Assembly: GCF_900143545.1 (NCBI RefSeq)
Contig: NZ_FREV01000001.1
Location: 1-64,000, forward strand
Reading direction: 5' to 3'
DNA: 64,000 nucleotides
Origin: Loktanella sp. Alg231-35
Lineage (GTDB): Bacteria > Pseudomonadota > Alphaproteobacteria > Rhodobacterales > Rhodobacteraceae
In this document: piece by piece, positions 1-64,000 of the stretch
Layout: each line of letters opens with the position of its first letter
How positions within the stretch are numbered: position 1 is the stretch's first letter
Position numbers and translations under genes: made by a program
Notes under the pieces: generated by a model
The model's input: the letters and a program-made list of their open reading frames with translations, nothing else
What the model was told of the DNA's origin: nothing
Databases searched by the model: none

Positions 1-1
1 T

Positions 2-469
2 TCTCTGGGCCTGACTCTGCTCTACAAAGGGTGCCGGATATCGGAGGCGCTGGCTCTGACACCGAACGACATCCAAGTTGAAACTCGCGTGATTACATAC
101 CGGACGCTCAAACGACGCCGAAGGAACGTGTTCCGCGAAGTGCCGATACCAACTGAGCTTGCAGATGTTTTGCAGGGCTACGCCAATCAAACACAACCTG
201 ACGCGCCGCTCTGGCAGCACCGCAACCGGCCACTCAATCGCAGCACTGCCTATCGCTGGATCAAGCAGCTGATGGCAGAGGCGGACATCACAGGCGTGCA
301 GGCTTGTCCCAAGGGGCTCAGGCATGGGTTTGGGATCCATGCGCTCAATGCCAGCATTCCCCTCAATCTCCTGCAGAAGTGGATGGGGCATGCCGATATG
401 TCCACAACGGCGATCTATGCAGATGCCAGTGGAATGGAGGAACGCGGGATTGCCGAGAGGATGTGGTGA
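2..469 (+). CDS. Tyrosine recombinase/integrase, C-terminal part (5' end outside window)
   Basis: The reading frame is open from base 2, so the gene begins before the window. The visible 155 residues are the catalytic domain of a phage-type integrase: an Arg in the KGCRISEAL box, KGLRHGFG in the place of the HxxR box (Lys replaces the usual His), and a C-terminal WMGHADMSTTAIYAD box holding the His and the nucleophilic Tyr. Such enzymes cut and rejoin DNA at attachment sites. It ends 266 bp before the rhs gene, in line with a mobile origin of the region. The N-terminal arm-binding domain cannot be seen, so integrity is unknown. Confidence 0.85.
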   Translation, partial: SLGLTLLYKGCRISEALALTPNDIQVETRVITYRTLKRRRRNVFREVPIPTELADVLQGYANQTQPDAPLWQHRNRPLNRSTAYRWIKQLMAEADITGVQACPKGLRHGFGIHALNASIPLNLLQKWMGHADMSTTAIYADASGMEERGIAERMW

Positions 470-735
470 GGGTGAGGGTGAGTTTGGCACTCAGAAGGAT
501 AAACATCCAGGGCGGCACGAACACCAATGTGCACAAACAATCATTCACTGGTAGTCCAAGCGACGTCCGACGTAATCCGCCTCTGGGAATTCGCGTCGAA
601 CGGAGCATCACATGCTTGCTGAAACGCCTCTCCTCTGCGCCCTTCAATTTGGAGTTGCGTATTTCACCTGTGCCGATATGGTTTCTTTAGGTTGTAGTCC
701 AACTTTTCACAATTGATACATTTTGGTGATATTAC

Positions 736-3700
736 ATGATTTTTCTCAAGCGGTTTGCTGTAGCTGTTTTGGCATTCTCTCTCGCGACGCAAGCGTACTC
801 CCACGATGAGAATGTTGCCGAGCAGTTCTTTTCTCGCAGCTCAATCTCGAATTTCCACGCAAATGATGTCCCCGCGCAGTGCCTGATAAACGCGAAAGTT
901 AATGACCCTCCGTCCGCCCAAAACACCCGCGTCACTGCCATTGAGATTTTTGAGCATTTTTCTGCGAATGGCGTGCGTACAGGCACGGATTACACTTGCC
1001 ATGCAGCACATGATGGATTTGGCAGCGTTACCCCGCCAGGGACATTCAGCGTTGGTGGTGATGAATACTGCGATACTGACCCAAGCGTGCACAGTACCTC
1101 GACCTTCGGCCTTGGTGCCTGCATGCCCGAACAAATCACCTTGCAATGTGACGTTGAGGATAAGGTCGGGAACCCAATTTATCTGGCAACCGGTCAGAAA
1201 AGTGAGGCGGTCACTGACTGGGCATCCCCCCTTGATCCAAGATTTAATTTCACCCGTTTCTACCGCACCGATGGCTTCACAAGCACCAATCGATCAACCG
1301 ATGGATGGGGCCAAAACTGGTTCTCCAAGTGGTCACAGCGCATTGAGGTGCATGGATCGAGCACGCGCGTGGTTCACCTTGCAAATGGCACCATCCTGCA
1401 TTTCTCGGGATCAGGTGCGACACCTGTCAGCGGAGACCACAACTACACCCTGGCGCTGTCGGTGGTGGTGGAAGGCGGACGCCATGTCCTGAGCCATGGG
1501 TCAGGTCGTGAGGATTTGTACGAGGACATTAACGCGGATGTCTCACTTCTCTCGGAAATTCGTTGGCCCGACGGCTATGCGATTTCTATAAACCGGGATG
1601 TCAACAACCGGGTTTCTTCTGTTTCTGACAATCGTGGGCAATATGCGGAGTTCACATGGGATGAGACGTTGAATCCCAGTGCTACCGTGCCGGTTGTCTC
1701 GCAGATTGACATCGATACTGACTATGATGGCGTTGCGATCTCTACGGATGTCGCGATCGATCTGGGCTATCAGGTTGCTGGTCTTTTCACAAACCGTCTC
1801 CTGATGACTTCTGCCACCGTCACGGATGTGAGTTCCAGTACGGTGATGACTGACAAAGCGTTCGCCTATGACAATACCGTTAGCAGTGTCAGCCGCGATC
1901 TGCTTGTGGGCATCTCAGACGGTCGTTTGGGCTGGACAGACGCATCGGAGGTACAGGTTTTCGCTGCGAGTGTGGAATCGAGCTCAGACTATGATGTCGC
2001 CTTGTACCCCCCTTCGAATGTAATTGATGGTTTGAAGTGGCGCGGAAACTTCGGTTCCACAAACAACGGTGCACTTGAGTTCTTCAAGTTGGATATGGGG
2101 TCTGATAAAACGCTGGCCACAGTAGTGGTTTCAAACCGGGATCGGCGAGGACGCGTCGGAAGGCGCCTGAATGGTGCAATGATCGTTTTGTATGACTCAG
2201 CAGACAACGAGTTACATCGATCCGCACCAATTACCGGTGCTGGCGACGAGTCAGTTCATACAATCTCAACCGGGGCCGTTGCCAATGTCCGCTACGTTTC
2301 ATTGGAACATAGCAACCAATATCTGCATGTCTCGGAAATCGAAGTGTTCGAGCTCGTGCCGGCTAGCATCGGTACATACAACTACTCCGCGTTTGAGTAC
2401 GATAGCCAGTATTCGACAACAAAGCCGCGTGCCATCACGACCAGCCACTTTGGTGCTGTCGATACGCACACGGTTGGCATGCCCGTTGATACAACAAATG
2501 GCTTCTCGATTACGGCAACCAACCCGCTGGGCAAAGATACGGTTTACTCCTTCGAGGAGATTGCGGGTCAGGACCGGATTGTTGGTGTGCAGGGTATCTC
2601 GACATCCAGTTGTCTGCCGTCTGACACAACCATGTCATACAATGCCAATGGGCGCATCATTGAGCGGATTGAGAAGAATGGTGCGCGGACCGCGATCACG
2701 CGCGATAGCATCGGTCGGATCTTAACACGGACCGAAGATGCGGATGGCACTGCACCGCGTGTGACCACATACACTTGGCCAACAGGTGATCTGCGCAAGC
2801 CTCTGTCCCGCGTGACCTCCGAGCTGTCTGAGACCTTCACCTATGACGCCGATGGCTTGCTGACATCCTATGCTCAGGAAGATGTGCTGACCGGCAGCCC
2901 TGACTTTGGTGAAGTGCGGACGTGGACCTATACCTACACCGCGCTGGCCTCTGGCCTGAAGGTGTTGACCTCACTTGATGGCCCGGGCTTGGTTGCCGAT
3001 GGTGTGACCGATGTCACAACCTTCACCTACAACGCGCGTGGACAGGTTCTGACCGCAACAGATCCCAAAGGGCTGATGCAGGAGGTGTTGGCCTACGGGC
3101 CATCCGGTCAACCAACATCAATCCGTGATCATCAAGGCTTTGAATGGGCATTGACCTATGATCTCGAAGGTCAGTTGGTGCAGTCGGTGTTTGAACCAAC
3201 CGGCGTCAATGACGTCACCACATATAGCTACGACATCATCGGTCAGATGACCTCGTCCACCGATGCGCTCGGGCGCATCTGGGACTATACCTATGATGAG
3301 GCCAAACGTCTGATCGAGATCGAGGCCCCATCCGGCGAGGCCATCACGTTTGATCATGATGCGATGGGCAATGTAACCGAGACGGAATACCGCGATACCG
3401 GTGCTGTGGCCACATATCTCGCACAGACCCAATACGATGAATTGGGGCGAATCCTGCAAAGCCTTGGGTCCAACGGGCAAAGCACAGCCTTCAGCCATGA
3501 CGTGGAAGATAATCTGGCAACGGTCACGGATGCGACCAGCCTGACGACAACCATGTCCTATGATGCGCTGAACCGGATGACCGATCTGGTTGACCGGGCC
3601 AGTGGCACCACCACGATGGACCACGATGAGAGTGATCAGCTGACCAGCTACACTGATCCACGCAGTATCGCGACCAGCTTTGCCTATAACGGTTTTGGGG

Positions 3701-5586
3701 AATTGGTGAGTGAGGTCAGTGCGGACCGTGGGACCATGAGCTACAGCTACAACAGGCGTGGTCTGGCGACGTCCATGACCGACGGGCGCGGAACAGTCGC
3801 AAACTACACCTATGATGATGGCGGGCGCTTGCTTTCCAAATCCTTCCCGTCAGATGCGGCATTGGATCAGGTCTTCACCTACCACAATGATCCCTTGCAG
3901 CCGCAGAACATCGGCACGCTGGCCTCTGTCACCGATGAAAGCGGGCGTTCGGATTACAGCAACGGCACGGCACGCGGGGCCTTCCTTGAGGATCTGCGGA
4001 CGTTGGATGGGATCGCCTACAGCACGTCCTATCAGAGTGATGCGGTGGGGCAGATCACCGAAGTTGACTATCCCAGTGGCTCACAAGCCTTGCTGAGTTA
4101 TGACACGGATGGCGACCTGAGCGGAGTACAATGGCGCGCCTATGACCCGCTCACGAGCACCTATGGGCCTCCAGTCGATGTGGTCAGTGGGCTGACCTAC
4201 CTGCCCATGGGGCCGATGTCGGCAATGACATATGGTGATGGAGGCACGCTCACAGCGACTCATGACAGCTCGTATCGCCTGACAGGGCTGCTGGATGTCC
4301 GCAGCGGGACCACGCTGCGCGATGAAACCTACAGTTGGACCAACCGGGACAATCTGGGCGCGGTTACAGACAACCTGACGCCAGCCCAAAATGAAACCTT
4401 CGGCTACTCCCCGCGCGAGTTCCTCTCATCAGCGGATGGGGCCTGGGGTGAGCTGGACTGGCTCTATGACGGGGTTGGCAACCGGACGCAGCAGATGTCC
4501 TTTGCTGGTGGCAGTACCACAACGGATACTTACACCTATCCAACGACCTCTAACCGCCTCGACCAGATCGCGTTCAGCGCCGGTGGCACCCGCACGCTGA
4601 CCTATGATGCAGCGGGCAATGTCACCTTTGATAACCGCAACGGGCCCGGCTACGGCTATAACTACGATGCCGCCAACCGCATGTCCTCCTTTGCGATCAA
4701 CGGGGTGATCCAGGCGGAGTATGACTACAACGCCCTTGGCCAGCAGGTCATCCGGCGGCTGACTCAAGCCGGCCAGACGATCCATTCCATCCATGACCGG
4801 GACGGGAACCGGATTGCCGAGTATGACTACGATGAGACAGCTGGCACCAGCAGCCTGATCCGTGAGTATATTTGGGCGAATGGCACAGTTGTCGGGGTTT
4901 ATGAAAACGGCACGCTCTACTTCGTCCGCACCGATCACATCGGACGGCCGGTGTTTGCAATCGATGGCGCGGGCACAAAGGTTTGGGAAGCCAGCTACTT
5001 GCCATTTGGCGGGGTGCAGGCGTCAACTGGGCCGAACAGCGAGCTGCGCTTCCCCGGCCAGTGGTTCCAGGCCGAAGCAGGCCTGCACCAGAACTGGATG
5101 CGGGACTACGACCCGACAACCGGGCGGTATATGCAGGCTGATCCGCTGGGGCTCGTCGATGGGGCCAGCGTGTATGGGTATGCACTGCAGAACCCGGGGA
5201 GGTATATTGATCCACGGGGGGAGTTTGCTATTCCTCTAGTGCCACTAGCGTTAGGTGGCGCGGCGTTCATTTGGTGTTACTTCTACTGTGAGAAACCCGT
5301 AAACGACTTTATAGACGCGTGCGGGATGCTGATTGACGATTTGTTCAAACCGCCGATTATCTCGCCTTCTTCTCGCCCTCCAGGGTATCTGCCGGGTGAC
5401 GTCGGAGCAATTGCTTGGGGCGGTCTAAATGGAGTAGGACCCCGGGATGCGAAAAATAAATTTCATGGAATCAAACAGCACACTCCAGATTCCAGAGGAG
5501 ACGATGACTATGCCGTAAATCCTGATACTGGTGATGTCATAGATCAAGACGGTGAAAGCGTAGGAAACTTGTTTGATGAAGACTGA
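736..5586 (+). CDS. Rhs/YD-repeat polymorphic toxin with signal peptide
   Basis: A 1616-residue protein. Residues 1-22 form a Sec-type signal peptide (MIFLKRF..., hydrophobic core, AYS end). A DUF6531-like segment near residues 150-210 has FYRTDGFTSTN. Residues about 400-541 look like an F5/8 type C (lectin) fold (YPPSNVIDG, TNNGALEFFKLDMGS) inserted into the shell. Many YD repeats follow (about 610-1380), then the Rhs core end with the DHIGRPVF and NPGRYIDPRGE motifs. The last ~120 residues after PRGE are the variable tip: a hydrophobic stretch followed by NKFHGIKQHTPDSRGDDDY, an unclassified and possibly nuclease-like toxin. No PAAR domain is seen. An immunity-type gene follows at once. Rhs proteins are known as contact- or secretion-dependent toxins; the export route here is inferred. 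Confidence 0.9.
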   Translation: MIFLKRFAVAVLAFSLATQAYSHDENVAEQFFSRSSISNFHANDVPAQCLINAKVNDPPSAQNTRVTAIEIFEHFSANGVRTGTDYTCHAAHDGFGSVTPPGTFSVGGDEYCDTDPSVHSTSTFGLGACMPEQITLQCDVEDKVGNPIYLATGQKSEAVTDWASPLDPRFNFTRFYRTDGFTSTNRSTDGWGQNWFSKWSQRIEVHGSSTRVVHLANGTILHFSGSGATPVSGDHNYTLALSVVVEGGRHVLSHGSGREDLYEDINADVSLLSEIRWPDGYAISINRDVNNRVSSVSDNRGQYAEFTWDETLNPSATVPVVSQIDIDTDYDGVAISTDVAIDLGYQVAGLFTNRLLMTSATVTDVSSSTVMTDKAFAYDNTVSSVSRDLLVGISDGRLGWTDASEVQVFAASVESSSDYDVALYPPSNVIDGLKWRGNFGSTNNGALEFFKLDMGSDKTLATVVVSNRDRRGRVGRRLNGAMIVLYDSADNELHRSAPITGAGDESVHTISTGAVANVRYVSLEHSNQYLHVSEIEVFELVPASIGTYNYSAFEYDSQYSTTKPRAITTSHFGAVDTHTVGMPVDTTNGFSITATNPLGKDTVYSFEEIAGQDRIVGVQGISTSSCLPSDTTMSYNANGRIIERIEKNGARTAITRDSIGRILTRTEDADGTAPRVTTYTWPTGDLRKPLSRVTSELSETFTYDADGLLTSYAQEDVLTGSPDFGEVRTWTYTYTALASGLKVLTSLDGPGLVADGVTDVTTFTYNARGQVLTATDPKGLMQEVLAYGPSGQPTSIRDHQGFEWALTYDLEGQLVQSVFEPTGVNDVTTYSYDIIGQMTSSTDALGRIWDYTYDEAKRLIEIEAPSGEAITFDHDAMGNVTETEYRDTGAVATYLAQTQYDELGRILQSLGSNGQSTAFSHDVEDNLATVTDATSLTTTMSYDALNRMTDLVDRASGTTTMDHDESDQLTSYTDPRSIATSFAYNGFGELVSEVSADRGTMSYSYNRRGLATSMTDGRGTVANYTYDDGGRLLSKSFPSDAALDQVFTYHNDPLQPQNIGTLASVTDESGRSDYSNGTARGAFLEDLRTLDGIAYSTSYQSDAVGQITEVDYPSGSQALLSYDTDGDLSGVQWRAYDPLTSTYGPPVDVVSGLTYLPMGPMSAMTYGDGGTLTATHDSSYRLTGLLDVRSGTTLRDETYSWTNRDNLGAVTDNLTPAQNETFGYSPREFLSSADGAWGELDWLYDGVGNRTQQMSFAGGSTTTDTYTYPTTSNRLDQIAFSAGGTRTLTYDAAGNVTFDNRNGPGYGYNYDAANRMSSFAINGVIQAEYDYNALGQQVIRRLTQAGQTIHSIHDRDGNRIAEYDYDETAGTSSLIREYIWANGTVVGVYENGTLYFVRTDHIGRPVFAIDGAGTKVWEASYLPFGGVQASTGPNSELRFPGQWFQAEAGLHQNWMRDYDPTTGRYMQADPLGLVDGASVYGYALQNPGRYIDPRGEFAIPLVPLALGGAAFIWCYFYCEKPVNDFIDACGMLIDDLFKPPIISPSSRPPGYLPGDVGAIAWGGLNGVGPRDAKNKFHGIKQHTPDSRGDDDYAVNPDTGDVIDQDGESVGNLFDED
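4651..5223 (+). repeat. Rhs core duplication, copy 1
   Basis: This 573-bp stretch encodes the last YD repeats and the conserved core end of the full-length Rhs protein. It is repeated at 6103-6675 with the same length, no indels seen, and scattered third-position differences. Both copies end at the PRGE codons, where the toxin tips diverge completely. Confidence 0.9.
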
Positions 5587-5608
5587 TGAAGAGGAAGCAG
5601 AGGTTTTT

Positions 5609-6013
5609 ATGCAAGTATCAATAAACCTCTTTGGTGACTTTCTTAATCCCCAACTTGTTGACGATGCACTTGGAGTTGCGGCGACAAAGTCATGGCGAAA
5701 AGGTGATAAGTTCACTGGACGTGGTTCTGAAATCATTAGAAAAACAGGTCTTTGGTCATATAGAATGCGACGGAATACCAAAGATTTGACGGTACTGGTG
5801 GATGATTTTTTTGGCAAACTACCCATGAGAACAGATTTACGCAAAGCTATACCTAACGTCGAAGCCGTACGTATCTCAATCTTTGTTTCGTCCCGGTTAG
5901 ACGACAGAAACTCAAGTTCAAGGAGTTTGAATTTTTCCGCAGAACAAATCCAGATAATGGCTAGGTCTGGTGTTGAACTAGCCGTTGATGTGACTTCAGG
6001 AACTGAAGGGTAG
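5609..6013 (+). CDS. DUF4279-type immunity protein
   Basis: A 134-residue soluble protein with no signal. The pattern VSINLFGDFLNPQLVDDALG, SWRKGD, GLWSY and the late SAEQIQIMARSGVELAVDV fits the DUF4279 family, members of which serve as immunity proteins beside polymorphic toxins. The start at 5609 has AGAGG five bases upstream and begins directly with the domain; an ATG at 5576 (AGGA ten bases upstream) overlaps the rhs end and would add eleven residues. Its position after the Rhs toxin tip implies that it neutralises that toxin. The function is inferred from family and position. Confidence 0.75.
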   Translation: MQVSINLFGDFLNPQLVDDALGVAATKSWRKGDKFTGRGSEIIRKTGLWSYRMRRNTKDLTVLVDDFFGKLPMRTDLRKAIPNVEAVRISIFVSSRLDDRNSSSRSLNFSAEQIQIMARSGVELAVDVTSGTEG

Positions 6014-6066
6014 CGAGTCTGGCCTGAGACTCAACACCTCTATGCCAAGAACGTGGCGAACCAAAA

Positions 6067-7059
6067 GTGAAAAGCACCGCGTTTAGCGTGTCATTGTCTG
6101 AATACGGCTATAACTACGATGCCGCCAACCGCATGTCCTCCTTCGCGATCAACGGGGTCATTCAGGCCGAGTATGACTACAACGCCCTTGGCCAGCAGGT
6201 CATCCGGCGGCTGACTCAAGCCGGCCAGACGATCCATTCCATCCATGACCGGGACGGGAACCGGATTGCCGAGTATGACTACGATGAGACAGCGGGCACC
6301 AGCAGCCTGATCCGTGAGTATATTTGGGCGAATGGCACAGTTGTCGGGGTTTATGAAAACGGCACGCTCTACTTCGTGCGGACCGACCACATCGGGCGAC
6401 CGGTGTTTGCGACAGATGGGGTTGGCACCAAAGTCTGGGAAGCCAGCTACCTGCCCTTCGGCGGCGTGCAGGCATCCTCAGGCCCGAACCCCGCGCTCCG
6501 CTTCCCCGGCCAATGGTTCCAGTCCGAGACCGGGCTGCACCAGAACTGGATGCGGGACTACGACCCCACGACAGGACGGTACATCCAAGCCGATCCGCTG
6601 GGGCTGGTGGATGGGGCGAGCGTGTATGGGTATGTGCGGCAGAATCCGGGGCGCTATGTGGATCCGAGGGGGGAGCAGAGTACAACGACTATCTATCCCG
6701 GAGAATCTGGTTCGGACTTGCTCCCAAATACCGGTCAGTCGCCGGGTCTGAATGGAGTAGGCTCGGGTGCCAGCATAACCGCACGGATTGCCGCGCTGAC
6801 GTTAACTTTGGCAGTGACGCCGACCGCTATGGGAAATGGGGAGGCGCTGCCGCTGAACTGCGGTGCTGACCAGTGCCTTGAACATTATAAAGCCTGCACT
6901 CTTTCCAGATTAGGGGGCTTCCCAGGTTCAGTATATGGTGAAAGTAGATGTCAAACCTGTTATAATGCATGTAGAGGAACCGGTGTCTGGCCGAGTTCTG
7001 TTCCCTCGGCCCGGAACGGTGCACTTACATGCCGGTATTGGCCGCGACGTAGAGGTTGA
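6067..7059 (+). CDS. Orphan Rhs C-terminal fragment with alternative toxin tip
   Basis: A 330-residue reading frame with a GTG start. After about 12 unrelated residues it picks up the Rhs core at YGYNYDAANRMSS and repeats it through PGRYVDPRGE, then carries an unrelated ~127-residue tip. The tip has a hydrophobic segment (ITARIAALTLTLAV) and a cysteine-rich end with CGADQCLEHYKAC and RCQTCYNACRG, which suggests a metal-bound or disulphide-held fold; I do not recognise the toxin class. It lacks signal peptide, shell and obvious ribosome site. It fits the known pattern of displaced rhs tips, kept as silent cassettes that can recombine into the full gene through the shared core. Confidence 0.75.
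   Translation: MKSTAFSVSLSEYGYNYDAANRMSSFAINGVIQAEYDYNALGQQVIRRLTQAGQTIHSIHDRDGNRIAEYDYDETAGTSSLIREYIWANGTVVGVYENGTLYFVRTDHIGRPVFATDGVGTKVWEASYLPFGGVQASSGPNPALRFPGQWFQSETGLHQNWMRDYDPTTGRYIQADPLGLVDGASVYGYVRQNPGRYVDPRGEQSTTTIYPGESGSDLLPNTGQSPGLNGVGSGASITARIAALTLTLAVTPTAMGNGEALPLNCGADQCLEHYKACTLSRLGGFPGSVYGESRCQTCYNACRGTGVWPSSVPSARNGALTCRYWPRRRG
6103..6675 (+). repeat. Rhs core duplication, copy 2
   Basis: Second copy of the 573-bp core found at 4651-5223, forming the first part of the orphan tip gene. It is the likely substrate for homologous exchange of toxin tips. Confidence 0.9.
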
Positions 7060-7069
7060 GATTTCGAAC

Positions 7070-7408
7070 ATGAAAGATGACTTTTCTTCATCAATTGAAG
7101 CGGAAATAACAAAGCGTAGGCAACTAATCCTACTTCTTGTGCTGGAGAACAGAATCCCAGATGCGAAGCGCGAACTATCAGACTTGTCAAAGCGGATTAA
7201 ACACTGCGACCTGACTTTTGATCAAAAAAGAGAAGCACGTTGCAGGCTACTCGAATCAGAGATTGACATTGCGGAGTATGAAACTGCCCCGAAAAGGAGT
7301 CTCTTGAGTGTCATGAAGCGGATTCTGATGTCAAAAGATTTTACACGGGAAAGACAAACAGAGGTTCTGCTTCGCGGGTTATCACGTCTCGAATTGTTGG
7401 AGCAGTGA
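7070..7408 (+). CDS. Candidate immunity protein for the orphan Rhs tip
   Basis: A 112-residue, highly charged and mainly helical protein starting MKDDFSSSIEAEITKRRQ. The ATG at 7070 lies 10 bases after the stop of the orphan Rhs tip, with an AGAGG-containing stretch just before it; a longer reading from 6935 would overlap the tip gene out of frame and is less likely. No signal peptide, membrane segment or family is recognised. Position directly after a toxin tip is the only basis for the immunity call. Confidence 0.6.
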   Translation: MKDDFSSSIEAEITKRRQLILLLVLENRIPDAKRELSDLSKRIKHCDLTFDQKREARCRLLESEIDIAEYETAPKRSLLSVMKRILMSKDFTRERQTEVLLRGLSRLELLEQ

Positions 7409-7478
7409 GTTACCAAACAGGCTTTTGAAGTGACGCTGACCCTCCTAAGAATTCCGGTATGTAAACTTTTGCCGCTTT

Positions 7479-8162
7479 CTACCGCATTTCCAGTAGTCGT
7501 GATTGCGTCGCCGATGAACCAAGATTGACCACACCAATCAGCCGTTCTCCCTGCCTGCCAGCCCGATAAACTGCAAAGTTTGCCATTGACGGCGCTGCCT
7601 CATCATTGACGGCTGCAATCTCCAACACGGCGTCTAGTGCGACGCTGGGTGCTATGCCACGCCGCCCGGAATGCACGGTCGCTACAAATTGCATGTCATC
7701 TAGCAAAATCGCATCAGCATTCGTCACCCGGATCACATCATCAATACGGATAAACCGCTGCCCATCTTGTTTCCAATCCCTCACAGATCTGGCGGCATCT
7801 TCCGGAAACCCAACCACGTCAAACATGCGTTCAAGCAGCTCCGGCGACGCAGTATTGAGATCAATCAACCCGCCAACATCCTGCAGTCTTACCGTTGCGC
7901 CCTCGAATGGGACGGGCAACGTCAGGGTGTCGAACGAAGCTGCTTCATCACCCATATCGCGTAGAATGGTCAAAATCGCGGCGTTCTCGTGCCGCTGTTT
8001 GGCCAAATAGCGTTCAGCGCTTTGGGTTTGCACATGCGCCATACTGCGCTGGCTGGCGATGGCAAAAAGTATTGTGAGGATCAGCAGCGACGAAAGCACA
8101 ACGATGATCGCAAATCCACTTTGCCCACTTGTCCGATATTGTCTTGCCGTCGTTTTCATCAT
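7479..8162 (-). CDS. gspK: Type II secretion system minor pseudopilin GspK
   Basis: 227 residues. The prepilin leader ends QSG, followed by FAIIVVLSSLLILTI; position +5 is not Glu, which is typical of GspK. The middle part has GGLIDLNTASPELLERMF, the helical domain known from the family. GspK caps the tip of the periplasmic pseudopilus. It is shorter than the usual ~320 residues. The gene stands alone on the minus strand, cut off from gspJ by the opposite-strand pair gspO-gspG, and its start codon is only 12 bp from that of gspO, so any promoter must lie inside gspO. Confidence 0.88.
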   Translation of the reverse strand: MMKTTARQYRTSGQSGFAIIVVLSSLLILTILFAIASQRSMAHVQTQSAERYLAKQRHENAAILTILRDMGDEAASFDTLTLPVPFEGATVRLQDVGGLIDLNTASPELLERMFDVVGFPEDAARSVRDWKQDGQRFIRIDDVIRVTNADAILLDDMQFVATVHSGRRGIAPSVALDAVLEIAAVNDEAAPSMANFAVYRAGRQGERLIGVVNLGSSATQSRLLEMR

Positions 8163-8174
8163 ACCCGCAGTCCC

Positions 8175-8717
8175 ATGACCTGGATGCCACCTTCACGCAT
8201 ATCGTTGATTGCGCTGCACGTCACATTCTACGCTGGTTTTGCGGTCGCAGGGTATTGGCATCTGCCGTTCCCATTTGCGCAGGCATTCATCTTGGCGGCC
8301 CTGCTGATCTGGATCAGCGTTGTTGATGTTGAACGTCTGGAGATACCAGACGTAGCAGCCTCCTTGCTGGCCCTGACCGGTGGTGCGTTTGCCTATGCCA
8401 CCGGCAGCAATCTTATCGACGCGATTTCCGCCGGGATTGTTTGGCCCCTCTTGTTTTGGATTGTCGGCGCTGGCTATGGAAAGCTGCGTGGCTGGCAAGG
8501 TCTGGGATTTGGCGATGTGAAGCTGATGGTCGGCATCGGCTTGTGGCTGGGGTTTGCACAGACAACGCTGGTTGTCTTTACCTCGGCTCTTTCCGGGATT
8601 GCGGTCATTGCGTTGACAAAGCTGATCAATAGGCAGTCAACTGCGGATATCGGGACAACAGCGGTTGCGTTTGGCCCATTCCTTTGTCTTTCTACCTGGG
8701 TGATCTGGCTGTTCTGA
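8175..8717 (+). CDS. gspO: Prepilin peptidase (GspO/PilD type, short form)
   Basis: 180 residues if started at the ATG at 8175 (next ATG 8184; neither has a clear ribosome site). Several membrane helices surround the two aspartate motifs of A24 peptidases: DVERLEIPD and GFGDVKLM (GxGD). The N-terminal methylase domain with its zinc cysteines is absent, so this is the short, archaeal/TadV-like form. It would cleave the leaders of GspG, H, I, J and K. It is followed by gspG after 10 bp. Confidence 0.87.
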   Translation: MTWMPPSRISLIALHVTFYAGFAVAGYWHLPFPFAQAFILAALLIWISVVDVERLEIPDVAASLLALTGGAFAYATGSNLIDAISAGIVWPLLFWIVGAGYGKLRGWQGLGFGDVKLMVGIGLWLGFAQTTLVVFTSALSGIAVIALTKLINRQSTADIGTTAVAFGPFLCLSTWVIWLF

Positions 8718-8727
8718 AGGATACGGT

Positions 8728-9159
8728 GTGCATTCATCAAAAGATACCAAATGGACACGGACATCAGGTGTCACAATCCTCGAAGTTCTCGTTGTCCTGT
8801 CGATTATTGCGTTGATTGCTGCCGTCGCGGGACCACGGTTGATTGGCTATCTGGGTCGCGCCAAGACTGACACTGCCGACTTGCAAGCCGAACAACTGCG
8901 CCAGGCCGTGCAGCTCTTCTATATTGATGTTGGCCGATACCCTTCTGATGGAGAGGGCTTGGCAGCACTGCTTGCCTCTCCACCTGGAGAATCATCCTGG
9001 CAAGGGCCTTATCTGGAAACTGAGGATGCGATTACAGACCCTTGGGGCCGCGATTATGTCTATGTGGCACCTGAAGAGGGTAGCGATTTCAGCGTAATGT
9101 CTTTTGGCCTCGATGGCACACGAGGTGGTACTGGCGAAGATGCCGACGTTGGCCGCTAA
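8728..9159 (+). CDS. gspG: Type II secretion major pseudopilin GspG
   Basis: 143 residues with a GTG start, preceded by GAAGGA. The leader ends TSG and the mature protein begins VTILEVLVVLSIIALIAAV with the conserved Glu at +5. The C-terminal part has YPSDGEGLAAL, DPWGRDYVY and FSVMSFGLDG, the calcium-binding major pseudopilin signature. It builds the pseudopilus shaft. Its stop codon overlaps that of gspJ by 4 bp in convergent orientation. Confidence 0.93.
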   Translation: MHSSKDTKWTRTSGVTILEVLVVLSIIALIAAVAGPRLIGYLGRAKTDTADLQAEQLRQAVQLFYIDVGRYPSDGEGLAALLASPPGESSWQGPYLETEDAITDPWGRDYVYVAPEEGSDFSVMSFGLDGTRGGTGEDADVGR

Positions 9160-9740
9160 CCACTCTCTGCGAACACCAACCGGACAGTGAACTCTGGCCA
9201 CGCTGGCGTACTTCCCTCATCTGCAATGATGCGGATCAGCAGCGGCAGTCGGTTTGGGTTGTCCCAATGATCGCGCCAACCAACGGCATCGGGTTCATTG
9301 CTGTAGTAGCTGATCTCAGCACCGCTGATCCCTGTTGCAAGCGTGCGATCATGCGTTGCGATCACACCCCCATCATCGTCAAGCTCCTCAATACGGAGAA
9401 TTATTGCTTGCGCGCTTATATTAACGGTCATGCGCAGTGCCGCGCTTTGCGGGGCAAAGGGTGCAGGTGCCAGCGTTGTAAATTGAATTCCCGTCGCATC
9501 ACCGACGATGCCTGTCCCATGATCGGTGACTGTCGCCGGAGATGTGGCTGTTCGAAGCCAATGCCGCAACCTCAGCCGCAAAGCGATCTCGGCGCTTGTT
9601 TCTTCCAAATTGCGCGTCCGGTCGAGGACCTGGATTCCAAGGCTGGTCGATGACGCAAGCCCAGTGGCGATGACGGCAACCAGAACCAGAGCCACCAAGA
9701 GCTCCATCAGCGTCATCCCACTTCGGCCGTGCCAGTTCAT
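9156..9740 (-). CDS. gspJ: Type II secretion minor pseudopilin GspJ
   Basis: 194 residues. The leader ends GRSG, followed by MTLMELLVALVLVAVIATGL with Glu at +5. The rest is a periplasmic domain with a C-terminal beta part (EFTVRLVFAESG). It forms the tip complex with GspI and GspK. It overlaps the end of gspI by 4 bp and is the last gene of the long minus-strand gsp operon. Confidence 0.85.
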   Translation of the reverse strand: MNWHGRSGMTLMELLVALVLVAVIATGLASSTSLGIQVLDRTRNLEETSAEIALRLRLRHWLRTATSPATVTDHGTGIVGDATGIQFTTLAPAPFAPQSAALRMTVNISAQAIILRIEELDDDGGVIATHDRTLATGISGAEISYYSNEPDAVGWRDHWDNPNRLPLLIRIIADEGSTPAWPEFTVRLVFAESG

Positions 9741-10090
9741 CGGGCGACCTTCAGCGTCTCGGCTGTGGCGAGGATTCGGTTTTGCTGATCACGCACGACA
9801 ATGGTGATTGCGATTGTATCGACGCCATTTGCCAGTGCGCCACCCGGCAGAACCTCTGTTGTGACCTCCCAGTCGCGATAACTGTCCTGTTGGGTCTGCG
9901 CGACCAATGGTGCAGTCTCTAAAGCTGCTATGCGGGACAGTGCGTAGTCATAGGCAAGCAATTGTTCTTCCTGCATAGCTGCACGCCCGAGAAGTTGGGC
10001 TTGTCCGGGGATCAGCGCGGCGAGGACCAGGCTCATGATCACGAAGGCAATCAGAACTTCGAACAAAGAGTATCCGGCGCGGCGCGTCAT
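9737..10090 (-). CDS. gspI: Type II secretion minor pseudopilin GspI
   Basis: 117 residues from MTRRAGYSLFEVLIAFVIMS; the prepilin cleavage falls at AG before YSLFE, with Glu at +5. The start at 10090 is chosen because it puts a short basic leader before the cleavage site and gives a 4-bp overlap with gspH. A longer frame upstream is only the antisense-free extension into gspH. It is the initiating tip pseudopilin in known systems. Confidence 0.85.
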   Translation of the reverse strand: MTRRAGYSLFEVLIAFVIMSLVLAALIPGQAQLLGRAAMQEEQLLAYDYALSRIAALETAPLVAQTQQDSYRDWEVTTEVLPGGALANGVDTIAITIVVRDQQNRILATAETLKVAR

Positions 10091-10461
10091 GGTGCGTCCA
10101 TTCGGGTCAGCAATCCCGTGAGCGGATCGAGATGCAACCAGTAGAAGTCCTCTTCGCCAGCCAAACAAATCTGTATCTCAGCGGCTGAGCCATCTGCAAA
10201 ATACGTCAGAACCTGGGGACTACCCGAACAAAGCGGTTCGGTGATTTCAAACTGCTGCTGTGTGCCTTCAAAGATAGCTTTTGTTCGTGCCTGAGCCGCT
10301 TCGGCAATAAGATCACTTATGCGCGCTTCTTGCCGCATGCCTGAGGACGGCCCAGGCCGGGCTGTCGCAAATACCGCGACCGTGAGCGACAGAATTGCCA
10401 ATACAACCAGAGCCTCCAGAATGCTGAACCCCGCTTGTCGATTGTCAGAGCACCACATCAT
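10087..10461 (-). CDS. gspH: Type II secretion minor pseudopilin GspH
   Basis: 124 residues from MMWCSDNRQAGFSILEALVV (a second ATG lies at 10458). Cleavage is expected after QAG, giving FSILEALVVLAILSLTV with Glu at +5. The start overlaps the 3' end of gspF by about 17 bp. GspH links the pseudopilus tip to the GspG shaft. Confidence 0.82.
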   Translation of the reverse strand: MMWCSDNRQAGFSILEALVVLAILSLTVAVFATARPGPSSGMRQEARISDLIAEAAQARTKAIFEGTQQQFEITEPLCSGSPQVLTYFADGSAAEIQICLAGEEDFYWLHLDPLTGLLTRMDAP

Positions 10462-11659
10462 TGAGATCCATGATGGCTGAAATCGTCGACAAGATAATCG
10501 CACCTACTGCCAGGCCAATCACCAGTGTTAGGATCGGTGTCAGCAACTTGACTGTCTGTGAAAGCATCTGAGATGTCTGCACCTGCAAGGTCGCAATCGT
10601 TGGGCCAAGGACAGACACCAGCTGATCGCTTTCTTCACCCGTCTTCAGAATTGTACTCGTCATCTGGTCAATGCGGGGATCACCTAGCAGCGCTTCACCC
10701 AGAGATTGGCCGTCTTCGATACCTTGGTTTGCCTTGGTCAGCATCGCGCGCCAGGATTGATTGCCGGTGGCGTCTGCTGCGGTTCTGAGGGCGTCGGTGA
10801 TGTGGCCGCCACTACTCAGCATCAGATAGAGGGTTTGGCAAAGGAGAAGGGTTTCTTTTTTCGAGGTGTATTTCCTGTACCCTGGTAACCACCTGAATAA
10901 GGCATGGACGAGCGTTTTGATGCTTGAACGCGCTGCATAGCCCAACACTCCAATTGCAGTGATCCCAACAAGGATCAAAGGCCAATCCGTGGCTGTTGCG
11001 CGCTGAACCGCAAGCATGATCGCAATGATTGTCGGAGGTGCGGTGTCTGCCGACGCAAACACCGGTGCGAGGGTTGGTGCGAGATAAAAGATCAGGACAC
11101 TCAACACAAAGACAGACATAGAAAGCAATATGATCGGGTAAATCAGCGCTTGCTGTACTTCACCGCGCAATCGCGCCTCGGACTCCAGCATCCTGGCCGC
11201 ACGTTTTACGACTGGCCCGAGATTGTTCGAGCTCTCCCCCAATCGGATCATTGTTACCAGTCGCTCTGGGAATGAAGGGCTGCCGTCCGACAGAGCGTCT
11301 GCCAAAGACAGACCGTCTTCGATCTTTTCGAGAGCATTCTCCAGAAGCGGTTTCATCATCGGGTCAGTGGTAAGGTCTGCGCAGAATTCTAACGCTTTTG
11401 GGAGTGGCGTTTTGGCCATCAACATGGCTGATAGTGCAGAAAAGAACGCCTCGAGTTCCTTGGGTTTGAGCGCCGCTTCGCCAAACAACGCGATGTCGCG
11501 GTTCCACCAAGGCTGTGAGTGTGCGGCAGTGCGTAGGTCAATAGGGGTCAGCCCCTTTGCCGCCACCAGATCCAAAGCACTGATCTGATCAGCCGCGACA
11601 ACTTCTCCGGTGGCGCGGGCCCCGCCTTGATCAATCGCGTTGTAGACAAAGCGTGGCAT
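10445..11659 (-). CDS. gspF: Type II secretion inner membrane platform protein GspF
   Basis: 404 residues from MPRFVYNAIDQGGARATGEV; the start lies 4 bp after the gspD stop. Two T2SSF domains are seen (about 65-190 and 265-390) with the membrane segments ALIYPIILLSMSVFVLSVLI, DWPLILVGITAIGVLG and LLTPILTLVIGLAVGAIIL. GspF couples the GspE motor to pseudopilus assembly. It lacks an obvious reason for doubt. Confidence 0.93.
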   Translation of the reverse strand: MPRFVYNAIDQGGARATGEVVAADQISALDLVAAKGLTPIDLRTAAHSQPWWNRDIALFGEAALKPKELEAFFSALSAMLMAKTPLPKALEFCADLTTDPMMKPLLENALEKIEDGLSLADALSDGSPSFPERLVTMIRLGESSNNLGPVVKRAARMLESEARLRGEVQQALIYPIILLSMSVFVLSVLIFYLAPTLAPVFASADTAPPTIIAIMLAVQRATATDWPLILVGITAIGVLGYAARSSIKTLVHALFRWLPGYRKYTSKKETLLLCQTLYLMLSSGGHITDALRTAADATGNQSWRAMLTKANQGIEDGQSLGEALLGDPRIDQMTSTILKTGEESDQLVSVLGPTIATLQVQTSQMLSQTVKLLTPILTLVIGLAVGAIILSTISAIMDLNDVVL

Positions 11660-11663
11660 AGAA

Positions 11664-13664
11664 CTACTGCACGATCCGATGGCCGACACTTGGTGTTGCA
11701 ATACCATTTGTGATCAATCCGTCTGCACCACCAATCCGTTGTCGCAACTCATCAGTGACACTGCGTGCTTCCTGTCCATTGCGGATGACGCGCGGTGTGA
11801 TCAGGATAAGGAGTTCTGTTTTGGCTGCCGTGTCGGATCTGCTCCGGAACAGCGTGCCAAGGATTGGTACGTCGCCTGCACCAGGTACCTGTGCATTGGT
11901 GCGATTGTTGCTTTCCTGAATGAGCCCGCCAAGCGCGATGGTTTGTCCATCACTGACAATCACTGAAGTCTCGATCTTGCGCTGCGCAATGGTTGGGCTG
12001 TCGATACCGGATGTTGTGGTGTTGGAAACGCTGCTGACCTCTTGCTCAATCTCCAGGATCACCTGCCCTCCGCTGGAGACCCTTGGTTTGACCCGCAGAA
12101 TGATGCCGGTGTTGCGGAAAGAAATCGTGTTCACCACGGGGGCATTTGCGGCACCGGTATCGCGAACTTGTTGCGTGGCAATTGGCACCTCATCACCGAT
12201 TTGCAGCTTCGCTTCCTGATTGTCGAGGACAAGCAGACTAGGTGATGACACGACATTGACGGTTGTGATTGAGTTCAATGCGTTGATCGCAGCCGAGGGC
12301 GACGCGCCATTGAAGACCAAAGACAGTCCGGGGAAGTTTGAAGTAACAGCACCATTGGACGCATCGCTGAATGTGCCGGACGCATCCCCGTTTTCAAAGA
12401 ACCACCGGAGGCCAAACTCTAATTCGTCATTCAGGGACACTTCTGCGATGGTTGCTTCAAGTAAGACCTGGACCGGTGTTGTGTCCAGGGACGCGATGAG
12501 CCGTGCCAGGTTCTCTTGCTCTGTGTCATTGCCCCAAACAATGATTGCGTTCTTGGTATCATCCGCCACGATCCGGGCAGTGCCTTGCACAGGGCCACCA
12601 TCTTCAGCCGCAACCTCCTGCAACATCTCTGTCAGTACCGGCGCAAGTTCCACCGCTCCTCGGTTTTGGAGGTTGTAGACAACGGGCCTGCGGGTCGCAC
12701 CGCCTGCGGTGCGATCAAGATCACGAATCCAGCGTTCCGCGTCATCAAGATAGCTCTGCCGGGATGTGACCACCAAAACAGCGCTCAGACGTGTGGAGGG
12801 CACAAAAGTGACAACGTTCTGCAGGCTGCCACCTTCGCGGGTCTCAAAGATGACATTCAGCTCTTCAACGACGGCTTCAGGCTCAGCAGCACGGAGCCGG
12901 AACAGACCAACGGACTTGCCTTCCAGAACATCAACGTCAAAGAGGTTCACAGCCTCAATGGCAGCATTAATCTCGTCCCGGGTGCCTGCAATCAGCAGGA
13001 TATTGCGCTGTGGGATGGGTTGCAGACGGACGCCGTCGCCAACGATTGGTTCAAGAAGTCGCATCATTTCGGCGGTGCCAATGAATGCCAGCGGTACCGC
13101 AACAACGCGCGCGCCCAATTGCTGCGGATCTCCGAGCCGCCCCACGCGTTGCGTCGCACCTGCCGCTGGCACGATGCTGATCAGGTTCTCATTGACCTGC
13201 ATCACAGCACCATTGAGCTCTAGTATTGTCTGGAAAGTCTCAAGCAGCGCCCGCTCGGACAGGGGGCGGGTTGTCTGCAGCGTTACGGCTCCCACGACGT
13301 CTGGTCGGACCGAGTAGTTTCGGCCCAATGCTTCACCAAGAACGGCGCGTGCGGCCTGATCGATGGGCACGTTCACGAGATTGAGCGTGAAGGCGCCGTC
13401 AGTGGAGGTTTCGACCAGATTTGCGTTCCCACCAGGGACGTCCGACAGAAATGCGTCCGTACCCAAGACCCGTCGTTCGGGGGCTGGGCCATTCAGGAGA
13501 GTCCGAAACCGTTCAATGGCGCTGCCGCCTACACCCGCAGCATTTTCCTGATTGGCGAGAAGACGCGTGCGTTCTCTGTCTGAGGGTTCTGTACAGCCAA
13601 TGCCCAGAATACACAGCGCCCCAATCATTGCCCGGGCGAGACCACCAAGAAATCCATTCTTCAT
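11664..13664 (-). CDS. gspD: Type II secretion outer membrane secretin GspD
   Basis: 666 residues. The N-terminus is a signal sequence with ILGIGC, a possible but non-canonical lipobox. An N0 domain (about 65-150, with NLVNVPIDQAARAVLGEALG) and N1-N3 domains follow, then the secretin core from about 425 with DEVPIATQQV, VEPS-type VKPRVSSGGQVILEIEQEVS and the terminal IALGGLIQES, VPILGTLFR, LLILITPRVIR motifs. It forms the outer membrane channel. It overlaps gspC by 4 bp. Confidence 0.95.
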   Translation of the reverse strand: MKNGFLGGLARAMIGALCILGIGCTEPSDRERTRLLANQENAAGVGGSAIERFRTLLNGPAPERRVLGTDAFLSDVPGGNANLVETSTDGAFTLNLVNVPIDQAARAVLGEALGRNYSVRPDVVGAVTLQTTRPLSERALLETFQTILELNGAVMQVNENLISIVPAAGATQRVGRLGDPQQLGARVVAVPLAFIGTAEMMRLLEPIVGDGVRLQPIPQRNILLIAGTRDEINAAIEAVNLFDVDVLEGKSVGLFRLRAAEPEAVVEELNVIFETREGGSLQNVVTFVPSTRLSAVLVVTSRQSYLDDAERWIRDLDRTAGGATRRPVVYNLQNRGAVELAPVLTEMLQEVAAEDGGPVQGTARIVADDTKNAIIVWGNDTEQENLARLIASLDTTPVQVLLEATIAEVSLNDELEFGLRWFFENGDASGTFSDASNGAVTSNFPGLSLVFNGASPSAAINALNSITTVNVVSSPSLLVLDNQEAKLQIGDEVPIATQQVRDTGAANAPVVNTISFRNTGIILRVKPRVSSGGQVILEIEQEVSSVSNTTTSGIDSPTIAQRKIETSVIVSDGQTIALGGLIQESNNRTNAQVPGAGDVPILGTLFRSRSDTAAKTELLILITPRVIRNGQEARSVTDELRQRIGGADGLITNGIATPSVGHRIVQ

Positions 13665-14164
13665 TCAAATAACTCCAGGCGGACGTGTTCATCGCCAGCG
13701 GTAAATACGATCCAATCTGCCCCGATTTCGGTGACGCGCCAACCCTCAAAACTGTCATCAACGCGAAACCACTCTCCTTCATCGTTGTTCGCCACAATGA
13801 GAGCCACAGGGTCATCACCGGTGCCCAATACACCTGACAAGACGATGTCATCGGGCCAGCTCTGGGTTTGAGCTTTCGCTATCGGTTCGCGCGCAACCGA
13901 CGTCTGTGCAACCAACAATTCCGTCGGACGGCGTGTTGGCGCAAAAAGTGGGCGGTGCGTGATGGCGGCATAGACCGTGTCGGGTTGTGCCGTAGGTAAC
14001 GCCAGGTTTGCAGATTGCGATGGGAGCGGATTTGACGGGTTCTCTGTGGTGTTTTGACGGCTTAACGGCATCTGCTTTGGAGCGCCCGTGATGGCCAGAT
14101 ACCCCAGGCCGCCCGCACATGCGGCAAGCAGTAACGTACCCAACAATGGCAGCAACTTGCTCAT
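13661..14164 (-). CDS. gspC: Type II secretion component GspC (short, no PDZ)
   Basis: 167 residues: one N-terminal membrane helix (LLPLLGTLLLAACAGGLGYLA), a Pro/Ser/Asn-rich linker and the homology-region domain with THRPLFAPTRRP and IVLSGVLGTGDDPVALIV. Family members usually add a PDZ or coiled-coil domain, which is absent. GspC connects the inner membrane platform to GspD. It has 4-bp overlaps on both sides. The call rests on fold features and position between gspM and gspD. Confidence 0.75.
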   Translation of the reverse strand: MSKLLPLLGTLLLAACAGGLGYLAITGAPKQMPLSRQNTTENPSNPLPSQSANLALPTAQPDTVYAAITHRPLFAPTRRPTELLVAQTSVAREPIAKAQTQSWPDDIVLSGVLGTGDDPVALIVANNDEGEWFRVDDSFEGWRVTEIGADWIVFTAGDEHVRLELFE

Positions 14165-14712
14165 CCTTCGCCTTCATCCGTGAGGGTTACAGGTGCGGCG
14201 AGCTCGATCTGCACAAAAAGTTCGGGTTGCGGATTGCTCTGATTGGGTCGTGAGAGCCTGCGCAAGTTTGCGCGGGTTACAACAAGAGCGGGTTGGCCAA
14301 ATTCCACAGCCTTCAGAAACGGGACCAACTGATCAAGATGCGCTTCGAACTCCAGACGGAATCCAATGGCACTCTCGATCTCCGTTTCAGATCCTGAAGC
14401 GGGTGCAATAGAGCGCAAAACGATGCCGTTTTCTCGTGCCGTGTCGTTCACAGCGGACTGCACGATCGCCGTCGCCTCCGCCATTTGCGCAGCTTCCCAT
14501 GTCAAACCCGATAGATCATCGGAGACAAATGATTGTTGCCCGATGGTCAGTGTCGCTACGCGAGCTTCCAGTTGAGCAATCTCGTTTTCGACTGACGAAA
14601 GTCCTTCAAGGCTGGCGCTTCGCCAGGCGCTCAGTGGTGCAACCACGGCAAGATACAGCGAGGCGACGAACATCGTGATCACCGAGAAAAGGATGAGACG
14701 TTGGCGGATCAT
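14161..14712 (-). CDS. gspM: Type II secretion component GspM
   Basis: 183 residues: a membrane helix near the N-terminus (LILFSVITMFVASLYLAVVAPL), a coiled-coil-like stretch (LEGLSSVENEIAQLEARVATL) and a small ferredoxin-like domain ending in LFVQIELAAPV. GspM binds GspL in the inner membrane platform. It overlaps both neighbours by 4 bp in the order L-M-C. Confidence 0.78.
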   Translation of the reverse strand: MIRQRLILFSVITMFVASLYLAVVAPLSAWRSASLEGLSSVENEIAQLEARVATLTIGQQSFVSDDLSGLTWEAAQMAEATAIVQSAVNDTARENGIVLRSIAPASGSETEIESAIGFRLEFEAHLDQLVPFLKAVEFGQPALVVTRANLRRLSRPNQSNPQPELFVQIELAAPVTLTDEGEG

Positions 14713-15707
14713 TGACGGGATCCATTCGCATTGAACACAATCCCAAATCGCTCTTTGCCTTCAGCGGTGCGCGATACTGATCCGGACAGTGCAGGTTCAA
14801 ATGGCAATCCCGCATCCGTTAATTCCAGCACGAGAGCTGCTGCTGACTGTGAAGTTTCGCCATTGATCAATATTTGCTCCGCCACAAATTCAACATCCGA
14901 TACCCACACATGATCTGGCAGCGCGACGGTCATCTGGTGCAGCGCATCAACCAGTTTTGGGCGTTCGAACACATTCTCAATGAAAGCGGCTCGCGCCGTA
15001 TCAAGCCCTTTGAGCGCCTCAATTTTGGTGCGGAGCGCTACCGCCTCACTGCGAAGCGTGTCCCGCGCGGCGAGCTGACGATCAGCTTCGATCTTTGCTT
15101 GCCACGCGGGTTGCAGCCAAAGCAATAGACCTGCGCCAATCGCTCCGATCAGCAATAGTACATTCATTCTGCGCCAGGTTGCTGCACGGGGAGCCACGTC
15201 CGAGGTGAAATCCGCAAGCACAGCTTGTCCTTTCTGACCGGCAACGACAAAGCGCCGGACCCGGTAGCCATGTGACAACAGCATGTTCCGGTAGTGTGAA
15301 AGATCACTCCTTTTGGCGACCCACTGGCACAGGACATCTGACTTAGACGTGGCATCACCACTCAGAACCCAGTGCACCTCTGAGAGGTTGAAGGGCGTTC
15401 GCCGCAGCAAGTTAAGTTCGGCAATTGCACGATGCTTCGAGACGGCGGTTGGCGGTATCTCGATGCTACGTTCCAGCAGTATCTCCTGTGGCAGAACAAC
15501 GTCCACATTGCGTCGACCTGCAACGTTTCCCTGCGTTGTGAGAACCGAAATTGACTCATGAATTATGCCGCGAGCTGGTATCCCGTCAAAGCGCAACACT
15601 CTTGCAGACGGCTCTGCAAGAAACATCACCCGTACCCAACACGGCAGTGCGTCGTGAAGGACGCGGCGGATAGCGCGCCAAAGGTGCGAAAGGGTATTTG
15701 CGGTCAT
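14709..15707 (-). CDS. gspL: Type II secretion component GspL (actin-like/PilN-like)
   Basis: 332 residues when started at MTANTLSHLWRAI (15707); an upstream GTG at 15734 has no ribosome site. The N-terminal cytoplasmic part has VVLPQEILLERSIEIPP and LNLLRRTPFNLSEVHW, typical of the PilM/GspL adaptor fold; a membrane helix (MNVLLLIGAIGAGLLLWLQPAW) and a periplasmic PilN-like domain follow. GspL recruits GspE to the membrane. It is the first gene of the minus-strand operon, divergent from gspE. Confidence 0.85.
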   Translation of the reverse strand: MTANTLSHLWRAIRRVLHDALPCWVRVMFLAEPSARVLRFDGIPARGIIHESISVLTTQGNVAGRRNVDVVLPQEILLERSIEIPPTAVSKHRAIAELNLLRRTPFNLSEVHWVLSGDATSKSDVLCQWVAKRSDLSHYRNMLLSHGYRVRRFVVAGQKGQAVLADFTSDVAPRAATWRRMNVLLLIGAIGAGLLLWLQPAWQAKIEADRQLAARDTLRSEAVALRTKIEALKGLDTARAAFIENVFERPKLVDALHQMTVALPDHVWVSDVEFVAEQILINGETSQSAAALVLELTDAGLPFEPALSGSVSRTAEGKERFGIVFNANGSRQ

Positions 15708-15755
15708 AATGTGTCCAGGCAGCGCTACACGCACACGTTTTGCGCTAGCTTAGTG

Positions 15756-15769
15756 TACTACTTGTAGTA
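15756..15769. promoter_or_regulatory. Palindrome between divergent gspL and gspE
   Basis: TACTACTTGTAGTA has perfect 6-bp arms around TT and lies in the 85-bp gap between the gspL and gspE start codons. Its place suggests an operator that controls both transcription units at once. No regulator gene is adjacent. Confidence 0.4.
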
Positions 15770-15792
15770 TGCATACCGCTGAGTAGAGGCAA

Positions 15793-17400
15793 ATGCGTAG
15801 TAAGACATTGGCAAATCCATTGCAGTCGTTCGACGAAACAGCTTTTTTGGCCTTTCTGGCTGATCAGGCCCTCTTGCCAGAAATCACAACGCGTCGTGTC
15901 AGTATTGCTGCAAACGAAACCGGCATCAGCGTTATGCGGGCAGTTCTCGAACTGGGGTTACTGGAAGAAGATGCCGCCTATGCAGCATTGGCCAGCCATC
16001 TTGGCGTCAGCTATCTGACATTCGACGAGCTAGATCATGGACTGCTTCACTCGGGGCTGTTGAAATTCAACTTCATGAAGCGGTCGCTGGCAATCCCGGT
16101 CGCTCAAGGGCCCGACGGCTATGTCATTGCCACCTCAGATCCTAAGTCCGACGACATATTGGCCAGCATTGCATATCTTCTAGATGCACCCGTGCGCCGT
16201 GCAATTGCATCTCCGACAACCATCAAAGCGGCTTTGGAGATGGCCGAAACGAAAGATCAGGATCGCGCAGAAGGCGCAAACCAGAGCGATGTCGCGCGTC
16301 TTGAGGCCCTTGCCAACGATGGGCCGGTCATCACACTGGTCAATGACATCATCGGCAAAGCCGTCAGCCTGGGCGCGTCAGATGTGCATGTGGAAACACA
16401 AGAACGCGGCGCGCGGGTGCGATACCGGGTTGATGGTGTGCTCCAAAACGACCGGGCGATCCCGGATGATTTGCGGAGTGCCGTCGCCTCGCGCCTGAAA
16501 GTCATGGCCAACCTCAACATATCAGAAAGACGCAGGCCCCAGGACGGACGGGCTGACATCGTTGTGCGTGGTCGCAGCATTGATATCCGCATGTCCAGCA
16601 TGCCCACGCAGCACGGTGAAAGCATCGTACTTAGGCTCCTCGACCGCAGTCGCATGCAACTTGACTGGAAATCTTTGAAGTTTCCACCCGAGCGCGTAGC
16701 CGAGATTGAGCAACTGATGGCCTGCCCAAACGGGATATTCCTAGTGGCTGGCCCAACAGGCAGCGGCAAGACAACAACGCTCTATACGGCTTTGCGCGGG
16801 ATAAACTCCGAAGACCGCAAGATCGTCACTGTTGAAGATCCCATTGAATATGCGCTTGAGGGGGTCAATCAGGTCCAGGTCGATCCGGCCATTGATATGT
16901 CGTTTGCCAAGGCTCTTCGCGCGATCCTGCGGCAAGATCCAAATGTCATGATGGTTGGCGAAATCCGCGATGAGGAAACAGCAGAGATTGCGGTTCGCGC
17001 TGCTTTGATTGGCCGGTTGGTTCTGTCAACGATCCATACCAATGATGCGATAAGTGCAGTCGATCGCCTGCTTGATCTTGGTATTGCACCGTATCTCGTT
17101 GGCGCGACCTTGCGAGGTGTGTTGTCGCAAAGACTGGTCCGCACGACCTGTGAAAGCTGCCACGGCGGTGGGTGTGGCACCTGCAACACTACCGGCAAAC
17201 AGGGCGGCATGGCGGTTTCCGAACTTTTGAGAATGACACCGGATCTCTCTGAAGCAATCGCGCAAGGTGGGCGAGGGTCGACGCTTCTGACACTTGCACA
17301 GAAGGACGGCTTTGTCGGCATTGCTGCACAAACACATGCTCTGGTCGAGGCAAGGACTATTTCACTGGATGAAGCGCATCGGGCGTTGGGGTTGGACTGA
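15793..17400 (+). CDS. gspE: Type II secretion ATPase GspE
   Basis: 535 residues: an N-terminal N1E-type domain (about 15-130), then the hexameric ATPase with Walker A GPTGSGKTTTLYTAL, an Asp box (VTVEDPIEY), Walker B (PNVMMVGEIRDEETAEIA) and a His box (STIHTNDA). The zinc module is present as CESC and CGTC near residue 455. It drives the pseudopilus piston from the cytoplasm. The gene is divergent from the gspL-J operon and is followed by a minus-strand terminator. Confidence 0.96.
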   Translation: MRSKTLANPLQSFDETAFLAFLADQALLPEITTRRVSIAANETGISVMRAVLELGLLEEDAAYAALASHLGVSYLTFDELDHGLLHSGLLKFNFMKRSLAIPVAQGPDGYVIATSDPKSDDILASIAYLLDAPVRRAIASPTTIKAALEMAETKDQDRAEGANQSDVARLEALANDGPVITLVNDIIGKAVSLGASDVHVETQERGARVRYRVDGVLQNDRAIPDDLRSAVASRLKVMANLNISERRRPQDGRADIVVRGRSIDIRMSSMPTQHGESIVLRLLDRSRMQLDWKSLKFPPERVAEIEQLMACPNGIFLVAGPTGSGKTTTLYTALRGINSEDRKIVTVEDPIEYALEGVNQVQVDPAIDMSFAKALRAILRQDPNVMMVGEIRDEETAEIAVRAALIGRLVLSTIHTNDAISAVDRLLDLGIAPYLVGATLRGVLSQRLVRTTCESCHGGGCGTCNTTGKQGGMAVSELLRMTPDLSEAIAQGGRGSTLLTLAQKDGFVGIAAQTHALVEARTISLDEAHRALGLD

Positions 17401-17532
17401 GCCATTCATTTGGAGCGCCCGGGGTGCTTTTGTATGTGAGAAGGGCAACCGATTTCAAACCAGACTGGTAAACGTCGTCTGTCCTGGCCATCAAAGCCGA
17501 GGTTCTTTTCTGCGAGAATGGTTGATATCCAA

Positions 17533-17560
17533 TAAAAAACCGCCCCACACGGGACGGTTT
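17533..17560 (-). terminator. Rho-independent terminator after the RuvC-like gene
   Basis: Read on the minus strand, AAACCGTCCCG-TGTG-GGGCGGTTT forms a GC-rich hairpin followed by a T run. It lies 24 bp beyond the stop of the minus-strand gene at 17584-18066. Confidence 0.8.
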
Positions 17561-17583
17561 CAGGTGTTTCGTATATGGCGTGG

Positions 17584-18066
17584 CTACCCCATCGCTGCGG
17601 CTAACCGTGTCGGCGGCCCCTTGATCACCTTGTCGGCCAGTGCCAAGGCTTCGAACAACACCATGCGGCGCGGTTCAAAATCAAAGATGCGCCGCTTCTG
17701 CTTAGGCAAGTAGCCTGCGCTCTCAGGATAGGCCTTTGCAAGCGCCTGTGCCTCCTCATACTTTGATGGGTATTGCCGTGGCCGGGATACGGACACGTCC
17801 AACACCGGGTTGTGACTGGCTAGCTCCGTGATTGATCGGATGAGCTCTTTGGCATGATCACCCTTGCGACAGCCCTTGCCGATCTTCTCGGTCACAACAA
17901 CGTCTGGCTTCAACTCATTGATCAGCTCTTGCACAAAGCCAACCAGATCAGCACTGGACTTTGTGACTTTCACGCCAATGCCCCAGTCCTGCAGCTTGCC
18001 GCCTGAGATGTAGACATAGCCCACCTTGCTGGTGGCCACTGCAATGGCCAACACACTAAGCGCTGC
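17584..18066 (-). CDS. RuvC/RNase H-fold protein, probably catalytically degenerate
   Basis: 160 residues from MAALSVLAIAVATSKVGYVY. The strand pattern and the central VVVTEKIGKGC resemble the first two beta elements of RuvC-type resolvases, and the C-terminal helix has FEALALADKV. The first catalytic Asp (normally in an IDPG-like box) is replaced: the aligned stretch reads IAVA. Only the Glu and a weak acidic C-terminal helix remain. It overlaps the upstream XRE regulator gene by about 11 bp and ends in its own terminator, so the two form a unit. ATG codons at 18093 and 18150 are alternative starts. The function is unknown; a DNA- or RNA-structure-binding role is speculation. Confidence 0.6.
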   Translation of the reverse strand, partial: AALSVLAIAVATSKVGYVYISGGKLQDWGIGVKVTKSSADLVGFVQELINELKPDVVVTEKIGKGCRKGDHAKELIRSITELASHNPVLDVSVSRPRQYPSKYEEAQALAKAYPESAGYLPKQKRRIFDFEPRRMVLFEALALADKVIKGPPTRLAAAMG

Positions 18067-18403
18067 CATGCGGTCTGGGATTGGCAAGCCGCTCATGCAG
18101 GGCTTTGAGCGAGGCGCCTCGGTTAAAGGTATGCACTGTCTGCCGCACATTGCTGGGCAGATGCTTCAGACGCCGTTTGAGGCGCCGGGTGCAGTCTTCC
18201 ATCATCTCAGCAAAGAAGGCCTCAAAGGACCGTCCATAGATCAGTGACAGGGTGATAATTTGGGTCAGGTCAGGACGGGTTGTTCCGTCCTCGAGCTCTG
18301 AGACCACTGACTGGTGGTCACAAAGCAAAGCGGCAACATCCGCTTGGGTATAACCCGCCTTTCTGCGTGCAAGACGCAGATCAGCGGAGAATTGGGTTCT
18401 CAT
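18056..18403 (-). CDS. XRE-family transcriptional regulator
   Basis: 115 residues. Residues 1-60 form a Cro/CI-type helix-turn-helix (LRLARRKAGYTQADVAALLCDHQSVVSELEDG), followed by a helical, basic C-terminal part (CTRRLKRRLKHLP). It is the first gene of a two-gene minus-strand unit with the RuvC-fold gene. It probably regulates its own promoter upstream of 18403. Target genes are unknown. Confidence 0.8.
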   Translation of the reverse strand: MRTQFSADLRLARRKAGYTQADVAALLCDHQSVVSELEDGTTRPDLTQIITLSLIYGRSFEAFFAEMMEDCTRRLKRRLKHLPSNVRQTVHTFNRGASLKALHERLANPRPHGSA

Positions 18404-19202
18404 AGACTTTTGATTAATGGCTAAACGTCTGGAGCTTCAGTCTATGGGGGGAGACAAAGACATCCTAGTAGTCAGGATATCCCGGAGGGCAATACGGTGA
18501 GTGCTATGCAGAGAGAGACGCACATGGTGTGGTGATACATGCGCTTGGGGACCGGAACACCTGACGTGTTCCGCCGACAAACGCACATCTCACCCCCACC
18601 TGTTCATCTCTGCCTGCAATCTGATCGGCTGTGCAGCAATTGCGACTGATGCTGTACAACTCTGGGACAAGCGGCTGAACTATCCCAAGGCTGTCTACGA
18701 TTTGACGGAGATATCGGGCCGGACTTACAACCCAAAACGGTTCCACCACATGATCGAAGCGCAGGCTAGCAGCACGGGCCACAAAGGAACCACATGCAAT
18801 CCAACAAACGGGAAAGCCCCGGCACAAGGCCGGGGCTTGGGGAAGAGCAACCGCTTGCCTATGTGCATCCACTTGGGGAATGTGTGAGTGTCGCAGATAC
18901 ACGTAGATTCGATACGGTTGACGCGAAGGTAAGTTATCTACCTCAGATTGCAAGAAGCCTTGTGTTCGCGCATCGGCAACAAATTACGAACTGCAAATTT
19001 GTTACAACCGAGTAGTGAGGCGGCAGCGGACTTGCCAACCACCTCTGATCGTCACATCGTGATCAGGCCAACGACCGATTTGAGCCCCACTTCGACCGAT
19101 GCTGCGCAGCACATGAACGACCGCTTTAGAGAATACCGCCCGCCCAAGTCTGGGGCGCTCATCCTGCACACAGACGACTACGTCAGACATCAATCTCGCT
19201 TG
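18404..19202. other. Intergenic stretch, decayed or regulatory
   Basis: About 800 bp without a convincing gene. It contains the promoter region of the XRE gene at its left end, a long antisense frame (18504-18953) with odd composition that I do not accept as coding, and a GC-rich hairpin at 18814-18838. A ~35-bp segment at 18737-18772 resembles one at 28608-28640. Confidence 0.5.
18814..18838. terminator. Perfect GC-rich hairpin without T tract
   Basis: AAGCCCCGGC and GCCGGGGCTT form a perfect 10-bp stem with a 5-base loop. No T run follows on the plus strand and only TTTCCC follows on the minus strand, so terminator activity is uncertain. Confidence 0.4.
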
Positions 19203-19217
19203 TTGACAGAAAATCGA

Positions 19218-19236
19218 ACGTGAACAACGTTCACGT
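19218..19236. promoter_or_regulatory. Palindrome 1 upstream of DUF3617 gene (TetR-type operator?)
   Basis: ACGTGAACAACGTTCACGT has perfect 8-bp arms around three bases. The TGAAC-N3-GTTCA core resembles operators of TetR-family repressors. A TTGACA box lies 10 bp upstream at 19203-19208. Confidence 0.5.
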
Positions 19237-19240
19237 ATGT

Positions 19241-19260
19241 TGATATGGAACGCCATATCA
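19241..19260. promoter_or_regulatory. Palindrome 2 upstream of DUF3617 gene
   Basis: TGATATGGAACGCCATATCA has perfect 8-bp arms around AACG and starts five bases after palindrome 1, just before the ribosome site AGGAGAG of the following reading frame. It could be a second operator or a hairpin in the leader mRNA. Confidence 0.45.
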
Positions 19261-19277
19261 CTATCAGGAGAGAAACT

Positions 19278-19717
19278 TTGCAAAGAATGACACCGTTACT
19301 ATTGGTCGTAGCGCTTTTGACTGCAGCACCCGCGTATTCACAAGAGCAGAGCGTCGATCTTGATGCGGGCTTTGGCAATATTCGATCACTCTGGAAGTAG
19401 TTCCTAGAGATATCGTAGAACGCCAAACGGAGCAGTTCTGCTTAAGCGATAGCGATTCAAGCATGACTGCAAACGAACTGATCGGCCGCATGAGCCAAGA
19501 TCAGTGTGCAACGTCAAATGAGCTTTTGCTGGTTGGTCGAGGATCGGCAGACATGACGTGTCAGTATCCGGAAGACAACGCGCGTGGACAAGGTCGTTTC
19601 GAAGCCACTTACACAACCACGACATACGACATTGACGCAAACATGACCTTTGTCGGACCTGGTGGCACAACACGCGCCATTTTCTCTGGCGAGGGGCAAC
19701 GCATTGGCGACTGCTAG
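19278..19717 (+). pseudogene. Frameshifted DUF3617-family exported protein
   Basis: The reading frame starts at TTG 19278 (AGGAGAG upstream) or ATG 19287 and codes for a signal peptide (MTPLLLVVALLTAAPAYSQ) but stops at 19400. In another frame from about 19382 the protein goes on as SITLEVVPRDIVERQTEQFC, then SSMTANELIGRMSQDQC and ends GEGQRIGDC at 19717. The cysteine spacing and the GxC end fit DUF3617, small periplasmic proteins of unknown role. One frameshift near 19375-19382 joins the halves, so the gene is a recent pseudogene, a sequencing error or a case of programmed shifting. Confidence 0.7.
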
Positions 19718-19761
19718 AGCACTGGCATGAGTTTTTCCTATGATATTGTCCTGACGCTGAC

Positions 19762-19959
19762 CTAAGCGCTGGATTCAAGACTGCTCAGTGACTGAAACGG
19801 TAGGTCTTCTAGCGAAGGTCTCCGGATCATAGCCATCTTGACCTGCCTCGTTTGTATTGCATCAGACGAAACGTGGATCGACCAATCCGCGATTTCACGA
19901 TCAGGGTTCTTGATGTTAGTCTCAGGTACCGCCGCGAGCCAAAGCCAATCCTTATTCAA
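19762..19959 (-). CDS. Possible small protein coupled to the GT-C gene
   Basis: 65 residues from a TTG that overlaps the stop codon of the GT-C gene, beginning LNKDWLWLAAVPETNIKNPD. Composition looks protein-like (no repeats, balanced charge) but there is no ribosome site of its own and no recognised family. It may be a translationally coupled product or a chance frame. Confidence 0.25.
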   Translation of the reverse strand: MNKDWLWLAAVPETNIKNPDREIADWSIHVSSDAIQTRQVKMAMIRRPSLEDLPFQSLSSLESSA

Positions 19960-21551
19960 CGAAGCGCACAGTCAATGTCATAGCTCCGAACCCCGGGACC
20001 GGTGAAATCCCTTGAGATTGCACAATCAGCCGCATCGGCAGATGTGACAAGAAAGGCTTCTCTTTCATCCTCGAATTGAGCTGCGGCAAAGGTAATGCGA
20101 CCGGTGTCTTGTGCGATCCTAAGCACAAAGTCGGTGTAGGCGCGATAAGAATCCTCGACATCAAGAGGTGCCCAAATATGGTTGTTCAACTTATTGATGG
20201 CATTCGCATTCAGATTTGCAACGACGGCGTCGGTGCTTTCCATGACGCGGGTGTCAAAGGGCAATTCACCCAAGATTGATATCTGCGGTTCTGGGTTGCG
20301 ATTTTCATAATAGCGCAGCGTACGGGCAAACAGTAAATTGGGAACGACAGGGATGTCTGGGCGGGTCTGGATGTGTTCATATAATGCGCTTGTATCCTGG
20401 GAGATGTACCAGCCAGACAAAGTGAAGGAAGGCAGTCGAACGGCATTGGGCAACGTAAGTGTCGCGATGATCAATGCCACAGCGAGCCTAATGGATCGCG
20501 ATTCTTCGCCCCATTTGAAGACTGCAAAGATAAATGCGGCCCCAGCAGTTGCTTTGACGGGTTGCGTGAACAATAGTTGCCGACCATTAAAGATCGGATA
20601 TTGCCCGAGCACTGACAATAAAACAACGCTGCTGATCAACCCCACGCCGAGACGCAAAAACAGATAATCTGGGTTTCTGAGAATATGATCTGCTTGCTTT
20701 GACCGCCTATGCTTTATCACCATTGCAATGCCCCAAAAGATGCTTAGCCCGAGTGAGATGCCGAAATAGGAGGGGAATACCAAATGCTTCAACGGTGTTA
20801 AGAGGCCAGAACCTCCACTTTGTAGTATGGCCAGCAAGGTGTGATTGTCGTAGGATTCAGAATAGTTTGTGAGTTGATAAAATGTGACCGGCTTGAAGAT
20901 GGTGACGTAAAGCCCAACCCATACGATGACAAAACCCACGAGTGCAGTGCCCCAAAGCAATCGGGTCCGTCCATTTGTGCGAAAAAGAACCGCATCGAGG
21001 AAGATCACCACGGAGATGAACATTGAAGAGAATGAAAATAACGCCAAAACGACGGATAGAACGAACAACACAACACATGCATGCTTGCGCGTGAGATCAA
21101 GTGTCACTGCGGCATGCATCAAGACAAGCGCTGCACCGAACTCAAAAATGTAGTGCTTTAATTCAGTAGAATAGCTAATGATATGCGGGGCAGTCATTAG
21201 AAACATGAGGGCAACCAACATCACTGCATCCCCCCGCCGGATCGCCGATAGACCGACGCCGCCAATCACTGTCGTTGTCACTCCCAACATCAACAAACGC
21301 ATCGATGATACGTCGCCGTCTGCAAGACGCCAGATTATGTCTTGGAAGATCAATGCCAGCGGTGGTGCAGCTTGGTCGTTGTAGGGAAGTGCGGTGAAAT
21401 ACGATCCCCAAGGCAGACCGAGGTTTTCAAGAATAGCACTTTCGTCTTGCCAAAGTGGTCGGTCAGACTGAAGAACGCCCAGCAGGACAAACAATACAAC
21501 GGCCAGAAGGAAGGCAACGGCGTACCCAGCTTTCCACGTGTCGTTTGTCAT
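19956..21551 (-). CDS. GT-C type membrane glycosyltransferase
   Basis: 531 residues with about ten membrane helices. The first periplasmic loop carries PLWQDESAILENLG, the acidic DE motif seen in ArnT/PMT-like GT-C enzymes that use polyprenyl-phosphate sugars. A soluble C-terminal part follows the last helix. The gene is divergent from the seven-gene glycan operon with GtrA and GT2 genes, so it is a candidate for the final transferase (a GtrC-like role) that puts a sugar on a surface glycan in the periplasm. Donor and acceptor cannot be told from sequence. Confidence 0.75.
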   Translation of the reverse strand: MTNDTWKAGYAVAFLLAVVLFVLLGVLQSDRPLWQDESAILENLGLPWGSYFTALPYNDQAAPPLALIFQDIIWRLADGDVSSMRLLMLGVTTTVIGGVGLSAIRRGDAVMLVALMFLMTAPHIISYSTELKHYIFEFGAALVLMHAAVTLDLTRKHACVVLFVLSVVLALFSFSSMFISVVIFLDAVLFRTNGRTRLLWGTALVGFVIVWVGLYVTIFKPVTFYQLTNYSESYDNHTLLAILQSGGSGLLTPLKHLVFPSYFGISLGLSIFWGIAMVIKHRRSKQADHILRNPDYLFLRLGVGLISSVVLLSVLGQYPIFNGRQLLFTQPVKATAGAAFIFAVFKWGEESRSIRLAVALIIATLTLPNAVRLPSFTLSGWYISQDTSALYEHIQTRPDIPVVPNLLFARTLRYYENRNPEPQISILGELPFDTRVMESTDAVVANLNANAINKLNNHIWAPLDVEDSYRAYTDFVLRIAQDTGRITFAAAQFEDEREAFLVTSADAADCAISRDFTGPGVRSYDIDCALR

Positions 21552-21839
21552 CCGCTGTGTCTTTCTTTGTAGTTTGGTGTCTCATAAGCAATCTTTATGC
21601 CGCATCGACGAAACCTCACAAGTCCTCTGCATCCAAGGATTGTTTTTTGTCCATTGAATGAGCCGGATGAGTGACACATTGCTTCGCAAAGTTCACATCA
21701 CGTGCATGGTTGAGCCAATCGTATCTGGATACACAACGCGCCAGCGAAACAACTTGATTTGACGAACGTTAGCCGCGATCCTAACGCACATCGTTTTCGT
21801 TACTGAAAACATCACTTTAGAAATGTAAGGTTACCTCCT

Positions 21840-22799
21840 TTGGCAGTTGATGGCATCATTGGACATACTGGCTTTGTCGGGAGCAATCTTGCGCGCCAAC
21901 ATAATTTTGCGGCAAAGTTCAATTCGCGCAATATAGACGAGAGCGCAGGCACTGACTTTGACACACTCGTATGCGCTGCTGCACCAGGTTCTATGTTTGA
22001 AGCGAATACTTTGCCCGACCGCGACAAAGCGCAAATTGATGCGTTGTGCCAAAGGATAGCGGCGATAAAGGCCAAGCGTTTCGTCCTGATTTCGACTATT
22101 GCGGTTCTTGCCGACTTTGCCGGGCAAGATGATGAGGCGACAACGGCATTCCAAGAAGTTACCGCCTACGGAAGGCACCGTCGAGCGCTTGAAGCATTTT
22201 GTTCTGCACACTTCGATGACTGTTTGATCCTGCGTCTGCCAGCGTTGTTTGGTGCAGGGCTAAAGAAGAATTTCTTGTTCGATCTGCTGAACCCCGTCCC
22301 CAGCATGCTGACTGCAGCAAAAATGGATGCCGCGCTTGTTTGTGTTGCTCACAAAGAAGCGGATGTTTTGCGGCAGGTGTACCACCTGAACAATGAAAAC
22401 GGGATGTTTGTGCTCGACCGTGCGGCACTGCGGTCATCTGGTGTACAGGCGCAGATTGAGACTGCGTGGGGCGCGAATGAGCTGACCGCTGTGCAGTTCA
22501 CGCATCCTGAGACGACGTTTCAATTCTATGGCGTTGACAGGCTTTGGCGGGATATTGAAACGGCGTGGGCGCATGATATCGGGGTCTTGCATCTAGCGAC
22601 CGAGCCGCTGCCAGCTTCTGAAGTCCACCAGATCGTAACCGGTCATCCGATGCCTTCGACCGGGGCACGTTTGCACAACGAAGATATGCGCAGTTTGCAC
22701 ACTGCAAAGTGGGGTCGGGTGGGCCCCTATCTCGAGGATGCCAGTCAGATCTCGTCCCGCGTAGCGGCGTTTCTACAGCAACAGCGGTCCCTTGCATGA
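21840..22799 (+). CDS. NAD(P)-dependent sugar epimerase/dehydratase-like SDR
   Basis: 319 residues, TTG start with AAGG nine bases upstream. The N-terminus has the nucleotide-binding motif GIIGHTGFVGSNLA; the catalytic Tyr motif is YGRHRRALE, with Arg at the usual Lys position. It is an extended-SDR type enzyme, probably acting on a nucleotide sugar or its derivative. It is the first of a chain of genes coupled by 4-bp overlaps. The atypical active site leaves the reaction open. Confidence 0.7.
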   Translation: MAVDGIIGHTGFVGSNLARQHNFAAKFNSRNIDESAGTDFDTLVCAAAPGSMFEANTLPDRDKAQIDALCQRIAAIKAKRFVLISTIAVLADFAGQDDEATTAFQEVTAYGRHRRALEAFCSAHFDDCLILRLPALFGAGLKKNFLFDLLNPVPSMLTAAKMDAALVCVAHKEADVLRQVYHLNNENGMFVLDRAALRSSGVQAQIETAWGANELTAVQFTHPETTFQFYGVDRLWRDIETAWAHDIGVLHLATEPLPASEVHQIVTGHPMPSTGARLHNEDMRSLHTAKWGRVGPYLEDASQISSRVAAFLQQQRSLA

Positions 22800-23647
22800 A
22801 ATTCGCAGCCTCAAATATTGCTTGGCCTGTGGTTGATCGGTTAGCGGTCTACGCTGCGTTGATGGATCATGGGTTTGATGGCCTTGAAATCGCGCCGGGT
22901 CTTTTCTTTTTTGATGCCTTAGATTCATTTGCTCCCGATCAGGAAACGTTCGATCGCGCTATGGACGAGATTGCCGATGCAGGCCTTTCGCTAGTGTCGA
23001 TGCAGGCCTTGTTGTTCGGTGTCGATGGGGCAGCTTTGTTTGATGGGGACGCACCATTGCAGCGCTTGGAGGAGGGCATGGAACGTGCGATCCAACTTGC
23101 CGGGCGGATGGGCATCCCCAATCTTGTCTTCGGCGCGCCAAAGCAGCGGATCGTTCCTGAGGGTATGTCCACAGAGGATGCAACAGAATGCGCTGCTGAC
23201 GTTTTCCGCCGCTTAGGTGATATTGCACTGACCCACGGCACAAAGATCGCGATTGAGGCGAACCCGGCAACCTATGGAACCAACTTTCTGACCCATGGGG
23301 ATCAGGCCCTTGGGTTTGTACGCAAAACAGATCACCCGGCGATCAGTTTCATCCTCGATGTTGGTGCAATGCAGATCAACGATGAATTTGCACAGATACC
23401 TGCGCTTTCTGCGGAAGCGGGCGCGCTTTTATCTCATGTCCATTTTAGTGAACCTGATCTGGGACCAGCGCCTGCCAGTTTAGTTGAGGCCTCCACGGTG
23501 CTGACTGCGCTCGTACGCTCAAAATATGACAGCGCTGTCTCAATCGAGATGCGCGCGACATCTGATCCTGTCGTAGACATTGTCGCGGCGATAAAGCGGT
23601 TGGCGCAGTCACGCGATGCCGCATTGCAAAATGAGTATCCAGGATGA
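22796..23647 (+). CDS. Sugar phosphate isomerase/epimerase-like TIM barrel protein
   Basis: 283 residues from MKFAASNIAWPVVDRLAVYA; the ATG overlaps the previous stop by 4 bp. The AP endonuclease 2/xylose isomerase-like pattern is seen in FDGLEIAPG, NLVFGAPKQR, IAIEANPATYG, ILDVGAMQI and HVHFSEPDLG, which supply metal-binding Glu, Asp and His. Probably an isomerase or epimerase of a sugar used in the glycan made by this operon. Exact substrate unknown. Confidence 0.75.
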   Translation: MKFAASNIAWPVVDRLAVYAALMDHGFDGLEIAPGLFFFDALDSFAPDQETFDRAMDEIADAGLSLVSMQALLFGVDGAALFDGDAPLQRLEEGMERAIQLAGRMGIPNLVFGAPKQRIVPEGMSTEDATECAADVFRRLGDIALTHGTKIAIEANPATYGTNFLTHGDQALGFVRKTDHPAISFILDVGAMQINDEFAQIPALSAEAGALLSHVHFSEPDLGPAPASLVEASTVLTALVRSKYDSAVSIEMRATSDPVVDIVAAIKRLAQSRDAALQNEYPG

Positions 23648-24666
23648 CAAAAAAAACCACCAACCAACGCGATGACATCTTGGTTTCTGTCGGGCTCACC
23701 GAAGCATTACCCACTCAAAAAGGTTTTGACGCATTGCAGGGCATTGCAGCCGAACTCGATCAGCGGTTTCGCTATTGGGAAATAATCGTATTGGCTGATC
23801 CGAAAGAACATGATGCGCTGTCTGCGTTGTTCGGAATTGTTCCAAATCTGCGCCTTTTGAAAGTACGTACGGGTACATCGCATTACCGCCGACGGATCGT
23901 TTTAGCGGTACAAGCGATTGGCGATGTTCTGGCTATCACGACCAGTGCTGAGGCAGATCACGTTGATCTTATTACTATGATCGAAACCTCTGTGGATGAA
24001 ACAGGTATCGTGGTCAGTCGCCGTGAGAAAGGAAATCTTCTTGATCCTGTGATTGGTGCACTTGGCAAGGCCAGCGGCTTTCATGTCTCATCGCGTGATC
24101 TGCAGACGGTTGTTTATCCACGCGCGCTGCTGGACACGTTGGCATCGCGACCCGACAAGGGTCTTGCGCTACGGTTTGCCCCCCGAGACGCCTTTGTCAA
24201 TGTGATAGAAAGCACCGTGAAAACCCAAACAGGACTGCAGAAGCGCAGTCTTCATGACACAAGACGCAGACTGTCGATCATCCAAAAGTTGATCGTCAAT
24301 CTGGCACCGCGTGTTTTGAGCTATCTGTCGGTACTTTCAGCGATTGTTGCTTTTGTAGCCATTCTATTTGTCTTCTATGTGTTTGGCGTCTGGATGTTTA
24401 TGGAGACGATCCAGCCCGGGTGGATCACGACTTCACTTATCCTGAGTGGTACCGCGGCCTTTCTTGGAATGGCTGTCTTCTGTCTTTCGAGTGGCCTTCA
24501 GATGATTATCGAGCTTCTGTTGCCTGACCACGGGCGTGACGTCATAGGCGAAAGTAGTTCAGTTGATTTGTTCAGTGATGTGATGACTGAATTGAATGTT
24601 GACTTAGATATGGTGGAACCAGAGGTGGCGCCCCCTGTCGCTGATAAAGTACATGAGGCGAAATGA
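23644..24666 (+). CDS. GtrB-like membrane protein with degenerate GT2 domain
   Basis: 340 residues: a cytoplasmic GT2-like domain (about 10-210, DILVSVGLTEAL, FRYWEIIVLAD) and two C-terminal membrane helices (VLSYLSVLSAIVAFVAILFVF and SLILSGTAAFLGMAVFCL), the layout of polyprenyl-phosphate glycosyltransferases such as GtrB. The expected DXD box is not clear; the aligned place reads AEADHVD. It may transfer a sugar to undecaprenyl phosphate or act as a non-catalytic partner of the GT2 enzyme at 26283. It overlaps both neighbours by 4 bp. Confidence 0.65.
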   Translation: MTKKTTNQRDDILVSVGLTEALPTQKGFDALQGIAAELDQRFRYWEIIVLADPKEHDALSALFGIVPNLRLLKVRTGTSHYRRRIVLAVQAIGDVLAITTSAEADHVDLITMIETSVDETGIVVSRREKGNLLDPVIGALGKASGFHVSSRDLQTVVYPRALLDTLASRPDKGLALRFAPRDAFVNVIESTVKTQTGLQKRSLHDTRRRLSIIQKLIVNLAPRVLSYLSVLSAIVAFVAILFVFYVFGVWMFMETIQPGWITTSLILSGTAAFLGMAVFCLSSGLQMIIELLLPDHGRDVIGESSSVDLFSDVMTELNVDLDMVEPEVAPPVADKVHEAK

Positions 24667-25826
24667 CGTCTCGTTCATCATCTCAAGACAATGAAGTGGA
24701 TTTCCTGATCATCGGGGGTGGGTTTTATGGCTGTTGTCTCGCCCTCTATTTGCGGTCGCTGACCGGTCGTATCGCAGTCATCGAAGCAGGTGATCAGATT
24801 ATGACGCGGGCCAGTCGAGTCAATCAGGCACGTGTGCATACCGGGTTTCACTATCCACGCAGTATGCTGACGGCTGCGAAATCAATGGTCCTACACAGGA
24901 GGTTTGCTGAGGAATTCCCCGATGCGTTGATTTCTGACTTTCGTATGCTTTATGGAATTGCGCGGTACGGGTCGCGCGTGCCTGTTGCTCGGTTTTGGCG
25001 CAATTTCCATGATATGGGCGCACCGATCGCCAAAGCCTCAGTCTGTCAGCAAGCATTGTTTAACAGCGAGTTGGTCGAAGCCGCTTTCGACTGTACCGAA
25101 TTTGCCTTTGACTACTCCGTTCTACGGCAGGGTTTGATGGCGCAGATCGACCGACACAAAATGGATTTACGGTTAAACACCGAAGTTGTGAACCTGACAG
25201 AAGAAAAGACAGGCGTGCGCGTTACTCTAACTGATGGGCGTGAAATTACCGCAAGCACCGTGTTCAACGTCACCTATAGCCATGTGAACAGACTGCTGCG
25301 TAAAGCGTCTCTTCCCCCGGCGGATATCAAGCATGAACTGACGGAAGTCGTACTGGCTGACATCCCGACAGAGCTGGATGGCCGAGCAATTACTTTAATG
25401 GATGGGCCTTTCTTTTCGGTAATGCCGTATCCTGCAGAACAGCTCTATTCATTGACGCATGTGCGCTATACGCCCCATCTCAACTGGGCAGACACCGCCG
25501 GGACAAAATCACCCTATCAGATCGCACAGTCCTATAAAGGCGAAAGTCGGGCGCATCAAATGAAGGTTGATGCCCAAAGATATGTGCCATGTCTCGCGAA
25601 CTTAGGGATTCGCAAATCCATCTTTGATGTAAAAACTGTTCTGCAGAAGAACGAGCAGGATGATGGGCGACCGATTTTGTTTCAGCGCAAGCCAGATAGC
25701 AGCCGGATCATATCGATCCTTGGCGGTAAGATTGATAATATCTATGACTTGTTCGACCTGATTAAAACCGCAGAGCCAGAGTGGACGGATGCAAACTTGT
25801 CCTATCTTTTGCCCGGTACCGCATGA
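24663..25826 (+). CDS. FAD-dependent oxidoreductase (DAO-like)
   Basis: 387 residues with an N-terminal Rossmann FAD motif (DFLIIGGGFYGCCLALYL) and the second acidic end of strand 2 (AVIEAGD). The layout matches D-amino-acid oxidase-like enzymes and, more distantly, UDP-galactopyranose mutase. In this operon it most likely oxidises or rearranges a sugar precursor. It overlaps the previous gene by 4 bp and is followed by gtrA after 13 bp. Confidence 0.75.
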   Translation: MTSRSSSQDNEVDFLIIGGGFYGCCLALYLRSLTGRIAVIEAGDQIMTRASRVNQARVHTGFHYPRSMLTAAKSMVLHRRFAEEFPDALISDFRMLYGIARYGSRVPVARFWRNFHDMGAPIAKASVCQQALFNSELVEAAFDCTEFAFDYSVLRQGLMAQIDRHKMDLRLNTEVVNLTEEKTGVRVTLTDGREITASTVFNVTYSHVNRLLRKASLPPADIKHELTEVVLADIPTELDGRAITLMDGPFFSVMPYPAEQLYSLTHVRYTPHLNWADTAGTKSPYQIAQSYKGESRAHQMKVDAQRYVPCLANLGIRKSIFDVKTVLQKNEQDDGRPILFQRKPDSSRIISILGGKIDNIYDLFDLIKTAEPEWTDANLSYLLPGTA

Positions 25827-25839
25827 TGAAGGTGATCAG

Positions 25840-26286
25840 ATGAAACGGGACAAGGCCGCACAGACGACATACGAATCTTTGCGTTTTGGGATTGTTTCAA
25901 TCATCGGCCTTTGTGTCGATATTGCGCTGACTTGGTTGGTGTTTGCGTCATTTGGTGTCAGCCTATTGGTGTCGGCTGCCATTGGTTTCGCCGCAGGCGC
26001 ATGCCTCAACTATGCGCTGCATGAGTTTTGGACATTCAAACGCACTGAAAGCCGTGTCTCAATCCAAAGGTTGACGCGTTATGCTATAGCGTTGGTGGCA
26101 ACTCTCACGGCACGGCTATGTGCTGTGTTTGTGTTTTCGCGGGTTATGGACGAAGTGCAATATGCGTTGCTGATTCTGATTCTGGCGACAGGAATATCTT
26201 TCGTTATGACGTATTTGATCAGCAAGCTGTTTGTGTTCAAGTCTGAGGGATCATCTGAGACTACCCATAAAGGGAATACGTTGTGA
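25840..26286 (+). CDS. GtrA-family membrane flippase
   Basis: 148 residues with four membrane helices, beginning LRFGIVSIIGLCVDIALTWL and including the GtrA signature AGACLNYALHEFWTFKR. GtrA proteins flip polyprenyl-phosphate sugars to the periplasm. The start MKRDKAAQTT at 25840 is chosen over an upstream overlapping ATG because it fits the family N-terminus. Together with the GT2-like and GT-C genes it forms a gtr-type glycan modification set. Confidence 0.85.
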   Translation: MKRDKAAQTTYESLRFGIVSIIGLCVDIALTWLVFASFGVSLLVSAAIGFAAGACLNYALHEFWTFKRTESRVSIQRLTRYAIALVATLTARLCAVFVFSRVMDEVQYALLILILATGISFVMTYLISKLFVFKSEGSSETTHKGNTL

Positions 26287-27077
26287 CACGATCAATTGAT
26301 GTTTCATCTTGGGATGTACCGGCCTCTGACAAAGCCGTATTTGCCATGAAACGTCATAACTACGTGTTGGTTATTCCCGTCATCAATGAGGGCGAAAGGA
26401 TTCGCGCGCAACTCGAACGTATTCATCTTAAAAGTTTGCCTATTGATGTTGTGGTGGCTGATGGTGGTTCTACTGATGGATCTCTTGATCCTTCCTTCCT
26501 GCAATCAGTTAGTGTACGCGCCCTGCTGACAAAAACGGGTCCCGGCAAACTGTCAGCGCAACTGCGTGTGGCTTATGCTTGGTCTCTTCTGGAGGGGTAT
26601 CGTGGTATCGTAACTGTTGATGGCAACGGCAAAGACGGTATGGATGCGGTCGCGCTCTTTGTTGAAAAGCTGGAAAGCGGTTACGACTATATTCAGGGGT
26701 CCCGTTATATGAAGGGTGGCATGGCCGAAAACACCCCGTTTGAGCGGACCATAGGCAATCGGTTGATCCATGCGCCATTGCTGAGTTTGGCGGGCCGTCG
26801 TTGGTTTACTGACACAACTAACGGGTTCCGAGGTTATTCATCGCGTTACCTACTTGATGAAAAGGTCCGGCCATTTCGCGCGATTTTCCAAAAGTATGAG
26901 CTATTGTTTTATCTCACTGTGCGTGCAGGGCAACTTGGCTATAGAGTGTGCCAAGTGCCTGTGCGCCGGACATACCCAGTAGGCCAGGCTGTTCCGACCA
27001 AGATCACCGGATCAGGTGCTAAATTTGATGTTCTAAAACAGACATTTCACGCCGCGCTCGGTCGATTTTCTGGTTAA
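26283..27077 (+). CDS. Glycosyltransferase family 2
   Basis: 264 residues with a GT2/GT-A fold: NYVLVIPVINEGERIRAQL, VVVADGGSTDGSLD, the metal-binding TVDGNGKDG and GSRYMKGG. No C-terminal membrane helices, unlike the GtrB-like protein upstream. It resembles dolichyl-phosphate mannose synthase-type enzymes that load polyprenyl phosphate with a sugar. It is the last gene of the operon; an IS66 element starts just downstream. Confidence 0.82.
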   Translation: MTRSIDVSSWDVPASDKAVFAMKRHNYVLVIPVINEGERIRAQLERIHLKSLPIDVVVADGGSTDGSLDPSFLQSVSVRALLTKTGPGKLSAQLRVAYAWSLLEGYRGIVTVDGNGKDGMDAVALFVEKLESGYDYIQGSRYMKGGMAENTPFERTIGNRLIHAPLLSLAGRRWFTDTTNGFRGYSSRYLLDEKVRPFRAIFQKYELLFYLTVRAGQLGYRVCQVPVRRTYPVGQAVPTKITGSGAKFDVLKQTFHAALGRFSG

Positions 27078-27171
27078 CGCATTTCCGTAACCGTCTGGTC
27101 TCCCCGTTCTGACGGGTCTTGATGGGGTCTGATAATGTCCATTGTTGATAATGGACATCTTGAGGACGGAT

Positions 27172-27561
27172 ATGGCGGGCAAGAAGGGTCAGAAGAAGCG
27201 ATTCTGGTCGGATGATGAGAAGCGTTCGATTTGCGCGCAGACGACGGTGCCGGGCGTATCGGTTGCACAGGTTGCGCGCCGTTATGCAATGAATGCCAAT
27301 CTCATCCATAACTGGTTGAATGATTCAAGGTTTGCGCCGGAGCCTGACACCAATGCGGTGGTGGATACCGGTACAGGCTTTCTGCCGGTTGAAATTGAGG
27401 GCGCAGTCGCTGTTCCCTTTGTCGATGAAACGCCCCAGTTGACCGCCGCGGTTTCAGCTGACCGTGTGGACATCACGTTGTCGGACGGTCGGCGGATTTT
27501 GGTGAAAGGTCCCACGGTATTGTCTGGGGTTCTGGCTCTCGTCGAAGGGCTGATGGCGTGA
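27172..27561 (+). CDS. tnpA: IS66 accessory protein TnpA
   Basis: 129 residues from [20 protein letters not shown] (an ATG at 27151 is possible). The N-terminal helix-turn-helix has [20 protein letters not shown], typical of the IS66 TnpA/IS3 OrfA-like fold. It is required for transposition in known IS66 elements. Its end overlaps tnpB by 4 bp. Confidence 0.88.
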
Positions 27562-27929
27562 TCCCGGTTCCGTCGCACACGCGGGTCTGGCTGGCGGCGG
27601 GCGTCACGGACATGTGCAAGCAGTTCAATGGTTTGTCGGCCTTGGCCGAGGTTATTCTGAAGCAGGATCCGTATTCGGGGCATCTGTTTGTGTTTCGTGG
27701 TCGCCGGGGCGATCTCATCAAGATCGTGTGGTGGGATGGTCAGGGGGCTTGCATGTTTTCCAAGCGTCTGGAGAGGGGCAGATACGTTTGGCCCGCAGCT
27801 TCAGATGGCAAGGTCACGGTCAGCCCGGCGCAACTGTCGATGCTGCTGGAGGGGATTGACTGGTGTGCGCCACAACGGACTTGGCGGCCTCTGACGGTCG
27901 GCAATTTATCAGCAAATCCAGCGCCATAG
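27558..27929 (+). CDS. tnpB: IS66 accessory protein TnpB
   Basis: 123 residues, GTG start. The family pattern is clear: [41 protein letters not shown] and [19 protein letters not shown]. It is unrelated to the RNA-guided TnpB nucleases of IS605. The C-terminal ~20 residues differ from the usual RP end, which may reflect decay. Confidence 0.9.
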
Positions 27930-27942
27930 GATTCACATTGGT

Positions 27943-28587
27943 GTGCCGATCCGCTATCAATCGGTCATGTATGACGCACCTAAATTCCTGCCATCTGACC
28001 CAACAGAACTGCGTGTTGCGGCAGAAGGTTTGGTAGAGCTGGTCAAGGCCCAAGCGTTGCAGATCGAGAAGTTGAAGCACCAGCTCGCCGGCCACCAAAA
28101 GCATCGTTTTGGATCAAAGTCGGAATCGTCTGACCAACTCAACTTGCAGCTTCGGCTGGAAGAGGAAGAAACAGCCGCCGCCCGGATCACCCCACCTGAA
28201 GGGGCGGCTGATCACGAACCAAAGCAAAAACCACAGCGCAAGCCGCTGCCGCCAACCCTGCCGCGTAATGAGCAGATACTGAGGCCCGGTGAGGCGTGCA
28301 AATGCGCTGGCACATTGCGCGCAATTGGTGAAGATGTGACCGAGGAACTGGAATATGTTCCCGGCCGGTTTGTTGTGAACCGGATCGTCCGCCCTCGGAT
28401 GGCTTGCAAATGCTGCGACAAGATCGTGCAGGCAGCTTTGCCGTCGCGCCCGATTGAGCGCGGCCGACCTGGTGCCGGTCTGTTGGCCCATGTGCTTGTG
28501 AACAAATACGCGGACCATTGGCCTTCATATCGCCATCAGAATCTCCTCTTTCAAATTCGAGAAAATTCTACTTCCGCACACCCCTAA
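27943..28587 (+). pseudogene. tnpC: IS66 transposase TnpC, truncated
   Basis: The frame holds the N-terminal leucine-zipper-like helix (VELVKAQALQIEKLKHQLAG), the HRFGSKSE motif and the zinc finger (CKC, CKCCDKI), up to NKYADHWPSYRHQ, where family members continue into the DDE domain. Here it runs into unrelated sequence and stops. The length is 214 against about 510 residues normally. No catalytic domain, so not functional. Confidence 0.88.
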
Positions 28588-28941
28588 ATTTCGGGGAGAT
28601 TGCCAATACGGTTCCACCACAGGAATGATCGGCAGGCTAGGAGCGGCTCCAGTGGTAAAGCACTTCAGCAACGTCGAACTCACGCTGGAACAACGCTACT
28701 TTGTACTTTAAAGCGGCCCATCAACAGTAAGTGGACACTACCTTGCGCACTGTGAACAATGGTTGGAAGTTGATTCGGGAAATTGTTTTTCTTGATTAAT
28801 GGAAAGTTGACTGTCGGACTAAAGTAGAAAAAACATGAACTTTACTACAATAAATACAAACGCATAGCCAAATCGGAATATATTATGTTGCCAATTTCTT
28901 GAGACCGGCGCAACGTAAGTGTGTTTTTGTGAGGTTTTGTT
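28588..28941. other. AT-richer intergenic stretch after the IS66 break
   Basis: Contains the junction sequence beyond the broken tnpC, a 14-bp match (28608-28621) to 18737-18750 and the promoter region of the lipoprotein gene. No gene is seen. Confidence 0.5.
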
Positions 28942-29559
28942 ATGCGTGTTTTCCAAAGATCATTAACCCAATTGTCAATTCTGGTTCTCTTGACCGCTTG
29001 CGGCGCGAATCCTTTCGTGCCACCGAAAGCGAATCCAATCATAATTGACCGTACGCCGGACGAAGGCGACTATACTCAAACCGTTGCAACTACCGCGGAA
29101 AGAAGACTTGTTTTGGTAAGGCAAGTTGGGACTGATGAGCAACTGAGACTTCGAAATGCCAATATTCACATAAACGAGGGGTTTTGTGCCGAACCTTCTC
29201 CTGATGCGATTGAAGCCATTGCGGCTACGTTTGAATTATCTGCAAGCAATACTGCGGCAGCTAATTCTCAGGAAGCTCAATTTGGGCAAGCTCTTGCATC
29301 GAGCGCGGCGCTTGGAACAAAAAGAACACAAGGGCTACAGTTCTACCGGGACACTATTTTCGGACTGTGCCAAGCGCGTATGAATGGTTTCATGAGCAAT
29401 GCTGAATTGAAAACTCAACTTAGATTTGCACGAGAGGCGGCAGTGCGGTTGATGCTAGCAGAGATTAATTCGACCGGTTTCAGTACACCTCCGACAGTTA
29501 ATGTCACGGTTGCTGCGCCTGAGATTTCAAGTCAGACTAGCAGTGCTCCTGCGCAATAA
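28942..29559 (+). CDS. Hypothetical lipoprotein
   Basis: 205 residues. The N-terminus is a type II signal peptide with the lipobox LTAC at residue 20, so the mature protein is lipidated and lies in the periplasm or outer membrane. The middle is Ala-rich and helical; the C-terminus is Thr/Ser/Pro-rich. No family is recognised. Base composition is visibly poorer in GC than the flanks, which suggests recent transfer. A bidirectional terminator follows. Confidence 0.65.
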   Translation: MRVFQRSLTQLSILVLLTACGANPFVPPKANPIIIDRTPDEGDYTQTVATTAERRLVLVRQVGTDEQLRLRNANIHINEGFCAEPSPDAIEAIAATFELSASNTAAANSQEAQFGQALASSAALGTKRTQGLQFYRDTIFGLCQARMNGFMSNAELKTQLRFAREAAVRLMLAEINSTGFSTPPTVNVTVAAPEISSQTSSAPAQ

Positions 29560-29621
29560 GGGTAGATTCTCGTCCATCTCGAAAGAAGTTGGTCAATGAA
29601 ATAGCCGACATCGCCAACCGC

Positions 29622-29657
29622 AAAAACGCCGCCCCAATCCGGGACGGCGTTTTTTTC
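29622..29657. terminator. Bidirectional rho-independent terminator
   Basis: AAAACGCCG and CGGCGTTTT form the stem ends of a GC-rich hairpin with an A run on the left and a T run on the right. It can end both the plus-strand lipoprotein transcript and the minus-strand pair 30478-29658. Confidence 0.85.
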
Positions 29658-29951
29658 TTAGAACAACGACAACTGCCGCCGTTCTACCATGTGCATTTGC
29701 CAGGCCTTGCTCTGCGCCGCCTCATCCAGCGCCGTGACCACAAACGCCCGGATGTCAGTCTCACCATCAAGCTCCGCATCCGCCACAAAGATCGATCGAT
29801 AGCCCGTCTGCGTCACCGGTAACGGCTCATCACATCTTAGCTGGATGTGCCAGTTACCGGAGTTCAACCACTGCCACTGATACTCCACCAGGATGCTAAA
29901 CTCGGACCAATGCAGTGTGAATGCCTCATAGGCGTCATCTCTGCCCGCCAT
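29658..29951 (-). CDS. Hypothetical protein downstream of DUF3768 gene
   Basis: 97 residues, soluble, rich in Trp and acidic residues (WSEFSILVEYQWQWLNSGNW). No family recognised. Its start overlaps the stop of the DUF3768 gene by one base, so the two are co-translated. It ends at a bidirectional terminator. Confidence 0.6.
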   Translation of the reverse strand: MAGRDDAYEAFTLHWSEFSILVEYQWQWLNSGNWHIQLRCDEPLPVTQTGYRSIFVADAELDGETDIRAFVVTALDEAAQSKAWQMHMVERRQLSLF

Positions 29952-30478
29952 CAGTATTCACAGGCCAGCATAATGGTGAGGACGCGGTGGGTGAGTGCGT
30001 CATTGGCGGGGTTCTCCGATCCCTGCTTGAGCGTCAGATCATAGTAATCAAGCTTCCAGAAGACCTTCTGGCCTTCTATATCGACCGCCCCAAAGTCATG
30101 TTCACCCCAGGGATCATTGTCCTCGGAGAAGTCCTCGAATGCACGCACGGCTTTGATGGCAGCAAGCACAAAGTCAGTGCCCTCTGCCTGCATGCCGCTG
30201 GTGACAACGATACTACCGTTGCCCAGACCTTGCGTCCTGAACCGGTCATTGAGAGCCCGCACCCGGCGGTTCTGGATGGCATCAGCCGGGATCCAGTCGA
30301 GCTTGGTTGCGCCCTCACAGCTATGACAGTGCTCATCATCAAAGACGTTCTCGAGCTCCCACAACCCGCTCTCGCGGTTGAAGCAGGCCCAGGCGTCGCG
30401 TGCGACATGTTCGGATCCACAGCTCCGACAGACTGGCACGGAGTTGATCGTTTCTGGTGTGGCTTGTTTGGTTTCCAT
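29951..30478 (-). CDS. DUF3768 protein with zinc ribbon
   Basis: 175 residues from METKQATPETI (AAGGTGA eight bases upstream). An N-terminal zinc ribbon (CRSCG and CHSCEG) precedes the DUF3768 domain: IRALND-like VRALNDRFRTQG, AFEDFSEDNDPWGEHDFGA, KLDYYD and HRVLTIMLACEY. The family is common in plasmids and accessory regions of alphaproteobacteria and has no known role. It is divergent from the ATPase gene, so the palindrome at 30611 lies between both. Confidence 0.85.
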   Translation of the reverse strand: METKQATPETINSVPVCRSCGSEHVARDAWACFNRESGLWELENVFDDEHCHSCEGATKLDWIPADAIQNRRVRALNDRFRTQGLGNGSIVVTSGMQAEGTDFVLAAIKAVRAFEDFSEDNDPWGEHDFGAVDIEGQKVFWKLDYYDLTLKQGSENPANDALTHRVLTIMLACEY

Positions 30479-30610
30479 GGGTATCACCTTTCAATCGGGC
30501 GGGGCTGAGCGGGATTGCTCAGACGCGCCCGATTGCGCGGCGATGGATGGAGAAAGAACTGTACTGAGATCATGATGCCGTAGGGTCAGATCGATACAAA
30601 GCACTCACCC

Positions 30611-30646
30611 TATCACCCCGGGTGATAAACCGGCTGCTATCGTGTG
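30611..30646. promoter_or_regulatory. Palindromic operator/promoter repeat, copy A
   Basis: TATCACCCCGGGTGATA is a perfect 7-bp inverted repeat around CCG, followed by a conserved tail with GCTGCTATCGTGTG. The first 29 bases match copy B at 31825 in 24 positions. It lies just upstream of the ATPase start at 30655 and in the gap to the divergent DUF3768 gene. Confidence 0.6.
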
Positions 30647-30654
30647 ATAAAGGT

Positions 30655-31842
30655 ATGGCTGACAATCAGCCCATGATCACCAAACACCAATCCGTTCTGG
30701 GCCTTGCCTATCAGCGATACAAAGCGCCAGAGCCCTTTGTCATTGCCGGGGCAGACCGACATCAGCATTTATTCATCTGCGGCATGACGGGGACAGGTAA
30801 GTCCACGTTGCTGCTGAACCTGATGCATCAGGACGCGATGCAGGGCACCGGGTTCTGCCTGATTGATCCACATGGTGACCTGGCAGAGGCCCTGCACAAC
30901 GACATGCTTGCCCCGCATCTCTATTGGGACATCAGTGATCCGGATTGTACCCTTGGATATAACCCCCTGGCCAAGGTCTCAGCCTTGCACCGGCCACTCG
31001 TGGCGTCAGGGCTGATTGAGACCCTCAAAAAACAATGGCCGGATGCCTGGGGTGCGCGCATGGAACACATCCTGCGCTTTGCCCTATTAGCCCTGCTGGA
31101 GACAGAAGATGCTGATCTGCGGGATGTCCTGCGCCTGCTCACATACAAAGGATACCGCCGACAGGTCATCGATCAGATTACAGACGCGCAAACACTGTTC
31201 TTCTGGAAGACGGAGTTCCCGGCACTGAACTACCAGGGCGGCGCTGATGGCATCACCCCTATTGCCAATAAGTTGGGTGGGTTCCTGGCACAGCCTGCTG
31301 TGCGGACAGCATTGTGTGAACCCAAGGACCCGCTGCGGTTCCGCAGCCTCATGGACACCGGACAGATCCTCATTGTGAACCTGGCAAAGGGGCGCTTGGG
31401 AACCGACATCACCAATATCTTGGGTGGGTTGATCACCTCATCCATCATGCATGCCGCCACAACCCGGCATGGGCTGCCAGAGGCCGCCAGGCGCTCATTC
31501 TTTCTCTATGTGGATGAGTTTCCAAACCTGACCACCAAGAGCTTTGCAGGCATGCTCTCAGAGGCCCGCAAGTACCGTTTGGGCTTAATTTTGGCGTCGC
31601 AACATCTCTCGCAGATGGACAATGATGTCACTGATTCCGTATTTGGGAATGTTGGCAATATGGTGGCGTTCCGGGTTGGTGCCAAAGACGCGCCGTTCCT
31701 GGCCCGGAACCTGACACCATTCGACGCCTTCGATCTGCAGAACCAGCCGAACCATCGGGCGGCAGTCCAGGTCATGCGGCATGGCGAACGCCTCACGCCG
31801 TTCTCTGCCTCCATGTATCCACCGTATCACCCTGGGGGATAA
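30655..31842 (+). CDS. HerA/TraD-like ATPase (type IV secretion-like coupling ATPase)
   Basis: 395 residues from MADNQPMITKH; an upstream GTG at 30622 would start inside the palindrome. Walker A is FICGMTGTGKSTLLLNL, followed by CLIDPHGDLAEAL; Walker B is SFFLYVDEFPNLTTKSF, and a RecA-like C-terminal part has LGLILASQHLSQMD. Such ATPases move DNA or are clamp-linked helicase motors in conjugation, repair or defence. No relaxase or other transfer gene is nearby, and no membrane helices are seen, so it is not a normal VirD4. Role open. Confidence 0.82.
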   Translation: MADNQPMITKHQSVLGLAYQRYKAPEPFVIAGADRHQHLFICGMTGTGKSTLLLNLMHQDAMQGTGFCLIDPHGDLAEALHNDMLAPHLYWDISDPDCTLGYNPLAKVSALHRPLVASGLIETLKKQWPDAWGARMEHILRFALLALLETEDADLRDVLRLLTYKGYRRQVIDQITDAQTLFFWKTEFPALNYQGGADGITPIANKLGGFLAQPAVRTALCEPKDPLRFRSLMDTGQILIVNLAKGRLGTDITNILGGLITSSIMHAATTRHGLPEAARRSFFLYVDEFPNLTTKSFAGMLSEARKYRLGLILASQHLSQMDNDVTDSVFGNVGNMVAFRVGAKDAPFLARNLTPFDAFDLQNQPNHRAAVQVMRHGERLTPFSASMYPPYHPGG

Positions 31843-31859
31843 GCTGGGTGCTAGTGTGG
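31825..31859. promoter_or_regulatory. Palindromic operator/promoter repeat, copy B
   Basis: TATCACCCTGGGGGATAA and the conserved tail GGGTGCTA repeat copy A; the inverted symmetry is weaker. It covers the last six codons and the stop of the ATPase gene and lies 27 bp before the small gene at 31886, so it probably drives the following genes. Confidence 0.55.
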
Positions 31860-31885
31860 TTTGGGAGCGCAGGTATCCTTTGAGG

Positions 31886-32050
31886 ATGAAGTCATTTGAT
31901 CCGTTTGAACCAAGAATGTCTGAGGAGGCCTTTCATGAGTACCTGCGTGTTTGTCAGGAACTCTATCTTGAGATGCTGCAAGCGGGCACCTGGCTCTGGC
32001 CCGAAGATTCGTCAAATCCTGATGATTTGCTAGAGTCTGAAGACAGCTAA
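31886..32050 (+). CDS. Small acidic protein
   Basis: 54 residues from MKSFDPFEPRMSEEAFHEYL, helical and strongly acidic, ending DDLLESEDS. No family recognised. It lies between operator copy B and the serine recombinase gene (9 bp downstream). The acid surface would suit a DNA mimic or a recombination directionality partner, but this is only a guess. Confidence 0.5.
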   Translation: MKSFDPFEPRMSEEAFHEYLRVCQELYLEMLQAGTWLWPEDSSNPDDLLESEDS

Positions 32051-32059
32051 TCAAATCAT

Positions 32060-33547
32060 ATGAAACACTACTACGGATACACCCGGGTCTCGACCGTCAA
32101 GCAGGGCGATGGGGTGTCACTGGAGGCGCAACAAGACGCCATCAAGGCCTATGCTGACAAACAGAACTTGCTGATCAGTGGCTGGTTCGAAGAGAAGGAG
32201 ACGGCGGCAAAAAGCGGTCGTCCGGTGTTCAACAAACTGATCTCGTCCCTCCGACAAGGCGAAGCTGATGGTGTTGTCATCCACAAGATCGACCGGTCTG
32301 CCCGCAACTTCTCTGACTGGGCGCTGATTGGGGAACTCATTGATAGCGGGATCGATGTAAGGTTCGCGCATGAAAGCCTGGATATGCAATCGCGCGGCGG
32401 GCGTCTGACGGCGGATATACAGGCTGTCATAGCCGCTGACTATGTGCGCAATCTCCGTGAAGAATGCATCAAGGGGATCGAAGGGCGTCTGAAGCAGGGT
32501 TTGTACCCATTTAACGCACCTATTGGCTATATGGATCAAGGCGCTGGAAAGCCGAAAATTCCGGATCCAGTGCGTGCGCCTTACGTCCGGCAAGCCTTCG
32601 AGCTTTACGCATCTGGTGAGTTTAGCATTCTGGGGTTGCTGGAGGAGTTGCGTGCACGTGGCATGCGAACCCGGCGCGGCGGCCAGATCTCCAAAGGGTG
32701 TCTTGAAAACCTATTGTTCAACCCTTTCTATCACGGCGTGATCCACATCAAACGCGGTAACCGCACCTACAAAGGTATACATGAGCCTCTGATCGAGAAG
32801 GCCTTGTTCGACAGGGTCCAGATCATGAAATCCGACCGCTGCAACAAGAAGCACAATAAGCATGAGGTGATGTTCCGCCGTCTCGTGGATTGTGGATATT
32901 GCGGCTGCCGCCTCTACGGCGAAGTACAGAAAGGGCATATCTACATGCGTTGCCATACGTCAGGATGCCCAACGACCACGGTCCGGCAGGATGTCTTAGA
33001 CGCGGAAATTGAGCTTAGTTTGGCGGGGATGCAGATCCCGGACACCGACCTGCGGCGGCTCCGCAAGCAGCTTGAGAATATGTTTGCGCGACGCACACAC
33101 GCACAGGATCAGCGGGCAGTTGCACTGCAAATCCAGAACATCGACAAACGTCAGGATCGACTGACCGAAGCGCTCATTGACGGCTTGATTGACCAAAACA
33201 CTTTCCAAGAACGCAAGGTGCGGCTGACAGGTGAGCGAGAAAAGCTTGAGCTGACCATCACCGAAATGGGCGACATCACGCGAGAACGGGCGATAGCGGA
33301 GAAATTTCTCGAACTGACAAAAAGCCTTTATCTGATTTACCAAATGAGTGATCCGGGCAAGAAACGCCGACTAGCAGAAATCGTGTTCTCGAACCTTACC
33401 TTAACTGGAAAAAACCTAGTGCTCACACCGCGAAATTGGTGTGTGAAGGTCGATCAAACCCTCAATTTGATTTGTGGTGCTCCAGACCGTGACACACTTC
33501 GAACTCGAGAGGAGATTGAAGAAGTATTTCAAGTCGTTGATTTGTAA
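32060..33547 (+). CDS. Large serine recombinase
   Basis: 495 residues. The N-terminal resolvase domain has YYGYTRVSTVKQGDGVS with the catalytic Ser, plus IHKIDRSARN and the following Arg residues. The recombinase domain (about 155-260) has APIGYM and KGCLENLLFNPFYHG. A zinc ribbon has CGYCGCRLYG and CHTSGC, and a coiled-coil stretch (about 320-430) follows. It is a phage/ICE-type integrase that could have brought in the neighbouring genes. The matching att pair was not found. Confidence 0.92.
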   Translation: MKHYYGYTRVSTVKQGDGVSLEAQQDAIKAYADKQNLLISGWFEEKETAAKSGRPVFNKLISSLRQGEADGVVIHKIDRSARNFSDWALIGELIDSGIDVRFAHESLDMQSRGGRLTADIQAVIAADYVRNLREECIKGIEGRLKQGLYPFNAPIGYMDQGAGKPKIPDPVRAPYVRQAFELYASGEFSILGLLEELRARGMRTRRGGQISKGCLENLLFNPFYHGVIHIKRGNRTYKGIHEPLIEKALFDRVQIMKSDRCNKKHNKHEVMFRRLVDCGYCGCRLYGEVQKGHIYMRCHTSGCPTTTVRQDVLDAEIELSLAGMQIPDTDLRRLRKQLENMFARRTHAQDQRAVALQIQNIDKRQDRLTEALIDGLIDQNTFQERKVRLTGEREKLELTITEMGDITRERAIAEKFLELTKSLYLIYQMSDPGKKRRLAEIVFSNLTLTGKNLVLTPRNWCVKVDQTLNLICGAPDRDTLRTREEIEEVFQVVDL

Positions 33548-33999
33548 AGCACACTCCATCATATGGCTACTAGCCGGTAAGGTAAGCTAATGGCAGTAGT
33601 TTCACTCTAGAAATCCAGGTAGAAGTGCTGTTGGTGACCGTGCCATCGCCCTGAGTATATCTTGCATAGTTGAGCAGATATGGTAGCGTTGAAGTTGGAG
33701 GCGCCAGATGTAGTGTCACAGGAGCTTGACTGCCATAGGGACTTATTTTCTTGATAAGTAGTCCGTGGAGGTATAGTTTAGTCCGGTGATGTTCCTTTGG
33801 GACGTTTCAGTATCGCCGATGAGTCAGGTTCTAACTTTCAAGTTGTTCCGAACTAGTCCTTGACGGGCGACGTTGACTCAAAGGCTAGACCCCGGTTGTG
33901 TTGGACCACGCCGGGGTCTTCCTATTTTATACTAGATGTTTTTGAATGCCCGAACCATCGGGCCCGGGCATTCGCGTAGCAAACCTAGATAGCGGTTAG
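33548..33999. other. Intergenic stretch after the recombinase
   Basis: No accepted gene. A minus-strand frame without stops (about 33560-33770, ending in ISRVKLLPLAYLTG) reads somewhat protein-like but has no start signal, and may be a remnant. A hairpin at 33887-33919 is a probable terminator. Confidence 0.4.
33887..33919 (+). terminator. Probable terminator hairpin
   Basis: AGACCCCGG and CCGGGGTCT pair perfectly over 9 bp around a 15-base loop; TTCCTATTTTA follows on the plus strand. Confidence 0.5.
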
Positions 34000-34107
34000 C
34001 TACACAGTGATGTGCGAAGCGCCCACCAAAGCCCAGCCATAGTGCAGAATGATATCAGCACAGATGACCACGATAAGGTGGAACGCGAATTGAACAATGA
34101 AGCTCAT
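34000..34107 (-). CDS. Small single-span membrane protein
   Basis: 35 residues from MSFIVQFAFHLIVVICADII, nearly all of it one membrane helix followed by a short tail (HYGWALVGASHITV). The start is supported by AGGGAGAG six bases upstream on the minus strand. It belongs to no known family I recognise. Small hydrophobic proteins in such places can be toxins or regulators, without proof here. Confidence 0.5.
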   Translation of the reverse strand: MSFIVQFAFHLIVVICADIILHYGWALVGASHITV

Positions 34108-34459
34108 ATCGCTCTCCCTATGTTGGTTCCAGTATAGCCTGCCCGCACCGCCTAGGGCGGTTGGACGCGGACAAACGTGATGAAGGATATCCAGATTAAG
34201 TTCGAAACGGCAAGTCAAAACATGGAGTCATTTCGACGCTGGCTGCCACTAGCTTAGCATGCCGACTTGATTTCGACATGTGGCAAAAATCTGCGGAATA
34301 TCACCGAAAGCAATATTCTGCCTCCTAGCATTATCTGGAAATTGTGTTCTGTGCAGCAGACCGTGACAGTTCTCGAACTACGAATGAAGTAGCCCAAGCA
34401 ATTGAGATACTTCATTCTTGGTCTGTTAACATACGAACCTAGATCAGTCTTTAGGCTAA
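34108..34459. other. Intergenic, nothing recognised
   Basis: AT-richer sequence between two small minus-strand genes, with no gene, repeat or RNA recognised. Confidence 0.4.
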
Positions 34460-34918
34460 TCATTGGTATCGATGGCGATTACAACGTTGTGTCCCGCCCC
34501 AAACGGGTCGACACCCACAGCTGGCGCGAGACTCATTACTGACGTCTGACAGTACAGATTTGGTTGGAACCATCAAACGCCTGGCTCGCTCCTTCTCGAA
34601 GTCAATGACGTATTGTGGCTCTAATTTAGTCTGAACATCAATTTCCAATGTGAGGCGAGTGAAATCGCCTTCAAGTACAATTAGTAACTTCATCATCATT
34701 TGTTTGATGACTGCTTTCTCGGCTTCAAGCGCTGCAGCATCATCTTTTTGTTTGTCAAGTTGTCGATGTGCAAGTTTTTGGTATACTGAAACGACCAAAG
34801 AGACTCTTAAGTGATATTTTGAGATTTGGTTTAAGCGGGGTCGGTTTGACGGTTGGCCCCGCTTTTTATTTTTGTTTCCCGGCGGTTCAAAATCTACTTC
34901 AACTTCCAAGCTCAACAT
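34460..34918 (-). CDS. Hypothetical protein beside the HTH-Dcd-like gene
   Basis: 152 residues from MLSLEVEVDFEPPGNKNKKR, with AAGGA seven bases upstream on the minus strand. The middle (residues about 45-95) is a long amphipathic, partly coiled helix (VYQKLAHRQLDKQKDDAAALEAEKAV kept short here as residues 45-70), and the C-terminus is basic. No family recognised. It follows the HTH-Dcd-like gene on the same strand after 83 bp and could be its partner. Confidence 0.5.
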   Translation of the reverse strand: MLSLEVEVDFEPPGNKNKKRGQPSNRPRLNQISKYHLRVSLVVSVYQKLAHRQLDKQKDDAAALEAEKAVIKQMMMKLLIVLEGDFTRLTLEIDVQTKLEPQYVIDFEKERARRLMVPTKSVLSDVSNESRASCGCRPVWGGTQRCNRHRYQ

Positions 34919-35001
34919 AACTGTCCTTCCCCAAGTGTAATTAGCTGTACGCCACAAATACAGCTGTCAAGAAGGAAAGTCAATCAAATGTCAAATACGT
35001 G

Positions 35002-36219
35002 TCAATTTGGTAATTTGACTAAGTTAAGCTCACACAAAAGGTCGAAGATCGATATTTCACCATTGCCTTTTTCAATCGGCAATAGCGTCTCAGAACCATC
35101 GGCGGCCACAACTGCATCCTTGTCCAGATTGAGTCGAAGGCCCAATGCCTCACAAACTTCGCAAGCCGCCCTGTACGATAACAAGCTTGCCTCGCTCTCG
35201 CACGAAATCTTATTGATAAAATCTTTGAGCCCCGCTTTCTCCTTTGCAGATACGAAAGCGAGTAAGCGCGAGTATACAGCGTCACTTAGTGCTTGCTCAG
35301 CGTCTATTTTTCTCGGAAAAATCGTGTTTGGCTCGAACACTGAAGGTATGACCGCTCTGAAACGATTTTGTCGCTTTGAATACTCAATAGAAGCCTTCAA
35401 TCCAGGCCAAACAGTGCGATGTAGCACATCTGCAAAGTTAACTTCTCGGCGTTTTTCCACAGTGTCTTCGAAATTTGCGTCTTGCTGATCGAATTCCTGG
35501 TTGGGCACATGGGATAACCCCATAAGCTCTACACTGAGTATTCTTTGCCCAGCTAAAATCTCAAAACGCTTGGTTCCGAAGTTCAAAACCACAAACTGCA
35601 GCTGATCGTTAAAGGCGGGATCTATTTGAAAGCCGTGGATTACCTGCAGACCTTGTCTGACGTACTCAGTGGTACCCCCAACGCGGCCAACCATTTGATT
35701 CTTCAGATTTATGCGTTCCTGTGTTAGAAGAGTGATAGCTTCACCCTTTTCAAGCCAGTAACCTCGGCCTCGTGTCAACTCGAGCTGCTCTCCATCCCCC
35801 AACAATGCGCGACTACTGATAGTTAAGTCCAAAGAAGCCTGTTTCAGGTTTTCTTTCCTAAACGGATCAATGCTAATCAGATTAGACCTCACCGCATCTT
35901 CGATAGCGCAGTCAACGAGTACACCTGGCGCTATTGCAAGAGAGGCACCACCCTTTAGAGTGCCATTGGACCCCTGCCCTTCAGACGTAGAAAAATGGTC
36001 TGTAAGCCAATAATCCTTTGGCAGGCCCATTAGCCGAGATAAAGCATGGCCTACCTCGATAGAGATTTCCTGATGGTCATTAACAATATAATTAACTGTT
36101 TGCCTAGAAACGCCGATCTCATCTGCCAAGCGCTTCTGGTCAAAGCCCCGGCGTTTCATTTCTCTCCGAAGATGTTGGCCAGCGGTGAGAGGTTCGTTGG
36201 CCTGATTGTGGTCTAACAT
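35002..36219 (-). CDS. HTH (HigA-like) fused to inactive dCTP-deaminase-like domain
   Basis: 405 residues. Residues 10-75 form an XRE/HigA-type helix-turn-helix (QKRLADEIGVSRQTVNYIV). Residues about 100-240 match the dUTPase/dCTP deaminase fold: NLKQASLDLTIS, EKGEAITLLTQERINL, GTTEYVRQGLQV, IDPAFNDQLQFVVLNFG and AGQRILSVEL. Against E. coli Dcd the Ser-x3-Arg box GRSSLAR reads GTTEYVR (Arg kept) and the general-base Glu of VLEFYN is Val in FVVLN, so deamination is unlikely while nucleotide binding may remain. A further ~165 residues are unassigned. It could sense a pyrimidine nucleotide and regulate transcription, or serve in phage defence; both are inference. Confidence 0.8.
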   Translation of the reverse strand: MLDHNQANEPLTAGQHLRREMKRRGFDQKRLADEIGVSRQTVNYIVNDHQEISIEVGHALSRLMGLPKDYWLTDHFSTSEGQGSNGTLKGGASLAIAPGVLVDCAIEDAVRSNLISIDPFRKENLKQASLDLTISSRALLGDGEQLELTRGRGYWLEKGEAITLLTQERINLKNQMVGRVGGTTEYVRQGLQVIHGFQIDPAFNDQLQFVVLNFGTKRFEILAGQRILSVELMGLSHVPNQEFDQQDANFEDTVEKRREVNFADVLHRTVWPGLKASIEYSKRQNRFRAVIPSVFEPNTIFPRKIDAEQALSDAVYSRLLAFVSAKEKAGLKDFINKISCESEASLLSYRAACEVCEALGLRLNLDKDAVVAADGSETLLPIEKGNGEISIFDLLCELNLVKLPN

Positions 36220-36518
36220 CGCCTATTATCCCGCCCCAAGTTCATGCCAGACTAGACGAGACTCGCCAATCAGTCTACTTGTATTTGACAAATGCTTGAC
36301 ACAAAGTTCAATGTCGCCCGAACTGGGTCTAGTGTCATAGCATTGTCAATCATGTTTCGATCAACTCGTGCAGTAGATTTGGCTCGTATTAATGCGCCAA
36401 AGAGTGTGCCGCACTCAGCTGTCCGCAAGAAACAAGCTGGAATTCCATCCCGCGCACCGAAAAAGAGCCTAGATTGAGCCTAAGATCGCAAGGCGAATAG
36501 CTCAAGTATCTGATTTAG
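36220..36518. other. Intergenic stretch before the island
   Basis: Promoter region of the minus-strand HTH-Dcd-like gene and about 200 bp with no recognised gene up to the left attachment site. Confidence 0.4.
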
Positions 36519-36567
36519 TGGTGAGCCGTGATGGGTTCGAACCATCGACCTACTGATTAAAAGTCAG
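36519..36567 (-). repeat. attL: 49-bp copy of the tRNA-Lys 3' part
   Basis: Identical to 58795-58843. Read on the minus strand it contains the 3' half of the anticodon arm, the T arm, the acceptor 3' strand and CCA, but the 5' half of the tRNA is missing, so it is an attachment site and not a gene. Confidence 0.95.
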
Positions 36568-36666
36568 AGGCATAGTAGTTTTACTCAGTTGTCGCCTCCT
36601 GTTGCCGGGCGTCTCACGGTGTAGCGCCACCCTAAAATTATCCTAATATTTATTAGCTGTCCTAAC

Positions 36667-36677
36667 TTGTCCCCCAG
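36667..36677. promoter_or_regulatory. Candidate integrase arm site 1
   Basis: TTGTCCCCCAG, the same 11-mer as at 36729 and 36740 and nearly the same as the two copies at the right end of the island. Confidence 0.55.
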
Positions 36678-36728
36678 TCAATTTCTGTCTAAAGATGTAT
36701 CAGATTGGATCATGTAATCTCGCTTAAT

Positions 36729-36750
36729 TTGTCCCCCAGTTGTCCCCCAG
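36729..36750. promoter_or_regulatory. Candidate integrase arm sites 2 and 3 (tandem)
   Basis: Two head-to-tail copies of TTGTCCCCCAG with no space between them, 12 bp before the integrase start. They may also overlap the integrase promoter and so allow autoregulation. Confidence 0.55.
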
Positions 36751-36761
36751 CAAGGCATAAC

Positions 36762-38006
36762 ATGAAACGAAATCTCAACGACCGCTTCCTCAAAAGCCTT
36801 GTTGCACCTTCTGAAGAGGTTGGACGCATCGAATATTCGGACACCAAACGCCCGGGTTTGCGTTTTCGGCTTTCATACACGGGCCGTGCGTCATGGGTTT
36901 ACGAGAAGCGTGTAAAGGGCGGTGCGAAACGCAAGCACACCTTCGGAGCGTGGCCAGAACCAATCAGTTTGGCGACAGCGCGGGCTATGGCGCTAGAGAT
37001 TGAAGCCGAAGCTGTCAGGGGAATTGATCGAGTCGCCATTGCGAAGGCCGACAAACTTACCGCCGAGATAGCGAATGCGAAGCGGTTGCGTGTTTGCGAC
37101 GTCATCGAAATCTATGACAAACTGCATCTGTCGAACCTGCGTCGAGGCGCAGAACGCAAACATCAATTGCGGCAATCGTTTTGCTGCCTACAGGAAAAAC
37201 CAATTGGATCCCTGACGAAGTCAGATTTACAGAAACCGATTGATGAAAAGTTGGCGGCAGGACGGAGAGTCTTTGCAAACCGCATCCGGTCCGCACTGAT
37301 GGCTTTCACGAGGTGGGCTTGGGAGCGGGGTCACTTAGACACCGACATTGGTGCAAGTTTGCCCAAAGCTGTCAAGGAAACTGAGCGCGAACGTGTGCCA
37401 TCCATCGCCGAAATCCGGTTGATCTGGCAGGCCACGTTCGCGATGGGCGACATTTGGGGACCATTTCTGCGTTTGTTGATCCTAACCGCGCAACGGCGGG
37501 GGGAAGTTTTGGGGTTGGCTTGGTCAGAGATAGATTTTCCAGGCGCGCGGATCGTCAAGCCTGGATCACAGACCAAGAACGGCAAAGAACATATTACCCA
37601 TCTTTCAGAGCCAGCGTTCAACGAACTTGTTTCGCTAAAATCGTTACTGGAAGTCGCCGGGCAGCCGGCCTCGGGCCTGATCTTCACAACCACCGGTAGG
37701 ACACCGATTTCAGGCGTCAGCAAGGCCAAGGCTCGGTTAGACAAATTGCTTGTCGATGATGTTGAGCCCTGGCGATTACATGATATCCGCACATCGTTTT
37801 CCACGGCCATGGCTGAGGCAGGAGTACCGGAAAGTGTTGCTGACAGGGTGCTAAACCACTCAGCTGTTGGATCTGCGCCGAGCGCCGTTGCCCGTGTATA
37901 CAATCGGGCTGAGTTGCTACCGCAGCGGGCATCTGCGTTGGATCGGTGGGCAAGTATGATTACACAAAAAGCATCAATCGTCGTAGCGCTTGGAGGGAGA
38001 CAATGA
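36762..38006 (+). CDS. int: Tyrosine integrase of the tRNA-Lys island
   Basis: 414 residues from MKRNLNDRFLKSLVAPSEEV; the start at 36762 is preferred over 36705, which would run through the arm-site repeats. The P4-like layout shows an N-terminal DUF4102-type domain (GRASWVYEKRV, HTFGAWPEPISLATARAMA), a core-binding domain (about 130-225) and the catalytic domain with TAQRRGEVLGLAW (Arg), WRLHDIRTSFSTAMAEAG (HxxR), LNHSAVGS and RVYNRAE (Tyr). It acts on the adjacent att site. It overlaps the next gene by 4 bp. Confidence 0.95.
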   Translation: MKRNLNDRFLKSLVAPSEEVGRIEYSDTKRPGLRFRLSYTGRASWVYEKRVKGGAKRKHTFGAWPEPISLATARAMALEIEAEAVRGIDRVAIAKADKLTAEIANAKRLRVCDVIEIYDKLHLSNLRRGAERKHQLRQSFCCLQEKPIGSLTKSDLQKPIDEKLAAGRRVFANRIRSALMAFTRWAWERGHLDTDIGASLPKAVKETERERVPSIAEIRLIWQATFAMGDIWGPFLRLLILTAQRRGEVLGLAWSEIDFPGARIVKPGSQTKNGKEHITHLSEPAFNELVSLKSLLEVAGQPASGLIFTTTGRTPISGVSKAKARLDKLLVDDVEPWRLHDIRTSFSTAMAEAGVPESVADRVLNHSAVGSAPSAVARVYNRAELLPQRASALDRWASMITQKASIVVALGGRQ

Positions 38007-38686
38007 ACAACGACTGGGGTTTGCCTGATTGGCGCGACAGTTTTAGCTACGGTGATACAACAAGATGGAAATTGTTGAGGTGGCGTTGGGAGTTCTACAG
38101 GCGTCGAGACGATTTACGTCAGCTATTTCAAAGCAAAATCAAGACCCTGTGTCAAAATACAGATGGCACGCACACAGCAGTTTCTGATTTACGAGACAAC
38201 TTGTTGCGTTCACCTTTTGACCCGGGGTTCCTAGTTGATTGTAGTGAAGCCGAGAAATTGGAGTTTGGCTATGCGGGTATCCCTAACCCTAGAATATCAG
38301 ATCAAGAAATGGGGGCCATTTTTTCGTTGCATGACGCAGTGACCATCGAGTCGGAGAAATCCTTTGCCAATTCAAAGGGACTAGGCACCAATCGCCCGCT
38401 CAGCGGTGGCAAAATGCACATAACATTTGATATTGATAGACCAATAGATCCACAGTTGAAAGCGGCCAATCGTGCGTTGAAGAAACACCAAGTAGCACAT
38501 CACGGTAAGAATTTTCAAAGACGTCGGCATCCCAAAAAGTGGCTTGGATACTTACAAACTCTTGATGCAAGGGAGGCAAAAGTAACCTGGTCAGAAATTG
38601 CTAAAATTCACGCACACACAAAGGGAGATGAACAGGCCGCTCGAGACATCTGGGAGCAAGCCAATATATTGCGATTTGACTTCTGA
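38003..38686 (+). CDS. Regulator-like protein (GLPDWR N-terminal domain)
   Basis: 227 residues from MNNDWGLPDWRDSFSYGDTT; the ATG overlaps the integrase stop. The GLPDWRD opening with WRWEFYRRRDDLR resembles the DUF6499/transcriptional-regulator-like N-terminal domain common beside alphaproteobacterial integrases. The C-terminal part is basic (KKHQVAHHGKNFQRRRHPKK). A role in control or excision of the island is plausible. Confidence 0.6.
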   Translation: MNNDWGLPDWRDSFSYGDTTRWKLLRWRWEFYRRRDDLRQLFQSKIKTLCQNTDGTHTAVSDLRDNLLRSPFDPGFLVDCSEAEKLEFGYAGIPNPRISDQEMGAIFSLHDAVTIESEKSFANSKGLGTNRPLSGGKMHITFDIDRPIDPQLKAANRALKKHQVAHHGKNFQRRRHPKKWLGYLQTLDAREAKVTWSEIAKIHAHTKGDEQAARDIWEQANILRFDF

Positions 38687-38791
38687 GATTATGCCGCATG
38701 TGTTTTAACGCCGTTTTTCTTTCCGCAATTACCTGAGTTTGCTTCAAACTCTAGCTTCACCCCATCAATGCATCAAGATGGAGTGAAGCAC

Positions 38792-38989
38792 ATGACGACA
38801 GATTTTGGGATAGAACCCCGCATCCTTAGCTTGCCTCACGCGGCAAGTTATTGCGGTGAAAGCCGCGCCACCCTTTATCGTGAATGGAAACTTGGCAACC
38901 TCAAGTTCATCAAAATGGGTGGTTCAACGCGCATCGAGCGAAGCGAACTTGATCGTTACATCGACGCAAAGATGGTAATCGCCGCCTAA
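38792..38989 (+). CDS. AlpA/excisionase-like HTH protein
   Basis: 65 residues from MTTDFGIEPRILSLPHAASY (an upstream ATG at 38768 is possible). One winged helix-turn-helix of the MerR-like HTH_17 class: LPHAASYCGESRATLYREWK and IERSELDRYIDA. Such small proteins act as excision directionality factors or island activators. Position between integrase and primase fits. Confidence 0.8.
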   Translation: MTTDFGIEPRILSLPHAASYCGESRATLYREWKLGNLKFIKMGGSTRIERSELDRYIDAKMVIAA

Positions 38990-39090
38990 AAGAAACCCCC
39001 ACCGTTTGACGGGCGAGGGCGAATTTCTTTGCAGCGGTGCTTAGAACATAGTCCTTTTTTGCCCGTCCTGACAAGAACAGGACAACAAGA

Positions 39091-39252
39091 ATGAAACACA
39101 ATAAGAAAAACACCAGACACCGCTTACGCATGAACACCAAAGCCACGCCCACCTGCATTCTTCAGGAGCGTCGCATCCGTTGGATGCACGACCTTTCCCA
39201 GTCACATGCCGCGTTGATCGCGCGTCTGCACTACGGGGAGGCGCAGCAATGA
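39091..39252 (+). CDS. Small protein upstream of the primase, translationally coupled
   Basis: 53 residues from MKHNKKNTRHRLRMNTKATP, or 40 from the second ATG at 39130. The end ARLHYGEAQQ overlaps the primase start by 4 bp (ATGA), the same coupling as the following genes, so it is very probably translated. Basic and helical; no family named. It is short enough to be missed by standard gene calling. Confidence 0.6.
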   Translation: MKHNKKNTRHRLRMNTKATPTCILQERRIRWMHDLSQSHAALIARLHYGEAQQ

Positions 39253-40118
39253 CGACCACAATAGATCCGGCCCAACTCACCCGAGACTTGGGCGGCAAAT
39301 GGCACCGCAGCTATGGGGTGGCACCTTGCCCCGTTTGCCAGTCAGAGCGCCGCAAAGATCAGAATGCGTTGACCGTAAATGCCAAAGACGACCGATTGCT
39401 CCTGCACTGCAAAAAGAATGGATGTGACTTTTGTGACGTCTTGGTCGCTGCTGGCGTAATGCCTGGCACCGTCGAAGTCGACCACAAGGCAATGGAGGCT
39501 GCCCGCCAAGAACGCTTGGCACATGAGGCTAAGGCACTAGCCCGTGCCCGATCCATTTGGGATTTTGGTGACGCCATCGGCGGCTCTCATGGCGAAGGAT
39601 ACCTGAGAACGCGCGGGATCACTTGCGCACTGCCGGACACGCTTCGTTGGGTCGCTGACACCTATCATGCACCAAGCGGTCAATACTGTGGTGCAATGGT
39701 GGCAGATATCTCGTCTGGCGGTATTCATCGGACGTTTTTTTCCAAAATGGGCGAGCGCTTAGAGCAATCAGCAAAGATGATGCTTGGTCCGTGCAAGACC
39801 GGCGCTGTGCAGCTTTCCGACACCGCTGGCCCACTTGTCGTGTGCGAGGGCATCGAAACTGGCCTCAGCCTTTTGTCAGGGCTGCTTGATGGACCTCATA
39901 GGGTATGGGCGACGTTGTCCACGTCTGGAATGAAAGGTCTCAGCTTACCAGCCAATCTGGGTCAATTAATTGTCGCCACAGATGGCGACGAGGCGGGTGC
40001 CTCCGCAGGCAACGCACTTGCTACCCGCGCTCATGCATTGGGCTGGGACGTTTCAATGCTACCGGCTCCAGACAGACAGGACTGGAATGATGTGTTGCGG
40101 CGCGAGGTGGCAGCATGA
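39249..40118 (+). CDS. Primase with zinc finger and Toprim domain
   Basis: 289 residues from MTTTIDPAQLTRDLGGKWHR. The N-terminal zinc-binding part has CPVCQSERR and LHCKKNGCDFCDVL. The Toprim domain has VCEGIETGLSLLSGL and LIVATDGDEAGASAG with the catalytic Glu and DxD. It resembles the primase part of P4-type and phage primase-helicases; the helicase part may be supplied by the next gene, to which it is coupled by a 4-bp overlap. It probably serves replication of the excised island. Confidence 0.88.
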   Translation: MTTTIDPAQLTRDLGGKWHRSYGVAPCPVCQSERRKDQNALTVNAKDDRLLLHCKKNGCDFCDVLVAAGVMPGTVEVDHKAMEAARQERLAHEAKALARARSIWDFGDAIGGSHGEGYLRTRGITCALPDTLRWVADTYHAPSGQYCGAMVADISSGGIHRTFFSKMGERLEQSAKMMLGPCKTGAVQLSDTAGPLVVCEGIETGLSLLSGLLDGPHRVWATLSTSGMKGLSLPANLGQLIVATDGDEAGASAGNALATRAHALGWDVSMLPAPDRQDWNDVLRREVAA

Positions 40119-41611
40119 AGGTCGTGACCGCTTCCCGATTCGACTCCAAAGACAGTTGGTCCAAACCTGACCCAAGTATAATTCGGTCCGAACGACCAGC
40201 ACCTCCAGAAATGACGCGTGACGAATTCGACATTGTATTTGGGCCTTGGTCTGATTGGTTACGCGATGCCGCCGAGGTCAAGGGCGCGCCAGTAGATTTC
40301 GTGGCATTGAATCTGCTGTCTTCCGCCAGCGCTATTGTCGGCAATGCACGCTGGGCCGTGCCTTGGGAGGGTTGGAAGGAGCCGCCTATCATTTGGGGCA
40401 TGCTTATTGGCGATCCCAGCTCCGGGAAAAGCCCCGCTCTTGATGCCATTCTGGACCCTATCAAGGCCATCGATAACGAGCTTAGTGCTGAATACAAAAC
40501 CGCGCGCAAGGTTTGGAATGAAAAGGATGAGCTCGCGAAACTGGTGCTTGCCCAGTGGAAGATAGATGCCAAAGCTGCGATCAAGGAGGGAAATGAGCAA
40601 CCCGCGAAACCATCTGGTGCTGATGCAGGCGCGCCGCCAATCCGTGGCCGCATCCGCATCACCGATACCACGACGGAGAAGGCAGCAGACCTGATTCGCG
40701 ATAGTTGGCGCGGGCTGCTATTGTCACGGGATGAACTATCTGGGTGGCTGGGGAGCATGGACCGTTACTCCGGTGGTGGTGATCGACCGTTTTGGCTGGA
40801 GGCGTATGGCGGTCGCAGTTTCACGGTGGATCGCAAAAACTCGCCGGAGCCAATCATCGTTGATCATCTGTCCATCGCAATTCTTGGGGGAACCCAGCCT
40901 GATAAGTTAGATAGCCTGTTGTTGCACAGTGATGATGACGGCCTATTGGCTCGTTTCTTGACCGTGTTTCCGGCACCAATGCCGCTCAAACGTCCGACTG
41001 TTACCCTGGGCACGGAAAAGGCTCAGCAGGCCTTAGAGAGGCTACGCAAGCTTGAGCCAATAACTGATGACAAAGGCGAACGTAGACCATACTTCCTGCA
41101 TTTTCAGGAACCGGCGCAGCAGGCTCTTCAGGAATTCCGGCAGCAATGTCGTGATTGGGAGGGCGAGGTGTCAGGCCTCATGAAAAGCCACATAGGCAAG
41201 TTGCCGGGTTTGGCTGTGCGGGTCGCAACGGTGCTCGCTTTGCTGGATTGCGCAATCATGAACGGCGAACCCGTCAACAGCATTAGCGCCGCACACCTAG
41301 GACGCGCCTGCCATTATGTCGGAGAACATATGCGTAGGCATGCTCACCGAGCCTATGGTGCGGCATCGATGCCCGCCGAGGTAAAGGCCGCCAGTCGTAT
41401 CGCCGAGATCATCCAGTCTGAGGGTTTGAGGCAAATCAGCACGCGAGAAATACAACGTCGTGGCTTGGTTGGCTTGCAGTCAGCGAAGGAAATCGCACCT
41501 GCCTTTGCCGTCCTGCAAGGCGCTTCTTGGATTGATACGATTGCACAGTCGGGACCCGGGCGACCTGCAAAGATTTTTGCTGTCAATCCACACCTGGAGA
41601 ACATGAGATGA
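40115..41611 (+). CDS. DUF3987 primase/helicase-like ATPase
   Basis: 498 residues. A P-loop (LIGDPSSGKSPALDAI) lies near residue 105; later TTEKAADLI and LLSRDELSGWLGSMDRYSGG with the Walker B-like acidic pair, and ILGGTQPDKL. This is the DUF3987 pattern found behind primases in phage satellites and genomic islands. A winged-helix-like end closes the protein. It likely forms a replication complex with the upstream primase. Coupled to both neighbours by 4-bp overlaps. Confidence 0.85.
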   Translation: MKVVTASRFDSKDSWSKPDPSIIRSERPAPPEMTRDEFDIVFGPWSDWLRDAAEVKGAPVDFVALNLLSSASAIVGNARWAVPWEGWKEPPIIWGMLIGDPSSGKSPALDAILDPIKAIDNELSAEYKTARKVWNEKDELAKLVLAQWKIDAKAAIKEGNEQPAKPSGADAGAPPIRGRIRITDTTTEKAADLIRDSWRGLLLSRDELSGWLGSMDRYSGGGDRPFWLEAYGGRSFTVDRKNSPEPIIVDHLSIAILGGTQPDKLDSLLLHSDDDGLLARFLTVFPAPMPLKRPTVTLGTEKAQQALERLRKLEPITDDKGERRPYFLHFQEPAQQALQEFRQQCRDWEGEVSGLMKSHIGKLPGLAVRVATVLALLDCAIMNGEPVNSISAAHLGRACHYVGEHMRRHAHRAYGAASMPAEVKAASRIAEIIQSEGLRQISTREIQRRGLVGLQSAKEIAPAFAVLQGASWIDTIAQSGPGRPAKIFAVNPHLENMR

Positions 41612-41883
41612 GCCGTTGGTTAGCCCTAGCCGATCACCTGGAAAAGGGTATTCAATCCTCACTCGACAATATGACAAAACCAGACAAAATCCCTTCGGTC
41701 CAACTCCAAGGTGTGTTTTGTCAGGTATTGTCCAATTGTCAGACGGGTATCGAAGAGAAAAGTCGGACCCAACCGCCAGTGCTCCCAAGGTGGTCAGTCG
41801 GTGGTCGTCCGATGACGCAGACTGGCCGCATTGTCTCAATTCAAGAATGGCGGCGAATGTCGCGGGGTGAAAGTCCGCAATGA
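41608..41883 (+). CDS. Hypothetical protein of the replication module
   Basis: 91 residues from MSRWLALADHLEKGIQSSLD; the ATG overlaps the DUF3987 stop. It is basic at the C-terminus (IQEWRRMSRGESPQ) and has no recognised domain. The spacing and coupling show that it belongs to the replication operon. Confidence 0.65.
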   Translation: MSRWLALADHLEKGIQSSLDNMTKPDKIPSVQLQGVFCQVLSNCQTGIEEKSRTQPPVLPRWSVGGRPMTQTGRIVSIQEWRRMSRGESPQ

Positions 41884-41957
41884 CGGGTCGCATCACAGCA
41901 TCCGAGATGGTTGCTGGACGGCGGCTTGGTCCGGTCGCCGATTGTGAAGGTGTTTAG
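41880..41957 (+). pseudogene. Possible 5' remnant of a further coupled gene
   Basis: The ATG at 41880 overlaps the previous stop in the same 4-bp manner as the genes before it and opens MTGRITASEMVAGRRLGPVA, then stops after 25 residues, just before IS66 debris. It looks like a gene cut short by rearrangement. Confidence 0.35.
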
Positions 41958-42738
41958 GAACGAAAATTCGTCTATTTCCAAATGTCGTGATCTTTCCAGT
42001 TTTCCGGGAATCCCGCTGAAGAAAGCGAGTATCTCGGAGAGCTTGGAAATGTATCAATGTGAGTGACAAAGCGCTCCTTCCAGGAGGTCCTAGGATTGGC
42101 AAATCCGCCGCCATTGCCTACACCTTGATCGAAACGGCCAAGCTCAACAACGTTGATCCGCAGGCCTAACAAACATGGGTGCTGGAACGCATCGCTGATC
42201 ACAAGATCACACGCCTCCATGAGTTGATGCCTTGGCGCTACGCGGCTTTGGCAGTGTAACCGGTCACATTCTGCGGGTGCGAACACAGACCGGCGCGTTC
42301 ACCGAACCAGCCGTTCAAAGAAGAATCGCGATCACGGGCAGCTCAATGGCTCAGTTGCGGGACAAAACCGACCTTCGGTTATTGAACTTCGCTCACGCAG
42401 CATTTACTCGCACGCGCAGCGCAGAAATCTTGGCGGCACAGCAGCTTTCACCAAACCTGCCATTCGAACGGGTAAAAACAGGTGGAAATCAACTTTGCCT
42501 TTCGCCGCGACCTGCCGGAACAGGAAGTGAGCAGATGAATTTACCTTATGCACTAAAAGCTATTGCTCACCAAGATTACCAAACATCTGGGGCATGCCAG
42601 TCGCAGCGTTGCAGCTCATGTCGACGAGGCGGTTGTGAACCTCGTTACAGGACAAGGAACCCATGTCGAATGCCGCAAAGTTGTGACAGGACCAGAAAAG
42701 AACATGCGGTAGGCGTCCTCGCACCAACTAGTTTTGTT
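41958..42738. other. Decayed region between replication module and cargo
   Basis: Holds the IS66 remnant at 42089-42259. The rest (42260-42738) has frames with implausible composition and no start signals; I see no gene. It marks the border between the element core and the catabolic cargo. Confidence 0.5.
42089..42259 (+). pseudogene. IS66 transposase TnpC, C-terminal remnant
   Basis: The frame reads IGKSAAIAYTLIETAKLNNV, DPQA, a stop codon at 42168-42170, then WVLERIADHKITRLHELMPW and ends at 42259. This is the conserved end of IS66 transposases. The N-terminal and DDE parts are missing, so it is dead. Confidence 0.8.
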
Positions 42739-43791
42739 TCAAATAGTCTTTCGGACGTGGCGCAAGGATATCTGCGTGGGAGTATTTTCTTGGGTCAGCA
42801 CCTGAACAGACGAAACTAAGGCACTTACTGGTCCGGTTGAGAGCTGATGATATGCAAGAAAGGCGTCAAATACGTTTCTCACATCTGACCGCAAATCGTG
42901 GTGCAGAATGAAGTCCAGCCTCTGATCAAAAAGCAAATTATGATTTTCTTGATTGAGATCATGAGCCATAAATAACCCTGGCCTAAGCCGGTTGTGTTCT
43001 AGTATGTCGAGGATCGATCGATTGCCAACACCTAACGAATACAGGGCGCACAGATTGGGGACTGTTGCCAGAACATTCGATAGGGTTTTGGATGTTTCAG
43101 AGCTCGATCCGCAAATGTTGGGAACTTGGAGTATTCGAAGTTGGGGGCATCGATCTGCCAATGCCTCAACAAATGCCGTCTCGCGTTCCTCTTCACCCAG
43201 AACCCGCTCAAGATTCCGGATAACCAACACAGTCCCTGAATCGTCCCCAACGAACTTGGAGACTAGGTAAGCGGCAGTACGACCCGCGCCGATGTTGTCT
43301 AGACCCACGTAGGAAATCCGATCACTGCCAGAAATATCCGTCAAAAGTGTCACCACGGGAATTTTGGCGGCAGAAAGCGTGTTCACAGTTTTTCTGATCT
43401 TCGGAGTGTCCCTTGCAGTTAGGCACACACCATTGCTGCCCCGCTTCAATATGCGCATCAGGGCGTGGACAATTCCCTCCTCGTCCAAAATGTCATGTTG
43501 TAAAAAGCGGGGCCGACACACTGCCGCGTCGATTTGGTGTTGGACTGATTCTGCTGCTGTCTTGATCTCGTGGTTGAAGTAATCCGGTCCCATCACGATG
43601 AAATCAAAGAACAGGCGTCTGCCACGAGCGGTGGTTTTTGCTTCTCGTGCAGCAAGCTCATCAATCGCTGCCCTCACTCGTAATTTTGTCTGAGGGCTCA
43701 CATGATTACGATTGTTTAGGACCCGATCGACCGTGGCCAATCCTAACCCAGCTTGAAGGGCAATCTCTCTAATTGGGAAACGGTGCGTCAA
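42739..43791 (-). CDS. LacI-family transcriptional regulator
   Basis: 350 residues. The N-terminal LacI helix-turn-helix is FPIREIALQAGLGLATVDRVLNNR cut to its first twenty residues as FPIREIALQAGLGLATVDRV, followed by a hinge and a periplasmic-binding-protein-type sensor (SYVGLDNIGAGRTAAYLVSK, VLVIRNLERVLGEEERETAF). It belongs to the variant with sugar-type sensors often tied to inositol or rhizopine catabolism. It probably represses the iol-type genes nearby until an inducer binds. Inducer unknown. Confidence 0.85.
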   Translation of the reverse strand: MTHRFPIREIALQAGLGLATVDRVLNNRNHVSPQTKLRVRAAIDELAAREAKTTARGRRLFFDFIVMGPDYFNHEIKTAAESVQHQIDAAVCRPRFLQHDILDEEGIVHALMRILKRGSNGVCLTARDTPKIRKTVNTLSAAKIPVVTLLTDISGSDRISYVGLDNIGAGRTAAYLVSKFVGDDSGTVLVIRNLERVLGEEERETAFVEALADRCPQLRILQVPNICGSSSETSKTLSNVLATVPNLCALYSLGVGNRSILDILEHNRLRPGLFMAHDLNQENHNLLFDQRLDFILHHDLRSDVRNVFDAFLAYHQLSTGPVSALVSSVQVLTQENTPTQISLRHVRKTI

Positions 43792-43834
43792 TTGATTGGC
43801 TGGCTAGGAACGACTGGGTTCGTGATGGAGTGTC

Positions 43835-44713
43835 TCACTGTCTTGGACTCGTTACTGAAGGAATCTCGGGGACGTTTGGGTTGTTCTGGATACGGGACGC
43901 AACAGCCAGAGCGATGGTCTGCGCCAGGCAAATTGGTGCGGTCACGGACCGTGACAAAGGCCCGGCATGCTCGTGCGCTGCGAAAAGGACTTGCGCGGAT
44001 TTGGCCAATGGGGACAGTGAGCTATCCGTTAACGCGATGATTGTCCGCCCCTGCGCTGCGACCTCTTCGACAATCGAAACAACTTCGTTTGCATAGAACC
44101 GAAACGAGACCGCCAGCAGCACATCTTTGGTGCCCATCGTACGCGACACATGGGTGGCAAGTCCGCCGCTAGGATCAAGCATTATACATTTTTTCCCTAC
44201 CATCGTAAGGAGATAGCGGATCAATTCGACCACTGGCGCAGATCGCAATTGACCGAGAAGAAACACCGTTTCTGCTTCGCTCAAAATCTCGGCGGCTTCG
44301 GCCAGATCGTTGGAGTCGATCTCATCAAGCAGGCTTTGCACAGAGGCGGCATCGCTGATGACCATATCCCGCAACAGTTCCGCCTCTGACAGATCAGCAC
44401 GTGACTTCAGTTCTTGCTTAAGCGAATGGACCCGTGCCTCAAACCCTGGGGCCGCTGTCGCGAGCCGTTGTTGAAACATTGCTTGCAGACTTTTGAAGCC
44501 ATCGTACCCAAGAGACTGCGCGAACCTGACAAAGCTGGACGCATGGATGTCACAACTTTGGGCGATTGCATTGACCGAACGGACCGCCACGTCATTGGGG
44601 TTTTGCGTGAGATATACCGCAATCTGCTGATATGTCTTGCTCATGCTGTCATGACGATCATGGATCAGACGGATCAGGCTTTCGTAATCCTCAGGTGGCG
44701 ACGCTTGGTTCAT
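43835..44713 (-). CDS. RpiR/MurR-family transcriptional regulator
   Basis: 292 residues: an N-terminal HTH_6 domain (MSKTYQQIAVYLTQNPNDVA, VNAIAQSCDIHASSFVRFAQ) and a C-terminal SIS sugar-isomerase-like sensor (about 130-270, VFLLGQLRSAPVVELIRYLL, SGGLATHVSR). RpiR-type proteins often control inositol (IolR) and sugar operons in alphaproteobacteria. It lies at the end of the minus-strand catabolic row and is a candidate regulator of the divergent promoter at 49.2 kb. Confidence 0.88.
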   Translation of the reverse strand: MNQASPPEDYESLIRLIHDRHDSMSKTYQQIAVYLTQNPNDVAVRSVNAIAQSCDIHASSFVRFAQSLGYDGFKSLQAMFQQRLATAAPGFEARVHSLKQELKSRADLSEAELLRDMVISDAASVQSLLDEIDSNDLAEAAEILSEAETVFLLGQLRSAPVVELIRYLLTMVGKKCIMLDPSGGLATHVSRTMGTKDVLLAVSFRFYANEVVSIVEEVAAQGRTIIALTDSSLSPLAKSAQVLFAAHEHAGPLSRSVTAPICLAQTIALAVASRIQNNPNVPEIPSVTSPRQ

Positions 44714-44745
44714 TTTGGATAGTCCCGGTTGTCATGTTTCGGCGA

Positions 44746-45864
44746 TTAAACGTCGATCCAGCTTGAAGAGACCGAAGACCTTTGAATGCTCTCAACAAGG
44801 TGTTGAATCCGCAGCCCCTTTCGGAATGAGAACGGCTCTGGCCCTTGTCCGGCAATCGCGCGGACATATCCAGCGACTTCGATGGCTTTCAGATCGTTAA
44901 ATCCGATCTGGTGGCCCGGAGCCACACAGAAATTGCCATATGGTGCGTGGTCTGGCGCGGCTTCGATCCGGCGGAACCCTCTGCGGCCGGGCGCATCGTC
45001 GGTCGCATAAAAGTGCAGTTCGTTGAACCGTTCCTGACTGAAGCACAGCGCGCCTTTTGATCCATAGACCTCAAAATCGTGCTGCATCTTGCGCCCTGTG
45101 GCGATCCAGTTGCCTTCGATTGATCCACTGGCGCCGTTTTGAAAACGCAAGAATGCGCGTCCGATGTCGTCGGCCTCAATGGCGCGACGACCGCCCTTGC
45201 CATCAGGGCGTTCGGCAATTGCTGTGACGCAATCGCCCATGACGCGTGTTATCGGGCCCAACAGGAATTCAGCGGTCGCCAGCGCATGACTGCCCAGATC
45301 GGCCAGCGCGCCGCCGCCGGCCGGATCATGGCGGAAGGTGTATGGATCATCGGCATTTGCCATGTAATCTTCGGCATGTAACCCGCGATAGCCACGGATG
45401 TCGCCAAGCTCCCCGCCTGCAATCATCTCGCGCGCGAGGGTGAGCATCGGGTTGCAAATATAGTTAAATCCGACTTGCGTCTTGATCCCCGCGGCCTCAG
45501 CTGCGTCGGCCATCTCAGCGGCGTCATTAGCGAGCGGGGCCAATGGTTTTTCGCAATAGACATGTTTGCCTGCGGCAATCGCCTCAAGCGCCATTTCCTT
45601 GTGCAAGGCATTGGGCGCGGTGATGTCGATCACGTCGATTTCGGGGTTGGCGAGCATCGTGCGCCAGTCGGACGTCGCGTTGCGAAAGCCGAACTCATGG
45701 GCGGCGCGGGCAGCGGTTTCGTCATTGATATCGGCCACCGTGTGCATATCAATCTGCATCGGCAGGTCAAATACCTTTTGTGCCGTGGCAAAGCCAAAGA
45801 CATGGGCCTTGCCCATAAAGCCCGAGCCGATCAGCCCAATGGAGAGTTTTGGTTTTTCAGTCAT
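44746..45864 (-). CDS. Gfo/Idh/MocA-family NAD-dependent dehydrogenase (IolG-like)
   Basis: 372 residues. Rossmann motif IGLIGSGFMGKAHVFGFA near the N-terminus, the EKPLAPLAN motif with the catalytic Lys, and DLGSHALATAEFLLG with the active-site Asp and His. The family includes myo-inositol 2-dehydrogenase and related cyclitol and sugar dehydrogenases. In this locus it is the likely first oxidation step, giving a keto-cyclitol for IolE. It overlaps the hydroxyacid dehydrogenase gene by 4 bp. Confidence 0.85.
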   Translation of the reverse strand: MTEKPKLSIGLIGSGFMGKAHVFGFATAQKVFDLPMQIDMHTVADINDETAARAAHEFGFRNATSDWRTMLANPEIDVIDITAPNALHKEMALEAIAAGKHVYCEKPLAPLANDAAEMADAAEAAGIKTQVGFNYICNPMLTLAREMIAGGELGDIRGYRGLHAEDYMANADDPYTFRHDPAGGGALADLGSHALATAEFLLGPITRVMGDCVTAIAERPDGKGGRRAIEADDIGRAFLRFQNGASGSIEGNWIATGRKMQHDFEVYGSKGALCFSQERFNELHFYATDDAPGRRGFRRIEAAPDHAPYGNFCVAPGHQIGFNDLKAIEVAGYVRAIAGQGPEPFSFRKGLRIQHLVESIQRSSVSSSWIDV

Positions 45865-46832
45865 TTCAATGCATCTTTGTTAACGATCAGGGCGGGATCA
45901 AGGGTGCCGTTTAGGGCGTCCATTGCGTTATCGACACAGGAGAGGGCCATGCGCTCGCTGGCTTCTTTCGTCAGGCCTGCGATATGCGGTGACAGGATCG
46001 CGTTGTCGTGGTTGGCCAGCGCCATGTCATCTGTAGGCGGTTCAATATCGAACACGTCCAGCCCGGCGGCGTGGACACGGCCATCGGACAGTGCCGCCGC
46101 AAGCGCGGTTTCACACAGCACCCCGCCACGCGCGGTATTGGCGATGACCATGCCGGGCTTCATCTGGTCGAACTCGGTCGCACCAAGAACCGGTTTTTCC
46201 CCCCGTGGCACATGCAGCGACAGGCAATCCGCCCAAGCCAGCCCCTCTGACAGCGTTTCAACCGGGTCTACGGGGCCGTCAGGCCAACCCTGTGATTGCA
46301 GATAAGGGTCGTAGGCACGAACCGTCATGTCAAAGCCTGCGGCCATCCGCGCCAGTTTTTGCCCCGCACGGCCATAGCCGATGATCAACAGGTTCCGGCC
46401 GGAAATTTCGCGCTGTTCCAATTGGTTGCGCCATCCCCATTTCGATGGATCGCGCACGGCGCGGTCGGCGCGGATCGCCTGTTTCGCACCCGCCAACAGT
46501 TGCATCATCGCCTGTTCCGCGACCGAGACCGAGTTCACATCGCTGACAATCGCCAGCGGTATGCCACGCGCGTTCAATGCCGCCACATCAACTGCATCAT
46601 AGCCGACCCCATGACGCGACACGACTTTCAGGCGCTCGGCAAGGGCGATCGTGGCCGCAGACAGCGGTTGGGTTCGGATCACCAGCGCATCCGCCGTGGC
46701 GATGTGTTTGGCAACGCTCGGCTCATTAATTTCTTCGAGATAGGTGATTTTGATACCGTCGGATTTCAGCGCATCCAGCCGTGCAACGCCCGTGGGGTGC
46801 AGTTTCCCCGCGACAAGAAGATGCGTCATCAA
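45861..46832 (-). CDS. D-2-hydroxyacid dehydrogenase
   Basis: 323 residues. NAD-binding motif LLIIGYGRAGQKLARMA; catalytic Arg in NTARGGVLCE, Glu in LDVFDIEPP and His in LSPHIAGLTKEA. No ACT or regulatory domain, so not a serine-pathway SerA of long type. It may reduce or oxidise a hydroxy acid arising from the aldolase step. It overlaps its neighbours by 4 bp on both sides. Confidence 0.85.
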   Translation of the reverse strand: MMTHLLVAGKLHPTGVARLDALKSDGIKITYLEEINEPSVAKHIATADALVIRTQPLSAATIALAERLKVVSRHGVGYDAVDVAALNARGIPLAIVSDVNSVSVAEQAMMQLLAGAKQAIRADRAVRDPSKWGWRNQLEQREISGRNLLIIGYGRAGQKLARMAAGFDMTVRAYDPYLQSQGWPDGPVDPVETLSEGLAWADCLSLHVPRGEKPVLGATEFDQMKPGMVIANTARGGVLCETALAAALSDGRVHAAGLDVFDIEPPTDDMALANHDNAILSPHIAGLTKEASERMALSCVDNAMDALNGTLDPALIVNKDALK

Positions 46833-47641
46833 TACATCCCCCCATCGTCGCCTGCATCACCGTCGCGTCCGTTCAATTTGCGCCATGCCGCGACAGAGGC
46901 ACCTGCGGCCCCCGCGAGCAGGCGGGAATCGCCGCCGACTGTGGTCAGGTCATAGCCCCAGCCAATGGCCTGCGCCGCGTATTCGGGTGTGCCGCAATGC
47001 AGGCATGCCTTGATGCCATTGGCCTTGCAGACATCCGCGATGCGTTTGATCAGCGCGATCATCTCGGGTTCCTGCCGATCAAAGCCGGGGGGAAGCCGCC
47101 CTTCCTGCGTCCCCAACGTCAGGTCGGCGGGTCCGACATAAATGCCATCGAGCCCTGGCGTCGCGGCGATCTCTTCCAGATTGGCCACACCGTCGGCGGT
47201 TTCGATCATCGCGAGCGCCAGCACCTCGTCATTCGCTGCCACGCCGTAGCCGGGCATCGCAACAGCGGCGCGTGTCGGGCCAAAGCTGCGTTGCCCATGG
47301 GGTGGATAGCGCATGTAGGACACGAATTCTTCGGCCTCGGCGCGGGTGTTGACCATCGGGCAGATGATTCCCATCGCCCCCGCATCCAGCGCCTTCATGA
47401 TATAGCCCGGATCGCGCCACGGCACCCGCGCCATCAGCGTCGCACCCGACGCCTTCATCGCCTGTAACATCGGCAGGACGTCGCCGTAATCAAGCGCGCC
47501 ATGCTGAATGTCGATTGTCACGCTGTCATAGCCCTGTGCGGCCATGATCTCGGCGGTGAAGGGATTGCCGATGGAACACCAGCCATTCAATGCGGGTTTT
47601 CCTGTGGCCCACAGCTGTTTAAGCTTATTCTTTTGCATCAT
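46829..47641 (-). CDS. HpcH/HpaI-family class II aldolase
   Basis: 270 residues from MMQKNKLKQLWATGKPALNG. Family motifs: VTIDIQHGALDYGD, ALDAGAMGIICPMVNTRAEA, MIETADGVANLEEI (metal Glu) and GIYVGPADLTLG (metal Asp). These enzymes cleave 2-keto-3-deoxy or 4-hydroxy-2-oxo acids to pyruvate and an aldehyde. Here it would split the ring-opened acid; the aldehyde goes to the ALDH encoded 7 bp upstream on the same strand. Confidence 0.88.
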   Translation of the reverse strand: MMQKNKLKQLWATGKPALNGWCSIGNPFTAEIMAAQGYDSVTIDIQHGALDYGDVLPMLQAMKASGATLMARVPWRDPGYIMKALDAGAMGIICPMVNTRAEAEEFVSYMRYPPHGQRSFGPTRAAVAMPGYGVAANDEVLALAMIETADGVANLEEIAATPGLDGIYVGPADLTLGTQEGRLPPGFDRQEPEMIALIKRIADVCKANGIKACLHCGTPEYAAQAIGWGYDLTTVGGDSRLLAGAAGASVAAWRKLNGRDGDAGDDGGMY

Positions 47642-47648
47642 ATGCCCC

Positions 47649-49079
47649 TCAAAAGACGATCTGGGACAGCTTGGTGTCGAGATAATCCTCGATCCCCTCG
47701 GTGCCGCCTTCGCGGCCAAGGCCGGAATAGTTGGTGCCGCCAAAAGGGGCTTCGGACGCGGCCAACGCAAAGGAGTTGATCCCGACCATACCTGATTTCA
47801 ACGTGGCCACAGCCCGACGTGCCCGCTCGGGGCTTTGGGTGAATGCATACGCCGACAGGCCCATGGTGGAGGCATTCGCACGTGTCAGCGCCTCATCGTC
47901 GTCCGAGAATCGGCTGATCGCGGCAATAGGACCGAAATTTTCTTCAGCAAAGGCGCGCATGTCGTCGGTGACATTGCTCAGCACCGTCGGCTCATAGAAA
48001 TGGCCCGCATTGAAACCCGAAGCGCGCTTGCCACCCGTTTCCAGTTTGGCACCTGCCGCAATGGCATCTTGCACGATTGCATCGACCTCGGTCATCCGGC
48101 CTGCGTTGATCAAAGGTCCCATTTCGGTCGCGTCGTCCAGCCCGTCGCCCAAGGTCAGGGCAGCAGCACGTTTGGCAAATTCAGCGACAAATTCATCATG
48201 CATGCTGTCATGCACAAAAAAGCGGTCAGGGGTTACGCAGACCTGGCCCGCGTTGCCGAACTTCGACGGGACACAGACATCTAGTGCAGCCCCCAGATCG
48301 GCGTCGTCAAATATGATGCAGGGCGCGTTGCCGCCCAGTTCCATCGACACTTTCTTCACGGTATCAGATGCATCACGGATCATCTGCTGGCCAACACGGG
48401 TGGAACCAGTCAGCGACACTTTGCGCACGCGTGGATCGGCCATAATCGGGCCATAGGTGTCGGCTGTCGACCCAACCACAAGGTTTACCGCACCGTCAGG
48501 CAGGCCACCCGCGCGGATGCAATCGACCATCACCATGGCAACGCCCGGTGTCTGCGAGGAAGGGCGCAGAACAACCGGGCAGCCCGCCGCAAGAGCGGGA
48601 GCAATCTTGCGTGCAGGAAGGGACGCCGGAAAGTTCCACGCGGTAAATGCGCCAACAATCCCAACAGCTTCTTTCGTGATTTCAAAGCGGCCACCGGGCA
48701 CGCGGCTTTCGACCACGCGACCGTAGATCCGGCGTGCTTCCTCAGCGTACCAACGGAACTGATCAACCGAGAGCACCCATTCGCGACCTGACTGCGCCAG
48801 CGGTTTGCCGGTCTCGGTTGAGATCATGCGCGCCGCTTCATCCGCGCGCGCGGTCATTTCATCTGCGATCCGGTGCAATGCGTCAGCACGGGCAAAGCCA
48901 CCCATGTCACGCAGGGGCGGCAACGCGCTGTCTGCAGCGTCAATTGCGCGCTGGGTATCAGCGGCAGTGGCGGATGTGACATCACCAAGTGATTTTTCTG
49001 TTACAGGGCTGATTACGGTCGCAGTTGCTGCGCCGGATTCCCATTGCCCCGCGATGAAAAGGCCGAATTTCTGATACAT
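47649..49079 (-). CDS. NAD(P)-dependent aldehyde dehydrogenase (succinate-semialdehyde type)
   Basis: 476 residues. The ALDH signature MELGGNAPCIIFDDADL supplies the catalytic Glu, and KFGNAGQVCVTPDRFFVHD the nucleophilic Cys; the Asn/Trp motif TAWNFPASLPARKIAPALAA cut to TAWNFPASLPARK is present near residue 150. It resembles succinate-semialdehyde and glycolaldehyde dehydrogenases. Likely oxidises the aldehyde from the aldolase reaction. First gene of the minus-strand row. Confidence 0.9.
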   Translation of the reverse strand: MYQKFGLFIAGQWESGAATATVISPVTEKSLGDVTSATAADTQRAIDAADSALPPLRDMGGFARADALHRIADEMTARADEAARMISTETGKPLAQSGREWVLSVDQFRWYAEEARRIYGRVVESRVPGGRFEITKEAVGIVGAFTAWNFPASLPARKIAPALAAGCPVVLRPSSQTPGVAMVMVDCIRAGGLPDGAVNLVVGSTADTYGPIMADPRVRKVSLTGSTRVGQQMIRDASDTVKKVSMELGGNAPCIIFDDADLGAALDVCVPSKFGNAGQVCVTPDRFFVHDSMHDEFVAEFAKRAAALTLGDGLDDATEMGPLINAGRMTEVDAIVQDAIAAGAKLETGGKRASGFNAGHFYEPTVLSNVTDDMRAFAEENFGPIAAISRFSDDDEALTRANASTMGLSAYAFTQSPERARRAVATLKSGMVGINSFALAASEAPFGGTNYSGLGREGGTEGIEDYLDTKLSQIVF

Positions 49080-49229
49080 TTTTGCTACCTCGTTGATGTT
49101 GATGAAGGGCCTGACACAGCCAAAATGATGGCGTCCATTGGGCCTGAAACGGCAGACCTTCCCGTGCCGATGTGGCCAGGGACGAGTCTAGAAATGCCAG
49201 GCATAACCCCTCCCAAAAAAGCTCTTGCA

Positions 49230-49249
49230 ATATTTGTTGCGAAAAATAT
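49230..49249. promoter_or_regulatory. Inverted repeat in the divergent ALDH-iolD promoter region
   Basis: ATATTT and AAATAT flank GTTGCGAA in the 223-bp gap between two divergent catabolic operons. It could be the operator for the RpiR or LacI protein of this locus. Confidence 0.4.
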
Positions 49250-49302
49250 CATTAGTCAATAGTTATTGCACAACACTGTGAGAATCTCGGAGGGGAAACG
49301 GC

Positions 49303-51162
49303 ATGGCCGGAGATACGATCAAGTTGACAGTAGGACAGGCGCTGGTGCGTTACCTGATCAACCAGCACACTGAAATCGACGGACATCGCGTACCGCTTTT
49401 TGCCGGTGTTTATGGCATTTTCGGCCATGGAAACGTGACTTGCCTCTCTGAGGCGCTGGAACAGGTTCAGGACGTTCTTCCAACGTGGCGCGGCCAGAAC
49501 GAACAATCCATGGCGCTTGCCGCGATCGGCTATGCCAAGGCAAAGCTGCGGCGGCAAATCATGGTCGCCACCACCTCTGTCGGACCGGGCGCTACCAATA
49601 TGGTGACTGCTGCGGGTGTCGCGCATGCCAATCGTTTGCCAGTGCTGCTCTTGTCGGGGGATACTTATATCAACCGTCTACCAGACCCGGTTTTACAGCA
49701 AGTTGAACACTACGGCGAACCGTCAACAACTGTGAATGACAGCTTCCGCGCTGTGTCGCGGTTCTGGGATCGGGTCACCCATCCTGCACAAATTATTTCG
49801 TCCTTGCCGCAGGCAATTGCGACGATGCTCGACCCTGCTGATTGCGGTCCGGCGTTCATTGGCTTGCCGCAGGATGTTCAGGAAATCGCCTATGATTACC
49901 CAGTAGAGTTTTTCGAGGAAACGCTCTGGGCCATTCCGCGCTCCCGCCCTGATCGTGATCAGGTTGCAGCAGCAGCCGCGCTTCTGAAAACCGCAACCAA
50001 GCCGCTGATCATCTCTGGCGGTGGTGTGCGCTATTCCGGCGCTGCGGAGGCGTTGGCCGATTTCGCTAGGGCGCGAGGCATCCCCATGGCTGAGACCATC
50101 GCAGGAAAAGGCGCGGTGATGCCCGATCACCCCGCCTATGTTGGACCACTTGGCATCGAAGGCACGGATGCGGCCAAAGAACTGGCCGAAGGTGCTGATG
50201 TCGTAATTGCAGTTGGCACGCGGCTACAGGATTTCACCACTGGATCGTGGACGACATTCAATCGCGACACGCAGTTCATCAACATCAACGCCGCACGTTT
50301 CGACGCGCGCAAACATCGATCCCTGCCAGTGGTTGGAGACGCATTGGAGTGCCTGTCAGATTTTGATGCTGCTATGGGTGATTGGGTCTGTGATCCCGCG
50401 CGCATGACACAGGCGCAGGCGCTTTATGCGGATTGGAATATCATGCTGGATGCAGGCCAAGCGCCCACAGATGCGCCTCTTCCGAGCTATGCACAGGTCA
50501 TTGCTGTGGTGAACAGGGTCGCGACGGAAAAGGACACGATGGTCACCGCTGCTGGCGGCCTACCGGGCGAAACGGTCAAGAATTGGCGCGTGAAAGCGGC
50601 CAATACTTTTGACTGCGAGTTCGGGTTTTCCTGCATGGGGTATGAAATTGCCGGAGCTTGGGGCCACGCGATGGCCAAGGATGGCGATGGCGTGCCGATC
50701 GTCATGGTCGGTGACGGTTCCTACATGCTCATGAATTCAGACATTTATTCTTCGGTCCTATCGGGGCACAAGATGATCGTTGTTGTCTGCGACAACGGTG
50801 GCTTTGGTGTCATCAACCGTTTGCAAACGGGTATGGGCGTGCCGGGTTTCAATAACTTGCTCAAAGACTCGCGGGTTCTGAACAAAAACAACCCGCTGCA
50901 CGTAGATTTTGCCAAACATGCGGAATCTATGGGTGCCCTTTCGCGGCACTGCGACAGCCTCGCCGATCTTGAAGCGGCGATGGAGTGGGCCCAGACCACG
51001 GATCGCACAACTGTCATCAGCATCAATTCCGATGCCTACACTTGGACTCCCGGTGGGGCCGACTGGTACGTGGGCGTCCCTGAAATCAACGAACGTGAAA
51101 GCATCCGTGAAGCCCGAAAAGGGCAGGAAGCCTTCCGCGCCAAACAACGTCGTGGGGTCTGA
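49303..51162 (+). CDS. iolD: THcHDO hydrolase IolD (ThDP-dependent)
   Basis: 619 residues with three ThDP-enzyme domains. The activating Glu lies in WRGQNEQSMALAAIGYAKA, the FAD/ThDP-type middle domain in KPLIISGGGVRYSG, and the ThDP-binding GDGSYMLMNSDIYSS in the C-terminal domain. Length and motifs match 3D-(3,5/4)-trihydroxycyclohexane-1,2-dione hydrolase, which opens the inositol ring. The start has GGAGGGG ten bases upstream. It heads the plus-strand operon iolD-iolE-SDR. Confidence 0.93.
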   Translation: MAGDTIKLTVGQALVRYLINQHTEIDGHRVPLFAGVYGIFGHGNVTCLSEALEQVQDVLPTWRGQNEQSMALAAIGYAKAKLRRQIMVATTSVGPGATNMVTAAGVAHANRLPVLLLSGDTYINRLPDPVLQQVEHYGEPSTTVNDSFRAVSRFWDRVTHPAQIISSLPQAIATMLDPADCGPAFIGLPQDVQEIAYDYPVEFFEETLWAIPRSRPDRDQVAAAAALLKTATKPLIISGGGVRYSGAAEALADFARARGIPMAETIAGKGAVMPDHPAYVGPLGIEGTDAAKELAEGADVVIAVGTRLQDFTTGSWTTFNRDTQFININAARFDARKHRSLPVVGDALECLSDFDAAMGDWVCDPARMTQAQALYADWNIMLDAGQAPTDAPLPSYAQVIAVVNRVATEKDTMVTAAGGLPGETVKNWRVKAANTFDCEFGFSCMGYEIAGAWGHAMAKDGDGVPIVMVGDGSYMLMNSDIYSSVLSGHKMIVVVCDNGGFGVINRLQTGMGVPGFNNLLKDSRVLNKNNPLHVDFAKHAESMGALSRHCDSLADLEAAMEWAQTTDRTTVISINSDAYTWTPGGADWYVGVPEINERESIREARKGQEAFRAKQRRGV

Positions 51163-51165
51163 TCG

Positions 51166-52062
51166 ATGCTGAAAGCACAACTGGGGATCGCACCAATTGC
51201 ATGGTGGAATGACGATCTGGCCGAACTTTCCGACGACGTCAGCCTTGATGAATGTTTGCGGCAAGCGGCAGAGGCTGGACTGACTGGTATGGAAACGGGC
51301 CGCCGCTTTCCGATGAATATGCATGAACTTGGGCCGATCCTTGACCGCCACGGCATCTCCGTCTGTGGTGGCTGGTTTTCGGGTCTGCTGCTTGACGGCG
51401 ATATCGAGGTCGAGAAAGATCGAATTGCCGAGCAGCACGCGTTCTTTGTGGCCGCCGATGCGCCTTGCATCGTTTATGGCGAAACTGCGCGTTCAGTTCA
51501 AGGCGAGCGCAACACCCCTTTGGCGCAGAAGCCGATGCTGACCGAGGCCGAGATGGCAGAATATGGGCGCAAGGTGTCGGATTTTGCCGATTGGTGCGCG
51601 GCAGAAGGCATGCCGATCAGCTATCACCACCATATGGCGGCCGCGGTAGAAACCGAGGCCGAGCTTGATCTTTTCATGAAACATTCCTCTGTGCCGCTGT
51701 TGTTTGATGCCGGTCACATGGCTTTTGCCGGTGGCGACAATCAGCGTGTTATCGAAAACCACCACGCGCGGATCAGCCATGTTCACACCAAGGACGTGCG
51801 ATTGCCCGTCATGGAAGCGTTGGATCGCAAAGTGGAGAGTTTCCTTGATGCGGTGATCAAAGGGGCCTTCACCGTGCCCGGCGATGGATCGCTGGATTTC
51901 GAAGAGATCGTGAAAGCACTGGCCGCCCAAGGGTATGAGGGTTGGTTTGTCATCGAGGCGGAGCAAGATCCCATCGCAAATCCACCACTGGACATGGCGA
52001 TCAAGGGACGTGCCGAGCTGAAGCGCGTGATGGATGCCGCGGGCTATGAGGTGGCCGGATGA
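51166..52062 (+). CDS. iolE: Inosose dehydratase IolE
   Basis: 298 residues of the xylose-isomerase-like TIM barrel class. Conserved QLGIAPIAWWNDD at the N-terminus, TGMETGRRFP, YGETARSVQG, ISYHHHMAA, LLFDAGHMAF and SHVHTKDVR supply the metal site. IolE removes water from 2-keto-myo-inositol to give the IolD substrate. Starts 3 bp after iolD and overlaps the SDR gene by 4 bp. Confidence 0.93.
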   Translation: MLKAQLGIAPIAWWNDDLAELSDDVSLDECLRQAAEAGLTGMETGRRFPMNMHELGPILDRHGISVCGGWFSGLLLDGDIEVEKDRIAEQHAFFVAADAPCIVYGETARSVQGERNTPLAQKPMLTEAEMAEYGRKVSDFADWCAAEGMPISYHHHMAAAVETEAELDLFMKHSSVPLLFDAGHMAFAGGDNQRVIENHHARISHVHTKDVRLPVMEALDRKVESFLDAVIKGAFTVPGDGSLDFEEIVKALAAQGYEGWFVIEAEQDPIANPPLDMAIKGRAELKRVMDAAGYEVAG

Positions 52063-52874
52063 ACCGTATTGACGGCAAAATCGCTGTGGTCACAGGCGGT
52101 ACCCAAGGGCTGGGGGCCGCTGTGGCAAGGCTTTTTGCCGAGGCCGGTGCCGCTGGCATCGTGATCGTCGGTCGCGGTGCAGAAAAAGGGCGGGCCAAGG
52201 CGGAAGAGATCACAAACGTCACAGGTGTTCCCGTGCACATGGTCGCTGCCAATCTGGCGGACATGGATGATGTTCGCAACATCATGGCGCAAAACGACAA
52301 ATTGTTTGGGCGCGTTGATATTCTGGTCAACGCCGCTGGCTTTACAGATCGGGGCAACCTTCTGAACACAACGCCGGACCTGTTCGATGAGATGATCGCC
52401 GTCAACACGCGCGCGCCGTTCTTTCTGATCCAGGATGCGGTGAAGATCATGGAGCGTGAGGAGATCGAAGGCCGGATCGTAAATATAGGTTCAGTCTCTG
52501 GTCAGGTAGGGCAGCCGTTTCTGGCACCCTACGCCACCTCCAAGGGCGCGCTTTCGACGCTAACGCGTCATGCGGGCTTTGCGCTGATGCGCAATCGCAT
52601 CCACGTCAATCAACTCGATATTGGTTGGATGAATTCCGATCACGAACGCAAGATTCAAGAGGCCGAATCCGGCGATCCCGACTTTATCGACAAACAGGCG
52701 GCCTTGTTGCCGTTTGGCCGATTGTTGGACCCCAAAGAAGTCGCCAAGGCCGTGTTGTGGATGGCGTCCGATGACAGCGGGATGTTGACCGGATCGGTTA
52801 TACATTTTGATCAATCCGTTTGGGGCGGCTGCGACGCGCAGGCCCCTGCGCCGGCAGAGAAGTTGGTGCCGTGA
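52059..52874 (+). CDS. Short-chain dehydrogenase/reductase
   Basis: 271 residues. Classical SDR: VVTGGTQGLGAAVARLF cofactor motif, ILVNAAG, Ser in GSVSGQ and YATSKGA active-site motif. Co-translated with iolE by a 4-bp overlap, so it very likely oxidises or reduces a cyclitol or open-chain intermediate of the same pathway. Substrate cannot be assigned. Confidence 0.85.
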   Translation: MNRIDGKIAVVTGGTQGLGAAVARLFAEAGAAGIVIVGRGAEKGRAKAEEITNVTGVPVHMVAANLADMDDVRNIMAQNDKLFGRVDILVNAAGFTDRGNLLNTTPDLFDEMIAVNTRAPFFLIQDAVKIMEREEIEGRIVNIGSVSGQVGQPFLAPYATSKGALSTLTRHAGFALMRNRIHVNQLDIGWMNSDHERKIQEAESGDPDFIDKQAALLPFGRLLDPKEVAKAVLWMASDDSGMLTGSVIHFDQSVWGGCDAQAPAPAEKLVP

Positions 52875-53001
52875 TCGCGAAAGACCAGGGCAACAGGCTT
52901 GGCCTGTTGTTCACCGAATTCCTCAATGAAGAGGAAATGAGCCTATCAAATGGCTTCCGGATTTCAAAGGTGCGCCGGACACCATCCTATGGGAGGAAAC
53001 C

Positions 53002-53916
53002 ATGAAGAAAGTACTTATGGCGGCCATGACTGCCTCTATCGTAGCGGGTGCGGCATTTGCCGAAGAGCGCTATGTCATGATCACACACACGCAAGGCACA
53101 GATCCGTTCTGGCCTGTCGTTGAAAAAGGTGGCCGTGACGCCGCTGAAGACGTGGGGGCAACGCTTGAGTATAACTTTGACGTGTCCGGCGACATGGCTG
53201 CAATTGCAAAGCTGATAGAAGCAGCTGCCGCTACACAGCCTGATGGCATTATCGTTTCGTTGCCTGACGCTGATGCACTTGGGCCTGCGATCCAGGCTGC
53301 GGTTGCTGATGGCATTCCAGTTGTGACCATCAACTCTGGCCTCGAACATTCTGCTCGTCTGGGTGCATTGATGCACGTTGGTCAACCCGAGAGCCTTGCT
53401 GGCAAGAGCGCCGGAGAGCGCGCTGCTGCCGAAGGTGTGACCAACGGTCTTTGCTTGAACCAGGAGGCATTCAACACGGCACTTGTTGATCGTTGTTCTG
53501 GCTATTTCGAAGGCCTCGGCGGCGAACTGAACATGATCGACGTGTCGAATGACCCGGCCCAAATCGAAACCCGTACTGCTGCTGCACTGCAGGCTGACGA
53601 GACGATCGACGGCATTCTGGCTGTTGGACCGCATGTTTGCGAAGCAGCAACCAACGCTATCGAATCAGTTGGTGCAGATGTTCATCTTGCGTGTTTTGAC
53701 CTTAGCCCAGGTGTGATGAATATGATTCAGGACGGACGTGCTGCCTTTACCATCGACCAACAGCAGCGTCTGCAGGGCTACATGCCCGTGATCGTTCTGC
53801 ATCTCTACAACAACCACGCCGGTCTGTTGCCCGGTGCAAATATCCCATCCGGCCCAGGCTTTGTGGATGCTTCTAACGCAGCTGGCGTCGCTGCGCTGGC
53901 TGGTATTGACCGCTGA
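53002..53916 (+). CDS. Sugar ABC transporter substrate-binding protein
   Basis: 304 residues with a Sec signal peptide (MKKVLMAAMTASIVAGAAFA) and a type I periplasmic-binding fold (Peripla_BP_4): THTQGTDPFWPVVEKGGRDA, DGIIVSLPDADALGPAIQAA and GILAVGPHVCEAATNAI. Start preceded by GGAGGAAA. It is the ribose/inositol-type receptor of the transporter. A perfect 13-bp hairpin separates it from the permease gene, as often seen to raise receptor levels. Confidence 0.92.
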   Translation: MKKVLMAAMTASIVAGAAFAEERYVMITHTQGTDPFWPVVEKGGRDAAEDVGATLEYNFDVSGDMAAIAKLIEAAAATQPDGIIVSLPDADALGPAIQAAVADGIPVVTINSGLEHSARLGALMHVGQPESLAGKSAGERAAAEGVTNGLCLNQEAFNTALVDRCSGYFEGLGGELNMIDVSNDPAQIETRTAAALQADETIDGILAVGPHVCEAATNAIESVGADVHLACFDLSPGVMNMIQDGRAAFTIDQQQRLQGYMPVIVLHLYNNHAGLLPGANIPSGPGFVDASNAAGVAALAGIDR

Positions 53917-53935
53917 CATCGGACGAAACGATATC

Positions 53936-53967
53936 AGAACAGGCGGGATGCTCCCGCCTGTTCTTTT
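53936..53967 (+). terminator. Strong hairpin between receptor and permease genes
   Basis: AGAACAGGCGGGA and TCCCGCCTGTTCT pair perfectly over 13 bp around TGC, followed by TTT. A partial terminator or mRNA-stabilising element that would leave more receptor than permease mRNA. Confidence 0.8.
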
Positions 53968-54002
53968 CGTTTTTCGCAAAGGCATATTGAAGAGGACACA
54001 AA

Positions 54003-55115
54003 ATGGCCAATACGAATGAAGCCGGAAGGCTAAAGCAAGAAACTGCAATTGAAAAAATAATTCGGCGCCCCGAGATCGGGTCCTTTGTTGTGATGCTGGT
54101 GATCATCGTTGCACTTGCAATCGCATCTGAAGGCAAGTCCTTCAATGCTCTGGGCTTGAAGAACAATGTCGCGATCATTGCGCAGTATGGTATCATCGCA
54201 ACCGGTGCGGCCGTGCTGATGATCGCAGGTGAATTTGACCTCTCGATTGGATCCATGATCGGCTTTGCAGGCATGGCGATGTCGATGATGCTTAAATGGG
54301 GTCTCCCGTTTGGCATGGGCGAGGCGACACCTGTTACCGCTTTTGCAGTCACACTGGCGATGACACTGGCACTAGGCTGGCTGATCGGCACGGTCGTTGT
54401 GCGCTCTGGCCTTTCCAGCTTCATCGTGACTCTCGCATTTCTGTTCTTGCTGCGCGGCGTGACCGAGGTGAGCTTTCGCCTGATCAACAAGTCCACTCAG
54501 ATCTCGGGCTTGCCCGACTACAAAGAAGAAAGCTGGTTCGCCAACCTTCTGGGCGGTGACGTCTTTGGTTGGTTCTATGATCTGTGGTTCATGCTTGGTG
54601 GCAATCTCAATCGCCGTGGCGAACAATGGGTCGAAGGCTTTGACGCACGCTTCCTTTGGTGGCTTGTCATCGCTGGCATCGCGTATTTTGTCTTGAGTCG
54701 CACACAGATCGGCAACTGGATTTACGCCACCGGCGACAACAAAGAAGCCGCCCGCGCAAACGGTGTTCCCGTCAATCGCGTTAAGATTGGCCTTTTCATG
54801 TTTACAGCTTTCTGCGCGACCATGTTTGCAGCCTGCCAGGTGTTTGACACCAACACATCGGACGCCGCAAAAGGCAATCTGATGGAGCTTTTCGCGATTG
54901 CCATTGCGGTTGTCGGCGGGACGTTAATGACCGGCGGTTTTGGGTCGGTAATCGGCGTTGTCTTTGGCGCGATCACAGTTGGCCTCGTGGCAAACGCGGT
55001 GTTCTTTATCCCGGCAATCGATGGCGCATGGTTCCGTGTCTTCCTTGGCGGAATTCTTTTGGCGGCTGTGTTTGCGAACGAACGTATCCGGAAACGTATT
55101 ACAGGAGGTATCTGA
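54003..55115 (+). CDS. Sugar ABC transporter permease (RbsC/FrcC-like)
   Basis: 370 residues with about nine membrane helices and the BPD_transp_2 pattern: GEFDLSIGSMIGFAGMAMSM, GLSSFIVTLAFLFLLRGVTE and IGNWIYATGDNKEAARANGV. The loop between (residues about 165-205) is longer than in RbsC. It forms the membrane channel with the ATPase encoded next. Membership of the catabolic cargo suggests uptake of inositol or a similar sugar. Confidence 0.92.
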   Translation: MANTNEAGRLKQETAIEKIIRRPEIGSFVVMLVIIVALAIASEGKSFNALGLKNNVAIIAQYGIIATGAAVLMIAGEFDLSIGSMIGFAGMAMSMMLKWGLPFGMGEATPVTAFAVTLAMTLALGWLIGTVVVRSGLSSFIVTLAFLFLLRGVTEVSFRLINKSTQISGLPDYKEESWFANLLGGDVFGWFYDLWFMLGGNLNRRGEQWVEGFDARFLWWLVIAGIAYFVLSRTQIGNWIYATGDNKEAARANGVPVNRVKIGLFMFTAFCATMFAACQVFDTNTSDAAKGNLMELFAIAIAVVGGTLMTGGFGSVIGVVFGAITVGLVANAVFFIPAIDGAWFRVFLGGILLAAVFANERIRKRITGGI

Positions 55116-55116
55116 T

Positions 55117-55887
55117 ATGGCTGATCCGTATCTGCGCGTCGAAGGACTGGTCAAACGGTTCGGTCCGTTCACTGCACTTGGTGGGGTAGATCTCGAGGTT
55201 TTCCCTGGCGAAGTCCACTGCCTGCTTGGCGATAACGGCGCTGGCAAATCCACCCTGATCAAAACCCTGGCCGGCGTTCATGAACCGACCGATGGCAAGA
55301 TCTACATCGAAGGTAAACCGGTCGAGTTCCGTTCGCCACGTGATGCCTCTGATGCCGGGATTGGCACAGTGTATCAGGATTTGGCCATCAACCAGCTCCT
55401 CAGCGTGACCCGCAACTTCTTTATGGGGCGCGAGCTTAAGGGCCCACTGGGGACTCTGCGCATGGACGAAATGAACATGATCGCCCATGACGAAATGCTC
55501 AAGATCGGAATCGATTTCTCGGATCCGACACAGGCCGTAGGAACGATGTCTGGTGGTCAACGCCAAACCCTGGCGATCGCACGTGCCATCTACTTTGGGG
55601 CTAAGGTTCTGATCCTTGATGAGCCGACTTCAGCCTTGGGTCAAAAGCAGCAAATGGGTGTCTTAAAGACAATCAAGAAGGTCCGCGCACGCGGTGACAT
55701 CGCGATCATCTTTATCACCCACAACGAAATCCACTCTCGGCTTGTGGGGGATCGCTTTACGTTCCTAGCGCTTGGCCAAACGATTGGTGCAGGCACAAAT
55801 GCCGAAATCGGGGACGAAGAGATGCGCCGCCTAATGTCCGGTGGCGCTGAAATGGGCGATCTGGAGCAGGAGTTGGCTGCGATCTAA
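55117..55887 (+). CDS. Sugar ABC transporter ATP-binding protein (FrcA-like, single domain)
   Basis: 256 residues from MADPYLRVEGLVKRFGPFTA, with AGGAGG before the ATG. Walker A GDNGAGKSTLIKTL, signature SGGQRQTLAIARAI, Walker B VLILDEPTSAL and the H-loop FITHNEIHSR. A single ATPase domain, as in the fructose/Frc type, not the fused RbsA type; two copies must dimerise. It starts just after the permease stop. Confidence 0.93.
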   Translation: MADPYLRVEGLVKRFGPFTALGGVDLEVFPGEVHCLLGDNGAGKSTLIKTLAGVHEPTDGKIYIEGKPVEFRSPRDASDAGIGTVYQDLAINQLLSVTRNFFMGRELKGPLGTLRMDEMNMIAHDEMLKIGIDFSDPTQAVGTMSGGQRQTLAIARAIYFGAKVLILDEPTSALGQKQQMGVLKTIKKVRARGDIAIIFITHNEIHSRLVGDRFTFLALGQTIGAGTNAEIGDEEMRRLMSGGAEMGDLEQELAAI

Positions 55888-56432
55888 TCCTCCCGGATCG
55901 TAGCTTACCAGACGCGGCTCAACGGAACCGCACAACACTCGCTTTCCGGTTCGTCCAACACCGGTCGACCCAAAAACGATGAACCAGAAAGCGAGTAATA
56001 ATTGTGCCCATGCTTTGATTGAAGGCAAGATTCTTTCTACTAAAATACTCACCTTCACGGGCCGGCTGAACTGGTCCAAAACCTGCTGAATCCAAACAGT
56101 CCGCGCAACTGTGAAACACGACCGCATAAACTCCAAATTACAGCCTACGAAACATGCTACCTCTTGTGTGAAGGACTGGTTTTCTCGCTGCTCGGCAAGA
56201 CCAAAGCTCTCGCTTTTGCAGCATTCTTCGTGCTGCGTGCGCTCGCAGCACGAAGATCAAATTCACAGTTTGGGCTCTCAGCGGACCTTGATGCCGCTTG
56301 GGCGAGCTCAATGGTGCCCGATGGCGGGTCAGAGCCCAGAGAAACCGATGCTGCGCGATGCACGAATGGCAGCTTGGGGTCTTTTCCGCAGATTGCAATC
56401 AAACTAGCCATAATGTCTCCACAAATACATTG
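55888..56432. other. Intergenic stretch with a long hairpin
   Basis: No accepted gene. Short frames on both strands lack start signals. A 13-bp perfect hairpin lies at 56225-56256. Confidence 0.45.
56225..56256. repeat. Perfect 13-bp inverted repeat
   Basis: TCTTCGTGCTGCG and CGCAGCACGAAGA pair around a 6-base loop (TGCGCT). No T run on either side, so not a normal terminator. Confidence 0.6.
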
Positions 56433-56450
56433 ATAATGAAATTTCATTAT
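56433..56450. promoter_or_regulatory. 18-bp perfect palindrome, TetR operator candidate
   Basis: ATAATGAAATTTCATTAT without a spacer, 33 bp before the start of the TetR gene and within its promoter region. Typical of autorepression sites. Confidence 0.65.
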
Positions 56451-56483
56451 TATATAAAGCGCTGACAGAGAGCGAGAATCACC

Positions 56484-57062
56484 ATGCCCAGAAGCACCAA
56501 AGAGCAAACCGGAAAGAAACTGCGCGATGCGGTCGTCGCAGAAGCGGTTGAGAACGGGATTGGTACGGTGGGCGTGTCTGCTGTTGTGGCCCGCGCCAAA
56601 GTGTCTGCCGGGACGGTCTATGTTCACTACCAAAACAAAGATGACATGCTCGCCCGTGTTTACATGGACCTCAAAGCTGAGCTGCACGCTCGTATTACGG
56701 ATGGACTGGAAACCACAAACACGACCGAGTTGATCCGCGAGATGTGGTTCAATATGTTCGCTTTTGTCAGCGAGAGACCTCGAGACTTTCTCTTCCTTGA
56801 ATACTGCAGCACTGCGAAGCTTTTGAATCCAGATCAACAGCGTGTCGTCGACGGCTACACCGAAGACATCGGAGATGTGCTGCAGCGTGGCATCGACGAT
56901 GGCACATTAGCCCCGCTGGATCGCCGCCTTTTAACGCTCATGCTGATCGCTCCGGCCGAGAGGTTGGCGCGCCGCGCGGTCTTGTCTGGCGAGAATATCC
57001 CGACCGAGACCATCGAGCAGATCTTTGACAGGGTCTGGCTCTCAATTTCCAACTCTGCATAA
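56484..57062 (+). CDS. TetR-family transcriptional regulator
   Basis: 192 residues. N-terminal TetR helix-turn-helix (AEAVENGIGTVGVSAVVARA, AGTVYVHYQNKDDML) and a C-terminal ligand domain with a TetR_C-like end. It heads a three-gene operon with an SDR and a membrane protein, and should repress it through the palindrome at 56433. The ligand is probably a small toxic or oxidisable compound handled by the SDR. Confidence 0.9.
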   Translation: MPRSTKEQTGKKLRDAVVAEAVENGIGTVGVSAVVARAKVSAGTVYVHYQNKDDMLARVYMDLKAELHARITDGLETTNTTELIREMWFNMFAFVSERPRDFLFLEYCSTAKLLNPDQQRVVDGYTEDIGDVLQRGIDDGTLAPLDRRLLTLMLIAPAERLARRAVLSGENIPTETIEQIFDRVWLSISNSA

Positions 57063-57074
57063 GAAAGGGCACAC

Positions 57075-57926
57075 ATGCCTAAGGTCATTCTCATCACGGG
57101 GACCTCGACAGGTCTCGGCATTTCCATCGCTGTTCAGGCGGCCCAGGCAGGGCATGTTGTCTATGCGACAATGCGCAATCTGGAAAAGCGGGCGACGCTT
57201 GACGAGGCCGCAAAGGCCGCTGATGTATCCCTGAATGTCTTGCAACTGGACGTTCAGGACGCGGCTTCTGTCTCCTCGGCGGTTGCGCAAATCCTCGCAG
57301 AACAGGGGCGCATCGATGCATTGATCAACAACGCGGGCCTTGGGTTCGCGCGCAATATCGAACAGACGAATGAGGCAGACATTCTGCGTATCATGGACAT
57401 CAACTTCATGGGGGTGATGCGCACCACGAAAGCGGTTCTGCCAGCGATGCGAGCGGCAAAATCCGGGCATGTGGTGAACATCTCGTCCGTGGGCGGACTT
57501 GTCGGGCAACCTTTCAATGAAATCTACTGCGGCGCCAAGTTTGCTGTCGAAGGATTTACTGAGGCGCTGGCCAGCTATGTTACACTCGGCTTCGGCGTGA
57601 ACTTCTCGCTCATCGAGCCCGGCGGCATTGCGACAGAATTTGCCAACACCGTCTTGAGAGAAATCGCCGAGACAGGCGGCATGTTGGAAGACGACTACCT
57701 CCCATTGCTGCAGAAATATGTGGGTGGCTCTCAGAGCAGACAGGGCGACACCTACCAAACACCAGACACCGTGGCGCAGGTTGTCATGCAGGTTGTTGAA
57801 GCAAACTCGCCGCCCCTGCGCGTGCGAACATCAGAGTGGTCCGAAAACATCACCCGTTTCAAAACCGGCCTTGACCCCGACGGCCTGAAACAGCGCGATC
57901 TTATCGTCGAACGCTTCCTCAGCTGA
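57075..57926 (+). CDS. Short-chain dehydrogenase/reductase of the TetR operon
   Basis: 283 residues. LITGTSTGLGISIAVQAA cofactor motif, ALINNAG, VVNISSVGG Ser and YCGAKFAVEG active-site motif: a classical SDR with an extended C-terminus, similar to retinol/17-beta-type dehydrogenases. Starts 12 bp after the TetR gene. Substrate unknown. Confidence 0.87.
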   Translation: MPKVILITGTSTGLGISIAVQAAQAGHVVYATMRNLEKRATLDEAAKAADVSLNVLQLDVQDAASVSSAVAQILAEQGRIDALINNAGLGFARNIEQTNEADILRIMDINFMGVMRTTKAVLPAMRAAKSGHVVNISSVGGLVGQPFNEIYCGAKFAVEGFTEALASYVTLGFGVNFSLIEPGGIATEFANTVLREIAETGGMLEDDYLPLLQKYVGGSQSRQGDTYQTPDTVAQVVMQVVEANSPPLRVRTSEWSENITRFKTGLDPDGLKQRDLIVERFLS

Positions 57927-57955
57927 TACGGATACCAATTCGAAGGTCTATCATC

Positions 57956-58363
57956 ATGAAAATCTTTGCGCTTGTTGTGTTTTCCCTCCATGCTCTTGCC
58001 GAGCTCACTTTCGGCGCGAATGCGTTTCTTTCTGGCGGCTTTTCGTCACAATCCGTTGAGGCGCTCGAGAACCAACCCGCAAACATCGCCGGTGCGGCGC
58101 GGTTTTTGGGCACGGCATTGATGTCGCTTGGGCTGTTGGGCGCGATTGTTTTGTTCGGGCCGGGTGTCGGCTCATCAATGGGCCGCTCTGTTGCTGTTTT
58201 GCTGGCGCTTTTCCACGGGATCGGAGTGGTTGGAGTCCTACTGACCGCGCAGCAGAATACCGGGTACATGACGCAAGGTGCAGCGCCGCTCATTGTACAT
58301 CTCGTGCTTGCCCTTGGTTTTTTGATTGTGCTTGCGCGACACCGATTGATCAGGATCGATTGA
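57956..58363 (+). CDS. Four-helix membrane protein
   Basis: 135 residues with four membrane helices (starting KIFALVVFSLHALAELTFG and ending HLVLALGFLIVLARH). No family firmly recognised. It follows the SDR gene after 29 bp as the last gene of the TetR operon and of the island. May serve as a membrane anchor or export partner of the SDR system. Confidence 0.6.
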   Translation: MKIFALVVFSLHALAELTFGANAFLSGGFSSQSVEALENQPANIAGAARFLGTALMSLGLLGAIVLFGPGVGSSMGRSVAVLLALFHGIGVVGVLLTAQQNTGYMTQGAAPLIVHLVLALGFLIVLARHRLIRID

Positions 58364-58710
58364 TACGGGCATCTCTTTAAGCCTGTCTCCTGCGAGATTT
58401 CAGGATTGGTGGAATTTAACAACCTAAATCACGTTTTTTTCAAACTGTTTTTTGCCCAAACCCGTTACGAGCGATGGCAACCGAGTGACATTTTGACAAC
58501 CTGAAGCTTCCTAAAGCTGCCATTGGCGCAGCCGCAGCGAAAGCTAACAATGTCCCGCAACCCAGTCATCTGGTTCTCGATTTCGCTGCATCGGGCCCGA
58601 AGGTCCGCTTTGCCCGCCGCGCCGCAGCAGATTTCAGTGGGGTTCACCGGACGCATACACTCCAAAGTGAATCACCGAAGATCATCCAAACTAAAACGAG
58701 AATGGTGCCC
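58364..58710. other. Intergenic stretch at the right end of the island
   Basis: No gene accepted. The part 58500-58660 is open in several frames on both strands and looks like a decayed or dispersed sequence. The integrase arm sites and attR follow. Confidence 0.4.
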
Positions 58711-58731
58711 TTGTCCCCCATATGTCCCCCA
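58711..58731. promoter_or_regulatory. Candidate integrase arm sites at the right end
   Basis: TTGTCCCCCA and TATGTCCCCCA stand in tandem 64 bp inside attR, matching the repeats at 36667-36750 next to the integrase gene and in the same orientation. Confidence 0.55.
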
Positions 58732-58794
58732 CGACGGGCAAAGCTTGTTACCGAAAGCAGCAATCCACACAAGACATTGATTTATAAGGAAAAA

Positions 58795-58843
58795 TGGTGA
58801 GCCGTGATGGGTTCGAACCATCGACCTACTGATTAAAAGTCAG
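58795..58843 (-). repeat. attR: 49-bp repeat inside tRNA-Lys
   Basis: Identical to 36519-36567. It is the 3' part of the intact tRNA-Lys, so integration at this site leaves a working tRNA. Confidence 0.95.
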
Positions 58844-58870
58844 TTGCTCTACCAACTGAGCTAACGGCCC
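58795..58870 (-). tRNA. tRNA-Lys (anticodon UUU)
   Basis: On the minus strand the 76 bases form a full cloverleaf: acceptor GGGCCGT with ACGGCTC, D arm with AGCTCAGTTGGTAGAGC, anticodon arm CTGACTTTTAATCAG with anticodon TTT, T arm with GGTTCGAACC, and an encoded CCA. It is the integration target of the island to its left. Confidence 0.97.
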
Positions 58871-58966
58871 ACTAGAGGCGCTACTTAGAAAGGCCCGCGC
58901 GTGCGGTCAACCCCCAAATGCTTCGCACCGCTGGATAAGTGCCTGCGCTTTGATTATATCGCCGCC

Positions 58967-59782
58967 ATGACCGCAAACGACTCAGCATATTTGCCCTTTA
59001 TGAAGATGCACGGGCTTGGAAACGACTTTGTTGTCGTGGACGAACGGGGAATCACGCCGCGCGTGGATGCTGCTGTTGCCGTGGCCATTGCCGATCGCAA
59101 TCGAGGTGTTGGGTTTGATCAATTGGCGGTGCTGTCAGAGACACCTGATGCCGACGTCCACCTGACCTTCTGGAACAGCGATGGGTCGCAATCCGCGGCC
59201 TGTGGCAATGCCACCCGATGCATTGCCCGCCACCTGATGGAAGAGACAGGCAAGACTGCACTGACCATCACCACGGATCGCGGCGCTTTGCAGGCGCGGG
59301 ATGCCGGCGATGGGCGGACCTCGGTCAATATGGGGCAGCCGCAGCTGGCTTGGGATGAAATCCCGCTGGCCCACGAAATGAATACGTTGGAGTTGCCAAT
59401 CGAAGGTGCACCGACAGCCACCGGCATGGGTAATCCGCATTGCACCTTCTTTGTTGATGACGCCGAGGCGGTTGATCTGGCCGCAATGGGCGCGGCCCTA
59501 GAACATCACCCGCTTTACCCGCAGCGCACAAATGTGCAGTTTGCCAGCCTCATCGGTCCTGACCACATGCGCATGCGCGTGTGGGAGCGCGGCGTGGGGA
59601 TCACCCTTGCCTCTGGCTCTTCCTCTTGTGCGACGGCTGTTGCCGCCGCCCGGCGCGGCCTAACCGGGCGCGATGTGACGATTGATCTGGATGGCGGTCG
59701 CCTGCAGATTAGCTGGCGTGATGATGGGGTCTGGATGACCGGCCCGACCGCCCATGTCTTTGATGGTGTCTGGCGTCTGTAA
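58967..59782 (+). CDS. dapF: Diaminopimelate epimerase
   Basis: 271 residues from [20 protein letters not shown]; an upstream ATG at 58901 reads into the tRNA promoter region. [28 protein letters not shown] (first catalytic Cys) and GMGNPHC are conserved. The second active-site box, normally ACGxGxC, reads ASGSSSCA, so the second catalytic Cys is Ser here. DapF makes meso-DAP for lysine and peptidoglycan synthesis. It overlaps mtaB by one base. Confidence 0.9.
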
Positions 59783-61041
59783 TGTCTGACCAAGCGCCCA
59801 TCTTTTCCAACCACGGTTGCAGGCTAAACGCCTATGAGACTGAAGCGATGAAGGACCTCGCTCAGGCTGCAGGCGTGGGCAACGCCATTGTGGTGAACAC
59901 CTGTGCTGTCACGTCAGAGGCAGTGCGCAAGGCCCGGCAAGACATCCGCAAGCTGCGCCGTGATCACCCGGATGCCAAATTGATTGTGACAGGCTGTGCC
60001 GCGCAGACGGAACCGGACACATTTGCGGGGATGGATGAGGTTGATGTTGTCCTCGGCAATACCGAAAAGATGAACCCCACAACGTGGGCCGGCCTTGCCC
60101 CTGATCTGATCGGGCGGACAGAGCCGGTGCAGGTTGATGACATCATGTCAGTTACCGAAACCGCCGGGCATTTGATCGACGGGTTCGGCACCCGCAGCCG
60201 CGCCTATGTGCAGGTTCAGAACGGCTGCGATCATCGATGCACTTTCTGCATTATCCCTTATGGGCGCGGCAACTCTCGCTCGGTTCCAGCTGGGGTTGTC
60301 GTTGATCAGATCAAGCGGCTGGTCGACAAGGGCTATAACGAAGTTGTCCTGACAGGCGTGGACCTGACCAGTTGGGGTGCCGATCTGCCCGGTGCGCCAA
60401 AACTGGGTGATCTGGTCATGCGCATCCTGAAACTGGTGCCTGATCTGCCGCGCCTGCGCATCAGTTCGATTGACAGCATCGAGGTGGATGAAAACCTTAT
60501 GCAAGCCATCGCGACTGAGCCTCGACTGATGCCGCATTTGCACCTGTCATTGCAGCATGGCGACAATATGATCCTAAAACGGATGAAGCGCCGCCATTTA
60601 CGCGACGATGCCATCGCCTTTTGCCAAGAGGCGCGCAAGCTGCGCCCGGATATGACCTATGGCGCGGATATCATCGCCGGTTTCCCTACGGAAACGGAAG
60701 ACATGTTCGCCAACTCCCTCGCGCTGGTGGACGAATGTGACCTGACTTGGCTGCATGTCTTTCCATATTCACCCCGCCCCGGCACACCTGCGGCCAAGAT
60801 GCCTGCCGTGAATGGCACGCAGATCAAGGAACGTGCGGCACGGTTGCGCGCTGCCGGGTCCGCGCAGGTGAACCGCCATCTCACCGCGCAACCGGGCAAG
60901 ACCCATAGCATCTTGATGGAAAACGCGCGCATGGGCAGGACAGAGCAATTTGCCGAGGTGCTGTTTGAAACCGACCAACCCGAAAGTCAGATCGTGCAGG
61001 CACAGATCACCGGGGTTGCGGGCCAGCAATTGACAGCATGA
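59782..61041 (+). CDS. mtaB: tRNA t6A37 methylthiotransferase MtaB
   Basis: 419 residues. N-terminal UPF0004 domain with the cysteines in HGCRLNAYETEAM, NTCAVTSEA and TGCAAQ; radical SAM motif CDHRCTFCIIPYGRG; C-terminal TRAM-like part is short. It turns t6A37 into ms2t6A37 in tRNA. TAATG overlap with dapF and 4-bp overlap with the GST gene show a shared transcript. Confidence 0.93.
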   Translation: MSDQAPIFSNHGCRLNAYETEAMKDLAQAAGVGNAIVVNTCAVTSEAVRKARQDIRKLRRDHPDAKLIVTGCAAQTEPDTFAGMDEVDVVLGNTEKMNPTTWAGLAPDLIGRTEPVQVDDIMSVTETAGHLIDGFGTRSRAYVQVQNGCDHRCTFCIIPYGRGNSRSVPAGVVVDQIKRLVDKGYNEVVLTGVDLTSWGADLPGAPKLGDLVMRILKLVPDLPRLRISSIDSIEVDENLMQAIATEPRLMPHLHLSLQHGDNMILKRMKRRHLRDDAIAFCQEARKLRPDMTYGADIIAGFPTETEDMFANSLALVDECDLTWLHVFPYSPRPGTPAAKMPAVNGTQIKERAARLRAAGSAQVNRHLTAQPGKTHSILMENARMGRTEQFAEVLFETDQPESQIVQAQITGVAGQQLTA

Positions 61042-61670
61042 CAACACATCCGGTTCTCTGGAGCTTCCGTCGCTGCCCCTATGCGATGCGCGCCCGTCTG
61101 GCGATCCAATCCAGCGGACGGCAGGTGGCTTTGCAGGAAATCCTGCTCAGGGACAAACCGGCACCGTTTCTTGCCGCCTCACCCAAAGGCACTGTGCCTG
61201 TTGTGCAGGACGGCGACGCGGTGATCGAGGAAAGTCGCGATGTGATGTTATGGGCCTTGGGTCGGAACGACCCCGAAGGCTGGCTGGATATGCCGCAAGA
61301 AGGGTTTGCCCTGATCGATACCTGTGATGGCCCGTTCAAGCAGGCGTTGGATCACACGAAATATGCAGTACGCTTTCCTGACCGGGATGAGGCCTGCGAG
61401 CGGGCGAAGGCGATGGTCTTTCTCAAAACGCTTAATGACCGTTTGCGCGACACCCCTTATTTGATGGGATCAAGGCGCACACTTGCGGATATGGCGATCC
61501 TGCCGTTTGTCCGCCAGTTCGCAAATACGGACCGGGTCTGGTTTGATGCGCAGGGGCTTGCACCTCTGACACAATGGCTGGATAATTTTCTGGCCTCGGA
61601 TCGGTTTCGCGCGATTATGGTGAAGTATCCACCTTGGCAAGCAGGTCAGGATCAGGTCTTGTTTCCCTGA
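61038..61670 (+). CDS. Glutathione S-transferase family protein
   Basis: 210 residues. The N-terminal thioredoxin fold has WSFRRCPYAMRARLAI (CPYA, glutaredoxin 2-like), cis-Pro motif KGTVPVV and ESRDVMLWAL; the C-terminal half is all helical (RRTLADMAILPFVRQF). Probably a thiol-dependent reductase or lyase. It overlaps mtaB by 4 bp. Confidence 0.85.
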   Translation: MTTHPVLWSFRRCPYAMRARLAIQSSGRQVALQEILLRDKPAPFLAASPKGTVPVVQDGDAVIEESRDVMLWALGRNDPEGWLDMPQEGFALIDTCDGPFKQALDHTKYAVRFPDRDEACERAKAMVFLKTLNDRLRDTPYLMGSRRTLADMAILPFVRQFANTDRVWFDAQGLAPLTQWLDNFLASDRFRAIMVKYPPWQAGQDQVLFP

Positions 61671-61693
61671 TCCCAGGAAAAGGACACGTCCGC

Positions 61694-62296
61694 ATGCAAC
61701 TTTTGATTTCTCCGGCCTCTCCTTTCGTGCGCAAGGTGCGCGTCCTTTTGCGCGAGACGAACCTGATGGACGCCGTCGAAGAGGTGAATGTCACGACAAC
61801 ACCCTTGAACTCTGCTTCAGAGGTTTTGGCGGCAAATCCTATGGGCAAAATCCCTGCGCTGATCCGCTCAGACGGCCCCGGCATCTATGACAGCCGGGTC
61901 ATCACACGCTTTCTGGATGACCATGCGGGCAGCAACCTTTATCCGCAAAGCCGCATCTGGGAAATTCTGACACTCGAAGCGACAGCTGACGCTATTATGG
62001 ATGCAACCGTCGCGATGTCCTATGAGGCACGGTTGCGCCCAGCAGATCAGCAATCACCCGACTGGATCGAAGCGCAATGGGCCAAGGCCGCACGCGGTAT
62101 TGCTGCCGTGAACAGCCGCTGGATAAGCCATCTGTCGGGGCCGTTGAACATTGGTCAGATTGGGGTAGCCTGCGCACTGTCCTACATTGATCTGCGGCAT
62201 AGCGAACGTGGCTGGCGGAACGGGAATGAGGCATTAGCCGCATGGCACGCAGAATTTTCTGCGCGCGACAGCATGGTCACGACAAGACCTGAATAA
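61694..62296 (+). CDS. Glutathione S-transferase
   Basis: 200 residues from MQLLISPASPFVRKVRVLLR. The SPFVRKVRV motif carries the Ser-type active site of beta/zeta-like bacterial GSTs; MGKIPAL (cis-Pro) and YDSRVITRFLDDH follow. Starts 23 bp after the previous gene and ends the dapF operon, facing the outer membrane protein gene. Confidence 0.88.
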   Translation: MQLLISPASPFVRKVRVLLRETNLMDAVEEVNVTTTPLNSASEVLAANPMGKIPALIRSDGPGIYDSRVITRFLDDHAGSNLYPQSRIWEILTLEATADAIMDATVAMSYEARLRPADQQSPDWIEAQWAKAARGIAAVNSRWISHLSGPLNIGQIGVACALSYIDLRHSERGWRNGNEALAAWHAEFSARDSMVTTRPE

Positions 62297-62301
62297 CCGG
62301 C

Positions 62302-62946
62302 TTAGAAATTAAAGCTGACACCCACATTCAGGGCATTGGTGACAACATCTGCTTCCAGCGTACCGCCGGATTCCAGATCAGCCGTGTTTGACGAAAAGGT
62401 GCCTTTGTATTCACCAAAGATCGACCATTGGTCATTGATCGGCATGGACGCACCGGCAATCCATGTCGCCGCAGGGCCGGTGATCTGGTAGCCGAACGTC
62501 TCTGATGCGCCGTTGGTCAACTCAACATGCGGCAAGGATAAGCCAACACCGCCACCAACATAGGGGCTGAGGTTGCCAACAACAGGAGCCCAGCGCCGGT
62601 AGGCATTGACGGTCAGGGTGTTCAAGCCGTCGGTCATTTCCAAAACATCATAGCCCGCCGGCAGCGAGTCGTCCGTCGGGTAGACTTTATTGTGGGCGAA
62701 ATCCAATCCGTATCCGAACGTCGGGGTTTGCCACCGTGTGGCACGGATACCGTAATAGGGTGGCGCCTCGAACGACCGGCCTTCCCAATCAAGGGAAAAG
62801 TCATCATCGCCGATATCAGGATCACGAATCGAAATGTCCGATGATGGGGCAGACTGGATGCCGCCATAGAAGCTCAGCTGCACCTCTGCAGGTGCAGTTG
62901 CCGGAACAGCCAAAAGTGCCAAGCACAATGCAAGCGCGCGATTCAT
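62302..62946 (-). CDS. Outer membrane beta-barrel protein
   Basis: 214 residues with a signal peptide (MNRALALCLALLAVPATAPA) and about eight amphipathic strands, ending in the typical VGVSFNF with a terminal Phe. The pattern resembles OmpA/OmpW-like small barrels (YVGGGVGLSLPHVEL). Function not assigned; possibly acyl-chain modification or small solute passage. Convergent with the GST gene, five bases apart. Confidence 0.8.
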   Translation of the reverse strand: MNRALALCLALLAVPATAPAEVQLSFYGGIQSAPSSDISIRDPDIGDDDFSLDWEGRSFEAPPYYGIRATRWQTPTFGYGLDFAHNKVYPTDDSLPAGYDVLEMTDGLNTLTVNAYRRWAPVVGNLSPYVGGGVGLSLPHVELTNGASETFGYQITGPAATWIAGASMPINDQWSIFGEYKGTFSSNTADLESGGTLEADVVTNALNVGVSFNF

Positions 62947-63380
62947 CAGAGTTGTCGTCCAGTTGGAGTGGTATCAAAGCAATTAGAGCAACCGGTGGTA
63001 GTCTGACAACACAACATTAAGCGAGGATGAAGCGAGACACCGTGATTGTAGCGGCGCTGTCACAGCTTACGCGTGGAACTGGAATTTTTCCGCCTACCAT
63101 AGGCACTTATCGGCGGAAATTTGAACATCAGCGCGATCATCTCACTAACGCTTGGCGGCGAATCGGTCGCCAAATGTGCGCGGCAGATTTTTCCCCGCGG
63201 CAGCTGTTGAGTGTGGTTTGAGAACAATAAACTGACCTCGGGTGTTAAACTGCGCCAGATTGTCCGCTGGACGTTAATGGTTTTGGTGGATAAACAGCGG
63301 GAAATTTGGCCAAAAATGCGTTTTGGCCTAACTCTTTGAAGATGGCCCTAGGGCTTGTAACGGAATCGGAGATGTAACTC
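62947..63380. other. Regulatory stretch between the barrel gene and petA
   Basis: Promoter region for both divergent genes. GGCCAAAA and TTTTGGCC pair around ATGCG at 63308-63328, a possible operator or hairpin. No gene is seen. Confidence 0.5.
63308..63328. promoter_or_regulatory. Inverted repeat upstream of petA
   Basis: Perfect 8-bp arms GGCCAAAA/TTTTGGCC with a 5-base loop, 53 bp before the petA start. Confidence 0.45.
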
Positions 63381-63938
63381 GTGTCACATGCAGATGATCA
63401 TCAGGGTACACGCCGCGACTTTCTGTACTACGCGACCGCTGGTGCGGGCGTTGTAATGACAGGCGCCGCGGTTTGGCCGCTGGTTAACCAGATGAACCCG
63501 TCGGCGGATGTTTTGGCGCTTGCCTCGATCCGCGTTGATATCAGCGCGGTTGAGCCGGGCACACAAATCACTGTGCTTTGGCAGGGCAAGCCCGTCTTTA
63601 TTCGGTCCCGCACCGAAGAAGAAATCGCAGAAGCCCGTGCAGTTGACGTTGCCGAGTTGCCTGATCGGGATGCCAACAACGCCAATCTGGGTGAGGTACC
63701 TGCAACCGACGAAAACCGTGCATTATCAGAAGATGGCACATGGCTGGTTCAGATGGGTGTCTGCACACACCTTGGCTGCGTGCCATTGGGCGACGCAGGC
63801 GACTTCCATGGCTGGTTCTGCCCGTGCCACGGTTCGCACTACGATACATCCGGTCGGATCCGCAAAGGCCCAGCGCCACGCAACCTGCCCGTCCCTGTCG
63901 CGTCCTTCGCGGACGAAACAACAATCCAACTGGGTTAA
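63381..63938 (+). CDS. petA: Rieske iron-sulfur protein of cytochrome bc1
   Basis: 185 residues with a GTG start. The N-terminus has a Tat-like [17 protein letters not shown] and one membrane helix. The 2Fe-2S ligands lie in CTHLGC and CPCHGSHYD. It passes electrons from ubiquinol to cytochrome c1 in the periplasm. The petB gene follows after 12 bp. Confidence 0.97.
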
Positions 63939-63950
63939 GGAGAGAAAGCC

Positions 63951-64000
63951 ATGGGCGGAATTCCCCACGACCATTACGAACCAAAGACCGGCGGCGAAAA
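63951..64000 (+). CDS. petB: Cytochrome b of the bc1 complex, N-terminal part (runs off window)
   Basis: The first 16 codons, starting MGGIPHDHYEPKTGGEK, match the conserved N-terminus of alphaproteobacterial cytochrome b. AAGGAGAG precedes the ATG. The order petA-petB is standard. Confidence 0.9.
   Translation, partial: MGGIPHDHYEPKTGGE

Follow-up and report, generated by a model that had tools for sequence, protein, structure and literature searches.

What does a helix-turn-helix protein do with the fold of dCTP deaminase when the catalytic Glu of that fold has been lost? The question is raised by one locus of Loktanella sp. Alg231-35, located in the window considered here, that is, the whole analysed stretch of 64,000 nt. 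The span 34460–36219 holds two minus-strand genes, the HTH-DCD fusion gene, 405 aa with an ATG start (35002–36219, minus strand; its product is called P0001 below), and a separate ORF of 152 codons (34460–34918). The fusion of an HTH with a dCTP-deaminase-like domain, proposed in an earlier sequence-only reading of this DNA, is borne out, as Pfam HTH_3 and DCD both score over their cut-offs. The XRE/HigA-like HTH domain comprises residues 13–71 (36007–36183, minus strand), with the HTH_3 match at residues 17–71 (E 2.6e-10) and block means of pLDDT of 88–95 across residues 11–70 of the predicted model. The dCTP-deaminase/dUTPase-fold domain follows at residues 101–238 (35506–35919, minus strand), and a C-terminal region of no known family at residues 246–405 (35005–35484, minus strand). 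Structure prediction had been suggested as a check, and in the predicted model, built on a nine-row alignment, both the HTH and the DCD domain are folded confidently. Searched by itself, the C-terminal region matches nothing in Pfam up to E 1, and its models are of low confidence (mean pLDDT 50 when modelled alone); the structure-match (VIA) rows align with residues 99–246 only and leave the remainder uninformed.

By profile and fold match P0001 qualifies for the DCD fold superfamily PF22769, and an HTH with a further domain is the layout of XRE-type one-component regulators. The HTH had been called HigA-like, and as a label of type this is fair, but the NCBIfam HigA model TIGR02607 gives 32.7 bits against a cut-off of 47.7, and on this score HigA antitoxin is rejected as the identity of P0001. 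Proteins annotated as HigA occur among the listed plasmid matches of P0001 at E 1. Judged from these profiles and from the alignments below, P0001 is a member of the DCD fold superfamily and not a dCTP deaminase, with an HTH that is of the XRE type and, by score, not HigA.

Both in the canonical phage Dcd alignment and in an alignment of 35 DCD-fold proteins, Val210 (codon 35590–35592, minus strand) stands at the place of Glu138, the general base of E. coli Dcd. The sequence-only reading was thus right in seeing Val for the catalytic Glu. Thr183-Thr184-x3-Arg188 is aligned to Arg110-Ser111-x3-Arg115, Gln198 stands at Arg126, Asp200 at Asp128 and Phe203 at Trp131. P0001 has nothing in the His121 column, and most of the active-site positions compared with Dcd are changed. 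From the RSS...R motif together with Glu138, Arg188 alone is kept, with Thr183-Thr184 and Val210 elsewhere. The Ser-x3-Arg box had been said to keep its Arg, which holds for Arg188 of P0001, but the Ser is Thr184, and in the other three HTH-DCD proteins the Arg115 place is occupied by Ser, Thr and Thr. Glu138 is kept in nine of ten canonical Dcd proteins (the one miss, row L077, has Gln) versus 0/4 HTH-DCD and 0/21 other DCD-like proteins; the remaining residues kept among the four HTH-DCD proteins are Arg110 in none, Ser111 and Arg115 in one each, and Asp128 in two, with L003 and L048 lacking this Asp. The equivalog model of dCTP deaminase, TIGR02274, gives 48.8 bits for P0001 and does not reach its cut-off of 92.8. 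An active dCTP deaminase is rejected on the lost Glu138 and the changed motif residues, and the alignments make it highly probable that P0001 is not one.

A DCD domain that is still enzymatic could be that of a dUTPase with a DNA-binding head and a metabolic role. Trimeric dUTPases are characterised by a PRS motif, a catalytic Asp and the C-terminal motif 5. Such an activity does not conflict with Val at the Glu138 place, as the solved proteins 8y1w and 9ln0 of the same fold have Met there in alignments; their entry titles say dUTPase, while the molecule name says dCTP deaminase, and the lost Glu consequently speaks against deamination rather than against all chemistry of the fold. Asp200 and Arg188 are kept, and PF00692 (dUTPase) remains barely below its cut-off, at 21.8 versus 22 bits. 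Against this, the Arg and Ser of the motif are both Thr in P0001 (RS to TT), no motif 5 was seen by eye at the C-terminus, and the relatives L003 and L048 are without the Asp as well, all of which makes a dUTPase a most unlikely reading. The host genome contains a two-domain Dcd of its own as well as a gene in which dUTPase motifs are seen by eye, so P0001 is probably dispensable for dNTP metabolism. With the active-site residues so altered, ligand binding by the DCD domain may also be gone.

HTH-DCD fusions are rare, with matches in four genomes, all of one family. At E 1e-5 P0001 has matches in 4 of 394 family genomes and 3 of 56 genus genomes, and at E 1e-6 profile matches are found in 8 of 385 class, 13 of 390 order and 29 of 398 phylum genomes, these three draws overlapping and the own genome being included in all counts. 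Only P0001, L003 (G269), L048 (G1137; the same gene as L049, from a Yoonia metagenome assembly) and L087 (G1354) give matches spanning both HTH and DCD. In L048 and L087 both domains are over the Pfam cut-off, and in L003 the DCD is over and the HTH under it (18.9 of 23 bits). Pairwise identity along HTH, linker and DCD is 23% to L003 and 21% to L048, and a close form of P0001 is known from one genome alone. Pattern scans of genome contigs and viral contigs found no homologues, plasmids contain none at E 1e-5, and the DNA of 33560–36500 has no match in plasmids. At E 1, 115 plasmid records match, none of them covering >80% of the protein; from the best 40 of these 115, four were inspected, of which H17, H19 and H34 are DCD-like loci, and H14 (residues 1–119 of P0001) was judged a chance match because it falls in the frame of another gene. 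No description of an HTH-DCD fusion was found among the listed literature matches, for which article bodies were mostly not covered.

The alignment and tree are based on 35 chosen proteins (4 HTH-DCD, 21 other DCD-like and 10 canonical), leaving out L073, whose start is unsure, the DCD-like gene in L089, L080 and L083 of the host itself, the duplicate loci L084, L085, L088, L090 and L049, and DCD matches not read singly (e.g., L019, L021–L023, L025, L026, L028–L036, L038, L041, L043–L045, and also L092, L094, L095). The ten canonical Dcd domains form one group (99/95) that excludes all 25 others. P0001 sits on a long branch, and because of the long branches its placement is unsure. The tree needs two changes for the four fusions, and a single origin is recovered in 8% of bootstrap trees; monophyly of the four is not rejected by the AU test (p 0.334).

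A non-deaminating DCD fold joined to a DNA-binding domain points to a regulator, and candidate operators are present on both sides of the gene. Before the HTH-DCD gene, an operator-like site at 36285–36349 has TTGACA at 36285 and 36296 on the plus strand, and TTGACA at 36344 and ATGACA at 36333 on the minus strand, in 11-bp steps; the repeat finder reports it as an inverted repeat of 36285–36302 with 36332–36349, which by itself is not rare (48 of 200 shuffles are as good). Before the 152-codon gene, a minus-strand operator-like array at 34965–35005 has TTGAC[AT] at 34965, 34978, 34989 and 35000 (steps of 13, 11 and 11), overlaps the HTH-DCD stop codon and has a plus-strand TTGAC[AT] beside it at 35015; the 152-codon ORF begins approximately 46 bp beyond the half-site nearest to it. 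The pattern TTGACA-N5-TTGACA, which was read off the upstream repeat and hence chosen after the first site had been seen, has exactly two matches in the 3,914,133-base assembly, 36285–36301 and 34989–35005, and its backward control has none. In 3000 shuffles of the 1620-bp region, one had at least one match and none had two.

The same two places hold the two densest clusters of TTGAC[AT] in the 64-kb window, five downstream and three upstream of the gene within 75 bp. As the largest cluster in 40 shuffled windows was of two in 33, of three in 7 and never of more, the downstream cluster is exceptional taken alone and the upstream one is not. With no motif preset, the commonest hexamer in both flanks is TGTCAA, a modest result for each flank (32 and 8 of 200 shuffles, respectively). 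TTGACA is the general –35 consensus, which means that the clusters may in part be promoter; the same property would also suit a repressor that covers promoters. The location of two sites flanking the regulator supports an autoregulator that controls the adjacent 152-codon gene, and the distribution of the motif makes it likely that P0001 is a DNA-binding autoregulator acting at both predicted TTGACA sites.

The 152-codon gene (34460–34918, minus strand) is a small, adjacent orphan on the strand of the fusion gene, with an ATG start and a good ribosome site (AAGGA upstream), and among the frames its own gives the best codon score, yet a weak one. It had been suggested as a partner of the regulator, and this is now supported by the sites, as the only two TTGACA-N5-TTGACA sites of the assembly precede the regulator and this gene; on that basis it is the probable regulated partner of P0001. 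A longer 165-codon frame used as the query had no match over cut-off in Pfam, NCBIfam, PADLOC or PHROGs, and none at all in NCBIfam and PHROGs; weak matches to Cas_Csy2 (Pfam, E 0.085) and PDC-M43B (PADLOC, E 0.0054, 13.8 bits) were taken for chance. Homologues were absent from 55 other genus genomes (165-codon query) and from plasmids (152-aa query).

These properties bear on the possibility of a toxin-antitoxin pair, in which P0001 would be the antitoxin and regulator, the 152-aa protein the toxin, and the DCD domain merely a dimer or trimer core. The HigA-like HTH, the operator-like sites before both genes, the small adjacent gene on the same strand and its being an orphan at a variable site would all be expected of such a pair, but the 152-aa protein matches no toxin family in Pfam, NCBIfam, PADLOC or PHROGs, in particular none naming HigB (a diverged toxin might escape such searches), the HigA cut-off is missed, the gene order is unlike that of higBA, and no neighbour is common to the relatives, so that we regard the pair as improbable.

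On the opposite strand, inside the 152-codon ORF, very stable hairpins ending in a U-run are observed at 34790–34875 of the window (plus strand; z –3.6, with 0 of 200 shuffles as stable), preceded by a promoter-like TTGTCG-N16-TATACT at 34760–34787. They leave room for a short antisense RNA, possibly of 75–80 nt as predicted from these elements, or for some doubt about the ORF itself. Promoter-like and terminator-like sites are not above chance in the region (three versus 4.2 expected, and two versus 2.8, respectively).

A small membrane protein at 34000 had been offered as another partner. The likely form of this ORF is a hydrophobic one of 35 aa with a good ribosome site (34003–34107 of the window, minus strand), and the 72-codon frame at this place has a higher codon score on the opposite strand. 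Searches of 55 other genomes of the genus and of plasmids gave no homologue of the 35-aa ORF, and no TTGAC[AT] cluster of the 64-kb window is near it; as a partner it is rejected.

No partner gene common to L003, L048 and L087 was seen in the stretches examined, mostly by eye. These stretches were approximately 1.5 kb on each side of the three genes, 6 kb on each side for L049 and 14 kb in total for G269, with ORFs read by eye and four neighbours checked by Pfam, the longer stretch L070 being left out. The neighbours of the three relatives are ordinary (RNase HII, aminotransferase, isopropylmalate dehydrogenase, FAD enzyme), and their flanks contain no repeats beyond those of shuffles.

The regulator reading of the sequence-only analysis is accordingly supported in its general form, and the locus appears to encode a real regulator of rare architecture, in which a domain of enzyme origin, probably without catalysis, serves for sensing or oligomerisation. 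The gene product would act as a one-component regulator of transcription, most probably a repressor, whose N-terminal XRE-type HTH binds TTGACA half-sites and whose central DCD/dUTPase fold, past deamination, serves as oligomerisation core and sensor. P0001 would bind both clusters and repress its own gene and the 152-codon gene, and a ligand in the DCD pocket, most likely a pyrimidine nucleotide, would either release the DNA or induce its binding. We give this reading, a repressor with a TTGACA-binding HTH and a dead DCD fold that oligomerises and senses, a probability of about one half. A nucleotide is favoured as the ligand because of the fold, and this part, although plausible, is put forward tentatively.

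DCD-fold enzymes, Dcd included, are homotrimers, and a homotrimer would suit three half-sites on one helix face. The three HTHs of a trimer might then be placed on the three in-phase direct repeats at 34978, 34989 and 35000, 11 bp apart; as a model, this arrangement is doubtful. The most specific form of the proposal, to which we assign a low probability, is that a dead-deaminase trimer reads the pyrimidine dNTP pool with its three HTHs on phased TTGACA sites and switches on a small orphan effector once phage or replication stress upsets that pool. P0001 would then belong, as one of the branches, to a broader radiation of dead DCD-fold sensors, the majority of those sampled being membrane-anchored.

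The main rival to a nucleotide ligand is a protein ligand, on the model of Stl, the SaPI repressor that phage dUTPases release. The DCD domain would then be an oligomerising decoy or docking surface that senses a protein rather than a nucleotide, e.g., a phage or host protein of nucleotide metabolism, whose binding frees the DNA. The loss of most active-site residues in the four HTH-DCD proteins is in line with this, and signalling of dUTPases to a repressor independently of catalysis is described in two reports (PMC6695447, PMC12524310). No partner gene common to the relatives is present in the stretches seen, however, and protein contact is suggested here by analogy, which makes a protein ligand rather unlikely, and the nucleotide-responsive repressor remains the preferred reading.

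As to the genomic place, the sequence-only reading put the gene just outside a tRNA island beside a serine recombinase, and both are present. Repeat comparison gives two copies of a 49-bp att repeat on the plus strand, the left one at 36519–36567 and the right one at 58795–58843, within the 3' part of tRNA-Lys (58795–58870); the island between 36519 and the tRNA is 22.3 kb long, a tyrosine recombinase is found at 36705, the serine recombinase at 32060–33547, and the HTH-DCD gene 300 bp outside the island. The lowest GC of the window is observed here (0.456 and 0.473 in two overlapping steps). For this side of tRNA-Lys, blastn (E 1e-10) matches nothing of the window in the relatives G1162 and G1127 except the tRNA itself and its immediate edge, which indicates that the site is variable.

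P0001 could also be a decaying gene or transposon cargo with no present function, with the outward TTGACA arrays as the ends of an element. Such an origin would fit the low GC of the gene (0.471), the variable site, the occurrence of a close form in one genome and the inverted placement of the two arrays; it is opposed by the intact 405-codon frame, whose codon score is best of six in its own frame, by the confident folding of both domains and by the list of ORFs, in which no transposase-like one falls between the arrays. We consider it very unlikely.

A role in anti-phage defence had been inferred from this location, and it is left unsupported. The PADLOC matches of P0001 are confined to its HTH, none of ten neighbouring proteins matches PADLOC at E 0.001 (nine of them in the island, being some of its ORFs, and one at 29951–30487), and no partner is common to the relatives. 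Four island proteins tested are of the TPP-enzyme, xylose-isomerase-like, GFO/IDH/MocA and sugar-binding types. Given the sugar-catabolism-type proteins and the 0/10 PADLOC result, the region does not look like a defence island, and this interpretation is rejected; an anti-phage role of P0001 seems improbable. A phage origin is also rejected, since no phage record matches P0001 at E 0.01 and no viral contig does. The relative L003 matched five phage records by its DCD part only, and the best 50 of 1556 BFVD rows are mostly named Dcd or dUTPase, with some viral Pol polyproteins and the rest uncharacterised or unnamed. As for the content of the island (36519–58843), its genes are of the sugar-catabolism type and by eye perhaps serve myo-inositol catabolism.

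Beyond the fusions, DCD-fold proteins without the catalytic Glu constitute a wide family (0/21 keep it; L002, L004, L047, L011, L015, L018, L051–L053, L072, etc.), and they are annotated, e.g., as "deoxycytidine triphosphate deaminase" or "hypothetical protein." In 16 of the 21 a 19-residue stretch with a mean hydropathy of at least 1.87 follows the DCD fold and is read as a membrane anchor at the C-terminus, and by these sequence features the Glu-less anchored proteins look like membrane-bound sensors. Directly before the membrane DCD-like gene we observe, in eight distinct loci, a related gene of approximately 160 aa with the motif RLKHxxxHxAKYxG, seen by eye (L002:952–1431, L004:983–1444, L047:1963–2436, L051:3422–3901, L053:3243–3728, L015:869–1417, L018:863–1414 and L089:1950–2429); three such proteins tested have no Pfam match. 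Two membrane DCD-like genes are located on alphaproteobacterial plasmids (L052:3953–8432, NZ_CP133481.1; L051:1–4648, NZ_CP007047.1) with an XRE regulator, an ImmA/IrrE peptidase, a C1 peptidase, an unknown gene and a uracil-DNA glycosylase as neighbours, possibly a defence-type module. On conjugative rhizobial plasmids (L005:5061–8639, NZ_CP049209.1; L006:3619–5681, NZ_CP140967.1), other DCD-like genes are immediate neighbours of an adenylosuccinate synthetase gene or stand one gene away from it. In L042:994–2094 a Glu-less DCD-like domain is followed by a C-terminal part that is MazG-like by eye, Pfam finding DCD only, and in L096:637–1767 a HigA-type HTH is joined to a part with a peptidase-like HEACH motif (by eye).

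The new element of this analysis is the pair of TTGACA-N5-TTGACA sites that links the regulator to the 152-codon gene; through these two operator-like sites the regulator can be tested directly, and the question of the ligand follows. If the reading is true, the few bacterial transcription switches that sense nucleotides gain one built on an enzyme fold, and the case draws attention to DCD-like proteins that bear deaminase names yet lack the catalytic Glu.

Among known systems, P0001 differs from dCTP deaminases and Dcd:dut proteins (E. coli Dcd, M. tuberculosis Dcd:dut, PF22769) by its fused HTH, and from canonical Dcd also by the absence of Glu138, Arg110, Ser111, the His121 column and Arg126 and by its position outside the canonical group of the tree. 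With HigA/XRE antitoxins it shares the HigA type of the HTH; unlike them, it has additional DCD and C-terminal domains and no HigB-like neighbour that we could find, and it scores below the HigA cut-off. Defensive dCTP deaminases share the DCD fold and act by catalysis, whereas P0001 has the fold without the general base. Defence through the nucleotide pool is the theme of PMC12265719. NrdR (PMC9110341) is described as a nucleotide-sensing repressor made of a Zn-ribbon and an ATP-cone, which binds NrdR boxes, responds to ATP and dATP, targets ribonucleotide reductase genes and often controls its own gene. The likeness is a working analogy, as in both proteins a DNA-binding domain would be set on a nucleotide domain shared with enzymes, P0001 having an HTH and DCD instead of the Zn-ribbon and ATP-cone. 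Stl of SaPIbov1 (PMC6695447) is an HTH repressor of a mobile element that binds the phage dUTPase; in both cases an HTH repressor would be tied to the dUTPase fold, which in P0001 is part of the regulator itself.
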